Shown: positions 1-64,000 of the stretch, one piece after another
Numbering within the stretch: the stretch's first letter is position 1
How the letters are laid out: every line of letters begins with the position of its first letter
Assembly (NCBI GenBank): GCA_036169595.1
Contig: CM069768.1
Span: 3,962,001-4,026,000, forward strand
Reading direction: 5' to 3'
DNA length: 64,000 nt
Source: Dictyostelium firmibasis
Lineage: Eukaryota > Evosea > Eumycetozoa > Dictyosteliales > Dictyosteliaceae
Program-made: the position numbers and the translations under genes
The notes under the pieces: generated by a model
What the model saw: only the letters and a program-made list of their open reading frames with translations
Told to the model about the DNA's origin: nothing
Databases searched by the model: none

Positions 1-256
1 AGATAAATAGGTACCTGAGGAAAAATGCATAATTTGTAAATTTGTTCATAACTTTTTTTAATAAAACACTATTGATTACACCAGAGCAAACATATAAAAC
101 TACATAAATTAAAATTGTGATTGTTTCTTTACTCATAGAATTTTTAATCTTTGAATACCATGGTACTGGCTCTACAATTTTTATGTTGGCTCCATTATTT
201 TCATCACTATTAATTGATGATAAAAGTGGCTGCTTCTCTTTATCGTTATTACTCAT
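1..256 (-). CDS. Chloroquine-resistance-transporter-like (CRT) protein, N-terminal exon, cut by window edge
   Basis: Seen: an ATG at 256 opens a frame running leftwards. It starts MSNNDKEKQPLLSS (an acidic dileucine-like cytosolic tail), continues PWYSKIKNSMSKETITILIY, then a hydrophobic segment with YVCSGVINSVLLKK and FTNYAFFL. This spacing of a short cytosolic tail, a first membrane span with SGVINSVL and an NYxFFL motif matches the CRT family of the drug/metabolite transporter superfamily, which acts in acidic endo-lysosomal or digestive membranes. D. discoideum has several such paralogues, and I cannot tell which this is. The bases after CTCAG (GTACCT, position 14 leftwards) look like a splice donor, because reading through gives RYLFI where the family has S/N-QL. 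Exon 1 is therefore probably 15..256 (80 codons plus 2 nt). The rest of the gene lies outside the window. Confidence 0.75.
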   Translation of the reverse strand, partial: MSNNDKEKQPLLSSINSDENNGANIKIVEPVPWYSKIKNSMSKETITILIYVVLYVCSGVINSVLLKKVMNKFTNYAFFLRYLFI

Positions 257-1373
257 TCTACTATATATATATGTATATATATGTTGTATTATGTATGTAA
301 AGTATATTTATAATGAAAATTCCTTGTATTATATAATTTTTAATATCTATATACAACTATCGAGTTATTGATGGGTATGTTGTGTGTTTGTGATGAGTAT
401 GTGTACAATTGATGTTTATGTTTTTGTTGTGTTGTTGTTGCTGTTGTTGTTGTTGTTGTTGTTGTTATCTTCACTTTTTTATAAGATCTGTTGCTGTTGT
501 TTTTTTTATTATTTTGTTTTGTATGATTTTATTTTTTTATTTTTAGTGTTTATTTTTTTTTAAATAATAATAAAAAAAAACAAATTTAAATAAGAAAAAT
601 AATGAGAAATAATGAAAAAAAAAAACTTGAATTGTGACGATAAGTTAACAAAGACAGATACAATTATATATGACTGCGAAAAATCAAAAGAAATTTTATT
701 TTTTTTATTTTTTTTTTTTTTTTTGTTTTTTTTTTATTTTTTTATTTTTTTATTTTTTTTTTTTTTAGTTTTTTATTTAGTTTGAAAAAAATAAAAATTA
801 AAAATAATTAAAAAAAAAAAAAAACGAATTTTGGTTGGTCAACAATTGGGAAAATAAAAAAATTCAATTTGCAAACCCAAAAAGAAATTTATATTGATAA
901 CTTTTTATATTATTATTTTTTGTTTTAAAAAATAAAAAAAATTATTTTCATTTTATTTTATAATACCAATGATTAAATTATGAATTTATTTTAATTTATC
1001 CATAACGTTTTTAATATATCAAATAACTATAAAACTATCAAAATAGAAATCATTAAAATTAAGAAATAAATAACATTTTTTTTTATTAATTTATTTTTTT
1101 TAAAAAATATTTTTAAATATAATTTTTTTTTTTAAAAAAAAAAAAAATAAAAAATAAACAGATAGATTTATCAAAGAATTGAATATAAAGAATTTGTTTT
1201 TTTGTGTGGTGTTAAAAAACACCTTGTATTATTTCTTTTTTTTTTTTAGTTTTTTTTTTTTCTTTAGTTTTTTTTTTTTTTAGTTTTGTATATGTACATT
1301 TTTAATTTTTTTATAAAAAAAATTTTTTTTTTTCTTTTTTTTTTTTTTTTTATGACGATTAAATTTGATATGA
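257..1373. other. Intergenic region between CRT-like gene and histone H4
   Basis: About 1.1 kb of A+T-rich DNA, upstream of the CRT-like gene and downstream of H4 (both on the minus strand). It holds a (GTT)n microsatellite at about 431-467, many poly(T) and poly(A) runs, and short TATA-like stretches at about 262-285. I see no coding frame or RNA gene. Confidence 0.6.
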
Positions 1374-1700
1374 TTAAGAGTTGAAACCGTATAAAGTTCT
1401 ACCTTGTCTTTTAAGGGCATATACAACATCCATAGCAGTTACAGTACGACGACCTGCATGTTCAGTGTATGCAACGGAATCACGAATAACATTTGTTAAG
1501 AAAGTACGTAATACATTTCTAGTTTCTTCGTAAATTGGGAAGGAAATACGTTTGACACCACCTCTACGAGCTAAACGACGAATGGCTGGTTTAGTAATAC
1601 CGTTGATGTGTTCCTTTTGGGTTTTCTTATGACGTTTGGCACCAACTTTACCACCAACTTTACCACCTGTCTTACCACCTCTTGATTGTGCTGAACTCAT
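1374..1700 (-). CDS. Histone H4
   Basis: Single-exon gene for a 108-residue protein; ATG at 1700. The core is unmistakably H4: [53 protein letters not shown] and the C-terminus [14 protein letters not shown]4 pairs with H3 in the nucleosome core. The N-terminal tail is longer than the usual 102-residue mature protein and diverged ([20 protein letters not shown]). It keeps the alternating Gly/Lys pattern that acetyltransferases use and the basic AKRHKK patch before the histone fold. Core substitutions relative to the near-invariant animal/plant sequence are visible, for example FP where GL is usual after RIS. D. discoideum has more than one H4 gene, so no symbol is given. It is divergent with the heat shock gene at 2436. 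Confidence 0.97.
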
Positions 1701-2435
1701 TGTTTTATTTTATATGTTTGTTTTATTGTGTATTGAAAAAAAAAAAAAAGTTTTGAAATAATAAATAAATATTTGGGTAAAAAAAAAAAAAATTTTTTTT
1801 AAATTCTATTTTTTTTTTTCATTTTTTTTTTTTTAACGGTGAAAAGTCAAAAATCCAAAAAAACAAAAAAACCCCATATAAAATTTTAAAAAACTTTCTT
1901 ATTTTAAATTGTAATTTTTTTTTTTTTTCAATTATGAATTTCTCAGAAAATAGTTTAGGTTAATAATAAATTTTTTTTTATTTCTTTTTTATTTTTTAAA
2001 AAATGTTCAGAACAAAAATTTCTAAAGAAATAAAATATGCTTAATTGTTTTTAATTAATAAAATTTCCTTATTTTATTTTTTTTTTTATTTATTTTTTTT
2101 TTATTTTTTTTTATTTTTTTTTATTTTTTTATTTTTTTATTTTTTTTTTATTTGATTTATATTTTAAATTTTTTTTAAATTTCATTTGTTTTCTCACAAA
2201 AATTGTGGGGATAATAATTTGAAAACCAACAATGATTCATGCAATCCTAGCTGAAACAATGTCATAAAAATAAATTTCTTCTTTATAATAAAAAAAAAAA
2301 AAAAAAAAAAAAATATATAAATGGTTTCATTCATTTCTTTTTTCTTCATTAAATAAAACACAATAAATAAATATAAATAAATAATAAATATAAATAGTAT
2401 AAATAAAAAAAAAAAAAGTAAAAAAAAAATAAACA
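1701..2435. other. Divergent promoter region, histone H4 / small heat shock protein
   Basis: 735 bp separate the two start codons. It is A+T-rich with long T runs at about 2080-2150 and an A run just upstream of the heat shock gene. A moderately complex block at about 2185-2275 is the best candidate for real regulatory sequence. I looked for a canonical heat shock element (TTCnnGAA or GAAnnTTC) and found only off-spaced arrays such as GTTCAGAAC at about 2004-2012. Confidence 0.5.
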
Positions 2436-3023
2436 ATGGCAACACTCTTTGATATTTTAAATACACTTAATAACAACGGAAATAATTTTAAAGATTGTAA
2501 AAAACAATATTCAATTAATAAAAATAGAATCGATTTTGTACCATCAATGGATGTAACGATGACAAATGATAAATTAATAATTGAAACAGAGTTGGCAGGT
2601 GTTTCAAAGAGTGATATCAATATTAACATTAAAGATTCAATACTCATTATTCAAGGTGAAAAGAAAAAGAATTCATTTAAACAACAAAAATTAGCAATTG
2701 AAAATTCATCATTATCATCAAACAACAAAGAAGATGAACCATCAATTGAGGAATTTGAAGAAGATGTTAAGCCAAAATTATCATCTACAACATTAGATAA
2801 AACAGAGATTAAAGTAGAGGAAGAAAATGAACCAAAAGTCAATTGTAAAAAGTTTATTTCGGAGAGATCATTTGGTAATTTTAAAAAACATTTAAATCTT
2901 TCAAATATTTTATATCAATTAGATTTAAATACAATCAATACTCAATTTGAAAATGGTTTATTAACAATTACAATTAATAAGAGATCTGACTGTTCAAATA
3001 CAATTAAAATATCAATTAATTAA
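2436..3023 (+). CDS. Small heat shock protein, hspG type (Hsp20/alpha-crystallin)
   Basis: Single exon, 195 residues, ATG at 2436 in an AAACAATG context. The alpha-crystallin fold is split. The first half (residues ~35-77) has [20 protein letters not shown] followed by [20 protein letters not shown]. The second half (residues ~138-195) has [19 protein letters not shown], then [13 protein letters not shown] and the C-terminal ISIN. Between them sits a low-complexity acidic/Ser insert (~residues 80-135). Proteins of this class bind unfolding clients without ATP as oligomers. The acidic insert inside the crystallin domain is typical of the D. discoideum hspG family, which has many near-identical members, so the exact one is not assigned. 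It shares its upstream region with H4. No clean heat shock element was seen. Confidence 0.88.
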
Positions 3024-3191
3024 CTTTTTCCCATTTTTTTTCAAACTCTTGTATAGAATTTATCAATAAAAATAAAAACTTTTTTTTTTTTAAACTTATT
3101 CATGTTTTTATTGCATTTTTTTTTTTATTCATTTAAATGGTAAATATAAATTTTAAATTTGGATCTTTATTTTTATAGCTTTTCTTTTTTA

Positions 3192-3528
3192 TTAGAAAAA
3201 TAAAGAGGTGAAAATTAATGCGAAGCTAATTAAATAATGGTTTGTTTTAAAGATATTGGATGAAGATAAAATATTATCTGAATCAACACCCGCCTCACTA
3301 CCCGAGGGAGAAGGAGAAGAGGAAGAAGTGGGTGACGGTGACGAGGATGATGATAGAGTTGAGGGATTACCACTACCACTAACAGGTGTAGAGGTAGAAG
3401 TAGTAGTTGTTGTCGAAGCTGTGTTAAAGGAGGTGGTGGGTTTAGATGTACCACTGCTAGTTATGGAGGTTGTAGTGGAGTTTGGATTTGAGGATGTACT
3501 AGAGCCAGTTTGTGATGATGATGTTGTG

Positions 3529-3559
<31 letters not shown>

Positions 3560-6500
3560 ATGTTGTTGTTGATGTTGTTGATGTTGTTGACGTTACTGTT
3601 GTAGTTGAAACAGAACAATCTGATTTTGTTTGATATCCAGGTTTACAATCACAAAGACCAGTCATATAATTACATTGACCGTTGTTACTACATTCATAGG
3701 GTGAACCAGGGCAATGAGTATAATGATAAAATCCATCACTAAAAATTGTTGTCAAAGAGTTTTGAGTAAGATTAACCGAAATTTTAGTACTCCATCGATT
3801 TTGATTAGATATGAAATTACATTTTAACATTGTATCAGTTATAGAATCCAATATTGAACAATCAATATTACTTTCACTTATTGAAACTTTTGTTGATAAT
3901 TTATCAGTTATAAAATTATTACCTTGAATTGTAATTGTAAAACCATTTGGAGATATCGAACTAAAGAAACCATTTGGAGATACTGATGTAATTATTGGTA
4001 ATGCATAACTAGTTTCAAATTCTTTACTTTTTAAAATTATATCATTTGAATCATAGGGATTAATAGATTGTGAAATTATTTTAAATTTACCAGAACCGAT
4101 TGGAACTTTACATATTATTTTATTACCATTTATAAATTGTTCACAATTTAATTTAATATTATTATTATTATTATTATTATTATTACTAATAATCATATAA
4201 ATATCATTTGATAAATAACTACCAGTAATAGTAATATTATCACCTTTTAAAGATGGAAGAGGAGAAACATTTGTAATAATTGGTTTTAGATTTAAATATT
4301 TTAAACCATTACCACCTGTACCATCTGAATTGGTTTTATTTGATAATCCACCATCAATTGATATTGTAATTAAAGAACTAATAAAATCATTTGGTAATTT
4401 AATATCAATATAATTTAAATTTAAATCCATAATATTTGAAATTAGATTTGATGATGATGATGCTGTTGATAAAATTTGTAGGTAATTTTTATCTAATGGA
4501 TTTACAAAATTTGAACCTTGAATTCTTAATAATCCATTATTACTATCACTTGGTTGAATAAAACCAGTTATAATTGGTGATAAATAACCAAAAGTTAAAT
4601 TATTTTTATAATCAGAATCACCTAAAAGTGAAATTATTGAATTTTTTGAAGTTAAAATTCTATCAGTTGATTTAAATTCCAAGGTTGATGATGATTTAAT
4701 AATAGTATTTGTTAAAGTTTGATGAGCAATTAAAATTTGAAAATTATCACCAATTTTTGTACCAATTACACTTGTAAAGAATAAACCATTAATAGTTAAA
4801 TCAGTTGGTGAAGTTGAAATTAGTAATGGTGATAATGAAATTAATTGTGGTTTTAAAATCAAATTTGACCAAATTTTACTATTACCATAAATATCTGAAA
4901 TTATTAAATCACCATTAACAGAATCTGATGGTAGAGAGCAAATAATTTCATAAACACTACCGTTACAATTTAATTTATTAATATTTGAATTGCCAAGTTT
5001 AAATAATGATTGATATTGTAAATCCATTATATTTTCACCAGTGATTTGAATTTTATCAAAATCTTGTTGAATACTATTTTCATAATGTGCATTTAAATAA
5101 TTGAATTTAAAAGATTCAATCGATAAATCACCAATAGAAATAAAAACTTTATAATAACCATCTAATGATTTTTGAATATTTGAATAATCAATTAAATTCT
5201 CTGAATATCTACATTTAATTTGTTGTTGATTAATTAATTCAATATTAATACAAGAAAAACTACTGTTGCCAATTTTAACCGAAACTTTATTAATATCATT
5301 ACCAAAATAATTACCATCTATAGTAATTACACCTGGTCTTTTTAATGGTAATCCTGAAACATTTGATATTATTGGATACCTTTGAGAACAATCATCTAAT
5401 CCAAAATCATCTTTACATATACATTTTAAATTTATACATTCACCATTATTAAATCCACTACAATCATTTTTACAAATTGATTTATAATTTAAAATTAATA
5501 ACGGATTACCTAAACTTGTACCTATTAAAAGTTTATTACTACTACTACCACCACCACCACCACCACCATTATCATTATTACTTGATCTTCTAATTGTTAA
5601 AGCTGTTATATTTCCAATATTATTCAATTCAAATAATTCTTGATTATTACCATTTATATCCATTGATAAAATATATTGATTTAATAAGGGGTCAATTAAT
5701 GTAAAGAAAATTTGACCTTGTACTAAATCAATCGATGAAAAATTACATTTTGAAAAATAAGAACCTGTTGATTTTGGTATGAAATTAATATCAACTGTTT
5801 TAAATTTGGTTATTGAGTTTGATGTATAATTTAAAATTTCAAATGATAATTTCATTGTTGGATTATTAGTTTCATTTCTACTACATGTATATAATAATCT
5901 ATTATCACTATCAATTGATCCAACATATCTACTAACTGAATCATTAATTGTATACAATGGAGATTTTGGTAATGTTGATGCAAGAGTTTTTGCATCTAAT
6001 AGTCTAATCATACCTTTATTACCTAAAAATATTAGTTTATTTTTTGAATCAATTGTTCTATATATATATATATATATAATATTAAATAAATGTTAATAAA
6101 TAATATAAAAAAATTTTAATTAATTATTTTTTTAAAACTTACAACATAGTTTGAGGTAAAGTTACTTCGATACCAGAAGAATCGGATGAAAAGTTTTCAT
6201 CAATAAATTTAAGATCGAATTTTGTATAGAAAATATTTGATGCTGTTATAAATATATTATTTAAAAAGTTGGTAATATAGCAATTAAAATCGTTATTGGT
6301 TGGTAAACCAATTGCTATTTCTCTTGAAGTTTTTTGAGTGATATCAATAAGGTATGCATAATTATTGGTTATAGCAATAACTTTACTATCATTACCAATG
6401 AATGGTACTGATGTTATAAGTTTTAAATTATTTGTACTAGAATATTGAAATCCGATTGTTGACAACGATGTGGATGGTGCTAATGATAAAACTGAGTCTA

Positions 6501-6708
6501 TATCATTGTAATAAATTTTTCTACCCGAGATAAAGAAAACAAATTTACCATTTTCAGAAAATACTGTTTTTTCTAATATATTATTTGAATTTATAATATT
6601 AATAGATGTGATTGTATTATTTAAATTTATTCTTTGTGATGATGCTATCAAAAAATAGGATGATGCCAAAAAAATTGAAATTAAAAAATAAAAATTTTTG
6701 ATTTTCAT
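3192..6708 (-). CDS. Large GPI-anchored surface protein with EGF-like and IPT/TIG domains
   Basis: Two exons: 6708..6143 and 6057..3192 (intron 6142..6058, GTAAGT...TATAG), 1,143 residues. The start is the ATG at 6708, giving MKIKNFYFLISIFLASSYFL, a clear signal peptide; upstream in-frame codons are only a poly(T)-derived Lys run. The N-terminal ~400 residues resemble a beta-propeller-like ectodomain. An EGF-like module follows (CKNDCSGFNNGECINLKCIC), then several IPT/TIG repeats (for example PIISNVSGLPLKRPGVITI). A second EGF module follows (CPGSPYECSNNGQCNYMTG). The stalk is Ser/Thr/Pro-rich (long TTTSTT runs), and the end is small residues plus a hydrophobic tail, as in GPI-anchored proteins. 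IPT/EGF stalked proteins of dictyostelids include the Tgr adhesion/allorecognition family. Membership here is inference from architecture only. Confidence 0.85.
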
Positions 6709-7240
6709 AAATTTTTTTTTTTTTTTTTTTTTTTCCAAAAAAACTTTGAAAAAAAATCATTTTTTTTTTTTTTTAAAAACGAAAAAAGATTAAAAAAAAA
6801 AAAAGAAAGTGGCAACTCGTTTACTGAGGAAGAATTTTTTTATTAAATTGGGAAAAAAAAAAAAAAAATATTGAATATCGGAAAAAAAATATTTATTTTT
6901 GGAAATATGTCATTCAATTACACTTTTATTATTTAGTATAAATAAAAAACAAAAAAATAAAAAAAAACTAAAAAAAAACAAAAAAATAAAAAAATTATAT
7001 TTAAAAAAAACAAATAAATTAGTACTATTACAATTAAAAAAACATCAGCCGATTACATTACTGGTGGCTACCCGGATCACATTTTCAGAAAAAAAAAAAA
7101 AAAAAAATAAAAAAAAAAAAATAAAATAAAATAAAAAAAAATTTTAAATAAACCACCGCACCTTACATATAGGTTTTTTTTTTTTTTTTTTTAATTTTTT
7201 TTTTTTAAAATTTTCTTTATTTTCTTTTTTTTTATATTAA

Positions 7241-7271
<31 letters not shown>

Positions 7272-7537
7272 CTTCTTCTTACAAAATTATTTCTTTGTTT
7301 TTTTTTTTTTTTTTTGTATAATTTTTTTTGTTAGTTTTTTGATTTCTGTACAATTTTATTTTTTCAAATAAAAAAAATAAAAAAATAAAATTAATTAATT
7401 TTTTTTAAAAAAAAAAAAAAAATCAAAAAAAAAAAAAGTTTTTTTTTTTTATTTTTAATACCACACATATAATTTTATTTTTTTTGATAAACACAACATC
7501 ACACATACATATTTATATATATATATACAAATAAAAA
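6709..7537. other. Intergenic, divergent promoter region of surface protein and Rab gene
   Basis: 829 bp of mostly homopolymer A/T. Two blocks of ordinary complexity stand out: about 6808-6835 and about 7040-7085, the latter with CCGATTACATTACTGGTGGC. A TATA-like (AT)n stretch lies at about 7511-7527, just before the Rab ATG. No gene seen. Confidence 0.5.
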
Positions 7538-8378
7538 ATGCCACAACAAGGAGAAGAGGAATCAGAATATCTTTTTAAAAGTACTATTTTAAATTATTTA
7601 TTTTACTAAAAACGAAACAGTTTTGTTGATGTCCAATGATGACAACATGTTGTTTTTGATTATGCTTTTTTTTTTTTTTTTTTTAAAAAAAAAAGAATAT
7701 TTATTCTAATCAAATATATATATGTATATGTAAATTATAGTTGTAATTATAGGTGATTCAGCAGTTGGCAAATCAAATTTATTAAATAGATTTACAAGAA
7801 ATGAATTTACAGAGAAAACTAAAGCAACTATTGGTGTAGATTTTGGAACAAAGAGTATAGAGATTGATAATAAGATTATAACAGCCCAATGTTGGGATAC
7901 TGCAGGTCAAGAGAGATTCAGAGCAGTTACATCTGGTTATTATAGGGGAGCAGTTGGCGCAATGATTGTTTATGATATCACATCAAAGATTAGTTTTAAA
8001 AATGTTACAAGATGGTTAAATGAATTGAGAGAGATGGCAGAACAAGATATCCTGATCATGATGGTTGGTAATAAATCTGATCTTGAGATGAGCAGAGAAG
8101 TACCAACTAAAGAGGCACAAGCATTCGCTGAATCGAATAAAATTTCATTCTTGGAAACCTCTGCCTTAAATTCTACAAACGTAAATCAATCCTTTGAGAG
8201 ATTACTTACCGATATTTTCCACTTGGTTAGTTCAAAGAAACCAATGGTAGTTGATGACACCCAGAATTGGTTGGTTCCAAATCAAGGTAAAAAATTGACT
8301 CCTCTTACTGATCCTGCTCCTCAATTAACTGCAAATACAACCTCAACTCATCAAGAAAAGAAAGGTGGTTGTTGTTAA
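7538..8378 (+). CDS. Rab11-family small GTPase
   Basis: Two exons: 7538..7580 and 7741..8378 (intron with an uncommon GTACTA donor and ATTATAG acceptor), 226 residues. GTPase motifs are in order: P-loop GDSAVGKSN, switch I with [21 protein letters not shown] (switch II), NKSD and ETSAL. It ends GGCC, the double-cysteine geranylgeranylation signal. The closeness of [25 protein letters not shown] and the hypervariable tail place it with Rab11/RabA proteins, which govern recycling-endosome traffic and, in Dictyostelium, contractile-vacuole function. D. discoideum has three Rab11 genes. I suspect rab11C, but the sequence alone does not let me prove which. The short first exon ends in YLFK, so the P-loop strand IVIIGDS spans the splice junction. 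Confidence 0.93.
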
Positions 8379-9648
8379 AAAAAAAATATAAAAAAAAAAT
8401 AATAAAAAAAATTAAAAAAAATAATAAAAAATGAAATGGCATCTATTTATTAAATCCTATCGATTACCTAGAGTTTATTTCAATTAAAAACATTTTTTTA
8501 ATTTTTTTTTTTTTTCAAAGATTTTTAATTTATTTTATTTCCACCATTTAAATAAAGTTTTTTTTCATTATTAACAATTGATGAAACCAGGATACCAAAT
8601 ATAAACTATATTAAAAAGTAAGTGAAAAAAAAAAAAACATTTGGCAATGGTTTTAATCAAAATATAAGTAGGAGTAATACCATCATGTGTTAAATCTTTA
8701 ACATTTGATTATGGTTTTTATTTTATTTTATTTTGTGGTTTTCTGGATAGGTTGGTAGAGGGACTATCTGTGTTTATTTTCTTGGTTTAAGTATTTGATG
8801 GTTTTCTTCTATACCATATTTTCTTTGATTCTAGAATTATTTTTTAGCAGTTTGTGTGTTGTTTCTTTTTAATTTGATAATAATTTTTGCAATTTTATGA
8901 TTTATTTTATTTATTTTTTTGATGATGAAGAGTTAAGTTAAAAGTTCGAAACCATCTTTAGTATTTGAATTTTGTTATGTTTAAAACATCCATTAAATTA
9001 GTTGTGTTTGAGAAACTTTATTCCCAACTAGTTTGTAACAAGTGAGTTTTTGATATGTCTAATGATGGATAGTCACAATAACATTTGTAGTTAAAATGTT
9101 TTCCACTTTTTTTTTTTTTTTTTTTTTTTAAAATCGCCAGCATGTCATATTCTTTATTTTTTAATTTTTTTTTTTTTTTTTTTTTTTCGTTGGATATTAG
9201 GTTGTACTTTTTTTTATTAAAAATTAATTTTTTATTTTTTTTTTTAATTTTTTTTTTAATTTTTTTTTTAATTTTTTTTTTTATTTTATTTTTCTCTTTC
9301 TTTTTTCTTTTTTTTTTTTTTTTACACGAATTGTTTGTTTTGGTTGTAGTCGTAATTTGATTAGTGTATAGTTGTATTTTTAAAAAAAATTATTTATTTA
9401 TTATATTGTGTGGTTATGTGTTAAGTCTGAATTAATTAATTCAAAAAAATAAATAAAAAAAAAAAAAATTTTAAGAATATTTAAAAAAAATTTTTTTTTT
9501 AATTTTAAATAAACACACACATTGTTTCATTCCAATAAATATTTTATTATTATCTATAAAATAATTAAATATAAAAAAATTATATATATATATATAAATA
9601 TATATAAATAAAAAATAAAAATAAAAAAATAAAAATATAAAAATAAAA
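8379..9648. other. Intergenic region with decayed coding sequence
   Basis: About 1.27 kb between two plus-strand genes. The middle part (about 8570-9110) is far less repetitive than normal intergenic DNA here and looks like old coding sequence; an FNIP-repeat relic is listed separately. The flanks are poly(T)/poly(A), with TATA-like (AT)n at about 9580-9605 before the next gene. Confidence 0.5.
8636..8720 (+). pseudogene. FNIP-repeat relic
   Basis: Reading the plus strand gives fragments TFGNGFNQNI and, in another frame, GVIPSCVKSLTFDYG. These are the two halves of the FNIP repeat (FG..FNQ.I ... G.IP.SV..L.FG) that is abundant in Dictyostelium. Only about one repeat survives, broken by frame changes, with no start or flanking F-box-like region. 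A remnant of a repeat gene rather than a working gene. Confidence 0.6.
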
Positions 9649-9709
9649 ATGAAAATATTATTTATAGTATTATTAGTAATATCTATAGTAATATCGATAA
9701 CGAATGGGG

Positions 9710-9740
<31 letters not shown>

Positions 9741-10654
9741 CAATAAAAAACATCATAATGGAAAAGTAGATTCATATAGTAATAGTAGAGAGGATTCCAG
9801 TTTAGATATGGATAAAAATAATTTGGCCAATGGTGGAATTGGTGGATTTAATAGTTTTAGTAGTAATAAACCCCCACCAACATTATTTGAACAAATTAGT
9901 AATAGACTATTCTATCACAATGATCATTTCAGTGATATTGGTAATTCAATTCAACAATTTGGAGAATTTATTGAAACCTTAAAGAATGGTAATTTTAAAA
10001 ACCAATTAAAATCAAAAAAAGACTTAAAAAAAGAATTTTTAAAAAAGAAAAAATCTGCAATTAGCAACGATAATGATAGTAGTAATATTGATGATAACGA
10101 ATCATCACATGATGAAAACTATTATTATGAACACTATACACCATCACCATTATTATCACCATCAAATTCAATAATTGCACAACAACAATTAAAACAACTA
10201 GAAAAGAAACAATCTAGACATGGTAATAAACCAAATCATCAATATAAAACAATTAATAATAATAATAATAAATTATATAGAAAATTCTTAACAACCGACG
10301 AGAATGGAATTAATCAAATCATTGGTAAAGAGCTAGGCAAACATCCAATATCTGATGATTTAGATGAATGGTTTGAAAATAATAAACAGCAACAACAACA
10401 AATTCTTTTAAATTCAATAAGAGATAATAATGATGATAAAAAACTTTATGGATCAAATATTGCTTCTGTTTGTAATTCAGGTGTTCTCACAACAACTACC
10501 AGTTTAACAAACACTTGTCTTGGTCAAGTTTGTTATATTAATGAAATGAAATGTAATGGTCAAAATATAACAATTACAAGTTCAACTCCATATAATTCAA
10601 CTTTTAATTATAATACTTGTCAAATTAATTCTGTAGGTTTTATCTAGTTGGTGG

Positions 10655-10700
<46 letters not shown>

Positions 10701-12001
10701 AACTTTTTTTTTTATTTATAGATTTATTGTCCAAACTCGGTAAGTGTTGTAAAAATTTATGATTTTAAAGAATTATATGGATTAAAGCAATGTAATACAA
10801 TTAAATTTCAATGTGATCAACAATATTTGAGTCAATGTAAAATTGATGATTTAGTATGTGATGGTAATACACAATTTGGTGATAGTAATAAAATGTTTGG
10901 TTTTCAATGTACCAATGAGAGATTAGTTTGTGATGGTGTGGTTGTACCAACAAATAAATATAAACAATTCAATCAATCTATTGCCAATGGTAGTTGTACA
11001 GTTCAAACCTATCCATGTGATTCAATTACTGAATCGATATTGGATATAACCCAAACTTGTAATCCAAATATTACCACAGGTTATAAGAATTGTTCAGTGT
11101 CTTACAGAGTGACTACTTCATCATCTACCTACTGCTCAAGACAATTACCAGAGTATTCTTGTCAATGTCCAATGGATTATATGGGAAGGTTGTGTAATAG
11201 AGCAACACCAATCATTTGTGAACTCAATTTGGTATCACCAAAACCAAATTGTACAGGTGACAATTTCATTCTCTCTCAATCACATTGTTTCACTTTTACT
11301 AAAGATTCCTCACCTTCTTTTAAATTCAATCTTGATTGTTTCTTTGCTGTAAATAATCCAACTCCAACCCATAATTTTAAATATTGGATAAATACCCCTA
11401 ATGTATGTAAAAGTAGAATTTTTTTTTTTTTTTTTTTTAAAAATTATTTTCATAATCACTAAACTAACTTTTTTTTTTTTTTTTTTAGTTAAAAATAAGT
11501 AAACCTGTTACATGGAGTTTGTCAAGTGAATACATTAATTTCTATAGATTATTTAATACATCAATGAGAAATGAATATAAATTATCAAAAGAACAAATTA
11601 GTGGAACTAAACCAGTTTGGTTTAATTCAACTCAAATTTCAAAGATCACCGATCAATATTTTATTGCAAAAAGACTATATACAGAGATATCCTTAATAAC
11701 TCCAACATCAAGTAATACTGGTGGTAATAGTGGTAGTAGTAGTGATGATAGTAGTTTTTCTAGTGGTAGTATCGATACAGGTTCAAATTCAATTAATAAT
11801 TTATTATCATCAACAAGCTCAACAAATACAGCAACATTATCGAAATTCTTTATTTACATTTCAGATTATCCAATAACTTCTCATCCAACACCATCAATGT
11901 CAAAAGTTAAATTAGCATTTATCATTATCGGTTCTTTCTTAGCTTTTGTATTATTAATTATTGCTATTATTTTTTATAAAATTAAATTAAAAGTTAATTA
12001 A
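9649..12001 (+). CDS. Type I membrane protein of unknown function (Cys-rich ectodomain, one C-terminal TM)
   Basis: Three exons: 9649..10632, 10722..11402 and 11489..12001, all phase 0 (donors GTAGGT and GTATGT), 725 residues. The start gives MKILFIVLLVISIVISITNG, a signal peptide. Next is an Asn-rich, then charged, low-complexity region with histidines. From ~residue 270 comes a Cys-rich ectodomain (CNSGVLTTTTSLTNTCLGQV, CDGNTQFG) containing an EGF-like motif, YSCQCPMDYMGRLC. A Ser/Gly-rich stalk and one membrane span (LAFIIIGSFLAFVLLIIAII) with a short basic tail KIKLKVN finish it. I do not recognise a named family; the topology suggests a surface or contractile-vacuole/endosomal protein. 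A long poly(A) and poly(T) lie inside intron 1. Confidence 0.8.
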
Positions 12002-12248
12002 ATTTTGAATAAAATATAAAATATAAAATATATTTATATTTTTTTTTAATTATTAATTAATTAAGAAAGGGTCAACCCCTTCTTGAATTTTTTTTGTTTT
12101 TTTAAAGAGTTTGGTTTTATTTTACTTGAAAAAAGAGTCTTTTTCATATATTTTTCTTCATAAAATTTTTATTTTCTCTAAAATAATAAATTCTACAAAC
12201 AAAAGAAATATGTTGGTGTTCCCTAAATTTTTACAAAAAAAAACTCAA

Positions 12249-12784
12249 CTACCAATGATGGCTCGACTTTAGCTGGGGAGCTTTTTGAACACCATTGCTA
12301 GTTGGAGATATATTTTTTTCGTCTATGTATTTATATTGATTTCGAATGTGATTATAAAGGTAACGATATTTATCCAATATTTCAGATTGTCTTAATTCGA
12401 TGATACTATCAAATGATACACAAATTTCAATGACTCTAACAAATTGTTTGATATGATCAACTACTATATCCTGGTTTGTTTACAGTTGATTGTATTTTTT
12501 GAGATTTGTATCACAAGCAAAAGCTGAAAAGAAATTCCACTACCTCAGACCAGCAACTACTGGTGCAAAACTCTTGAAGGTTGTCAAATTTAAAAACTTT
12601 CAATAATCATTATTTCTCAATTCTAATTTAATTCAAAACTTACCCGTTTGATATAAATTTTATTATAAATCTAATGTAGCAAATATTAAATTGGTTATGA
12701 TTAATATTCTCCTTTCTCCTGATTATCTTTATTAAAATCATCAAATGTTAATGATGAAATGTAACCTATAAAAATCTTTTCCAT
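12249..12784 (-). pseudogene. Decayed gene of unknown family
   Basis: A minus-strand segment retains protein-like sequence across most of its length in one main frame. It includes WNFFSAFACDTNLKKYNQL, DHIKQFVRVIEICVSFDSII and ILDKYRYLYNHIRNQYKYI. Near its 5' end are MEKIFIGYISSLTFDDFN and a GTAAGT donor followed by an AG acceptor at about 12600-12655, so exon-intron structure is still visible. Several in-frame stops interrupt it, so it is unlikely to make a full protein. I do not recognise the family. It is flanked by ordinary A+T-rich DNA and no repeats mark its ends. Confidence 0.5.
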
Positions 12785-13784
12785 TCTAATTGGGTTCCAA
12801 AGCTTGAAAGGTTTTTTTTTAATTTTTGAAAGGTTTTTTATTAATAATAAAAAATTTCAAATAATAAAATTTTTTTTCAAACCAAACAAAAAAAATCTTT
12901 TTTGATTTTTCAATTCTGAAAGTTCAAAAAAAATATATATATATATATATATTAAAAGAAAAAAAAAAGAATTAAAATAAAAAAAAATTTTAAGTATTCT
13001 TTAAACTATAATATCTTCAAAATTTACTTAATCTCTCTTTTTTTTTTTTTTTTTTTTTTTTCCGCTCTATCTTGGAATAGATTTAATTCTTCCACAATAT
13101 GTTCAAATTGTAAAAACAATATAGAGTAACCTTTCTTTGTATTTGGAAAATTTTTATCAATATTAATGGTTTTTTTTTTATATTTTTTTTTAGAAAGGGG
13201 GGGGTAGTTTGTATATTGATATTTGGTATATAAAATCTTAATTCGAAATTCATATCTAACAGGGTTTTTTTTTTTAAAAAAAAAAAAAATTAACATAAAT
13301 CATTGGTTCAAAACATATTTCTTTTTTTTTTTTCAATAAATTTTTTTTATTTTTTTTTTTTTTTGTATTATTAAATCTCATAAGAAACAGTTTATATTGT
13401 TATACTTTCCAGGTGATTTGGGTAATTGTTAATGGCAATAATCGTAAATATCTTCACGCACACGACTATGTTGTCAAAATAAAATATAAAAAAAATAAAA
13501 TATAAAAATAAAAAATAAAATGAAAACACACTTGATAAAACGACCAATGAGTGTGTTTTTTTAAAAACCAATACTTTTTTATATTTTTTTTTTTTTTTTT
13601 TTTTTTTATCAACTAGAAAACTTTTTTTTTTTTTTTTTTTTTTTTATCAATTTTTTCTTTTCTTTTTTTTTTTTTTAAATTTATTATATATATTTCATTT
13701 ATATAAAAATAAATATTAAAAACTCTCTTCATTTTCCATTAAGTATGCATTTTATTTTTATTTCTTATTTTTTTTTTTAAAAAA

Positions 13785-13796
13785 TTTGGCGCCAAA
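13785..13796. promoter_or_regulatory. Palindromic E2F-type site
   Basis: The 12-mer TTTGGCGCCAAA is a perfect palindrome and an exact fit to the E2F/DP consensus TTTSSCGC on both strands. It lies in DNA that is otherwise almost only A and T, about 0.9 kb upstream of a cell-cycle kinase gene. Site function is inference. Confidence 0.45.
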
Positions 13797-14435
13797 CATA
13801 TTTGGGTTTATTTTGTTTTATTTTTTTTTTTTTTGAAAATAAAAATGCAAAAATATAAAAATTTAGGTTGTGTGGATGGGTGGTAAACCATTTTAATATT
13901 TTCACAAAAGCAAAAAAAAAAGTGATTGTTTTTTTTTATTTTGATGAAAATTTCTTTAAAATTACGAATGTTTTTTATGGTTTTAAAAATCAAATTTTTC
14001 CATTTTGTTTTTTTTTTTTTTTTTTTTTGATGTAAAAAAAAATTCTATTTGGCTATGAAAAAATAAAAAAAATAAAATAAAAAAAAAATAGATTTTCAAT
14101 CGTTTTTTTATCATCCCAGTTTGTTCACCAAAAAATAACGAAAATTTACCTTTTTTTTATTTTTTTTTCTTTTTTTTTTTTTTTTTTTTATTTTTATCTT
14201 TTTTTCTTTTTTTTTTTTTTTTTATCTCTCTCTTGTCGCATCAAAGTTATAAATATTAACAATCAATATCTTTTTTTTTTTTTTCCATTTTTTTTATTTT
14301 TTTTTTATTATTTTTTTTCCCATTTTTTTTTTTATTTTAAAAAAAAAATTAAAATAAAATCCTATATATAATAATAAATTAAAAAAAAATTAATAAAATA
14401 AAAATTTTTTTTATAAAAAAAAAAAATTAATTAAA

Positions 14436-14697
<262 letters not shown>

Positions 14698-14700
14698 AAA

Positions 14701-17766
<3,066 letters not shown>

Positions 17767-18144
17767 ATAATAAATATATTTAAATTTGTCGAAAATATTT
17801 TTTCTTTCTTTTTCGTTGGCAAAAAATTTATTTTTTTATTTTTTTATTTTTTTATTTTAAACACTGGCACTATCAATTTGTTGTATAATTATGGACATTA
17901 AATCTTTTAAAAATTAATTATCTGATTGTGCTGGAGAAAAAAAGAAAAAATTATGAGAATTCTTTTTCTGTCAAAAAAATAATTTTTTTCAAAAATTTTT
18001 GAAAATTTTCAAATTAAAAAATGATGTCATCAAAAAAAAAATATTATTGGCTGCAATTAATTTTAGTTTTATTTTTTAAAATTTTTTTTTATTTTATTTT
18101 TAGATTTTATTTTTTGATTTATTTTTTTTTTATTTATTTTATTT
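17767..18144. other. Convergent 3' intergenic region, wee1 / vatB
   Basis: 378 bp between two convergent stop codons. A+T-rich with runs and no gene or RNA signal seen. Confidence 0.6.
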
Positions 18145-19925
18145 TTAATTTGAAGTTGAATCTACAGTACCTTTTGAAGAACGAGAGTAATATTGTTTAA
18201 TGGTCTTTTCAGTGATACGTTTGAGGAGATTGCTTGGGAAAGTTCTTAATAAAGACCAACCAAGATCCAATGAATTAAAGATATCACGATTTTCATAATG
18301 GTTTTGACCGACGAAGCTAGATTCGAAACGTTCTAAAAATTCTAAGTAGAGTTTATCTTCTGATGAAAGTGCTTCCTCACCAACGACAGCTTTCATAGCT
18401 TGGACATCTTTACCGATGGCATAGTTGGCATACATTTGATTTGAAACTTCAGAGTGATCGCCACGGGTCATATCATCACCAATGGCCGATTTCATGAGAC
18501 GAGAGAGTGATGGTAATACATTAATTGGTGGGTAGATTTGTCTGTTATTGATTTGACGATCAATGAAAATTTGACCCTCAGTAATGTAACCAGTCAAATC
18601 TGGAATTGGATGGGTAATATCATCGTTTGGCATAGTCAAAATTGGAATTTGGGTAATTGAACCATTACGACCTTGAATACGACCAGCACGTTCGTAAATG
18701 GTTGAAAGATCTGTATACATATAACCTGGATAACCACGACGACCTGGTACTTCTTCACGAGCAGCTGATACCTCACGAAGTGCATCGGCATATGAAGACA
18801 TATCGGTTAAAAGGACTAAAACGTGTTTCTCACATTGATATGCAAGATATTCAGCGGTGGTCAATGCAAGACGTGGAGTAATAATACGTTCGATGGTTGG
18901 GTGATCTGCTAAATTGAGGAAGAGAGCAGTTCTATCCATAGAACCAGATTCTTCGAAATCACGTTTGAAAAATGATGCAGTTTCCATATTAACACCCATA
19001 GCTGCGAAAACAATAGCAAAATTGTCTTCATGATCATCAATAACACCTTTACCTGATTTTTTAACTAAACCAGCTTGACGACAAATTTGAGCAGCAATCT
19101 GTTTTTTAAAAAAGAATTAATAAAAAAATTAATAAATAAATAAATTAATAAAAAAAATAATAAATAAAAACTTACTTCATTGTGTGGTAAACCTGCAGCA
19201 GAGAAAATTGGAATCTTTTGACCACGAGCAATTGAATTCATAGTATCGATAGCAGAGATACCAGTTTGAATCATTTCTTGTGGATAAACTCTAACTGATG
19301 GATTGATTGGTTGACCTTGAATATCTAAGTATTCTTCAGCCAAAACATTTGGACCTTTATCAACTGGTTTACCAGAACCATTGAAAATACGACCTAATGA
19401 ATCTTCTGATACTGGCATCTTTAAAATATCACCAGAGAATTCACAACGAGTGTGTTTGGCATCAATACCAATTGTACCTTCGAAAACCTTTTAATTTTTA
19501 ATTTAATTTTTTTTTTTTAATAAAATTAAAAAGTTTTGTTAATAAATTTCAAATAATAAGATTAAAAAAAGAAAAAGAAAATAGTGAAAAGTAAAAAAAA
19601 AAAAAAAAACCACACATTTAAGTGCAACATAATTTTTTAATCTAATTTTTTTTTTTAATATTAAAAAAAAAAAAAAAAAATTTATATAAATTTAAATAAT
19701 ACATACTTGTACGACGGCTCTTTTACCTTGGATTTCCAAAACTTGACCTTTTCTTTGAGTACCATCACCTAAAGTTAAAGTTACAATTTCAGAGAATTTT
19801 GGACCTCTGATATTATCTAAAATAACGAGTGGACCATTTACTGCAGTAACAGTTCTATAATCTAAACGTGGGTTAACTTGATAGTTTCTAGTGATAGCTG
19901 CGATATGATCTTCAAATCCAACCAT
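18145..19925 (-). CDS. vatB: V-type proton ATPase subunit B
   Basis: Three exons: 19925..19707, 19487..19176 and 19098..18145, all phase 0 with GTATGT and GTAAGT donors, 494 residues, the usual length for subunit B. It forms the non-catalytic nucleotide-binding partner of subunit A in the V1 head. This drives acidification of endosomes and the contractile vacuole, where Dictyostelium is rich in this pump. Diagnostic sequence includes [16 protein letters not shown] near the N-terminus, [40 protein letters not shown] across the exon 2/3 junction, [20 protein letters not shown] and [20 protein letters not shown]. As expected for subunit B, there is no standard P-loop GxxxxGKT. Codon use is much less A/T-biased and repeat-free than in neighbours, fitting high expression. 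Confidence 0.98.
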
Positions 19926-20759
19926 TTTAATTTATTTATATATATGAAAAAAAGATATAAAAAAAAAAAAAAAAAACTAAATAATTTAAATTTAACAAAA
20001 AATTAAAAAAAAAAAAATATAAAAAAAAAAAAAAAAAATTTCACTTTTTTAAAAAAAAAAAAAAATTTAAAAAAAAAAAAAAAAATCAAAAAAAGTTTGC
20101 CTGGTTAAACAGACTATGGAAAATAAAAAATAGTTTCTTTTTTTTCACTAGATTAAATTTTTTTTTTTAAAAAAAAAAAAATGTTCGTTTTTTTTTACTC
20201 TGGTCATCTTTTTTAATTTTTTTTTTTGTTTAATTTATTTGTCTGTAATCTTTTTTTAATTTTAATTTTAATTTTAATTTTTTTTTTATTTTATTTTTTT
20301 TTTTTTGTTTTTCTTTTTTTCTTTTTTCTTTTTTTTTTTTTTTTTTCAAAATTTTCTTTTTTTGGAATGAATTCTAATTAATCTGGTTTATAATTGATTG
20401 TTTGTTTGTTTTATTATTTTTTATTTATTTTTTTTTTAAATTTTTATTTAGTTTTGTTTTGTTGTTTATCATGTTTAGAAAATAAAAAAAAAACAAAAAA
20501 AAAAAAGCGATTACTAATAAAAGTAGTAATTAAAGATATAAAAATAATATATATATATAAAAAAAAAAAAAAATAAAAATAAAAATAAAAATAAAAAAAT
20601 AGAATTAAAGTTTAGAAATGAAAAATTCTATATTTATAATATATAATTCATTATTGCTTTCTTGTTTTTAGAGATATCTCTAATTCTTTTTCCATTTTTT
20701 TTTTTTTAATGGCCAGTTGTTATTAAATCTGGTTTTTGGTTATTATTTTAAAATTTTTT

Positions 20760-20806
<47 letters not shown>

Positions 20807-20930
20807 CTTACATATGCATAATAAATATATATATAATAAAAGAATGGAAAATAAACAATAAAATTTTTTTTCTTTCTTTGTTTTTTTTTTTTTTTTTTTT
20901 TACAATATGTACAAAGTTTCGAAATGATAA
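19926..20930. other. vatB upstream region and 3' flank of the Asn/Gln-rich gene
   Basis: About 1 kb upstream of vatB; the next gene (20931..23366) also reads leftwards. Nearly all homopolymer A/T, with a short complex block at about 20097-20125 and a T run of more than 40 at about 20763-20806. No gene seen; small open frames here are low-complexity. Confidence 0.55.
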
Positions 20931-23366
<2,436 letters not shown>

Positions 23367-24554
23367 TTTTTTTTCTTTTCTAGAAAAAAATTAAAATAAT
23401 AATAATAATAATAATAATTATATAATAAAAAAAAAAAAATTAAATAAAAAAATAAAATGAAATATGTTTTTATTTATTTGTGTTAAAAGAAAAAAAAAAA
23501 AAAAAAAATTTTTTTTGAATTTATAAAAAAAATATTTTATTTAAAAAAAGTAAAATGATTATATTAAAATTAATAATAGAGAAAAGAGGGCAATCACAAA
23601 AATTTAAATAAAAAAAAAAAAAAAAAAGATAAAGTTTTGAAGAAAGAGATTATTTAGTGGTGGAATATTTTTTTTTATTTTCTTAATTTTTAATTTTTTT
23701 TTTTTTCTATTTTAATTTTTTTTTTTTTTTTAAAAAAAAAATTTTATTTTAAAAATATATATTATTATTAATAATATCAAGAAAGAAAAGAAAAAAAAAA
23801 AAATAATAAAATAAAAAAATGGGCTCTACCTTTTTTGAGTGTAAAAACACACCTTTTTTATGTTAATATTATTTTATTTTTATAAAAAAAAATAATTTTT
23901 ATGATATCCAAAAGAAAAGGGTGAAAGAGAGAGGGCATGTGGGGGTGTGAGTGTATTGATTATTTTTCCACACCACATCAAATCAAGCACATAATCCCAC
24001 ACAAGATAACAAAAACCCAACAGCAAATTATTGAAAATTTGAAAAAAAATAAATATCATTGCTTGATTGATTGATTATTATACATTTTTGTTAGTGTGGC
24101 TCTAAACAACTTATAGAACCAATCCATATATAATATGAGCTTTTTAAAAATTGTAAAATGACCTTTAAAGATTCATAAAATTAACTGAATATTTAATATA
24201 AATTTTATGTCGACAATTGAAAAAAAAAAAAAAAAACTAATCTCTTTTTTTGAGATTTTAATTTCATAAAAACGTCTACCAAAAAAAAACATAAAAATGA
24301 TTATTTTAATAATAAAAAAAAATAAAATAAAATATATTCGATAAAATTCAAATTATTTAAACCATATCACAATTATTATAATTTGAGTTTATTATTAATT
24401 TTTTTTTTTATTTTTTTTTTTTATTTTTTTTTTATTATTTATTTTTTTTTTTTTATTAATTATTTTAAATAAAATGAAAAAAAAATTAGTGATTAGAACC
24501 AATCAAATATCATGAAGACCAATCTTTTATTTTTGTGATGTGTAAATTTCAATG

Positions 24555-24569
24555 TGTGGTTTGACCACA
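24555..24569. promoter_or_regulatory. Inverted repeat TGTGGT-TTG-ACCACA
   Basis: Perfect 6-bp arms around a 3-nt centre, standing alone in A+T-rich DNA about 1.05 kb upstream of cct6 and 1.19 kb upstream of the opposite gene. The arm sequence is close to G-box-like CA-rich sites. A role as a factor-binding site is inference. Confidence 0.3.
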
Positions 24570-24717
24570 TAATCACCTCAAAAACAAAACATTTTTTTTT
24601 TTTTTTTTTTTTTTTTTTTCATTATTTTTTTTTTCTCCCCCTCAACAATATAAAAAACTAATATATAAAATTAAGTAAAAATCAAAATATTTTCTTTTTA
24701 CCTTTTTTGTTTAAAGT

Positions 24718-24723
24718 CACGTG
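24718..24723. promoter_or_regulatory. CACGTG (E-box/bZIP-type core)
   Basis: The palindromic core CACGTG occurs in AGTCACGTGCCAAACCACAAG. A six-base match alone is weak evidence; it is noted because C/G-containing palindromes are rare in this DNA. Confidence 0.25.
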
Positions 24724-24741
24724 CCAAACCACAAGTAAAAC

Positions 24742-24773
<32 letters not shown>

Positions 24774-25039
24774 ACTTTTTTTTTTATCACCAAATTTAAA
24801 AAGTAATATTGTGGTTGTGTTTGGGTGGAGGTTGAATGGATATTGTGTATATACATTAACATTTTGATTTAGGGGGATATTTATATTTTGAAAAGAGATT
24901 TTGTTACTTTTTTTATAACTTTGGTGGTTTTTATTTTTTTTTTTTACTACCAATTTTTTTAGAGATTTGGAAAAAAAAAAAAAAAAGGGTTGAACTGCAT
25001 ATAGCGAAACAATATTTCTACATGTCCCTTTTTTGGATT

Positions 25040-25055
25040 GGGGGGAGGGGGGGTG
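25040..25055 (+). other. G-run block (G6-A-G7-TG)
   Basis: Two long guanine runs separated by one A, about 560 bp upstream of the cct6 ATG. Extreme against the local base composition. It could form a G-rich secondary structure or bind a G-box factor. Confidence 0.4.
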
Positions 25056-25094
25056 TAAAATAGTTTTGATTCTTGTAAATATCATTTTTGTTCT

Positions 25095-25142
<48 letters not shown>

Positions 25143-25610
25143 CTACTTTGAACTACATTTTTTTTATTTTTTAATTTATATTAATATTTTTTTTTTTTTT
25201 TCTATTATTTTATTATTTTTTTTTTTTCCATTATTTTATTTTATTTTATTTTATTTTATCATTTCCAAATCTTTTTTTTTTTTTTTTAAATTCTTTTTCA
25301 TCTATTTGTTTTAGTTGGCTTTTTTTTTTTTTTTTTTCTTAATAAAAATTTTTTTTTGATTTTTTTTGAGAGGCAATGAAATTCAAAACAAAAGAAAATT
25401 TTTTTAATTTTTTTTGCATTTTTTTTTAATTTTTTTTTTTTTTTAATTTTTTTTTTTTTTTTTTCAAAATTTTTTTTTTTTTTTGAAAGAGAGCGAAAAT
25501 TTATTTTTAAAAAAAAAACCCATCTGATCTTTTTCTTTAATACAAACAAATTGGTTCTTTTGTTTTAAAAATTAAAGTTTAAATCAATAAACTAAAAGAA
25601 ATATACGAAA

Positions 25611-27503
25611 ATGTTGAGTATGATTAAACAACAAGGAGCAGCAGCTGACTCTAGAAGAGGTCAAGCATTGTTGCTCAATATTTCAGCAGGTAAAGGTTTA
25701 CAAAATGTCTTAAAAACAAATTTAGGACCAAGAGGAACTCTCAAAATGTTAGTTGGTGGTGGTGGTGATATTAAATTAACCAAAGATGGTAAAGTTTTAT
25801 TACATGAAATGGTATGTTTTTTTTTTTTTTTTTTTTTTAATGAAATATTGCAAAAAGATTAATATAATAAAAATTATAAATATACATATTAATATAAACT
25901 ATTTATAATGTTTTTAAAAATGTTATTTTTATTATTTTTATTTTTATTATAATATTAAAGCAAATTCAACATCCAACAGCAGCATTAATTGCACGTACAG
26001 CAACAGCACAAGATGATATTACTGGTGATGGTACAACAACCAATGTTATTACAATTGGTGAATTATTAAAACAATCAGAACGTTATTTACAAGAGAATAT
26101 TCATCCAAGAATTATTGCAGAAGGTTTTGAATTAGCAAAGGATCGTTGTTTAGCATTTTTAGAGGAATTCAAACAAAGCTCACACGATACATTGGATAGA
26201 GAATTATTGATTTCAATTGCAAAGACATCATTAAGAACTAAATTACCAGCAGAGTTGGCTGACCAATTAACTGAACAAGTCGTTGATGCTCTCTTATTAA
26301 TTCATAAACCAGAGCAACCATTAGATTTATTCATGGTTGAAATTATGACTATGCAACATAGAACCGATGGTCATTCTTCATTAATTAAAGGTTTAGTTTT
26401 GGATCATGGTACACGTCACCCAGATATGCCAAAGAAATTAACAAATTGTTTCATTTTAACTTGCAATGTCTCTTTAGAATATGAAAAAACGTAAGTTCAT
26501 TAATATTTATTTTTATAAAAAGTTTTTTTTTTTTATTTCTCTCTCATTCACACAAACTAATACCTTTTTTTTTTTTTTTTTTTTTTGTGATTTTTTTTTT
26601 TTTAAATAAAACAGTGAAGTTAATGCAAACTTTTTATATAAGGATCATGAAACTAGATCAAGAATGATTGATGGTGAACATAAATTGGTTGCAGCAAAAT
26701 GTAGACAAATTATAGAGTTAAAGAATCATGTTTGTGATACACCAGATAAGAATTTCGTTGTTATCAATCAAAAAGGTATCGATCCAATTTGTTTGGATAT
26801 GTTAGCAAAAGCAGGTATTATGGGTTTACGTCGTGCTAAACGTAGAAATATGGAACGTTTAACATTAGCATGTGGTGGTACAGCAATGAATTCATTGGAG
26901 GATTTGTCACCAGATTGTTTAGGTCATGCAGATTTAGTTTATGAGCAAACCTTGGGTGAAGAGAAATATACATTTGTTGAGGGCGTTAAGAATCCTTTCT
27001 CTTGTACTGTCTTAATTAAAGGTCCAACCAAACATCAAATCGAACAAATTAAAGATGCCCTTCGTGATGGTTTACGTGCCGTTAAAAATACAATTGAAGA
27101 TAAATGTGTCGTACCAGGTGGTGGCGCTTTCCAAATCGCCGCTTATGCAGATTTAATGAAATTCAAGGAGACCATCACTGGTCGTACCAAATTGGGTATT
27201 CAAGCATTCGCCGACGCTCTTTTGGTTGTTCCAAAAACTTTGGCTCAAAATTCTGGTTTCGATCCAATGGATACCATCATTAAATTACAAGAGGAATACG
27301 CTAAAGGTCATATCGTCGGTTTGGACATTGAAAGTGGTGAACCAATGGATCCAGTAAGTGAAGGTATTTTCGATCAATATTCTGTATTAAAACAAGTTTA
27401 TCGTTCTTCTCCAATCATTGCTTCTCAATTACTCCTCATCGATGAAATTATTAAAGCTGGTAAAGGTATGAGAGGTTCTTCCGTTCCAGAAGGCCAAGAA
27501 TAA
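25611..27503 (+). CDS. cct6: T-complex protein 1 subunit zeta (CCT6, TRiC chaperonin)
   Basis: Three exons: 25611..25811, 25961..26490 and 26615..27503 (donors GTATGT and GTAAGT), 539 residues, normal for CCT subunits. It is one of eight paralogous subunits of the cytosolic TRiC ring, which folds actin, tubulin and other proteins with ATP. Chaperonin signatures seen: [20 protein letters not shown] near the N-terminus, [13 protein letters not shown] (the ATP-hydrolysis GDGTT motif) in exon 2, and [16 protein letters not shown] in exon 3. The N-terminal stretch [20 protein letters not shown] and the apical region [15 protein letters not shown] are zeta-type. Introns are A/T-rich and the coding sequence is free of poly-Asn. 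Confidence 0.97.
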
Positions 27504-27655
27504 ATTAATAATAATAAATAATAATGATAACGTTAAAATAAAAAAAAATAAAAAAAAAAAAATAAAAAAAGAAAAAATAAAAAAAAAAAAAGATATAATT
27601 AAAATTAAAAAAAAAAGATATAATTAAAATTAAAAAATATACACATATTATAATT

Positions 27656-29800
27656 TTAAAGAATTAATTCATTTTTATTTGTATGTAATAATTCATGAGG
27701 TGGGAAACCAACTAATACTCTAATTGGTAAGCTCCAATGTAAAGTATCAACCAAAGGTATCGAACCATCATCTCTTAATGTACCAATATTTGGATGTGAA
27801 AATAATTTCTTTTTCTTTACAATTAATGATGAGGTTTGTTGATTTTGATTTTGACTTTGATTATTATTATTATAATTGTTATTACTATTCTTATTAATGT
27901 TGTTATTATTATTAGTAGTAGTAGTATTGTTATAGTTATTGTTGATTTGAGTTGTTGTATTTAATTTACTATTTGTTGAAGATGAAAAATTACTACTACT
28001 ATTGCTAAGGGTATCATCATTTACAATTGCATTTTCAGAATGGCTACTACTATGATTATCATCATCGTCATAATCTCTATTTATATTATCTCTTTGTTGT
28101 TGTTGTTGTAATTGTTGTAAATGTTGTTGGTAATTTAAATTCTCTACACTGTTATTTCTTGAATGATTACTACTATTTTTATTAATATGTGGTGGCTCTA
28201 AATTATTTGTTGATGATTTTATTGGTGATGTTGGTGTACTTGGTAATGATGCTGGTGTATTTGGTGGTGTTAGTAATATTGGTAAATTATTACTACTATT
28301 AGACCTACTTGGTCCCATATTATTGTTTGCAGTTGTGGTAGAGGAATTATTGGAGACAATTGGTTGATAAGGTGTATATGATGATTTCATTGGTGTAACA
28401 AATTCAAATCTTAATGACCATTTTACTGATACTAAAGTTATTATTTTTTATTTTTTTTAAAAAAAAAGATTAGAATGAGAATATTAAACTAAATAAAAGA
28501 AAAAGAAAGACAAACCATATTTTGTAGAGAACTCTTGGGATGCTTCAACAGGTATATGAAAAATGAAATGGGTTTGTCTTAGATTTGTGGTGAATTCATG
28601 AAGTTCACCATATAGTTTTCTAATTGGTTTATTTGAACCACGAGTTGATTGAAGATATTTAGAATCGACGATTTCTTCACACTCTAGTTTAATTAAAACT
28701 TTGAAACATGGAATAGTTGCAATTGAGAAATCAAAAGTACCATGAACAGAATCACCCAAACTAAAAGCTGTTTTGCAAATTGAAAAAGTTGCCAATTTAT
28801 CAGTACCTTTTGAAATTACGATTGATACAGGTGTTGAGTGTTTGTTTAAAATATCAATCACCGATTTCTTTGTATTATTTGAATCATATTGTGAAAGATT
28901 TTGTGGGTAGGGTAATGGAAAGTATTGAGATTTCTTGAATGGTGAAATAGGCCATTTCGAAACAACCTCTAAATTATTTCTACTATATTCTTGAGTGGTT
29001 TCCGCAGACCCCTCTTCGTAATCGAAAATCATATTACTCTTAAATTTAATTGGTCTTAATGCTGATGCTGGGGTTAATATCCTTATAGGAACAGTTAGGA
29101 TTTGTGCTGGATTGGTAAAAACTTGTGATGCTATCGATAAAAAATAACTATATTTTAAACTAGTTCCTTTAAATGATGGTGGTAATGGTGATGGTAATGT
29201 TAAATAATAAATAACTAATAAAAATAACAAAAGATTATTATTATATTATTAGTAATCATAGATTTTTTTTTTTTAAACAAAAAAAAAAAAAGACATACAA
29301 GATTTGGTTTGACCAGGTGGTATATATAATTCTGATGCTAAAAAAGTTGTTGGGGAAGTAAATATTGGTTTGCCATTTTCTCCAATTTCTGATAAATTTG
29401 GTAATGATGTTGCGCTCGAAACACCAGCTGTAAACTTTTTACCACTGGTTAATGGTTGTTTTGGATTTAATTTTAATTGTTGTTGTTGTTGTTGTTGCTG
29501 TTGTTGTTGTTGCTGACTATTTTTATTTTCTTGTGGAGATGTTTGTTGATGCTTTACTTTATTTTTATTTGATTTATTTGAAGAGTTTAATTTAATAAAA
29601 GAGGATTCTACCATTAAATTACCATAAACTTGTGCTGTTATCCATGATATTGATTGCTCTCTTTGAGTTTGTTTACTACTTGTAACATTTTCAAGTGATT
29701 CACTAAATCCTCCTAAATTCGAAATAAATATCCTACAAAAAATTGTATCACCTGGAAAAAAAACAGCAGATTCTAATATACATTCAATTGATATTGGCAT
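27656..29800 (-). CDS. rgp1: RGP1 homologue, subunit of the RIC1-RGP1 Rab6 guanine-nucleotide exchange factor
   Basis: Three exons: 29800..29299, 29214..28516 and 28431..27656 (donors GTATGT and the uncommon GTTTGT), 658 residues. RGP1 proteins are arrestin-like and, with RIC1, activate Rab6 at the Golgi for endosome-to-Golgi traffic. Family landmarks: IECILESAVFFPGDTIFCRI at the N-terminus, LPPSFKGTSLKYSYFLSI in exon 2, FSICKTAFSLGDSVHGTFDF, KWSLRFEFVTP spanning into exon 3, and VDTLHWSLPIRVLVGFPPHE at the C-terminus. These align in order with human RGP1. Low-complexity Gln (residues ~100-115) and Ser/Asn/Gln inserts account for the extra length over the human protein (~390 residues). It converges on cct6 (152 bp between stops). 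Confidence 0.88.
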
Positions 29801-29854
29801 TATATATATATTTTTTCTTTTTATTACATTTAGTCCTTTTTTTTTTTATTGTGA

Positions 29855-29885
<31 letters not shown>

Positions 29886-29950
29886 TAATATATTTATAAA
29901 TGAAATACAGTGCAAAAATTTTAAAAATAAAAAATAAAAAAAAAATTTTA

Positions 29951-29992
<42 letters not shown>

Positions 29993-30086
29993 TATTTGTT
30001 TTATTTATTTATGTACATGTCTTTTTATTTTATTTTATTTTATATCATTTTATTTATTTTATATTATATTATTTTTTAAAATAATT

Positions 30087-31259
30087 TTACCTTATTAATT
30101 TTGAATTATTTATTAAATTTTGAGTTGATAGTTTTATTTCATGATAATTTAATAACTGATCAGATTTATTTTTAAAGACTAAATAATTATTCAATACAAT
30201 TGAAATATCTTCACTTTTTTCACATTCAAATAAACTTTTTTTTAAATTAGTTGTATCACCAAGATTTGAGCAACATTTTAAGTAACCAGGAAAATGAGAA
30301 AAAAGTGTTCTAATTGGTTTATTAGGTGTAAATATCTCAGAAATGATTATATGTTTTACTAATGTTGTGAATACTTCTTTTAGAGTTACTTCAATAAGTA
30401 ATTGATTTTCATCAATGATTGAACCATTTGAAATTTTAACTTGTTGATCCATAAGATTCATTTGTTTTTCAGTTGGTTTTATATTTTTACCAGGTTGATA
30501 TTGTATAACAAGATTCTTATTGAATAACCATGGATTACCATAAACTCCACGACCAATCATAATACCATCTATTTTAAATTGATCAATATATGTAATACCT
30601 TGTTCATAAGATTCAACATCACCATTACCTTGAATTAATGTATTTGGTGAGATTTGATTACGTAATTCTACAACTCTATCTAAAATTTCATGTTCCCAAT
30701 GTGCTGGTACCAATGATAACTCTTTTTTAGTTCTAAGATGAAGTGTTAAACATGCTGGTTCAGCCTCTAATAATGATGGTATCCATTGATCGATTTCAAT
30801 CTTATCAAAACCAATTCTAGTTTTAACACTAACTGGTTTTTCAAAATTTAAACCACTCTTTGTTACTTGAATGATTGTTTTTGCCAATGATGGATTTGTA
30901 ATTAATGCAGCACCACTAGCTTGTTTTGGTGATAATACTTTTCTACTTGGACATCCCATATTAATATCAACTCCATCATATCCTAATTCATTGGCAATTT
31001 TTGCACTCTCATAGAAATTTTCTGGTGTACATCCAAAGAATTGTGCAACAATTGGCTTTTCATGACTCGAATATGCAAGTCTATGAATAAGACCTTCTCT
31101 ATTTAAAGCCAATCCATTAGCAGATACAAATTCATTGAAAATTACATTTGGTTTTCCCATACATGTTGCTAAAAGGAATCTAAATGATACATCTGTAACA
31201 TCTGCCATTGGTGCCAATGAAAATATTGGTTTTGGTAATTTACTCCAAAATCCATTCAT
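30087..31259 (-). CDS. tRNA-dihydrouridine synthase
   Basis: Single exon, 390 residues from MNGFWSKLPKPIFSLAPMAD. A longer in-frame extension upstream reads only a poly(T)-derived Lys/Phe-rich stretch and is rejected as start. Dus enzymes use FMN and NADPH to reduce uridine to dihydrouridine in the tRNA D-loop. The FMN-binding TIM barrel is clear: APMADVTDVSFR, then AQFFGCTPENF, and VDINMGCPSRKVLSPKQASG with catalytic Cys103. SVKTRIG and LHLRTKKE follow, then QGNGDVES and GIMIGRGVYGNPWLF for phosphate binding. The GCPS loop and single domain without zinc fingers fit a Dus1/DusB-type enzyme rather than Dus3. Which eukaryotic Dus class it is remains open. Confidence 0.9.
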   Translation of the reverse strand: MNGFWSKLPKPIFSLAPMADVTDVSFRFLLATCMGKPNVIFNEFVSANGLALNREGLIHRLAYSSHEKPIVAQFFGCTPENFYESAKIANELGYDGVDINMGCPSRKVLSPKQASGAALITNPSLAKTIIQVTKSGLNFEKPVSVKTRIGFDKIEIDQWIPSLLEAEPACLTLHLRTKKELSLVPAHWEHEILDRVVELRNQISPNTLIQGNGDVESYEQGITYIDQFKIDGIMIGRGVYGNPWLFNKNLVIQYQPGKNIKPTEKQMNLMDQQVKISNGSIIDENQLLIEVTLKEVFTTLVKHIIISEIFTPNKPIRTLFSHFPGYLKCCSNLGDTTNLKKSLFECEKSEDISIVLNNYLVFKNKSDQLLNYHEIKLSTQNLINNSKLIR

Positions 31260-31316
31260 TTCATAATATAATATTATTTGTTTTAATTTTTTGTTGGGGA
31301 AAAAAAAAAAAAAAAG

Positions 31317-31349
<33 letters not shown>

Positions 31350-32083
31350 GAGCAATAAAAAACTCTTAACTTTTTTTTTTTCCAAAACATATTTGCAGAC
31401 AAATTTTTTTTAATAGTTTTTTTTTTAAATAAATTCAAACACATTTTTAATAAAATAAAATATTTTGAAAAGAAATACTTAATGAAAAGTAAAAATATCA
31501 ATAAAAGTATTTATTTTGAAAATAATATTTTTAATTTGTTTTATTTTTTTTTATTTATTTTTTATTATTATTTAATTGGATATTACAGTATTAGCTGTTT
31601 TTCCTTAAGGATAAGAACCATATTTATTTGTTTGTTTTAAAATCTCAATTAAAATTTAGATTTTTAGTGTAGTAAGTTATTACTCTTATTATTTTTTTCT
31701 TTCTATCCTTAGCATCTTCTACTTCTCGTTTTATTTAAATTAAAAATTTATTTATTTATTTATTTTAAAATGTAATGTTTATTATATATTATATTTTTTG
31801 ATTGATCTGTTGCATCCTATTGGATATTATTTCGAAAATGATAATTTATTTAAATTTTTTTTTTTAAATTGAAAATTGCTTCGAGGAGACAGCAATAGAA
31901 TTTTCAAGTTTTTGTTTTTTTTTTGTATTGTATATGTGGTTGGGGTTAATTTCAGATGGGGATATTTGATATTAATGTTTACAATGGAAATTTGATCCAT
32001 TATTTTCAATTGGTGTTAATTTATTTTGAAACTATTTTGAGTTTATTTTTTTAATTTAAATTATAAATAACAGTTTGTACATG
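31260..32083. other. Intergenic region upstream of the dihydrouridine synthase gene
   Basis: Starts with the A/T-run promoter of the Dus gene. About 31565-32020 has more normal complexity. One minus-strand frame (about 31827-32009) reads QISIVNINIKYPHLKLTPTT before running into A-runs. It has no partner exon or family match, so I regard it as chance or relic. No RNA gene recognised here. Confidence 0.45.
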
Positions 32084-32168
32084 TATTTTTTTTTTAATAA
32101 CCTCATCCAATTGGATGTGTTCGAATCTAGTTTTTATTTATCAATTATTTTAATTTTAAAATTTTTTT

Positions 32169-32260
32169 CTGTGACCACGTTAATTCGTGGTATGACCAAG
32201 ACTTGAACTAAGGCCATGGAGGCTGTGTTATTCTGTGTGAAACCACTATGCTAAGCCCCC
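32169..32260 (-). repeat. tRNA-like/SINE-like repeat, copy A
   Basis: Read on the minus strand it starts GGGGGCTTAGCATAGTGG, with an A-box-like TTAGCATAGTGG at 32254..32243. A B-box-like AGTTCAAGTCT lies at 32209..32199, then the hairpin ACCACG-AATTAA-CGTGGT near its end. Box spacing (about 45 nt edge to edge) is in the normal range for RNA polymerase III internal promoters. It does not fold into a complete tRNA that I can see. Confidence 0.6.
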
Positions 32261-32306
32261 ACATTATTTATGTATATTTTTTTTTTTTAATAACCTCATC
32301 CAATTG

Positions 32307-32346
<40 letters not shown>

Positions 32347-32412
32347 ATCCAATTGGATGTGTTCGAATCTAGTTTTTATTTATTAATTATTTTAATTTTA
32401 ATTTTTTTTTTT

Positions 32413-32503
32413 CTGTGACCACGTTAATTCGTGGTATGACCAAGACTTGAACCAAGGCCATGGAGGCTGTGTTTTTCTGTGTGAAACCACTATGCTAAGC
32501 CCC
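32413..32503 (-). repeat. tRNA-like/SINE-like repeat, copy B
   Basis: Nearly identical to copy A; the B-box here is GGTTCAAGTCT (32453..32443), one base closer to the consensus GGTTCGANTCC. It has the same A-box and the same ACCACG/CGTGGT hairpin. It is part of the second direct-repeat unit. Confidence 0.6.
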
Positions 32504-32551
32504 ACGATTTTTATGTATATTTTATGTTAATTAAAATTGAAAAAATATATA

Positions 32552-32625
32552 GGGACTATAGTTTAGTTGGATATAACGACCGGCTACGAACCGGTAGGTC
32601 TCAGGTTCGACCCCTGATGGTCTCG
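32552..32625 (+). tRNA. tRNA-Arg (anticodon ACG)
   Basis: A complete 74-nt cloverleaf without intron. The acceptor stem GGGACTA pairs with TGGTCTC (two G-U pairs), with discriminator G. The D stem is GTT/AAC, the anticodon stem ACCGG/CCGGT with loop CTACGAA, giving anticodon ACG at 32586-32588 after the conserved U33. The variable loop is AGGTC, and the T stem TCAGG/CCTGA has loop TTCGACC. It decodes CGU (and CGC/CGA after A34-to-inosine editing), the favoured Arg box besides AGA in this genome. A and B boxes are internal; a TTTT at about 32634 can serve as terminator. It is the only intact RNA gene I found in the window. Confidence 0.95.
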
Positions 32626-32636
32626 TAAAAAATTTT

Positions 32637-32690
32637 GGCAACCTAACCGACTAAGGTCGCTGGTTCGATTCCCGAGAGTGAAAATATAGT
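32637..32690 (+). pseudogene. tRNA-like 3' fragment with orphan B-box
   Basis: Directly after the tRNA-Arg terminator, GGTTCGATTCC at 32662..32672 is an exact B-box consensus. It is set in CTAACCGACTAAGGTCGC and CCGAGAGTG. The T-stem pairing around it is imperfect and no acceptor stem or anticodon arm can be built, so this is a relic of another tRNA or tRNA-like unit rather than a gene. Confidence 0.45.
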
Positions 32691-32702
32691 ATAACCTTTT
32701 CT

Positions 32703-32790
32703 GGGGGCTTAGCGTAGTGGTTCCACGCTGAATCACAAGCCTCCGTCGTGGTATAACCAAGACCTTTGGGATCGAAGTAACGTGGTCATA
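32703..32790 (+). repeat. tRNA-like/SINE-like repeat, copy C (internally rearranged)
   Basis: Starts GGGGGCTTAGCGTAGTGG (A-box 32709..32720) on the plus strand, opposite in orientation to copies A and B. After CCTCCGT the sequence switches to CGTGGTATAACCAAGACC, which matches the same unit read in the other direction, then ends TAACGTGGTCATAA. So part of the unit is inverted inside the copy and the B-box is lost. Confidence 0.55.
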
Positions 32791-32808
32791 ATTAAACACT
32801 CATTATTA

Positions 32809-32900
32809 GAGGCTATACGTAGTGGTTCTGCGCTGAATCACACAGTCTCCGTGGCCTTGGTTCGAGCCTTAAGTTCATACCACGAAGTAAAGTGGTCATA
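32809..32900 (+). repeat. tRNA-like/SINE-like repeat, copy D
   Basis: Same orientation as copy C: GAGGCTATACGTAGTGGTTC (A-box-like 32814..32825), GCTGAATCACACAGTCTCC, and a good B-box GGTTCGAGCCT at 32859..32869. ATACCACGAAGTAAAGTGGTCATAA follows, with the hairpin arm weakened. It is more diverged from A and B than they are from each other. Confidence 0.55.
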
Positions 32901-33004
32901 AATAACACCCCTCATCATATAATGAACATTAATTAAATTAACTATTAAAAAAAATAATAAACTTTATTATTGTTAAAGACTAAGGTCAAACAATAATCAT
33001 TAAT

Positions 33005-33049
<45 letters not shown>

Positions 33050-33333
33050 CATAATCAAGCGGAAAAAAGTTCGACTTCCAAAAAAACAACAACAAAAAAA
33101 CATAGTGATTAGAAATTCTAATCCCAATAATATTAAAAAAAAAAAAAATATCCTTTATAACCACAACCAAACATTTATTATATTTTTGTTTTTTTAAATA
33201 AACTTAATAAAAGAAGTTGAAACCAATACCTATTTTTAATTAATCTAATTATTAATTTTTATTTATTTATTTGTTTATTTTATATTTATTTGTAAAAATT
33301 TAAATTTATTTTAAAAACAATTTTTTTTTCTTC
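32901..33333. other. 3' flank between tRNA-like cluster and ankyrin gene
   Basis: About 430 bp with a poly(A) run of about 40 at 33007-33046 and otherwise A+T-rich filler. A short block at about 33047-33125 (CATAATCAAGCGGAAAAAAG) has mixed composition, but I see nothing definite. Confidence 0.5.
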
Positions 33334-35418
33334 TTAGCACATGATTTCACTATCGAAAGGCTTAATATTGCCTTCATCAACTTTAAGCTGTTCTAATTTT
33401 TGGCAAGAAATCAAAGTTGGTGCTTCCAATTCAAGTTTTAAAGAATTGAATCTATCCATATTTGGAAGGAATAATTGATAAATACAATTATAAAAAGGTT
33501 CAGATTTTAATGCATTAATTGACTCACCAAATAAAATTTCAAAGAGAATAAAAGTTTGAGTATGTGTTGAGATGTGATACTTTTCAAACAGACTAATTAT
33601 TGTTTCAATATTTCTAAAAAGAGATAGAAGTTTAGAGCTAACCTTTTCTTGATATTGATGACCTAAAATATCCAAGTAAGGTTTTGCACCATGAGCCAAA
33701 AGAATCTTGACAAGATAGTTATCACCAAGTTCAACGGCCAAATGAAGTGGATATTGATCTTTTTTATTTCTTATATTTGGGTCAGCCCCAACTAACAATA
33801 ATGCAGAAACCATCATAGATGGTTCACAATTAACGTTTTTAATTACAAGGTGTAAAGCAGTATCACCATCATTGTTTTGATGATTAACAGAAACTCTTTT
33901 TGATATAAGTAACCCAAATAATGTAGAATATTCATAATAAAGATCTATTTTGCAAAAAGGATCATTTGAATTGAAAATTTCACCTTTTTCAAAATTTTCA
34001 CCACTTGAAAAACCATTTTGATCTGAATGTAAGAGTTCAGGTTCTTTTCTATTGTCACAGAACCATGTTAAAAACGAATTACCATTTTCAAGATTATCAT
34101 TCAAAAGTGGTGATGCCTCTATTTGTAATTTTAAAAAATCTAATGATTTTGAATTAACCATTGAATGAAAAACAATACTATCATGTGGGCTAATGAATTT
34201 AAATTAATTATTAATAATGAATTGATTTTTTTTTTTTTTTTTAATTTAGTTATAAAAAAATAATAAAAAAACTTACTTTTCATAATGATAAAAAACATAA
34301 TCATTTATATCTAATTTTTTTAATTGATCCAAAAGTTCTTTCAATTGATCAATATTGTTAATTTTCTTAATTTCTTCACTTATGAAGTAAATAAATCTTG
34401 GAATAAAGTTTGGTTTAAAAAGTTTTTCCTGTGATGAAAGCAAAGCTATTGCTTCCTCTTTTTTACCTTTTGAATATTGATTTATTATTTTTTTTAGTAA
34501 AATCAAAACTTCCAAATCATTTGTAAATTTAATTTGAAATTCATTATCAGTGAATTTGTAGGTTTTGCCTTTTACATAAACAGTACTACCTTTTGTTTTA
34601 ATTTTAGTATGACTGGAGATTTTTCTAAATTTACCTTTGTATACAATAAAATCCTCTATCATATATAATTTGTCTGAATAATGGATTTTTCTCTCTTCAT
34701 TTATATATTTATATATTGATGGTATTTGTGAAAAGTTTATTGAAGATTTTAAAAATAAAAATATTCTCTCTAATATTTTTTTTTTTCTATTATTTTCATT
34801 GCTATTTTTAATATTATTAATTTCAGTATTATTATCCTCTCCATTATTAATATTAATATTAATTGTCTTATTGTTTTCATCATTTATTGTATTATTAATA
34901 TCATTGAGCTCTTCGTTTATATTAAGATTATTATTATAATTAAAATTGGAATTGTCATTATCAATATTATTTTCATTATTATTAATATTATCAGAATTAT
35001 TATTATTATCAGAATTATTATTATTATCAGAATAATTATTATTATCAGAATTATTATTATTATTATTATTATTGTTGTTGTTATTACTATTACTATTACT
35101 ATTAATATTACTATTACTATTACTATTACTATTACTATTACTATTACTAATACTATTACTATTACTATTATTATTATTATTATTATTATTATTTTCAATA
35201 TTATTATTTTCTATATTATTTTTTTCAATGTTATTATTTTCAATACTTCTTTTATTAGTACCAACCAAAGATGAATCTGTTAACTTTACGTTGTCTACAG
35301 GTATGTACAGAGCTTGGAATACAACTAATGATGACAAACAATCCTTCAATTTGGCTTCACTTTGAATATTGTAAGATTCCAGCATCTCTGGAAGTTGTGT
35401 AGAAATGTTTCTAGACAT
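33334..35418 (-). CDS. Ankyrin-repeat protein with Asn-rich insert
   Basis: Two exons: 35418..34277 and 34189..33334 (GTAAGT donor, phase 2), 665 residues. The N-terminus (residues 1-60) is globular and is followed by an Asn/Ser/Asp-rich tract (~residues 70-200). A charged helical region follows (LERIFLFLKSSINFSQIPSI, KGSTVYVKGKTYKFTDNEFQ). The C-terminal third carries ankyrin repeats: VNHQNNDGDTALHLVIKNVN, LLLVGADPNIRNKKDQYPLH and LAVELGDNYLVKILLAHGAKPY, so two clear repeats plus partial ones. Ankyrin repeats mediate protein binding; no enzymatic domain or membrane segment is visible. Function unknown. The splice joins HYEN to PHDSIVFHS and keeps one frame. Similar ankyrin/Asn-rich proteins are numerous in Dictyostelium, so paralogues are expected. 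Confidence 0.82.
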
Positions 35419-35973
35419 TTTTACTTAAATTTTAAATATTAGTATCGATACTAATCATAAAGTTTTATTAAAATATTAATTTATACATACTTTTTAAAAA
35501 ATAAACAATGAAAGAAATAATAATAATGAAAAAAATAATAATAATAAAAAAAAATTAAATATTAAAATATAAAAATTTTAAAAAATTATTATTAATTATT
35601 ATTTTTAATATTATTAATTTTTTTTTTTTTTTTGTAAACAAATAATTTTGAACACACATCAAACAGTTGCAAAACTTTTTTTTATTCCCAAATTTGATTA
35701 TTGAATGAAAAATTCGCCATGATGACGATATATTGAATAATGATTTTTTTTTTTACAAAAAGCTTAAATAGGGAGTGTTGTAGAATTAGTGGAATGATAT
35801 ATTGTTATATGCATCATTAAAAAAAAAGGTAAAAACATTATGATTTTATTATTGTTATTATTATTCTCTTTTTTTTTTTCACTCTTTATATTCATGTGTT
35901 TTTTATATTAACTGTGTTGAATATCATTAATGGAAAAACACACTATATTTGTGTATTTTTTTTTTATTTGTTT

Positions 35974-36007
<34 letters not shown>

Positions 36008-37311
36008 CATGAGGAAGTGGTAGTTCAAACACCCTTAAGGGTGTAATTTAGTGTGTGAGTGTGTTTGTGTGTGTTGTGATAGCTTAATATTTTTTAAAAA
36101 AATTAAATAAAAACTAAAAGGGTGGTGTGTTAAATCACTAAAAATGACAATAAATATAATTTTTATTATTAATTTTTATTATTTAATTTTTATTACTTTT
36201 TAAAGGAATGAGGGTTAATTGTTGTAGAATTAAGATTATAATTCTAAAAGAATAAATATTAATGTTAATACTCTACTGATTATTTATTGTTGGATTTTTT
36301 GTTAAAGAAAAAGTTTAATATTAAATATAAAAAATAAAGATATAAATAAAATAAATAATATAATTGTGTTTGTGTTAAAAAGAATATATTTTTTTTATTT
36401 TCATTAGTTTTTTTTCTATTTATAGTTTTTTAATTTAAAATATTTTTGATTTTGTTAATATTATAGAATTGATTGATTGATTGATTGATTGATTTCATTG
36501 AATTGATTGATTGAGCAACTATTTTACAATTTATATTACAACAATGTATTCACACATTATAGTGTATTGTAATGTGTGTGTGTTGTGATAGCTATCATTG
36601 AAATAAATAGGGTAGTGTCTTTGATAACTAAAAATGGAATAAAAAATTTTGGAGAAAAAATTGTAAAAAAAATAAAAAGATTGTTTGATTTCATGTTTTT
36701 AATATAACTTTTCCAACTTTTTTTTTAGTTTTTCATTTTTTTATTTTATATTATAGATAGTTTTTTAATATTTCAATTGATTAAAAACATTTTAATTATT
36801 ATATAAAAACAATTAAATTTATTCCCTATAATCTCTGAATACTGATGATTTAATATTGAAAATGTGTCATTTTCATTGAATACTTTAATTAAAAATTTCC
36901 CCATAATTAATTTTCAAATATTAACCATGATAACAACAATGAGAATCAAATTGAAGAAAGTAGTTGGTTGTTTCTAAATTTGTTGATTTGATGATTTTGA
37001 TTATAATGATCATGTTATATTGATTTATAAATTAAAAAAACAAACTACATTATAAAATTGCTTTTCTATGATGGGGGTGGTTGGTGAGAAAAATAAAAAT
37101 AAAAATAAAAATAAAAATAAAAATAAAAATAAAAATAAAAATATAAAAAAAAAAAAAAAAATGAACATATTGCATATTTTTTTTTTTTTTTTTCCTAATG
37201 AAAGATTCATAATAAAATGAAATTTTTTGGATCATTATTAATACAAAATATTTTAAAATTATTTTTATTTAATTTCAAAAAAAAAAAGTTTAACTTTCTT
37301 TTTATATTAAT
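35419..37311. other. Long upstream region of the ankyrin gene with G/T-rich repeats
   Basis: 1.9 kb with no coding frame. It holds a 16-bp palindrome at 36029 and two related G/T-rich blocks (about 36047-36165 and 36550-36650). There is also a (GATT)n microsatellite at about 36468-36514 and a (TAAAAA)n microsatellite at about 37088-37142. The latter lies close to the esterase 3' end. Confidence 0.55.
36029..36044. promoter_or_regulatory. Perfect 16-bp palindrome ACACCCTTAAGGGTGT
   Basis: Self-complementary over all 16 bases; ACACCC/GGGTGT arms match the CA-rich (G-box-like) theme of Dictyostelium developmental promoters. It lies just upstream of a long GT-rich block. Regulatory role is inference. 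Confidence 0.4.
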
Positions 37312-38418
37312 TTAAGGTCTGACTTGATTTCTATAGTAAGTTAAATCTAAAACATCACATTTTGCATCATTTGTGAAGATATCTTTAGTTTCAAAAGTTG
37401 TCTCCATAATTAAAGTAGAATTTTGGGAAGAGGTGACACGATTCCATTGAGTTGGTATAGGTAGACCAATATTTGGATTGTGGGAAGTTGCAAAGTTTAC
37501 GATGTAGTTATTGATATCAATAGCCATATCTTTTTCGTCTCTATCTAATTTTTCACCCATTAATTCATAACTATTAAAGAATAATGAAAGTTCAGTACCA
37601 TGGCATACCTTATCATCACAAGCATCTAAAGGATGACCAGTTGATTTAACGTGGACATAATGAAAACTATAGATTGGAGAGGAATTCTTTTTTGCAAGCT
37701 TCACAGTAGAATATCTATCTTGACATCTGAATAAATAGTCAGTAATTAATTCTGCTAATATTGGTCTTGAATCTTGACCTCTTGGAGCAGGTGGATATAA
37801 TTTTAAAATCTTTTGAGAATTCAATGGGAAAACTAAACCAACAAGAATTCTATAATAATCAATTCCAACCATATTTTTAAAGAATGAATAGATGAATGGA
37901 GTTGCTTCATGTTTTACATTACCTAAAATTGTTGGTACTTCATAGACTCTACCATCTTTAATTGCAGTTAATGGTTGAATTGGAATGTAATCACCATCAA
38001 CAACTGGAGACCAAATTGTAAAAGCATCGAGTATTTTATCACCAAATGAAAGTCCAACTTTTTCTTGAGCCTCAAGGATTTGATCCATTGATTTACCACG
38101 AAGGCAAGTTAAATCTTCAATACCACAACCAACGTTTTCTGCAAATCTATTGGCGACACCTCTTGCAGTTGTTTTATCCTTTAAACCAACTGTCAATGGA
38201 GATGATGATGAAATTGCTGCATTGAAATATTGTCTTGAATAAAATGATGTTAAATGGGCTGCAACTGAAAAAGCACCAGCTGATTCACCCCAAAGTGTAA
38301 TCATTTCATTATTACCACCAAATGAACCAATATTATTATACACCCATTCCATTGCTTTAATTTGATCAAGGAATCCAAAATTACCATGCATTAAATCCTA
38401 TTAAAATAAAAATTAATA

Positions 38419-38458
<40 letters not shown>

Positions 38459-39019
38459 TTTATTATCATCATTATTATTATTATTTTTATTAATACTTAC
38501 TGTTCCCATGAAACCTAAAACACCTAATCTATAATTAATATTAACAACAATCACTGATGATTGAGCAAATTTAGTTGAATCATAAAGTGGTACAGAACCT
38601 GAACCAACACTAAAAGCACCACCTGGGATATAAACAATAACTGGGTATTTAGAGTCTGGTGTGGCATCTTTTGGTGTAAAAACATCAAGATATAAACAAT
38701 CCTCTGATGTTCCAATTGAAGAACATGAACCTGGTGGAAGAGTACATTTTTGAGCACATTGTGGTTTTTGGGTAAGAGTCTCTTTAATATTTTCCCATGG
38801 TTTCATATCAATTGGATTCTCCCATCTCAATTGGTTAATTGGTGGTTGAGCAAATGGAACACCATAGAAAACACGATGAGTATCTTCCACAATACCCTTA
38901 ATAGCACCATTTTGAGTAGAAACTATAGAAGCATCATTGTTTTGAATGTATGATCTTTTTTTTGCCAAAGAAATATTAATAAATAATAATATTAAAGTTA
39001 AAAATAATAATTTGTTCAT
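37312..39019 (-). CDS. Secreted type-B carboxylesterase (alpha/beta hydrolase)
   Basis: Two exons: 39019..38501 and 38397..37312 (GTAAGT...AATAG, phase 0), 534 residues. The start gives signal peptide MNKLLFLTLILLFINISLA, so the protein enters the secretory pathway. Type-B esterase landmarks: RVFYGVPFAQPPINQLRWEN, SEDCLYLDVFTP, VIVYIPGGAFSVGSG (oxyanion hole Gly-Gly) and LWGESAGAFSVAAHL with nucleophile Ser212. The acidic residue lies in NVKHEATPF and the catalytic His in CHGTELSLFF. All three triad positions are present, so it is probably active on carboxylic esters; the substrate is unknown. Dictyostelium has several relatives, including crystal protein and D2 esterase. This could be one of them or another paralogue. 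The intron holds a short (TTA)n tract. Confidence 0.92.
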
Positions 39020-39681
39020 TTTTAATTTAAAATTGAATTAATAAAAAAAAAAAACTGGAATAAATTTTTTTAATTTATACTTTTTTTTCATTAATTTTTT
39101 TAATTTTTTTTTATTTAATAAAAAATTCAAACATTTGGTAGTTTAAATCATCTTTTATTTTTAGTATTTAAATGGCAGTAAAAAAAAAAAAAAAAGCTGT
39201 TTGAATAAACCCCCCACCCCTCTTTTTGAAAATTATTAATTATGGTCATTAATAATAATAATAATAATAATAATTTTTTTAAGATATTATTGTGATATAA
39301 ATGAATGGGGCATCTTTTCAAACAATTAAGACTTAATTAAAAAAAATCTTTTAAAAATTTAATATTAAATTATAATTTTTTTTTTAATAAATATTACTTT
39401 ATAAAAAAAAAAAAAAAGAAACCATTGGTGGATAAAAAAATCTCAAATAATAATATTAAAGGGGGTGTGGTGTGTTGTTTATAAAATTGTAATTTACAAA
39501 AATTGTAAAAACCATTTTTTTTTTTTTCATTTTTTTTTATTTTTTTTTTAATTTTTTTTTTCCATGGGTGATGATCATTTTTATATCTTCACAATAAAAA
39601 AATAAATAATTATTATATAAATATTAATATAAATTGTAAATAAAATAAAAAACAAATATATTTAATAAATTTTATTTTACA
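39020..39681. other. Esterase promoter region
   Basis: 662 bp upstream of the esterase and downstream of the next minus-strand gene. Two C/G-rich motifs stand out: CCCCCCACCCC at about 39209-39220 and GGGGGTGTGGTGTGTTG at about 39462-39478. They resemble G-box-like GBF sites on opposite strands. The rest is A/T runs and a short (AAT)n. Confidence 0.5.
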
Positions 39682-40136
39682 TTAACTTCTATTTTCTAAT
39701 TTAATTTTTTGTTTTAAAATTCTAATGCTTGTTCTATGTCTTTTATAAATAACAGCACCAATGATAATAATTATTGCCATGCCAACTGCTGGTACTGCAA
39801 TAACTACAGGTAAGAACCATTTTGGTCTTGAATCGTCGTCATCACATGATGTTTTATAATCTGTATCTACTAATAATGAGAAATCAGGATCAATTAAACA
39901 GGTTTTAATACAATGTGGTAAATTGAGTCCAATGAAAATTGAATCTGTCTGTTGGCTTACAATTGATGTTGACATAAAAGTTTCTCTACCATCTGATATT
40001 ACTTTATTTATAAATCTACCATAAAATGTTTTTGAATCTTTTGAAATCGTTAAATAATTTAATGATTGATCACTATTAAAATCATTTGTATTTATATTTA
40101 ATTCCTTTGAATTACAACCTGAATTTTTATTATTAC

Positions 40137-40178
<42 letters not shown>

Positions 40179-42406
40179 CAAATGAAGATTTAATTCTTAA
40201 TTGAATTGAATTTAAGGTATCTTTATATTGATAATTTTGAATTGAAATTGTTAATTTAAGTGATCCAGGAGCTAATGAATAATTTATACCTGCAAATGAA
40301 TAATCTTTATTTACTCCAATAACTTCTTCGATTGAGTATTCTATAGTACATGTTTTGTTTAATAATTTTTGAGAAAATGTTATAATATTAGTATCATTTT
40401 TAATTATAGATAAATTTTGCCATTTATTATATAATAAAATTTCATTTATAATTGATCCATTAAAATTCAATTCAACTAATGAATAAACATTAATTTGATA
40501 ATTTAAACCATCGTTTGAAATTGATGATTCTCCTGTTGTTTCATTAATATTTGGTTTTGATGATGGTGAATCTGTATTATCTTTTGAATTACATGTAAAA
40601 CCTGTAAAACCTTTTAAACATGTACATGTACCTGTTGTTGTATTACAAAAACCATTTGATGAACTTGTACAATTATTTGGACAATTTAATTTAATTTTTT
40701 TATATTGAAACATTTGTTTACCAATAAATGATAAATCTTTATCTATTAATATCACATCCTTTAAACCTTCACCAGGTCCAATATCACATTTAATTGTTGA
40801 TTGAATGTAAATTTTAATATTAGTACATTGTAAATCACCAATTTTAATTATTAAATTATCGATATTTGTTAAACCAAAATAACCATTTAAAAAAGTTGAA
40901 CCACCATTTACAGTTGTAGAATCAATTGAATTAATATAAATCGTTGAAGTTTTACAATCAAAGCCAGTTGTTTGAGTATCACAAATGCATTTACCTGTAT
41001 ATATATCACATTTACCATGAAGTTTTGAACAATTTGGACATGATAGATTAGTGTATTGAAAAATTTGATAACTAATAAATGATAAATCATTATCTATCAA
41101 TAATACATCTTTTATACCTTCTCCAGGGCCAATATCACATTTAATTAATTTTTCATTTAAAAACTGAATATCATTACATTGTAAATCACCAATTTTAATT
41201 ATTAAATCATTAATAGTAGTATTACTGGATATTATACTTCTAAAATCACCATTTAAAAAAGCTGTACCACCATTGACAGTTGTAGAATCAACTGAATCTA
41301 TTGATATTTTAAGATCATTACAATTTTTACCAGTTGTTTTAAAATCACACAAACAATTACCAGTGTATTTATCACATGTACCATGAAGATTTGAACAATT
41401 TGGACATGATAGATAAGTGTATTGAAAAATTTGATAACTAATAAAAGATAAATCATTTTCAATGAATTTTACATCTTTTAAACCTTCACCAGGACCAATT
41501 TCACATTTAATCGTTGTTTCGTTATAAATTTTAATATTATTACATTGTAAATCACCAATTTTAATTATTAAATCATCATTATTGGTGTCACTAGACACTA
41601 TACTTCTAAAGTAACCATTTAAAATAGTAGTACCACCATTTATAGTTGTTGAATCAACTGAATTTATTAATATATTAAAATCTTCACAATTGTTACCAGT
41701 TGTTTTAGAATCACAAATGCATTTACCTGAGTATACATCACAATTACCATGAAGTTTTGAACAACTTGGACAACTCTTACAAACTAGTTTACTTTGAATA
41801 AAAATTTCATATGTACATCTTGATGATTCAGTTCCATTTCTCCATATATCTAAACCGTTAATTATATTATTACATGTAAATATAAATGTTGTTACTCTTC
41901 TATTTTTTTCTAATGCATCTTCACAACCATTTTTATCTTTAGTATTATTTAAAAGTAATGATCTAAATGTTAAATTTAAACCATTAGGAGTTATTTTATA
42001 TTCTTCTTTTTCAAAAATTGAACCAATTTGATATAAATTTTTATCAGAACTTTGTTCTTCAGACCGTTGACATGCTGTAGATTCATTTTTATTTGAAGAA
42101 GTTGTTACATTACAAAAATTAATTGGAGTATTGCAAAAGTTAAAATATATTTTAGATAATTTGTTATTTGTAAAATCTGTTGATGGCAAATATGAACTAT
42201 AAAATTTATCAGAAGGTCTTTGTTTTTTTTAAAAAAATTTATTAGTATTTAAGAAAAAAAATAATAAAAAAAAAAATAAATACTTACAATTTTAATGAAG
42301 ATATGTCAAAGTTTTGATCAGATGATGGGTCTTTGTATTTGCAATCATTTGATAATATTAATAAAAAATTTAAATAAAAAATTAAGAAATATAATAATAT
42401 TTTCAT
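39682..42406 (-). CDS. EGF/IPT-repeat type I membrane protein, long paralogue
   Basis: Two exons: 42406..42288 and 42217..39682 (GTAAGT, phase 2), 884 residues. Start chosen at MKILLYFLIFYLNFLLILS, a signal peptide. The mature ectodomain begins with a Cys-rich region. Three tandem units follow, each an EGF-like motif (for example SKLHGNCDVYSGKCICDS) plus an IPT-like stretch with INSVDSTTINGGTT, IKIGDLQCNNI and IGPGEGLKDV. A further EGF, NGFCNTTTGTCTCLKGFTG, and a beta-rich juxtamembrane region with an Asn tract follow. The end is one membrane span (VVIAVPAVGMAIIIIIGAVI) and a basic tail. This is a dictyostelid surface receptor or adhesion protein; ligand unknown. It is a tandem paralogue of the gene at 44166, whose C-terminal part is almost identical. 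Confidence 0.88.
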
Positions 42407-42420
42407 TTGTTTGTGAATTG

Positions 42421-42488
<68 letters not shown>

Positions 42489-43119
42489 CGAAAAAATTTT
42501 CTTTTTATCATTTTTTTTTTTAAAAAATTAAGAAATGGGTCTTAGATTCTAATAATAAAAAAAATCCATAAATTGGTTACAATTGAAAAATAACTTTTTT
42601 TTTTTTTTTGAAATTAGATCTTAAGATTTCCAAAGATTCCATAGTTTAATTTTTATTTAATGATATATATGATTTTTGATAAAATCTGCTATTGTTTGTA
42701 AATATATTTTTTTTATTTTAAATTCTTTTGGAAATGAATTTTAAACCTATAAAAATTAAATTTTAAATTTAAAATTAAAAAAATTAACAAAGAAAAAAAT
42801 AAAAAAATGTATTATATCTATAGGGATCATTATCTATAATAACATATTCTTGAAAAAGTTTAAATATTATTAACTATTGATAGAACCATTATGTATACAA
42901 TTGGTGTCATAAAAAAATAAATTTATAAAAATTTTAAAAAAAAAAGAAATAAAATTTTTTTTTTAATATTTATATTTTTCTAATAAAAATTGAAAAAAAC
43001 TGCCAAATCTTGAACAAAAAATTTATTTGGGTTTAATTTTGGAATTTGTTGTAGGGAAATTTTACACACAATTTAAATTTATTTATTTTAAACACAATTT
43101 ATATTTTAACCATACTTTT
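42407..43119. other. Promoter region of the long EGF/IPT gene
   Basis: About 700 bp: a (TTA)n and poly(T) tract directly upstream of the start (42420-42488), then ordinary A+T-rich DNA. Nothing else recognised before the relic that begins near 43120. Confidence 0.5.
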
Positions 43120-43498
43120 TGAAATTTCCAGACAGCAATATAATAAAGAGTCCACAATTGATGAAATTATAAAGAAATAAGAAAAGCAAAACACTTTGAT
43201 TAATGAAATTAATTTACATTCATCAGATGATAAAAAAACGAGTTGGTTATGATTTATCACATTGTAATTTAAAGAAATTATAAATCAACCACAACCACTT
43301 CAAATTTTAGAACAGGAAATCCTTGGTATTTTTAATGATAATTCCCAGAATCCTTTTGAACATAAACTAATTAATGAAACCAAAATTACTGAAATTAATG
43401 AATCTTTGAAACAGAAAGCAACTGTACAAAATGATTTATTGGAAGTCGAGAAAGAACTTGGTGTGGATACTTCAAAACCTCAAAGAAGAGTTACCTAA
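43120..43498 (+). pseudogene. Decayed coding segment, charged/coiled-coil type
   Basis: One plus-strand frame reads protein-like sequence broken by a few stops. Segments include RQQYNKESTIDEIIKK, INEINLHSSDDKKTSW, LEQEILGIFNDNSQNPFEHK and TEINESLKQKATVQNDLLEV, ending in ELGVDTSKPQRRVT. A Lys/Pro-rich piece (PKQTPKKSLLKVLSPFKPFT) continues at about 43538-43600 in another frame. It looks like the remains of a coiled-coil protein gene; family not recognised. Confidence 0.5.
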
Positions 43499-43818
43499 GT
43501 TTATATGAAAAAAAATAAAAAAATTTCAGAAAATCTGCCAAAACAAACACCAAAAAAATCACTGTTAAAGGTATTATCTCCATTCAAACCATTTACACCA
43601 TCAAAACAATTATCACCGATGATAATTTTCAATAAAAAAGTAGTAATTAAAAAGAAAATAATAAATATTTTAAAAAAAATAAAAAAAATAAATCACAACA
43701 AAAAAAAAAAAAAACAATTTAAATAATTTTACCCATTTCTATCTATATATAAATAAAATTTTTTATTTTTATATTATAGATAGAAAAAAAGAGATAGAAA
43801 AAGATTTAGAAAAAAACA

Positions 43819-43948
43819 GTAGGAACAATACCATCAAGTGTTGAATCATCAACATTTGACTATGGATTAAATCATTTTAATCAAGTAATATCAATAGAAC
43901 CATCAAGTATAAAAGACATAATATTAGGAATTAATTTTGAAACACTAC

Positions 43949-43950
<2 letters not shown>
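43819..43950 (+). pseudogene. FNIP-repeat relic
   Basis: Translates as VGTIPSSVESSTFDYGLNHF then NQVISIEPSSIKDIILGINF, one and a half FNIP-type repeats (G.IP.SV..L.FG..FNQ.I). No start, no flanking domain, and it ends in a poly(A) run. It resembles the relic at 8636 (GxIPSxV then TFDYG) closely enough that both could derive from one FNIP subfamily. Confidence 0.65.
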
Positions 43951-43979
<29 letters not shown>

Positions 43980-44015
43980 GAAATAAAAAACTAATTTATT
44001 TTCTGGAATTATTTT

Positions 44016-44056
<41 letters not shown>

Positions 44057-44165
44057 CATGTATGATATTATGTATTTTATTTTCCTTTAGGTAATAATAT
44101 ATATTCATTGAATAATAAGAAATATTTAACAAATTTTATAAATACATTTATTTTATTTTAACTAA

Positions 44166-46182
44166 TTATTGTCTGTTTTCTAATTTAATTTTTTGTTTTA
44201 AAATTCTAATGCCTATTCTATGTCTTTTATAAATAACAGCACCAATGATAATAATTATTGCCATACCAACTGCTGGTACTGCAATAACTACAGGTAAGAA
44301 CCATTTTGGTCTTGAATCGTCATCATCACATGATGTTTTATAATCTGTATCTACTAATAATGAGAAATCAGGATCAATTAAACAGGTTTTAATACAATGT
44401 GGTAAATTGAGTCCAATGAAAATTGAATCTGTCTGTTGGCTTACAATTGATGTTGACATAAAAGTTTCTCTACCATCTGATATTACTTTATTTATAAATC
44501 TACCATAAAATGTTTTTGAATCTTTTGAAATCGTTAAATAATTTAATGATTGATCATTATTAAAATCATTTGTATTTACATTTAATTTTTTTGAATTACA
44601 ATTGGTACTATTACTATTAATTGAATTTATATTATCACCAAGTGAAGATTTAATTCTTAATTGAATTGAATTTAATGTGTTTTGATATGTATAGTTTTGA
44701 ATTGATACTGTTAATTTAATTGAACCTGGTGATAATGTAAAATTCACACCTGCAAATGAATAATCTTTATTTACTCCAATAACTTCTTCGATTGAATATT
44801 CGATTTTACAAGTTGAATTTGATATATTTTGTGAAAAATTTATAATTCTATTACCTTTATCATTTATTTTATTAGAGTCATTATTAGTTTTATTCCATTT
44901 ATTACTTAATAAAAATTCATTTACAACCGACCCATTAAAATTCAACTCAACTAATGAGTAAATACTAATTTTATAATTTGAACCATCATTTGAAATTGAA
45001 GCTTCACCAGTAGTTTCATTAATATTTGGTTTTGAAGATGGTGTATCTGTATCTGTATTATCTTTAGAATTACAATTAAAACCTGTAAAACCTTTTAAAC
45101 ATGTACATGTACCTAAATCTGAATTACAAATACCATTTGATGAACTTGTACAATTATTTGGACATGATAATGATATTTTCGAATATTGAAAAATTTGTTT
45201 ACCAACAAACGATAAATCATTATCTATTAATAATACATCTTTTATACCTTCACCAGGACCAATATCACATTTAATTGTTGATTCATTGTAAATTTGAATA
45301 TTATTACATTTTAAATCTCCAATAATAATTTTTAATGTTTTTGATGTTGTATTACCAAAATAACCATGTATATAAGTTGTACCACCATTAATTGTTGTTG
45401 AATCAACTGAATTTATATAAATTTTTAATAATTCACAAGATTTTCCTTTTGTTTGAGAATCACATTGACATTCACCAGTTATTCTATTACAAATACCATG
45501 TGGTTGTGAGCAATTCAATGGACAATCTCTACAAACTAAACTACTATCAATTTTAATTTCATATGTACATCTTTCAACTTCAATACCTGGCGCAGAAACA
45601 TTTAAAGTTGGAATATTGGGATTACATGAGAATAAAAATGATGTTTTTCTTCTATTTGGTTCTGGTGCACCTGAGCAGTTATTACCGGTAATTGGTGTAA
45701 AAATTTCAGATCTATAAACAATCGTTATTCCATTAGATGTATAGTTTACACTTTCTCCAATTTTAGTTGATCCAAGTTGGAAAATACCAATATTTTGGCA
45801 TGCTGTTGCCCCATTCACTGTACAAGCATTCACTGTGCCATTGCAAAAATTAAAATATGCATCAAATGAAAATGATGATAAATCTGTTGAAGGGAAGGTT
45901 GCTGAATATTTTAATTCTGGTGTTCTTTTTTTTTTTAGGAAGAAAAATAATAAAAAAAATAATAAAAAAAAAAATATTAATATTTTTTTTATTAAAAAAA
46001 TTTCAAAAAATTTGTTTTTTTTTTTTTTTTTTTTTTGGGAACTAACGTTACAATTTCAAAGATGATAAATTATAAGATTGATTTACAATTGGGTTATAAT
46101 ATAAACAATTTGAACTATCAGCAAATATAAAAATATTTTTTATAAATAAAAATAAAAATAAATATAATATTGATATATTCAT
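44166..46182 (-). CDS. EGF/IPT-repeat type I membrane protein, short paralogue
   Basis: Two exons: 46182..46052 and 45924..44166 (uncommon donor GTAACG, phase 2), 629 residues. Signal peptide MNISILYLFLFLFIKNIFIF. Same plan as the gene at 39682, but with one EGF+IPT unit (QPHGICNRITGECQCDSQ, INSVDSTTINGGTTYIHGYF) instead of three. A second EGF (NGICNSDLGTCTCLKGFTG), a juxtamembrane region and the same membrane span and basic tail follow. Intron position and phase are conserved between the two, confirming duplication. The last ~125 codons are almost identical to the paralogue at DNA level, while the rest has clearly diverged. The 3' end is A/T-rich with 40-base poly(A)/poly(T) runs (43950-44056). 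Confidence 0.87.
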
Positions 46183-46599
46183 TCTTTGTTAAAAAAAAAA
46201 AAATAAAATAAAATAAAATTAAAATAAAAAAATAAAATGAAAATAAAAAAGAAAATGAAATTAAAAATGAAAATAAAATAAAAAAAAATAAAAATAATAA
46301 AAAAAAAAAAAAAAAAAAATCATTTTCTATTTTAGATATCTAAAATAAAAAAAAGAAATTTAAAAATAATAAAAAAATATCAAAATGAATTTGTACAAAT
46401 TAAAATATCTTTTTTTTATTTTTTATTTTTTTTTTTTTTTTTTAAAACCTCGGAAAAAAACAATCAAAACCAATTTTAATAAAAATATCTTTTTTTTTGA
46501 ATTAAAAACCAAAAAAAAAAAAATAAAAAAAAAAAAAAAAAAATCTTTCATAATTTTTTTTTTTTCTTTCAAACTTTTTGCAGTCATTCCTATAATAGA

Positions 46600-46960
<361 letters not shown>

Positions 46961-47080
46961 AAGAAAAATGAAATTAAAAAGAAATTAAAAAAAAAAGAAA
47001 ACAAAAATTTAATTGGAAAAAAATAAAAATACAATTTAATTGAAAATTATTTTTTTTTTTTTTTTATAAAATATCACACA

Positions 47081-47428
47081 ATGCCACTTGCAACTGTTAA
47101 AAAGACAAAAACAAATAGAAACCAATCAAAGTATATAGAAAAATGGGAAGGATATGAACATGTAAAAAAAAAATTGATTAAAGCAACAATCAAATATAAA
47201 TGTTTATCAAATTCACTAAAAAGCATATGTGGTGGTGAAGAATTGATACATAATACATTGGCAGCAATGAATGGAAACACATATAAAATAAAAAATGATG
47301 TATTAGAACCATCTATCACAGTGGCATATAGTTTAAAGAGACTTAATCATTTGTCAGCACATATAACCAGAAAATATAATATTTCACCATTTCTTGTTGA
47401 ACAAACAAAAGATGAATTATTAAAATAA
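47081..47428 (+). CDS. Small basic protein of unknown function
   Basis: Single exon, 115 residues, ATG at 47081 after an A/T leader. Basic N-terminus MPLATVKKTKTNRNQSKYIE, then a mixed, apparently folded sequence (WEGYEHVKKKLIKATIKYKC, ICGGEELIHNTLAAMNGNTY). It ends near VAYSLKRLNHLSAHITRKYN. There is no signal peptide or membrane span. Base composition is clearly coding. The SITVAYSLKR motif recurs as VISVAYSLRR in the convergent gene at 47965, so the two may be distant relatives. Family not recognised; it could be the surviving part of a larger gene. Confidence 0.6.
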   Translation: MPLATVKKTKTNRNQSKYIEKWEGYEHVKKKLIKATIKYKCLSNSLKSICGGEELIHNTLAAMNGNTYKIKNDVLEPSITVAYSLKRLNHLSAHITRKYNISPFLVEQTKDELLK

Positions 47429-47964
47429 AACTTTTATATTTTAATACTTTAATATTTTTATTTTTATTTTTAAATGTTATTTATGAATGCATATTGCATT
47501 ATGGAACCATAGAGCACATTTTGATTAAATAAATAATTAAAAATTAAAAAAAAAATATTTTATAACATTTAAGAGAAATTAATTTTATTTTTATTTGTTT
47601 TACTTTAAAATTATTTTGGTTTTTTTTATATATTTTTATTTAGTTCATAATTTTTTTAATTTATGTCTTTGTGGTTATTTTAACAAATTTCTTTTTTGTT
47701 TGAATCCTCAACATTTGTAGAATATTGATATTTGAATATTCTTAAATGAATAAACAAATATAAGATATTAATACCGATTATTTACTTATTTTACAAAAGA
47801 AAATTATTAAATTTATATAAATAAAATTAAAGATAAATAAAATGAAATAAATATATAACTATGAATTGGTTTTATTGATTTATTTTATTGATTGAGCAAC
47901 CGACATTAAAAACTACCAGACCTGATGGGGTAGAAAAGTCTTGCTCTCAACCAATACTCTAATT
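47429..47964. other. Convergent 3' intergenic region
   Basis: 536 bp between convergent genes. A+T-rich but not homopolymeric. About 47895-47955 (CCGACATTAAAAACTACCAG...GATGGGGTAGAAAAG) is of normal complexity. No gene recognised. Confidence 0.5.
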
Positions 47965-48908
47965 TTATTCTTTAGAATCAGAATTTTCGACAACTTTTTC
48001 TTTCTTTTTATCGATTTTAGTGTTAGATTTTTTAGAAGTTTGAATGACTTTGCTTGAATCCTTCTTTTTAATGGTATTAATTTTATTTTTGACATTTTTT
48101 CCCATATCCTTAACACCTCTGGAAATTTCATCGATTTCATCGGAATCAGAGCTAGAATCATGACCATTTGGGGCAGAAAAATCGTCATCATTGGTGGAAT
48201 CATCAGTGGAATCATCATCATCATTGGAATCATCGGTGTCGCTTTCAAAATCTTCAAAATCTTCGTTGCCCAAGAGTGGGATATAAATACTTTCATCGGT
48301 GATTATTTTCACAATATGTAATTTTTTGATTACGTAACGAAACCAATCTATACGACGACGAAGGGAATAGGCTACGGAGATTACACGCTCTTCTGTGCAC
48401 ATACTACTATACATTGATAATTGTCTGAAAGTAAAACCAGCATTTCCTAATACTCTTTTAATATCAGTGTAAAATTGGCTTCTGGACCAGCCAATGCATC
48501 TGTGACCAGCTGGTAAAAGATTTGCTGGATTATATTGGTCATTGTTTATTGATTGGCAATTCTTTTGACCTGATGGTAAAAGTGGTGGTGGGTTACGGAG
48601 ATCAAATACAATTCCATAATGGCCTTCAATTCGAGATTTAGGACGTTGAATTCTATTTAATCTGAATATTCTATTTTCGTAAACTTTTGGATTTCTTTGA
48701 TTTTTTGGCTTTGTTTCGATTGCTGTTGTTGGTTGTAGTATTTGTTGTATTATTTGAATTTTTTTTTTTTTAATGTTTTTTGTGTTTATAAACTATATAA
48801 AAAAATTGAAGGAGTATTTATATAAAAAAAAAAATTAAAAAAAAAAAAGAAATTAAAAAATTTAATTAAAAAAATAAAAATGACCCATAGATTTTCAATG
48901 TTTGTCAT
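47965..48908 (-). CDS. Acidic-tailed protein of unknown function, start uncertain
   Basis: A long coding frame runs from 48792 down to 47965 but has no ATG until 48414. The codons upstream are plainly coding: VYENRIFRLNRIQRPKSRIE, GHYGIVFDLRNPPPLLPSGQ, GHRCIGWSRSQFYTDIKRVL. A TATATAG acceptor directly precedes the open part. A 24-nt exon ATG...CTATGG (48908..48885, MTNIENLW) would join it in frame, using the poor donor GTCATT, giving 283 residues. Without it, translation would begin at Met 48414 (149 residues) and lose the best-conserved-looking part. The C-terminal third is an acidic Asp/Ser region (~DDSNDDDDSTDDSTNDDDF) followed by a Lys-rich tail. Possibly a nuclear protein; it shares VAYSLRR with the gene at 47081. 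Confidence 0.55.
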
Positions 48909-49166
48909 AACAATAATTAAACGAAAAAAAAAAAAAGAAAAAAGAAAATTATAATAAAAAAACTTTGCAGCCAACCGAAAAGATCTTTCTGAAATCATCT
49001 AATTTTTTTTTTCCACCAACAAAAACTTTTTTAAAAATTTTCCAAAAAAAAAATATATTGGTCGAGGTATTTTTTTTAAAAACCAGATTTTTTTTTTTTT
49101 TATATTTTTTTCGATTTTTTTTTTTATTTTTTTTTATTTTTTTTTAAAAATTTTATTCAAAAATTA

Positions 49167-50795
49167 TCAATGTAAGAAATTTCTATTACCAGTGAAAACC
49201 ATTGGGATACCATATTTATTTGCAGCATCAATTACTTCTTGATCACGAATACTACCACCTGGTTGAACGATACATGCGATATTACCTTGATGAGCGAGAT
49301 CAATTGAATCTGCGAATGGGAAGAAAGCATCGGATGCCAATACACTTCCTTTTACTTTTTCACCACCAACCTTCATACAAATGTCAACGGATTGTGAACG
49401 GTTTGGTTGACCTGCACCAATGGCAATGATAGTTTCATCCTTTGCCAAAACGATAGCATTTGATTTAACATGTTTTGAAACTCTCCAAGCAAACAAAAGA
49501 TCTTTCATTTGTTGTTCAGTTGGTTGATTGGTTGTAACTACTTTCCAATTCTTTGTAGCCTCACTAACATTACCTTCAATGATTGGATTTGGTGATTGAA
49601 GTAATGCACCACCAGTGATTGTACGAATATCAGGTTGAGTGAATTGAATTTGATTGGCAGCCTCTGGTATACGAAGGATACGTAATTTCTCTTTCTTACT
49701 TAATAATGCCAATGCCTCTTCTGTGTAGTCTGGAGCGATGATAACCTCATAGAAAACACTTTTCAATGCTGTTGCAGCCTCTAAACTCAATGTTCTATTG
49801 AAACCCAAGATACCACCATATGCAGATTTTGGATCACCATTAAATGCACGTCTATAGACTTCAGCTTGTTCTCCATCATTGGAACCAACTGAAAGACCAC
49901 ATGGATTAGTATGTTTAATGACAACGCATGCACATTGATCAAACTCTCTTACTGCCTTTAAAGCGGCATCGCCATCTAAAATATTGTTATATGAAAGAGC
50001 TGGACCATGTAATAATTGAGCGTTTGCAATACCACCTTTACCTGGACATGAATAGAGTGCTGCTTTTTGATGTGGATTCTCACCATAACGTAAATCATTC
50101 TTCTTTTCATACAATGGTAAGAAGGTTTGTGGGAATTCAACGTTGGCATCAGATCCACTACAACCTTTGACACCTTGAATTGAGGTTGCGTCTCCCAACT
50201 CAACCTTTGAGAGATATTGTGAGACGGCAGCATCATATGAACAACCATGTTGGAATGCTTTCAATGCTAACTTCTTTCTCTCCTCTAATGTAATACTATT
50301 TAATACGTTGTTGCTATCGGTTGATGATTGAATACGCTCACCAATCCATTTATAATCGGATGGATCAACAATGATCAAAACATTTTGGAAATTCTTTGAT
50401 GATGCTCTAATTAATGTGTGACCACCGATATCAATGTTTTCAATAGCTTCCTCTAAGGTAGTCGACTCCTTTGAGACTGTCTCTACGAATGGATATAAAT
50501 TTACAACGACTATTGAGATTGGTTTAATATTGTATTTGTTTAAATCGGCTTGATGATGTGCTAATTCTGGACGTGCTAATAAACCACCATGAATCTTTGG
50601 ATGTAAGGTTTTGACTCTTCCATCCAACATCTCTGGAAACTCTGTAACATCTGAAACTTGTTGAACTTTTAATCCACTATCAACTAATGATTTAGCAGTA
50701 CCACCAGTTGAAATTAAATTAAATCCTTTACTTGAAAGAATCTTTGAAAACTCAACAATACCACTTTTATTATAAACACTTAATAATGCTTGCAT
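49167..50795 (-). CDS. purH: Bifunctional purine biosynthesis protein PurH (AICAR transformylase / IMP cyclohydrolase)
   Basis: Single exon, 542 residues, ATG at 50795. It catalyses the last two steps of de novo IMP synthesis: formyl transfer from 10-formyl-THF to AICAR, then ring closure. The N-terminal IMP cyclohydrolase (MGS-like) domain shows LLSVYNKSGIVEFSKILSSK, LISTGGTAKSLVDSG, DGRVKTLHPKIHGGLLARP and NIDIGGHTLIRASSKN. The C-terminal transformylase domain shows LRYGENPHQKAALY, VIKHTNPCGLSVG (catalytic KHxNPCG), SAYGGILGFNR and LASDAFFPFADSIDLAHQGN. It ends GIPMVFTGNRNFLH. All key motifs are intact. The length is at the short end of the family (bacterial size), and no low-complexity inserts are present, unusual for this neighbourhood. 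Confidence 0.98.
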   Translation of the reverse strand: MQALLSVYNKSGIVEFSKILSSKGFNLISTGGTAKSLVDSGLKVQQVSDVTEFPEMLDGRVKTLHPKIHGGLLARPELAHHQADLNKYNIKPISIVVVNLYPFVETVSKESTTLEEAIENIDIGGHTLIRASSKNFQNVLIIVDPSDYKWIGERIQSSTDSNNVLNSITLEERKKLALKAFQHGCSYDAAVSQYLSKVELGDATSIQGVKGCSGSDANVEFPQTFLPLYEKKNDLRYGENPHQKAALYSCPGKGGIANAQLLHGPALSYNNILDGDAALKAVREFDQCACVVIKHTNPCGLSVGSNDGEQAEVYRRAFNGDPKSAYGGILGFNRTLSLEAATALKSVFYEVIIAPDYTEEALALLSKKEKLRILRIPEAANQIQFTQPDIRTITGGALLQSPNPIIEGNVSEATKNWKVVTTNQPTEQQMKDLLFAWRVSKHVKSNAIVLAKDETIIAIGAGQPNRSQSVDICMKVGGEKVKGSVLASDAFFPFADSIDLAHQGNIACIVQPGGSIRDQEVIDAANKYGIPMVFTGNRNFLH

Positions 50796-51329
50796 AATTC
50801 TTTTATATATAATTATTTAAATAAATTTAAATAAAAAGATAATAATTAATATAAATTGAATTTTTTTTATAAAAAAAAAAAAAGTATCCCGACGTTTCGT
50901 TTTTTTGATTACGTGCACTTCACCAAAAATATTAAAAAAAGTAAAAAAAAAAAAAAAAAAAAACAGAAAAATTTTATAGTGATAATTACTTTTATTTAAT
51001 GTGAACTCACCAATGGTATGAAATAAAATAAAATAAAATAAAATAATGAAAATAAAAAAAAAAAAAATTCTTTTGGGTGTGTGTTTATAAAAATAATTAA
51101 AAAAAAATAAAAAAAAATATAAAAAAAAAAAATATAAAAAAAATAATAAATTGTGCATTTTACTTCCGCTTGTTTTGCCGAAATCATAATTTTAAAAAAA
51201 AAAAAAAAAAAAAAAAGGAATATTATTGAAGAGGGGGAGCGAATGATGTTATTTATAAATAAATTATCGACATACACAACTATTTCTTTTTATTTTTATT
51301 ATTATTATTATTTTTTTTTTTATTTCTTA
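50796..51329. other. purH promoter region
   Basis: 534 bp upstream of purH; downstream of commd4. Mostly A/T runs with short mixed blocks: ATCCCGACGTTTCG and GATTACGTGCACTTC at about 50885-50925, and GAAGAGGGGGAGCGAATG at about 51228-51245. No gene seen. Confidence 0.5.
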
Positions 51330-51947
51330 TTATTGATTCACTGTTTCCATTAAAAGTTTTGCCCCTTTTAATTCTGTTTTAAAAAAAAAAAAAATACAAT
51401 AATTAATAATTTTTTTTTTTTTTTTTTTTTTTATTATAATTATTATTAAATTACTATAAAAATAAAAATAAATATATTTATTATAATATTTACCATAATA
51501 TAATACATTAAATTTCTTTGCACTAATTTCGAAAGGATGATTGGTGATTTCACCATTTGAATGATTTTTAACTTTAAAATTTAATTGAACATTTGGAGCA
51601 TTCACTTCTTGAATTGTATTTGAACTTAAAATGAAATCTACTCTCCAATCTAAAGAATCTAATGAAGGTAATTTCAAAGTATTATTATGAAATATTGAAC
51701 GTAACTTTTCTTTATGTTCTCTAAATGCTCTTGAAATTGAATCACAATGTTCCTTTGGTAAACCAAGTTGTTGTAATTCTGTTGATAATGTACTCTCATC
51801 AACATCATTTTTAACTGAATTAAATATAATAAAATGAATTGCTGCAATTAATGCTTTAATATCTCCAATTACAAATCCTGCATCTTTTACTAATTTCTCA
51901 ACTTTTTCAAACTTTTTTTTTATAAATAAAAAATAAAAATAAAATTA

Positions 51948-51979
<32 letters not shown>

Positions 51980-52365
51980 TATAAATTATAAAAAAAAAGG
52001 TATTGAACATACATCTATATTTTCACCTGATGATAAACTTGTTATAACTTGTACTGTTAATAATTTAATTCTTATATTTGTCTATTTAGTGATGAGAAGG
52101 GGGGTAAAAATAAAATAAAAGTTGTTAAATACAATGAAGTAATTAAATATATATATATGATTGTATATTTCTAAAATTTTAGTAATCATAATCATACTCA
52201 CAATCTTTGATAATGTTGAAATCTCACGAAGTAACCAATCTGGTGCATCTAATTCTCCACAAAATTTAAATTTCTAAAATAGAAGTAATATTAATAATAA
52301 TAAAATCAGTATTAAATTAATAAATACTATTTAATTTTTATTAATAGGGTAATAATATTTACCAT
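51330..52365 (-). CDS. commd4: COMM domain-containing protein 4
   Basis: Five exons: 52365..52363, 52273..52202, 52081..52013, 51911..51494 and 51373..51330, 201 residues, matching the ~199-residue human protein. COMMD proteins assemble into the Commander complex with CCDC22/CCDC93 and retriever, for endosomal cargo recycling. The order of motifs follows human COMMD4: KFKFCGELDAPDWLLREIST, IKLLTVQVITSLSSGENIDF, STELQQLGLPKEHCDSISR, the COMM domain (LDWRVDFILSSNTIQEVNAP) and the C-terminal ELKGAKLLMETVNQ. Exon 1 contributes only the ATG itself. Donors are GTAAAT, GTGAGT, GTATGT and GTAAAT. It is divergent with the secreted-protein gene at 52824. Confidence 0.93.
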
Positions 52366-52701
52366 TTTAGTATTTTAATATATTTCTTTATTTTTTTTTA
52401 AAAATTCAAAATAAATTTCTTTTTTTTTTTTTTTTTCATTTTTTTCAGATTTTTTTTAATTTTTTTTTATTTTTCATTTCTCTTTGTGTTGCAACATCCC
52501 ATTTCAAATTTTATTTAAATTTTAAAATATATGTTGTTTATTTATTATTAAAATAATAATTTGAAAAGAATTAAAAAAAAAAAAAATGATTAATTTTAAT
52601 TTAAGGTTATTATTTAATCTCAAATAAAAAAATATAAAAAAATAAAAAAAATAAAAAAATTAAAAAAAAAAAGTGGAAAATGCGAATGAATCTTTCTTTT
52701 T

Positions 52702-52742
<41 letters not shown>

Positions 52743-52823
52743 CAACAAAACTAAATTTTTTTTATTTTTTTTAATTTCACATATATACCTATATATATCT
52801 TTATAAAAAAAATAAAAAAAAGA
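52366..52823. other. Divergent promoter region, commd4 / secreted protein
   Basis: 458 bp of A/T runs with a poly(A) of about 40 at 52700-52739 and TATA-like sequence at about 52781-52800. Only a few mixed blocks (CTTTGTGTTGCAACATCCCA at about 52482) interrupt it. Confidence 0.55.
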
Positions 52824-53570
52824 ATGAATAAAATTTTATTAGTAATATTTATTTTAATTAATTTTAAAACTATTTTATTTTGTTTTGGTTATACAGTACC
52901 ACAATTATATGCAAATTTCATACCCTATCAAAATGAGAAATGTACAGGTGATAGTATTGGAGTTGGTTTATCAATTACAGTTGGAACAGAATATTGCATT
53001 ACTAATATTGGATCAATAGTAGGTAGTAATTTTGAAGTTAAATCAACATCAACTTTTTCATTATTTGTAAATGCATTAAGAGTTGGAATTTTTCAATATG
53101 ATAATATTGAAAATGGTGATAAATGTTTGGGTAGAGATTTTTCAGAGTTTTACACATTTAAAAATGGCACATGTAATTTAACACCACCATTCATAACAGC
53201 TGGCAATAGTTTACTTTCAAATAATACAATTATTGGTGGTGGAGTGCCATTAAATAAACAATATTCAATTTTTAGTATCACTCAATCACCTTTCTTTGGT
53301 TTAGTAACCGATTCAACCAATACTCAAGTTTACACTCAATATAATTCGGCAAACCCAAATAATTGCTCAGTATCCAATCATTTATATTCAATGTATTTTA
53401 CAAATAATTTAGAGATTAATTTCAATAATGATTATAATTATTCAGTAACTTATTCATGTAATTCAGATAATCAACCAACTCAAAATATTTGTAATAGTAA
53501 TAATCAATGTAATATTGAAGAAGTACCTTTAGATTGCTCAAATTCTCAATCAATTTATTGTCTTTCTTAA
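52824..53570 (+). CDS. Secreted protein of unknown function
   Basis: Single exon, 248 residues. MNKILLVIFILINFKTILFC is a signal peptide. The mature part begins FGYTVPQLYANFIPYQNEKC and contains eleven or so cysteines in spaced pairs. It has many potential N-glycosylation sites (NGTC, NNT, NCS, NYS) and no membrane span or GPI-like tail; it ends SNSQSIYCLS. Proteins with this plan (Y..F..Y....C.G near the N-terminus, then a compact Cys-rich domain) form secreted families in dictyostelids, often expressed in particular developmental cell types. I do not recognise a named member. A soluble extracellular or vesicle-lumen protein is the likely role. Confidence 0.75.
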   Translation: MNKILLVIFILINFKTILFCFGYTVPQLYANFIPYQNEKCTGDSIGVGLSITVGTEYCITNIGSIVGSNFEVKSTSTFSLFVNALRVGIFQYDNIENGDKCLGRDFSEFYTFKNGTCNLTPPFITAGNSLLSNNTIIGGGVPLNKQYSIFSITQSPFFGLVTDSTNTQVYTQYNSANPNNCSVSNHLYSMYFTNNLEINFNNDYNYSVTYSCNSDNQPTQNICNSNNQCNIEEVPLDCSNSQSIYCLS

Positions 53571-53834
53571 AAAGAAATTTTTAATTTTTAATTTTTTTTT
53601 TTCTTTTTTTATTTGAAAAAAAAATATATATAGTAATAAATTATAAAAATTTTATTTAAATTGGAAATTATTTTTTATGTTTTATTTTTTTCATTTTATC
53701 TGTGAATTATGTGAATTGGCATGAAATTAATTTTTTTTTTTTCGAATTTTTTTTTTTTTTTAAATTTTTTTTTTTTGAAAAAAAATTTAATTGAATTATA
53801 AAGTGTACTATAGAAGAGAGGATAGAGTGATATA

Positions 53835-56141
53835 ATGAGTACAGATAAAAAACAAGAAACAATTGCCAATAGCAACATCAATAATAATAATAATAGCACA
53901 TCACCTACGAATATAACAACTCCTACTCCAACAACAACACAAACAACCACAACAACATCAACACCAACATCAACAACATCAACAACATCAACATCAACAA
54001 CACCAACACCAACACCAACACCAACACCAAACCCAACACAAACACAAACACCAACACCAACACCAACACCAACACCAACACCAACACCAACACCAACACC
54101 AACACCAACACCAACACCAACACCAACACCAAACCCAACACCAAACCCAACACAAACACCAACTCCAACACCAACTCCAACTCCAACACCAAACCCAACA
54201 CAAACACCAACTCCAACTCCAACACCAAACCCAACACCAAATCCAACACAAACACCAACTCCAACTCCAACACCAACACCAACACCAACTCCTTCAGCTA
54301 CAACAAATAATAATGATACACTTGAAAAAGATTTAACAAATAGAGAGATAGAAATTAAAAAGATAGTATCAAGTGCAGAATATACAGGACCACCTAAAAA
54401 AACCATATATTTAGAGGACAATACTGATATTTTTGACCCAAATGAGCCACAGATAAAAGAGGATATAATTCGTATGATTATACAATATTTACAAGATGAA
54501 GGATATACGGCATCATTGTTGACAGTTCAAGATGAAGCCAACGTTAAATTCAATGAACATGTTTACAAGATATCACAGATGAAAAAAATGAAAAAATCGA
54601 TTCTAGAGGGTGATTGGAGTGAAGTAGAGAAACTTTGTGCCAAGAATACATTTAAAAATCATCAATCTTTCTTATATGCAGTCTATAAACAAGCTTATTT
54701 GGAGCTATTGGAGAAACAAGAATATCAAAAGGCATTTTCATACCTAACTAAACGTTTAAAGCCGTTGGAAGGTCGTCAAAATAGTGCCGACGAATTTAAG
54801 GATCTTTGTTATCTCCTCACTTGTAGATCAGTTCAAGAGTTAAACTCATTCAAGAGTTGGGATGGTTCAAAAGGAGCTTCTCGTGAGAAATTAGTTGAAC
54901 AATTTCAATCGATGTTGGAACTTGAGAATACAAAATCAACAGGTGCTCTATTCCGTGTACCACCACACCGTTTAATCACCCTATTCAAACAATCGATTGC
55001 CTATCAAATTGAGTTTGGTCGTTATCATCCAAAAGTAATGCCAAAGATAAAGACATTGTTGGATGATTATAGTTGTTTTGTTTTACCAAATAGTTTGAAA
55101 TTCAATTGTAATGGTCATAAAAAGAATGTTAAATGTGTAGAGTTCATTGGTAATGGCTTAACACTTGCCTCTGGTTCAAGTGATAATACTATTAAACTTT
55201 GGAATACTGAAACAGGTACATGTATAACTACATTAACCGGCAACACTAGTAGAGTATGGGATTTATCTTCATCAACAAATGGTAATTTATTAGCAAGTTC
55301 AGCTGGTGACGGTATTGTAAAGGTTTGGGATGTTTCTGCAAATAAATCATCTACTTCATCAACAGCACCATCTTCATCATCATCTTCAATAACATCATCA
55401 ATAATATCAGGAACTGGTATTGGTGTTAATAATAGTAATAGTAATAATAAAACAAACACCATCAATAATAATTGTTTATTAACTTTGAAAGCTCATGAAG
55501 GAGATGCATATACAGTTCAATTTCATCCAGGTCAAAACCATATAGCAACTGGTGGTTATGACAAAATCATTCATCTCTATGATGTTAGAACTGGTGCATT
55601 GGTTAAATCGTTCTCTGGTCACACTGGATCAATTTCAAAAGTTATTTTCAATCCACATGGTAATTTAATCATTAGTGGCAGTAAAGATAGTACCATTAAA
55701 TTTTGGGATATTGTTAGTGGTGTTTGTATTAAAACATTGTCATCCCATTTAGGTGAGGTCACTTCAATCTCTACTAATAGTAGTGGTTCCTATTTATTGA
55801 GTGCATCAAAGGATAACTCCAATCGTCTTTGGGATATTAGAAATGCTCGTCCAATTAAACGTTTCAAAGGTCACCAAAACACATCAAAAAATTTCATCAG
55901 AAGTTCATTTGGTCCAAATGAATCATTGGTCGTTGGTGGCTCCGAAGATGGTTACACCTATATTTGGGATATCGAAACTTGTAATATACTTCAAAAATTA
56001 GGTACCCCTTCAAATAATATGCCAATGGTTTATTCAGCAACTTGGTGCCAAGAACAATCATTATTAGCAACTTGTTCTCAAGATTGTTCTGTAAAATTAT
56101 GGTGGTATGATAAAACAATGCCAGTTTTTAATTCAAATTAA
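53835..56141 (+). CDS. LisH/CTLH-WD40 repeat protein with Thr-Pro repeat N-terminus
   Basis: Single exon, 768 residues. The N-terminal ~155 residues are mostly a Thr-Pro repeat coded by (CCAACN)n. A LisH-type helix pair follows ([20 protein letters not shown]), then a CTLH-like region ([40 protein letters not shown]) and a conserved linker [20 protein letters not shown]. From ~residue 425 to the end come seven WD40 repeats (for example [40 protein letters not shown]), with a Ser/Asn insert between repeats 2 and 3. The LisH-CTLH-WD40 order is shared by several scaffold families (SMU1-like, WDR47-like, WDR26-like). It does not match SMU1 closely in the linker, so I leave it unnamed. A scaffold role is inference. 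Confidence 0.85.
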
Positions 56142-56358
56142 AATAGTAATGAAATAATAATAAAAAATTAAAAAAAAAAAAAGTATTTTTAAAAAAAATA
56201 AATATTGAATATAATTGATCCATATTATTTTATATTACTTTAATTTGGTTTGATAAAAAAAATAAAAATAAAAATAAATAAATAAATATAAACTATATAC
56301 ATCTTTTTTTTTTTATTATTATTATTAATTATTATTATTTTTTTTTTTCCTCTAAACT

Positions 56359-57839
56359 TTAATTAATTAATGAAGTTGTTGGATCATCAACATCATCATC
56401 TCTTTGATTATATTCAGCTTCAATATCACGAGAGTTTGCACTATTATTTTTCTTGAAATGACCATGAAGATTATTTTGATTGACGATCCTACCATTGACA
56501 ACTTGAGGATGATGTATATAGGTTGTTGAACCACCAGATGATATTCTATAGGTTGGTGTATTTGCAGGTTTTGGAGGCATCTTTCTAAATAATATAATTA
56601 CAAAAACTGATGGTATAACCTCACTAACTGTATAGTAGATTGCAACACTTGTAAAGTTTACATGTAATTTTGGATAATATGAAACTACTAAAAATAATAA
56701 TGATCTACCTAAAAAACAAAATGTACATAATAAAGTAAAAACTACAACCTATATTATAAATAAAATATTAATATATATATATAGTTTTTTTAGAAATGTA
56801 ACATTCACAATTCTATGTGTATCTTTTAACATACTTCAATGAATTTCTTTTTTTGACCTCTTGAATGAATCGGATTTCTTTTTAATTTTAAAGATAATTT
56901 ACAACCATAATAAAAGAAAGCTAAACTTGCTAATAGTGAAATTGCAGCATAGAAAGTATTATCAGTTTTATCGATTTGCTCTCTATGAGTTCTAGGTAAA
57001 GCGAAAATCAATATCCAAATTATAATTTGTAAAATATATATAATTCCAATAGCTATAAAAAACAATGGTTTTACTTTTGCTTGATATAGTTTGGTTTTAT
57101 TTCTTGAATGATATACAATTTCAATCCTTTTTATTATTGTTTTTGTTTAATTTTAATTAGTTTTTATTATTGTTTTCCTATTTCTAACAAAAAATTTTCA
57201 TTTGTTGTATCATTATTGATATATAAAGTTAACTGAATACATACCAAAATAAAATTAATAAACAAAATGTTGTAAAAAATGAAACACAACCAAGATCATC
57301 TAATATAGTGAATCTTTCTAAACTAAATTTACCAATATTAAATGTTTCTTTATTATAACTTGATAATGCAACAGAAAAAAAGAAAAACGTTCTAACTGTT
57401 CAATTTTTAAATGATAGTAATAATAATTTCAATTAATAAATTTTTTGATTTTGAGGGGGAAATGAGAGGAATGGTTATATATAATGATGAACTTACATGT
57501 ACATGTTAAAAATAAGAGAACTAAAAATGTTTTTTGTGTTGTAACTTTTCTTAATGGGAACCCAATTAAAAAGATACGAATGAATTGAATTAGAGGTGCA
57601 AATAATAATGCACCATATATTGCCCCCATCACTATGAATACTGTGTATAATGATTGTAATGACACTTCATTGTATCCACTATCACTATCATTGGATTCCG
57701 ATGATCCTGTTGGTTTGGTTGTTGGTGTTGCTGCACCTCCTAATATTATTGTATCATTATTACTATTATAAATGTTATGAGTACCATCACCATACCTATT
57801 ATGTATTGCTATTTCTATTAATGAGAGTAATGCTCTCAT
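56359..57839 (-). CDS. Multi-pass membrane protein, TOM1/THH1-GPR137-like
   Basis: Four exons: 57839..57497, 57395..57245, 57126..56835 and 56748..56359 (GTAAGT, GTATGT, GTATGT), 391 residues. About seven hydrophobic segments: SLYTVFIVMGAIYGALLFAP, TFLVLLFLTC, VSFFTTFCLLILFW, FFIAIGIIYILQIIIWILIF, FYAAISLLASLAFFYYGCKL, VVVFTLLCTFCFLGRSLLFL and VAIYYTVSEVIPSVFVIILF. The sequence GFPLRKVTTQKTFLVL after the first span, and the overall size, resemble the THH1/TOM1/TOM3 and GPR137 family of endosomal/vacuolar membrane proteins. I infer this from topology and a few motifs, so it is tentative. The C-terminal tail is cytosolic, Pro/Asn-rich, and ends in an acidic stretch. Exon joins keep a single frame throughout. 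Confidence 0.75.
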
Positions 57840-58293
57840 CTTTTTTTTTTTTTTTCTTTTTCTTTTTCTTTTTTATAATTCTACTATTACTCCACTATTT
57901 TTCGATTTTTTTTTTTTGTTTTTTTTCTCAATGTTTTTTTATTTTTTTATTTTTTTATTTTTTTTTAAATGTGGGGGGTGACTGAAATATATTTCCAATC
58001 TCTAAAAGATTATTTAATGTGGAATGATGTTTTTTTTTTTTTTCTTTTTTCATAAAAAAAAAAAACCTAAAATTTAAAAATAAAAAAATAAAAAAAATAA
58101 AATTTTTTTATTTTGATTAATCTTTTTTTTTTTTTGGTCAATGGACATAATATCTTGACATTAAAACAACGTGATATCATAATTTTTTGATTTTTGATTT
58201 TTTTTTGATTTTTTTTTTCTTTATAAAAAAAAGGATAAAGTAATAGTTTAAAAAAAAGTTAACTCTGAGATATTAGAATTTTTTATTAATTTT

Positions 58294-58345
<52 letters not shown>

Positions 58346-58427
58346 CTATTTTTTTCATTTTTTTTTTTTGTAACCACTTTTCAGACTCCCAAGCAACATA
58401 TAAGAGAGTGTGTGAATAACTATAACA
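57840..58427. other. Divergent promoter region, GPR137-like / GOLGA7-like genes
   Basis: 588 bp of mostly poly(T)/poly(A). Small mixed blocks are AATGTGGGGGGTGACTG at about 57968-57984, GGTCAATGGACATAATATCTTGACATTA at about 58136-58163, and TCCCAAGCAACATATAAGAG just before the plus-strand ATG. Confidence 0.5.
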
Positions 58428-59091
58428 ATGCAGAATAATTATAGAAATAGTGGTAATGGTAGTGGACAACCAGCAATTATAACGATTACAATACCTAGAG
58501 ATTATAAAGATATTGTCACAAAATTTGAAAGGCAACCATTTCCTGATGAATTATCAAGGAATGGTGTTAGTTTAATTGAATTTGAATTCACAATAAATGA
58601 AATTAATAGATTATTAGAAAAAGCTGAAGAAATCGATTCAACCACTGTATTTGAGGAGATCATTGGTTGTTTAACTTTTTTTAGTATATTTTTATTTTAT
58701 GATGATAAATATAAAAAGGTAAACATTTGAATTAAATAACAAACAATCACAAACAATCACAAACAAACAAACACAAACAAACACAACAAACAAATACAAA
58801 CAAATGAACAACAAACAAAAATGTAGATCTATCATAACTAACTATACGTATAAAAAAAAAATATTTAGAGTATAAAAAGAATAACACAATTTATAGAGGA
58901 ACAAAATCAAAATATATATAACCCAAAAGGTATTACATGGATAAACCCAATCTCAAATGGATTCTTAAAAATTGATATCATGGTTAGACCTTCAAATACA
59001 GAGGTTTCTTCTTCTTCCTCATTGACTTCTTCATCAAACGCTTCGCCAACTTTCCCAATAAGTACTTCAACAATTCCAAACAATACCCATT

Positions 59092-59169
<78 letters not shown>

Positions 59170-59171
59170 GC

Positions 59172-59214
<43 letters not shown>

Positions 59215-59444
59215 TTAATAATAATAGTGCACAATCATCACCATTTAGATCTAGATTAAATGTAGAGGAAAAAGAAGTTTTAAAACCAGAGACTATAATA
59301 AATTTCGTTACGAATAGTAGTGTTGTAGAGTTATCAGATGAAGATGATGAAAATGATGGTAATGACGAGAGTAGTTTATCTTTCAATAATAATAGTGGTG
59401 ATCATGGTAGTTCTAGTAATAGAGATGTAAATAATAGTGGTTAG
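58428..59444 (+). CDS. GOLGA7/Erf4-like protein (partner of DHHC protein acyltransferase)
   Basis: Two exons: 58428..58718 and 58869..59444 (GTAAAC donor, TATTTAG acceptor, phase 0), 288 residues. GOLGA7 in animals and Erf4 in yeast are accessory subunits of DHHC palmitoyltransferases that acylate Ras at Golgi/ER membranes. The conserved half runs: IPRDYKDIVTKFERQPFPDE, FTINEINRLLEKAEEIDSTT, IIGCLTFFSIFLFYDDKYKK, IKRITQFIEEQNQNIYNPKG and ITWINPISNGFLKIDIMV. These align in order with human GOLGA7 (CQFQTKFPAEL..., [20 protein letters not shown]). After ~residue 140 the protein is a dictyostelid extension: Ser/Thr-rich, a long Asn tract, then an acidic Asp/Glu/Asn tail. The splice falls right after the DDKYKK helix, keeping the match intact across exons. 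Confidence 0.85.
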
Positions 59445-59519
59445 ATAATACTAATTATAATAATAAAATGTACAGAGATTTTTTATTTATATTATTTGTT
59501 TTCTTTTTTTTTTTTTTTG

Positions 59520-60864
59520 TTAAATTGTATTATTGGAAGTATCATTTGAATCTGTTGTCACTGTTGCATATGCACATGCTTTAATATTGGTGTAGTTATC
59601 TTCTATGATAGCCGTTATTGAAGATTCTATTTCTTTTTCTTTCACATTTTCAATTTCATTGTCTCTATTTTTATCCAATTGTTCTTGTTTTTGATGTTGT
59701 TGTTGTTGTTGTTGTTTTGATATTGATTTTGTTTTTTTATTATCTTTTAAAATATAAATCATTTCTAATGATAAGATAATTTCAAAAAAGAATTTAATTC
59801 CAAATACTAATATTGTATCATAGTTTGATTGATTTGAAATTCCATATTTCATAAATAATAATATTGATAAAACTGTTGTTATAAATGTAATTGATAATAC
59901 TGTTGTTACAAATAATAACTTTATTACAATTAGTAATTTTAATTTTAATTTTTATTATTACTATTAATATTATTTTTTCAAAAAAAATATTTACTTTTTT
60001 TAATATAATTTTTTTAGTTTTTTTATATTTATAAATGGTTACATTTTTAATTCTTTTATAAATTAATATTCCATAAATAATAAACCCTAATGATATTAAT
60101 AAACCTATTATTATAATGAAACAATTATAAAATTTTGAAACCAATTGATATCGTCCATCATAATAATAATATTTTGATAATCTATTATTATAATTTGAAT
60201 TTGATTCACTAGTAGAATTTAAAATTTTTATTAAAAATTCGAAACAAAACCAAATTGAATCAATAATAATGAAAATGTTTCTTGTTATTGGATTAAATTT
60301 TGAATTTCTATTATTACCATTATTTGAATGTTTTAATGATTTATAATGGTATAGTCCAATCCAATAAATTAATACCAACATAAATGATGAAAATATAAAA
60401 TATAATCCCCATCCACTAATTAATTCAATTAATATTTTATTAAATCCTCTCTTTCCAAAAGGATCAATAGTTAAAAATAATAAATTTGCTTTTTATTTTT
60501 TATTTTTTTTTATCGAATCAGTAATTTTTATTTAGTTATTTATTATTATTATTTTATTTAAATTTTACTTACAAAAAATACCTATTATTATAAATGAATA
60601 GGAAACAACTTTTAATTTTTGATTTTTTAGATTTGATTTTTGTTTAATAATAAAATTTGAAAAAAATTTAAAAATGGTGAATATAAATAAAATACAAAAT
60701 AATATAATAAATCCATAGTTCCATATTTTAAATACAACCCCTAAAGAGTCTATATATGATGTTTTACATTCAATACCACTCCAATATGGTAAACAATGAC
60801 ATTTATTATTAATACAATTTCCATGTTCACCACATAAAATTTTATTATTTATTGTACAATTCAT
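59520..60864 (-). CDS. EGF-domain multi-pass membrane protein of unknown function
   Basis: Three exons: 60864..60573, 60488..59995 and 59918..59520 (GTAAGT and GTAAAT), 394 residues. The N-terminus is an EGF-like module without an obvious signal peptide: CTINNKILCGEHGNCINNKC then CHCLPYWSGIEC. About six or seven hydrophobic segments follow (for example FIILFCILFIFTIFKFF, FSSFMLVLIYWIGLY, NIFIIIDSIWFCFEFLIKIL, CFIIIIGLLISLGFIIYGIL, VTTVLSITFITTVLSILLFM, IKFFFEIILSLEMIYIL). The C-terminal tail is charged with a short Gln run. This EGF-then-7TM plan recalls adhesion-type receptors, but I see no diagnostic GPCR motif. The topology resembles the GPR137-like neighbour at 56359 without clear sequence identity. 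It converges on the GOLGA7-like gene (75 bp between stops). Confidence 0.75.
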
Positions 60865-62056
60865 TATTTTCTATTTTTTATTGTTTCTTTTTAAAAAAAA
60901 TAAAAAAAAAAATAAAAAAAATTGAATCAAAGGTCTAATTAAAAAAAAAATAATAATAATAATAATATTCAATTAAATTAAATTAAATTAAATTAAATTG
61001 AATGATTCAAATAAAAATTTATATAAGAAAAGAGAATTTCTTGTTTTTATTTATCATATAATACATCAATACATATATTGATGTCATAGGTTTTAAAAAA
61101 ATTAATTATTTTAAGGTAGCTACAATTATATTAAAAATATTTATTTTGTAAATTTTTTTTTTATTTTTTTTTTAATATAAACAACTCACCCCTTCAAATC
61201 CCATTTTAAATTTAACCCTTTTATTTTAAAATAGTAAAAAAAAAAATCTTGAAAGATCTAATTTAATACATAAACCAAAATTTTTTAATTTTTTATTTTA
61301 TTTTTTTTTAATTTTTATTTTTTTTTGGGTTAATGATAATTAAAATTATTTGTTGGGGTTATAATAAAATGAAAACTTTAATTTTTATTATTTCTTTATT
61401 TATACCCGAAAAAAAAAAAAATATAAGAGATGATATTACAATTTTTTTATGGGTTTTTTTTTATTTTTTTTATTTTAATAAAATGATGATAATTGAAAAC
61501 TTAAATTCGGGTCAATTTTTTTAAAAAAATTATTATTTACTTTTTTTTTTAATATTTATTCATCATATAATGGTAATTCATTAACATTAATTTTTTTTAA
61601 AAAAAATAAAATAAATTATTCCAATTTACTTTTAAAACAATATTTTTTTTATGATGTTTATTTTTATTAATTGGTGTAATTATTTGATTGTGATATTAAT
61701 GGTGAATGGGGTATAATAATATATGATTTAGAGAAATATAGATTGTAATCCCTAAAATAATATTTTTATTTTTATTTTAACAAAAATTACCCATTGTACA
61801 TATCCTCAAATTATAGAATTAAAGAAAGAAATTGAATTATTGACTACAGATTTAAGAAGATTTAATAGAATTGATTGTCACTCATATATTAAAGAAGATT
61901 TGGTAGATAGAATATATAAAAAAATGGAATTAAAGAATCTTTAAGTGCAATCAGAAAAACAACCAACAATACAAATAAAATTTTTGTGTTATTTTATTTT
62001 TTTTAATTTTTTTTATTTTTGAGTTTTTTTGGTACACCAACCCTTGTTTTTTTTCA
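60865..62056. other. Intergenic region with a small coding relic
   Basis: 1.2 kb. The first part is A/T-rich with short repeats (AATTA)n at about 60972-61000. From about 61560 the composition becomes coding-like; one fragment is listed separately. No complete gene can be built. Confidence 0.5.
61783..61944 (+). pseudogene. Coding relic, 3' exon-like fragment
   Basis: A 53-codon open frame with no ATG at its head reads THCTYPQIIELKKEIELLTT then DLRRFNRIDCHSYIKEDLVD and ends KMELKNL. Upstream, in another frame, CDINGEWGIIIYDLEKYRL (about 61690-61750) also looks coding. It could be the last exon of a gene whose front is lost, or a small spliced gene I cannot resolve. Family not recognised. Confidence 0.4.
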
Positions 62057-63377
62057 TTAATTTTGTTTTTTTACAATAATTTCAATAAATAAAACTCTAC
62101 CAGATATATCAGTAATTAAAGTTGATGTTGGTTTTTGTAGTTTGTGTCTTATATTTAATATTGGGTCAGTACCTAAATCTTTTGAAAATTCTATAGTTGT
62201 ACCACTATAACCACATTTAAATGGTGGTTTTATATTAAGTGATTTTATTAAATTATAAGAATTATCATTTATAATACTAAATTCATGATCAATATCAGAG
62301 ATCATTTTAACAGTATCTTGATTATTACCCAACTGAATTTGATAATTAAAACAATTTTCATCATTATTAGTATCATCATAATGTAAAATTGAGAAAACTC
62401 TAATTGAAATGGATTTATTTTTAAAAGAAGTGGAAGCATTTGCTAATTTAACTTTTAAAGATAATTGATCCGATAAGAATTGACCAACACAATTTGTAAT
62501 TGGTTCTATTTTAAATGTATAGATTCTACCTAATGCATGTTCACTAATTGGTGATTGTCTAATACATTGAGCATCCACACGAAATATTATTGGATTCTCT
62601 GTAATTGGTACTAAAACCTCTGGATAATATTCAGTTTCTAAATCTTGTATACAACCATCACATTGACTTCTTGATTGATATGGTTTTTCAATTATTAATT
62701 GATAATCGATTGGATAAATTGAAATATCACTCTTTAAAATTAAATCAATACCATTGTATTGCTCTTTTGGTAATGATTTTAATGATTTAATATTATTGGA
62801 AATGAAATTAATTACTAATTTAATTGTTTCATGTAAATCCTTAATTTCAATTTCTTTAATTGCATCTGTCATTGTAATGTTTGAAAATAATACAATTCTA
62901 ATAAATCCAATATATAATAATATTGATTTTATAAATTGAGGTATTAAAAAGTTTATAATTGATTGATCGGTTTTCTTTATTAAAAATTCAATAATACTTT
63001 TTAAATTTCTTTTAATTTCAATTTGAATATTTAAATCATTTTTATAATTTTCCTCTAAAAGAGATTTTATAATTTCATTGATTTTTAAATTTTCTTTAAA
63101 TTCTTTTCTCCAATTTTCAATTATTTTATCTAAATCATTATCAATATTATTATAGGTGTTATCTTCTTTTTTCAATAATATTTCTTTCTCAAAATCGATT
63201 AAAGTTTTTTCTATTTCTCCTTTTTTGAAAATATTTTCTATTATTGTAACTTTTTTACTATTTTCATATAATTGAAAATTGTTAATAAATATTAAAAAAA
63301 ATAATAAAAATGAATAATAACCAAACATACCATAAATCATTAATAAATATTTCGTTTGGGTTATTATTTTCTGACAT
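62057..63377 (-). CDS. Protein of unknown function, two-exon model
   Basis: Preferred model: exon 1 63377..63331 (MSENNNPNEIFINDL), a 73-nt intron with donor GTATGT and acceptor AATAG, exon 2 63257..62057; 415 residues. The alternative starts at an internal ATG at 63340 and reads through the intron, giving 427 residues whose first 25 (YSFLLFFLIFINNF) look like translated A/T-rich intron rather than a real signal peptide. The N-terminal half is helical and charged (ENWRKEFKENLKINEIIKSL). The C-terminal half is beta-rich with Cys pairs: QSRSQCDGCIQDLETEYYPE, AQCIRQSPISEHALGRIYTF, NIKPPFKCGYSGTTIEF. I do not recognise the family. The next gene upstream is the thioredoxin-like one at 63507. Confidence 0.65.
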
Positions 63378-63506
63378 TTTAAAATTCAATGAATAAGTAA
63401 TAATGAAAAAAAAAAAAAAAAAACTATAAAAAAATGAAAAAAAAAAAAGGAATAAAAAAAAAAAAAAAAAAATCGATTTTTTTTTTTTATTTTTTTTTAT
63501 TTTATT

Positions 63507-63912
63507 TTATTTTGAGAAGGCAATTACTTTTTTATTATAACTATTAGTATTCACACCAACTAATGAATCAATTTGTTTTCCTTTTTTGTAGAATAGGAAT
63601 AATGGAACATGGTTTATATTATCAGATATAATTTTTGACTCAAAACAATGCATAATATCAACTTGAATATGAATAATTTCCTTATGGGAAGATGCTGATG
63701 CCTTAAATGAAGGTAAAATTTTTTTACATTCTGGGCTAGTTATTGATGAAACAAATATTATTACCTAAATTTAAAAAAAAAAAAAAAATTTGAATTTAGT
63801 TTTTTTAACCAAAAAAAAAAAAAAAAAAAAAAAAGAATATTACTTTGTGGCTTTTGTATTTGTTAAAAAGTTGATCAAATTTTTCAGAAGAAGTTGCTTC
63901 AAAATATACCAT
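63507..63912 (-). CDS. Thioredoxin-like domain protein lacking the first active-site Cys
   Basis: Two short exons: 63912..63844 and 63764..63507 (donor GTAATA, acceptor TTTAG, phase 0), 108 residues, a normal thioredoxin size. Starts MVYFEATSSEKFDQLFNKYK. The beta strand VIIFVSSI is followed by TSPECKKILPSFKA, where thioredoxins have WCxPCK, so only the second cysteine position is kept. The rest of the fold is present: IIHIQVDIMHCFE, NINHVPLFLFYKKGKQIDSL (with the cis-Pro as VP) and a final helix VGVNTNSYNKKVIAFSK. It resembles the PICOT/Grx3 N-terminal or other monothiol Trx-like folds that bind partners or glutathione rather than act as dithiol oxidoreductases. Function is inference. Confidence 0.72.
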
Positions 63913-64000
63913 TATTATTAATATTATTTATTTTGATAATAATAATAATATAAAAAAAAAAAAACTTTAAAAAAGAGTTTTTTTAAAAAAAAAAATAAAA

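Follow-up and report, generated by a model that had tools for sequence, protein, structure and literature searches.

The tRNA-Arg gene in the window (the whole stretch of 64,000 nucleotides of Dictyostelium firmibasis DNA analysed here, positions 3,962,001–4,026,000 of contig 4) is flanked by two kinds of short element, S1 and S2, which very probably represent two SINE families that occupy opposite sides of tRNA genes, are likely transcribed by RNA polymerase III (Pol III) and probably owe both their copying and their choice of site to TRE-type LINEs that target tRNA genes. Judged from anatomy and target-site duplications (TSDs), and for S1 also from a tail of LINE type, both are SINEs. Since they are too short (∼180 and ∼350 bp) to hold the ORF1 and the ORF2 with APE-RT-ZF of TRE5/TRE3, S1 and S2 are not TREs; their insertion behaviour is TRE-like. 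The original prediction had left a choice between a tRNA-derived short element and relics of a rearranged tRNA array. A dispersed retroposon family was indeed found, with many copies, poly(A) ends and TSDs, although no named tRNA ancestor could be given, and the array found no support. The link to TREs that it had suggested was right in kind but too weak, as TRE-like LINEs likely spread S1 and S2 and are not mere visitors.

Four separate tRNA-like units of ∼90 bp, A to D, had been predicted around the tRNA gene, and all four were recovered at the positions and in the orientations claimed. Units A and B are parts of longer elements, with poly(A) ends reaching 32086 and 32277, and correspond to S1 monomers of ∼180–230 bp. 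The outer one, copy A (32086–32266, minus strand), has its 5′ end at the high coordinate with the head G at 32259, its tail CCTCATCCAATTGGATG at 32101–32117 and its poly(A) at the low end, where it reads as a T-run on the plus strand (32086–32095). The tRNA-proximal one, copy B (32277–32509, minus strand), carries a long run at 32312–32343 within its tail; its head G lies 48 bp from the 5′ end of the tRNA-Arg gene. In two comparisons, copies A and B were 94% identical over 107 nt and 98% identical over 91 nt. The sequence TTTATGTATA occurs between the two copies (32267–32276) and again on the tRNA side of copy B (32510–32519), and was scored as the TSD of copy C4:3994503 (10 nt). Long T-run expansions (in element sense) together with a duplicated tail palindrome were seen in some S1 tails, among them that of copy B and the one at C4:2493400 (L007).

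The anchor of both families at this locus is the tRNA-Arg(ACG) gene itself (32552–32625, plus strand; called by ARAGORN, and by Rfam as RF00005 with 57.9 bits). Downstream of it lies an external B-box-like sequence, GGTTCGATTCC (32662–32672, plus strand), and ∼32 bp further on begins the head of an S2 element. Units C and D, taken before for independent and older copies of the A/B unit, proved to be the left and right monomers of this one dimer of a second family, which ends at 33148. Its 5′ part (32700–32915, plus strand) contains the left monomer from 32704 and the right monomer from 32809, the latter with its B box at 32859–32869. The element is then split at 32915/32916 by a 131-bp, 5′-truncated 3′ end of a TRE3-like LINE of the L1229 family (32916–33046, plus strand; poly(A) at 33009–33046), which has CCTCAT on both sides and by eye is near-identical to the 3′ UTR of the LINE at L053. 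S2 resumes at 33047 with CCTCATAATC and ends at 33148 with a tail hairpin (33107–33134) followed by poly(A). A clear TSD was looked for around this S2 and not found. As had been predicted, no complete cloverleaf other than that of tRNA-Arg was detected: tRNA-Arg was the only match to Rfam in the whole window at the gathering cut-off and the only ARAGORN call at the locus, and at E≤5 Rfam added near the locus a B-box-sized tmRNA fragment at 32662–32672.

The shared A-box motif of the units, GGGGCTTAGC(A/G)TAGTGG, occurs in the genome well beyond chance (123 + 149 matches at ≤2 mismatches, against none for the reversed pattern). In the 31,455,843 bases (12 contigs) searched, the A-box string GGGGCTTAGCATAGTGG gave 272 matches at ≤2 mismatches, 84 of them exact, a figure that comprises S1 and S2 heads together, the S2 heads being one base different. 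The S1 tail matched at 235 places (≤2 mismatches, some LINE ends included), the S2 head at 98 and the S2 tail at 120 (both ≤1 mismatch), and each reversed control gave none. Dispersed copies, 3′ tails and TSDs of the kind the original prediction had proposed to search for are thus present in both families, and with hundreds of copies elsewhere the units are not one local decayed tRNA gene. From 5′ to 3′, S1 consists of a G-run, an A box, a B box, an ACCACG...CGTGGT hairpin, an A/T stretch, a 41-nt end that holds a CATCC...GGATG hairpin, and poly(A); in 74 of the 81 copies measured, the head and the end of the poly(A) were 164–190 nt apart. In S2, two S1-like monomers form a dimer of ∼350 bp, so that the two families have one type of head and different tails. 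Separately, an element noted at L018, L095 and L100 has a longer form, which ends in ATAGGT and poly(A), like the 3′ end of the LINE L1146 (ATCATAGGTAAAA).

Poly(A) 3′ ends and TSDs show that S1 and S2 moved by retroposition. With flank matches anchored at the poly(A) end, a TSD core of at least 8 nt was present in 34 of 52 un-nested S1 copies and in 22 of 27 S2 copies, compared with 2.2% and 1.0% of swapped flank pairs, respectively, a few of the counted matches being plain A- or T-runs (for example at L101); no core of 8 nt was found in the other 18 S1 and 5 S2 copies. The count excludes 39 of 91 S1 heads, of which 11 had no tail or flank that could be read and 28 were nested behind another A-tail, and 8 of 35 S2 heads whose tail could not be read. 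An initial version of this test was discarded because chance matches between A-runs raised its null to 56% at ≥8 nt.

The position of both families relative to tRNA genes was assessed with 48 tRNA genes called by ARAGORN in 76 merged stretches chosen around SINE copies; the loci cover 71 of the 84 exact S1 heads, and 20 S2 loci were picked by hand. For S1, 36 of 91 heads had a tRNA gene 40–60 bp away on their 5′ side in opposite orientation, and none showed any of the other three arrangements at this distance. Further heads were found at 220–260 bp (12) and 410–440 bp (8) from the tRNA gene, as would be predicted if S1 copies form stacks, which extend outwards from 40–60 bp upstream of tRNA genes. 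The nearest tRNA gene was on the 5′ side and in opposite orientation in 75 of the 81 copies with any tRNA in the stretch; the other 6 violate this rule, and in 10 of 91 copies ARAGORN found no tRNA in the stretch examined. S2 lies mostly 63–166 bp downstream of a tRNA gene in the same orientation. The tRNA gene was on the 5′ side and in the same orientation in 13 of 14 copies, one breaking the rule, and in 15 of 21 further loci (64–153 bp), the other 6 having no tRNA within a flank of ∼230 bp.

A sample chosen independently of the SINEs was provided by 54 nuclear tRNA genes among 63 scored by Rfam. Within 200 bp of these, S2 was found downstream in the same orientation at 14 and exact-head S1 upstream in opposite orientation at 7, with no case of the other arrangements, while random placement would give at most 0.03. 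According to the available text of PMC5911963, TRE5 elements insert ∼44–54 bp upstream of tRNA genes in opposite orientation and TRE3 elements 40–150 bp downstream in the same orientation; S1 follows the first of these position rules and S2 the second.

S1 has an A box (TAGCATAGTGG) and a B box (GGTTCAAGTCT) that, as read from the sequence, stand at tRNA-like spacing, and the S2 monomers have boxes of the same type, which suggests that both families are likely transcribed by Pol III. TTTT, a possible Pol III terminator, is present in 26 of 80 S1 copies (47% in shuffles), which counts against this reading and makes its avoidance a weak sign in S1; avoidance was clearer in S2 (present in 2 of 27 copies, compared with 51% in shuffles). 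The 91-nt S1 head folds somewhat better than shuffled sequences (z = −2.1). Neither Rfam nor ARAGORN called a tRNA in S1 heads. No tRNA ancestor could be named for the head: the best match among 34 distinct tRNA sequences, 16 nt of tRNA-Trp, equalled the maximum of 200 shuffles.

A candidate for the machinery that moves S1 is L1159, a LINE named here after its open frame of 1,159 residues. After its coding part L1159 ends in AAACAAGATTCGAACACATCCAATTGGATGAGGTTATTAAAA and poly(A), as does the AAG form of S1, and the last ∼40 bases of S1 are identical to the L1159 3′ end. Seventeen L1159-type ends were found genome-wide, two of them at 100%, and S1 tails are more than tenfold commoner. The shared tail was whole or decayed at 10 of 12 L1159-type ends examined (L068, L089, L122–L127, L129 and L130) and absent at the other two (L128 and C1:175231). 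This common tail holds GATTCGAACAC, which resembles a B box, so that a Pol III-like motif may be present at the 3′ end of the LINE itself. L1159 was also found where S1 is found. Of the two 5′ ends examined, the one on C5 is 46 bp upstream of a tRNA-Ile gene, with the LINE in opposite orientation and ATTATCTTTTAA as TSD at both ends; on C2, a copy whose first repeat is shortened lies 48 bp from a tRNA-Glu gene, with TATCTAAA on each side. The element starts with 182-bp tandem repeats (L091 and L090), which recall the A-modules of TRE5-A. Since S1 and L1159 have the same 3′ end, S1 is likely copied and aimed by the L1159 machinery.

In a protein search that scored, for each LINE, only the ∼8,000 candidates with the most words in common, the best match of L1159 was an unnamed Dictyostelium protein (62% identity), and L1229, a LINE of the other side, likewise matched unnamed Dictyostelium proteins best (59–61%). 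In the three frames searched, Pfam detected RVT_1 only. Since the search named neither LINE, the terms ‘TRE5-like’ and ‘TRE3-like’ are used here on the basis of position.

For S2 we infer a TRE3-like LINE as partner. In L1229 and L1244, both TRE3-like, the 3′ end is formed by a hairpin and CATTAATATT(T)AAAA, whereas in S2 it is formed by a different hairpin and CAATAATATTAAAA; S2 and L1229 have the hairpin design and TAATATTAAAA in common and nothing more, which is a resemblance and not identity. None of the LINE 3′ ends examined carried the whole S2 tail. At C1:767954, an S2 head gives way after ∼50 nt to the last part of an L1229 coding frame and its 3′ UTR, a junction that may reflect a template switch or an insertion. 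Two more LINE families, with frames of 1195 and 1163 residues (L063–L066, L097 and L098), appeared by eye to have a similar 3′ design of a small hairpin, a short A/T motif and poly(A).

S2 can itself serve as a landing site, since three long LINEs, each of a different family, were found within S2 copies and are flanked by duplications of 12–15 nt. Two of them are 32–62 bp past the B-box-like motif of S2 and the third is on the motif: an L1229 at C1:2,009,901 has the TSD GCTATACGTAGT starting 50 bp past the left B-like motif, an L1146 on C1 has AAACCCTCATTATTG starting 32 bp past it (the first As being common to the poly(A)), and an L1244 on C3 has ATCGAGTCTTGGT on the B-like motif itself. In the window, the right B box is followed after 46 bp by the truncated L1229 end. 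By comparison, in 20 of 35 loci the S2 head followed the nearest B-like motif at a distance of 15–58 bp and in 9 at 71–149 bp, while 6 had no B-like motif within 160 bp, so the spacing is similar in three of the four LINE cases. The S2 B boxes are thus likely, as far as the sequences indicate, to offer further landing sites, although the tRNA gene, or else the external B box next to it, may instead have aimed these insertions, above all that of L1244. As fewer than half of the listed L1229 and L1244 copies were read at both ends, the cases give no rate. The suggestion that the units might act as extra docking sites for TREs is in this way supported for S2, the third LINE perhaps having been aimed otherwise. 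Template jumping, considered as a source of LINE–poly(A)–S2 chains (L092–L094 and L096), was rejected for three of them, whose 5′ flanks show LINEs inserted into S2 with the TSDs GCTATACGTAGT, ATCGAGTCTTGGT and AAACCCTCATTATTG; no TSD was readable for the C6 LINE (L093/L131).

In the mechanism we propose, the A and B boxes would drive Pol III transcripts of S1 and S2. S1 RNA, recognized through its 3′ hairpin and poly(A), would be taken up by L1159 proteins; on encountering the Pol III complex at a tRNA gene, these would integrate S1 through target-primed reverse transcription. If this happened again and again at a single point, older copies would be displaced outwards and stacks would arise. 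S2 would use a TRE3-like LINE likewise, and then likely present its own B boxes as new landing sites. A bolder version, which we hold tentatively and to which we would give slightly less than even chances, is a self-feeding niche at tRNA genes: one SINE family would hold the upstream side and the other the downstream side, with each adapted to its own LINE lineage, and the B boxes of the SINEs, by recruiting the Pol III machinery, would become new targets for the LINEs to which the SINEs owe their spread. If so, the genome's safe haven for retrotransposons would grow with every SINE insertion.

Other explanations appear much less probable. S1 and S2 might simply prefer open chromatin at tRNA genes, where several dictyostelid retroelement families crowd in the account available from PMC5911963, and be moved passively by an unrelated LINE, the shared tail having been captured later. 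This is the strongest of the alternatives and still improbable: the distance and orientation of S1 match those of the LINE that shares its tail, and S1 and S2 occupy different sides, each as a class of its own. Slightly less credible is that internal deletion of LINEs gave rise to S1 and S2, which would then not be SINEs with a Pol III promoter of their own. The S1 3′ end is that of L1159, and such elements exist for R2/R1 in the accessible part of PMC3414825; however, the S1 head is unlike the two L1159 5′ ends at L090/L091 (compared by eye, with L1159 ends alone), it carries A- and B-box-like motifs, and S1 and S2 have heads of one type with different tails.

There is also a small chance that the elements are domesticated small RNA genes or boundary elements retained beside tRNA genes for host use. 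The heads are conserved (63 of 91 S1 heads within ∼2% of the reference) and, as noted above, fold better than shuffles; nevertheless, recent spread fits the low divergence too, the poly(A) ends and TSDs are those of retroposons, and some copies are nested in other elements. Finally, tRNA-like boxes, clustering at a real tRNA gene and opposed orientations could be accounted for by duplication and rearrangement of a single tRNA gene around tRNA-Arg, but the hundreds of copies found across the genome, with their poly(A) ends and TSDs, already refute a local decayed array, to which we assign almost no weight.

The reading of S1 and S2 as LINE-aimed SINEs places them between several known systems. 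SINEs normally scatter, and dictyostelids are a model for tRNA-gene targeting. Like tRNA-derived SINEs in general, S1 and S2 are short and non-coding, with A and B boxes, poly(A) and TSDs, and S1 has the LINE-shared 3′ end; they differ in sitting at characteristic positions beside tRNA genes and in having a head that is box-like only, with no cloverleaf found. The SINEs of Entamoeba, also amoebozoan, have 3′ ends in common with LINEs and are, to our knowledge, neither tRNA-headed nor targeted to tRNA genes. Compared with TRE5-A and TRE3-A of D. discoideum, as far as these are described in the available text of PMC5911963 and PMC5633606, the insertion sides and orientation of S1 and S2 are equal and the distances similar, whereas TREs have ORFs and module UTRs in place of ∼180- and ∼350-bp bodies with tRNA-like heads. 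A non-autonomous element, TRE5-A.2, is mobilized in trans by a TRE, according to the portion of PMC5633606 at hand. The nearest parallel seen for inherited LINE targeting is provided by the R2 and R2/R1 SIDEs of Drosophila, which in the accessible part of PMC3414825 are non-autonomous passengers that inherit LINE site specificity through their 3′ end; they differ in being 28S cotranscripts, not Pol III transcripts, and in carrying a 5′-terminal R2 ribozyme, while the heads of S1 and S2 are of Pol III type.

Among the literature matches listed on SINEs of Dictyostelium or of dictyostelids in general and on SINEs with target specificity, there was no description of SINEs like S1 and S2, nor of LINE-inherited targeting for dictyostelid SINEs. 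The available text of PMC4683709 tabulates, without sequences, 88 RepeatMasker ‘SINEs’ in D. discoideum and 57 in D. purpureum, which could be related to S1 and S2. In the annotated D. firmibasis genome, transposons were searched for, according to the accessible text of PMC11193728, by translated sequence against D. discoideum elements, a procedure that would miss SINEs such as these; S1 and S2 may account for the crowded tRNA flanks in that annotation. Since S1 has only ∼40 bases in common with L1159 and yet lands at the L1159 position, the positions suggest that targeting can travel with the LINE protein and the 3′ tail alone. A passenger of 180 bp would then offer a minimal, testable substrate for what TRE5-like machinery reads.

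Within the S1 stacks, outer copies tend to be more diverged. Median divergence from the reference was 1.1, 2.8 and 5.5% at positions 1 to 3 (n = 36, 18 and 6), and in adjacent pairs the outer copy was the more diverged in 11 cases and the inner in 7, with 6 ties, so the relation between order and age is weak. In two cases (C4:3155058 and C1:7786048; L005 and L034), an S1 is inserted antisense in the CCAATTGG palindrome of another S1 tail, with the palindrome lying within the TSD.
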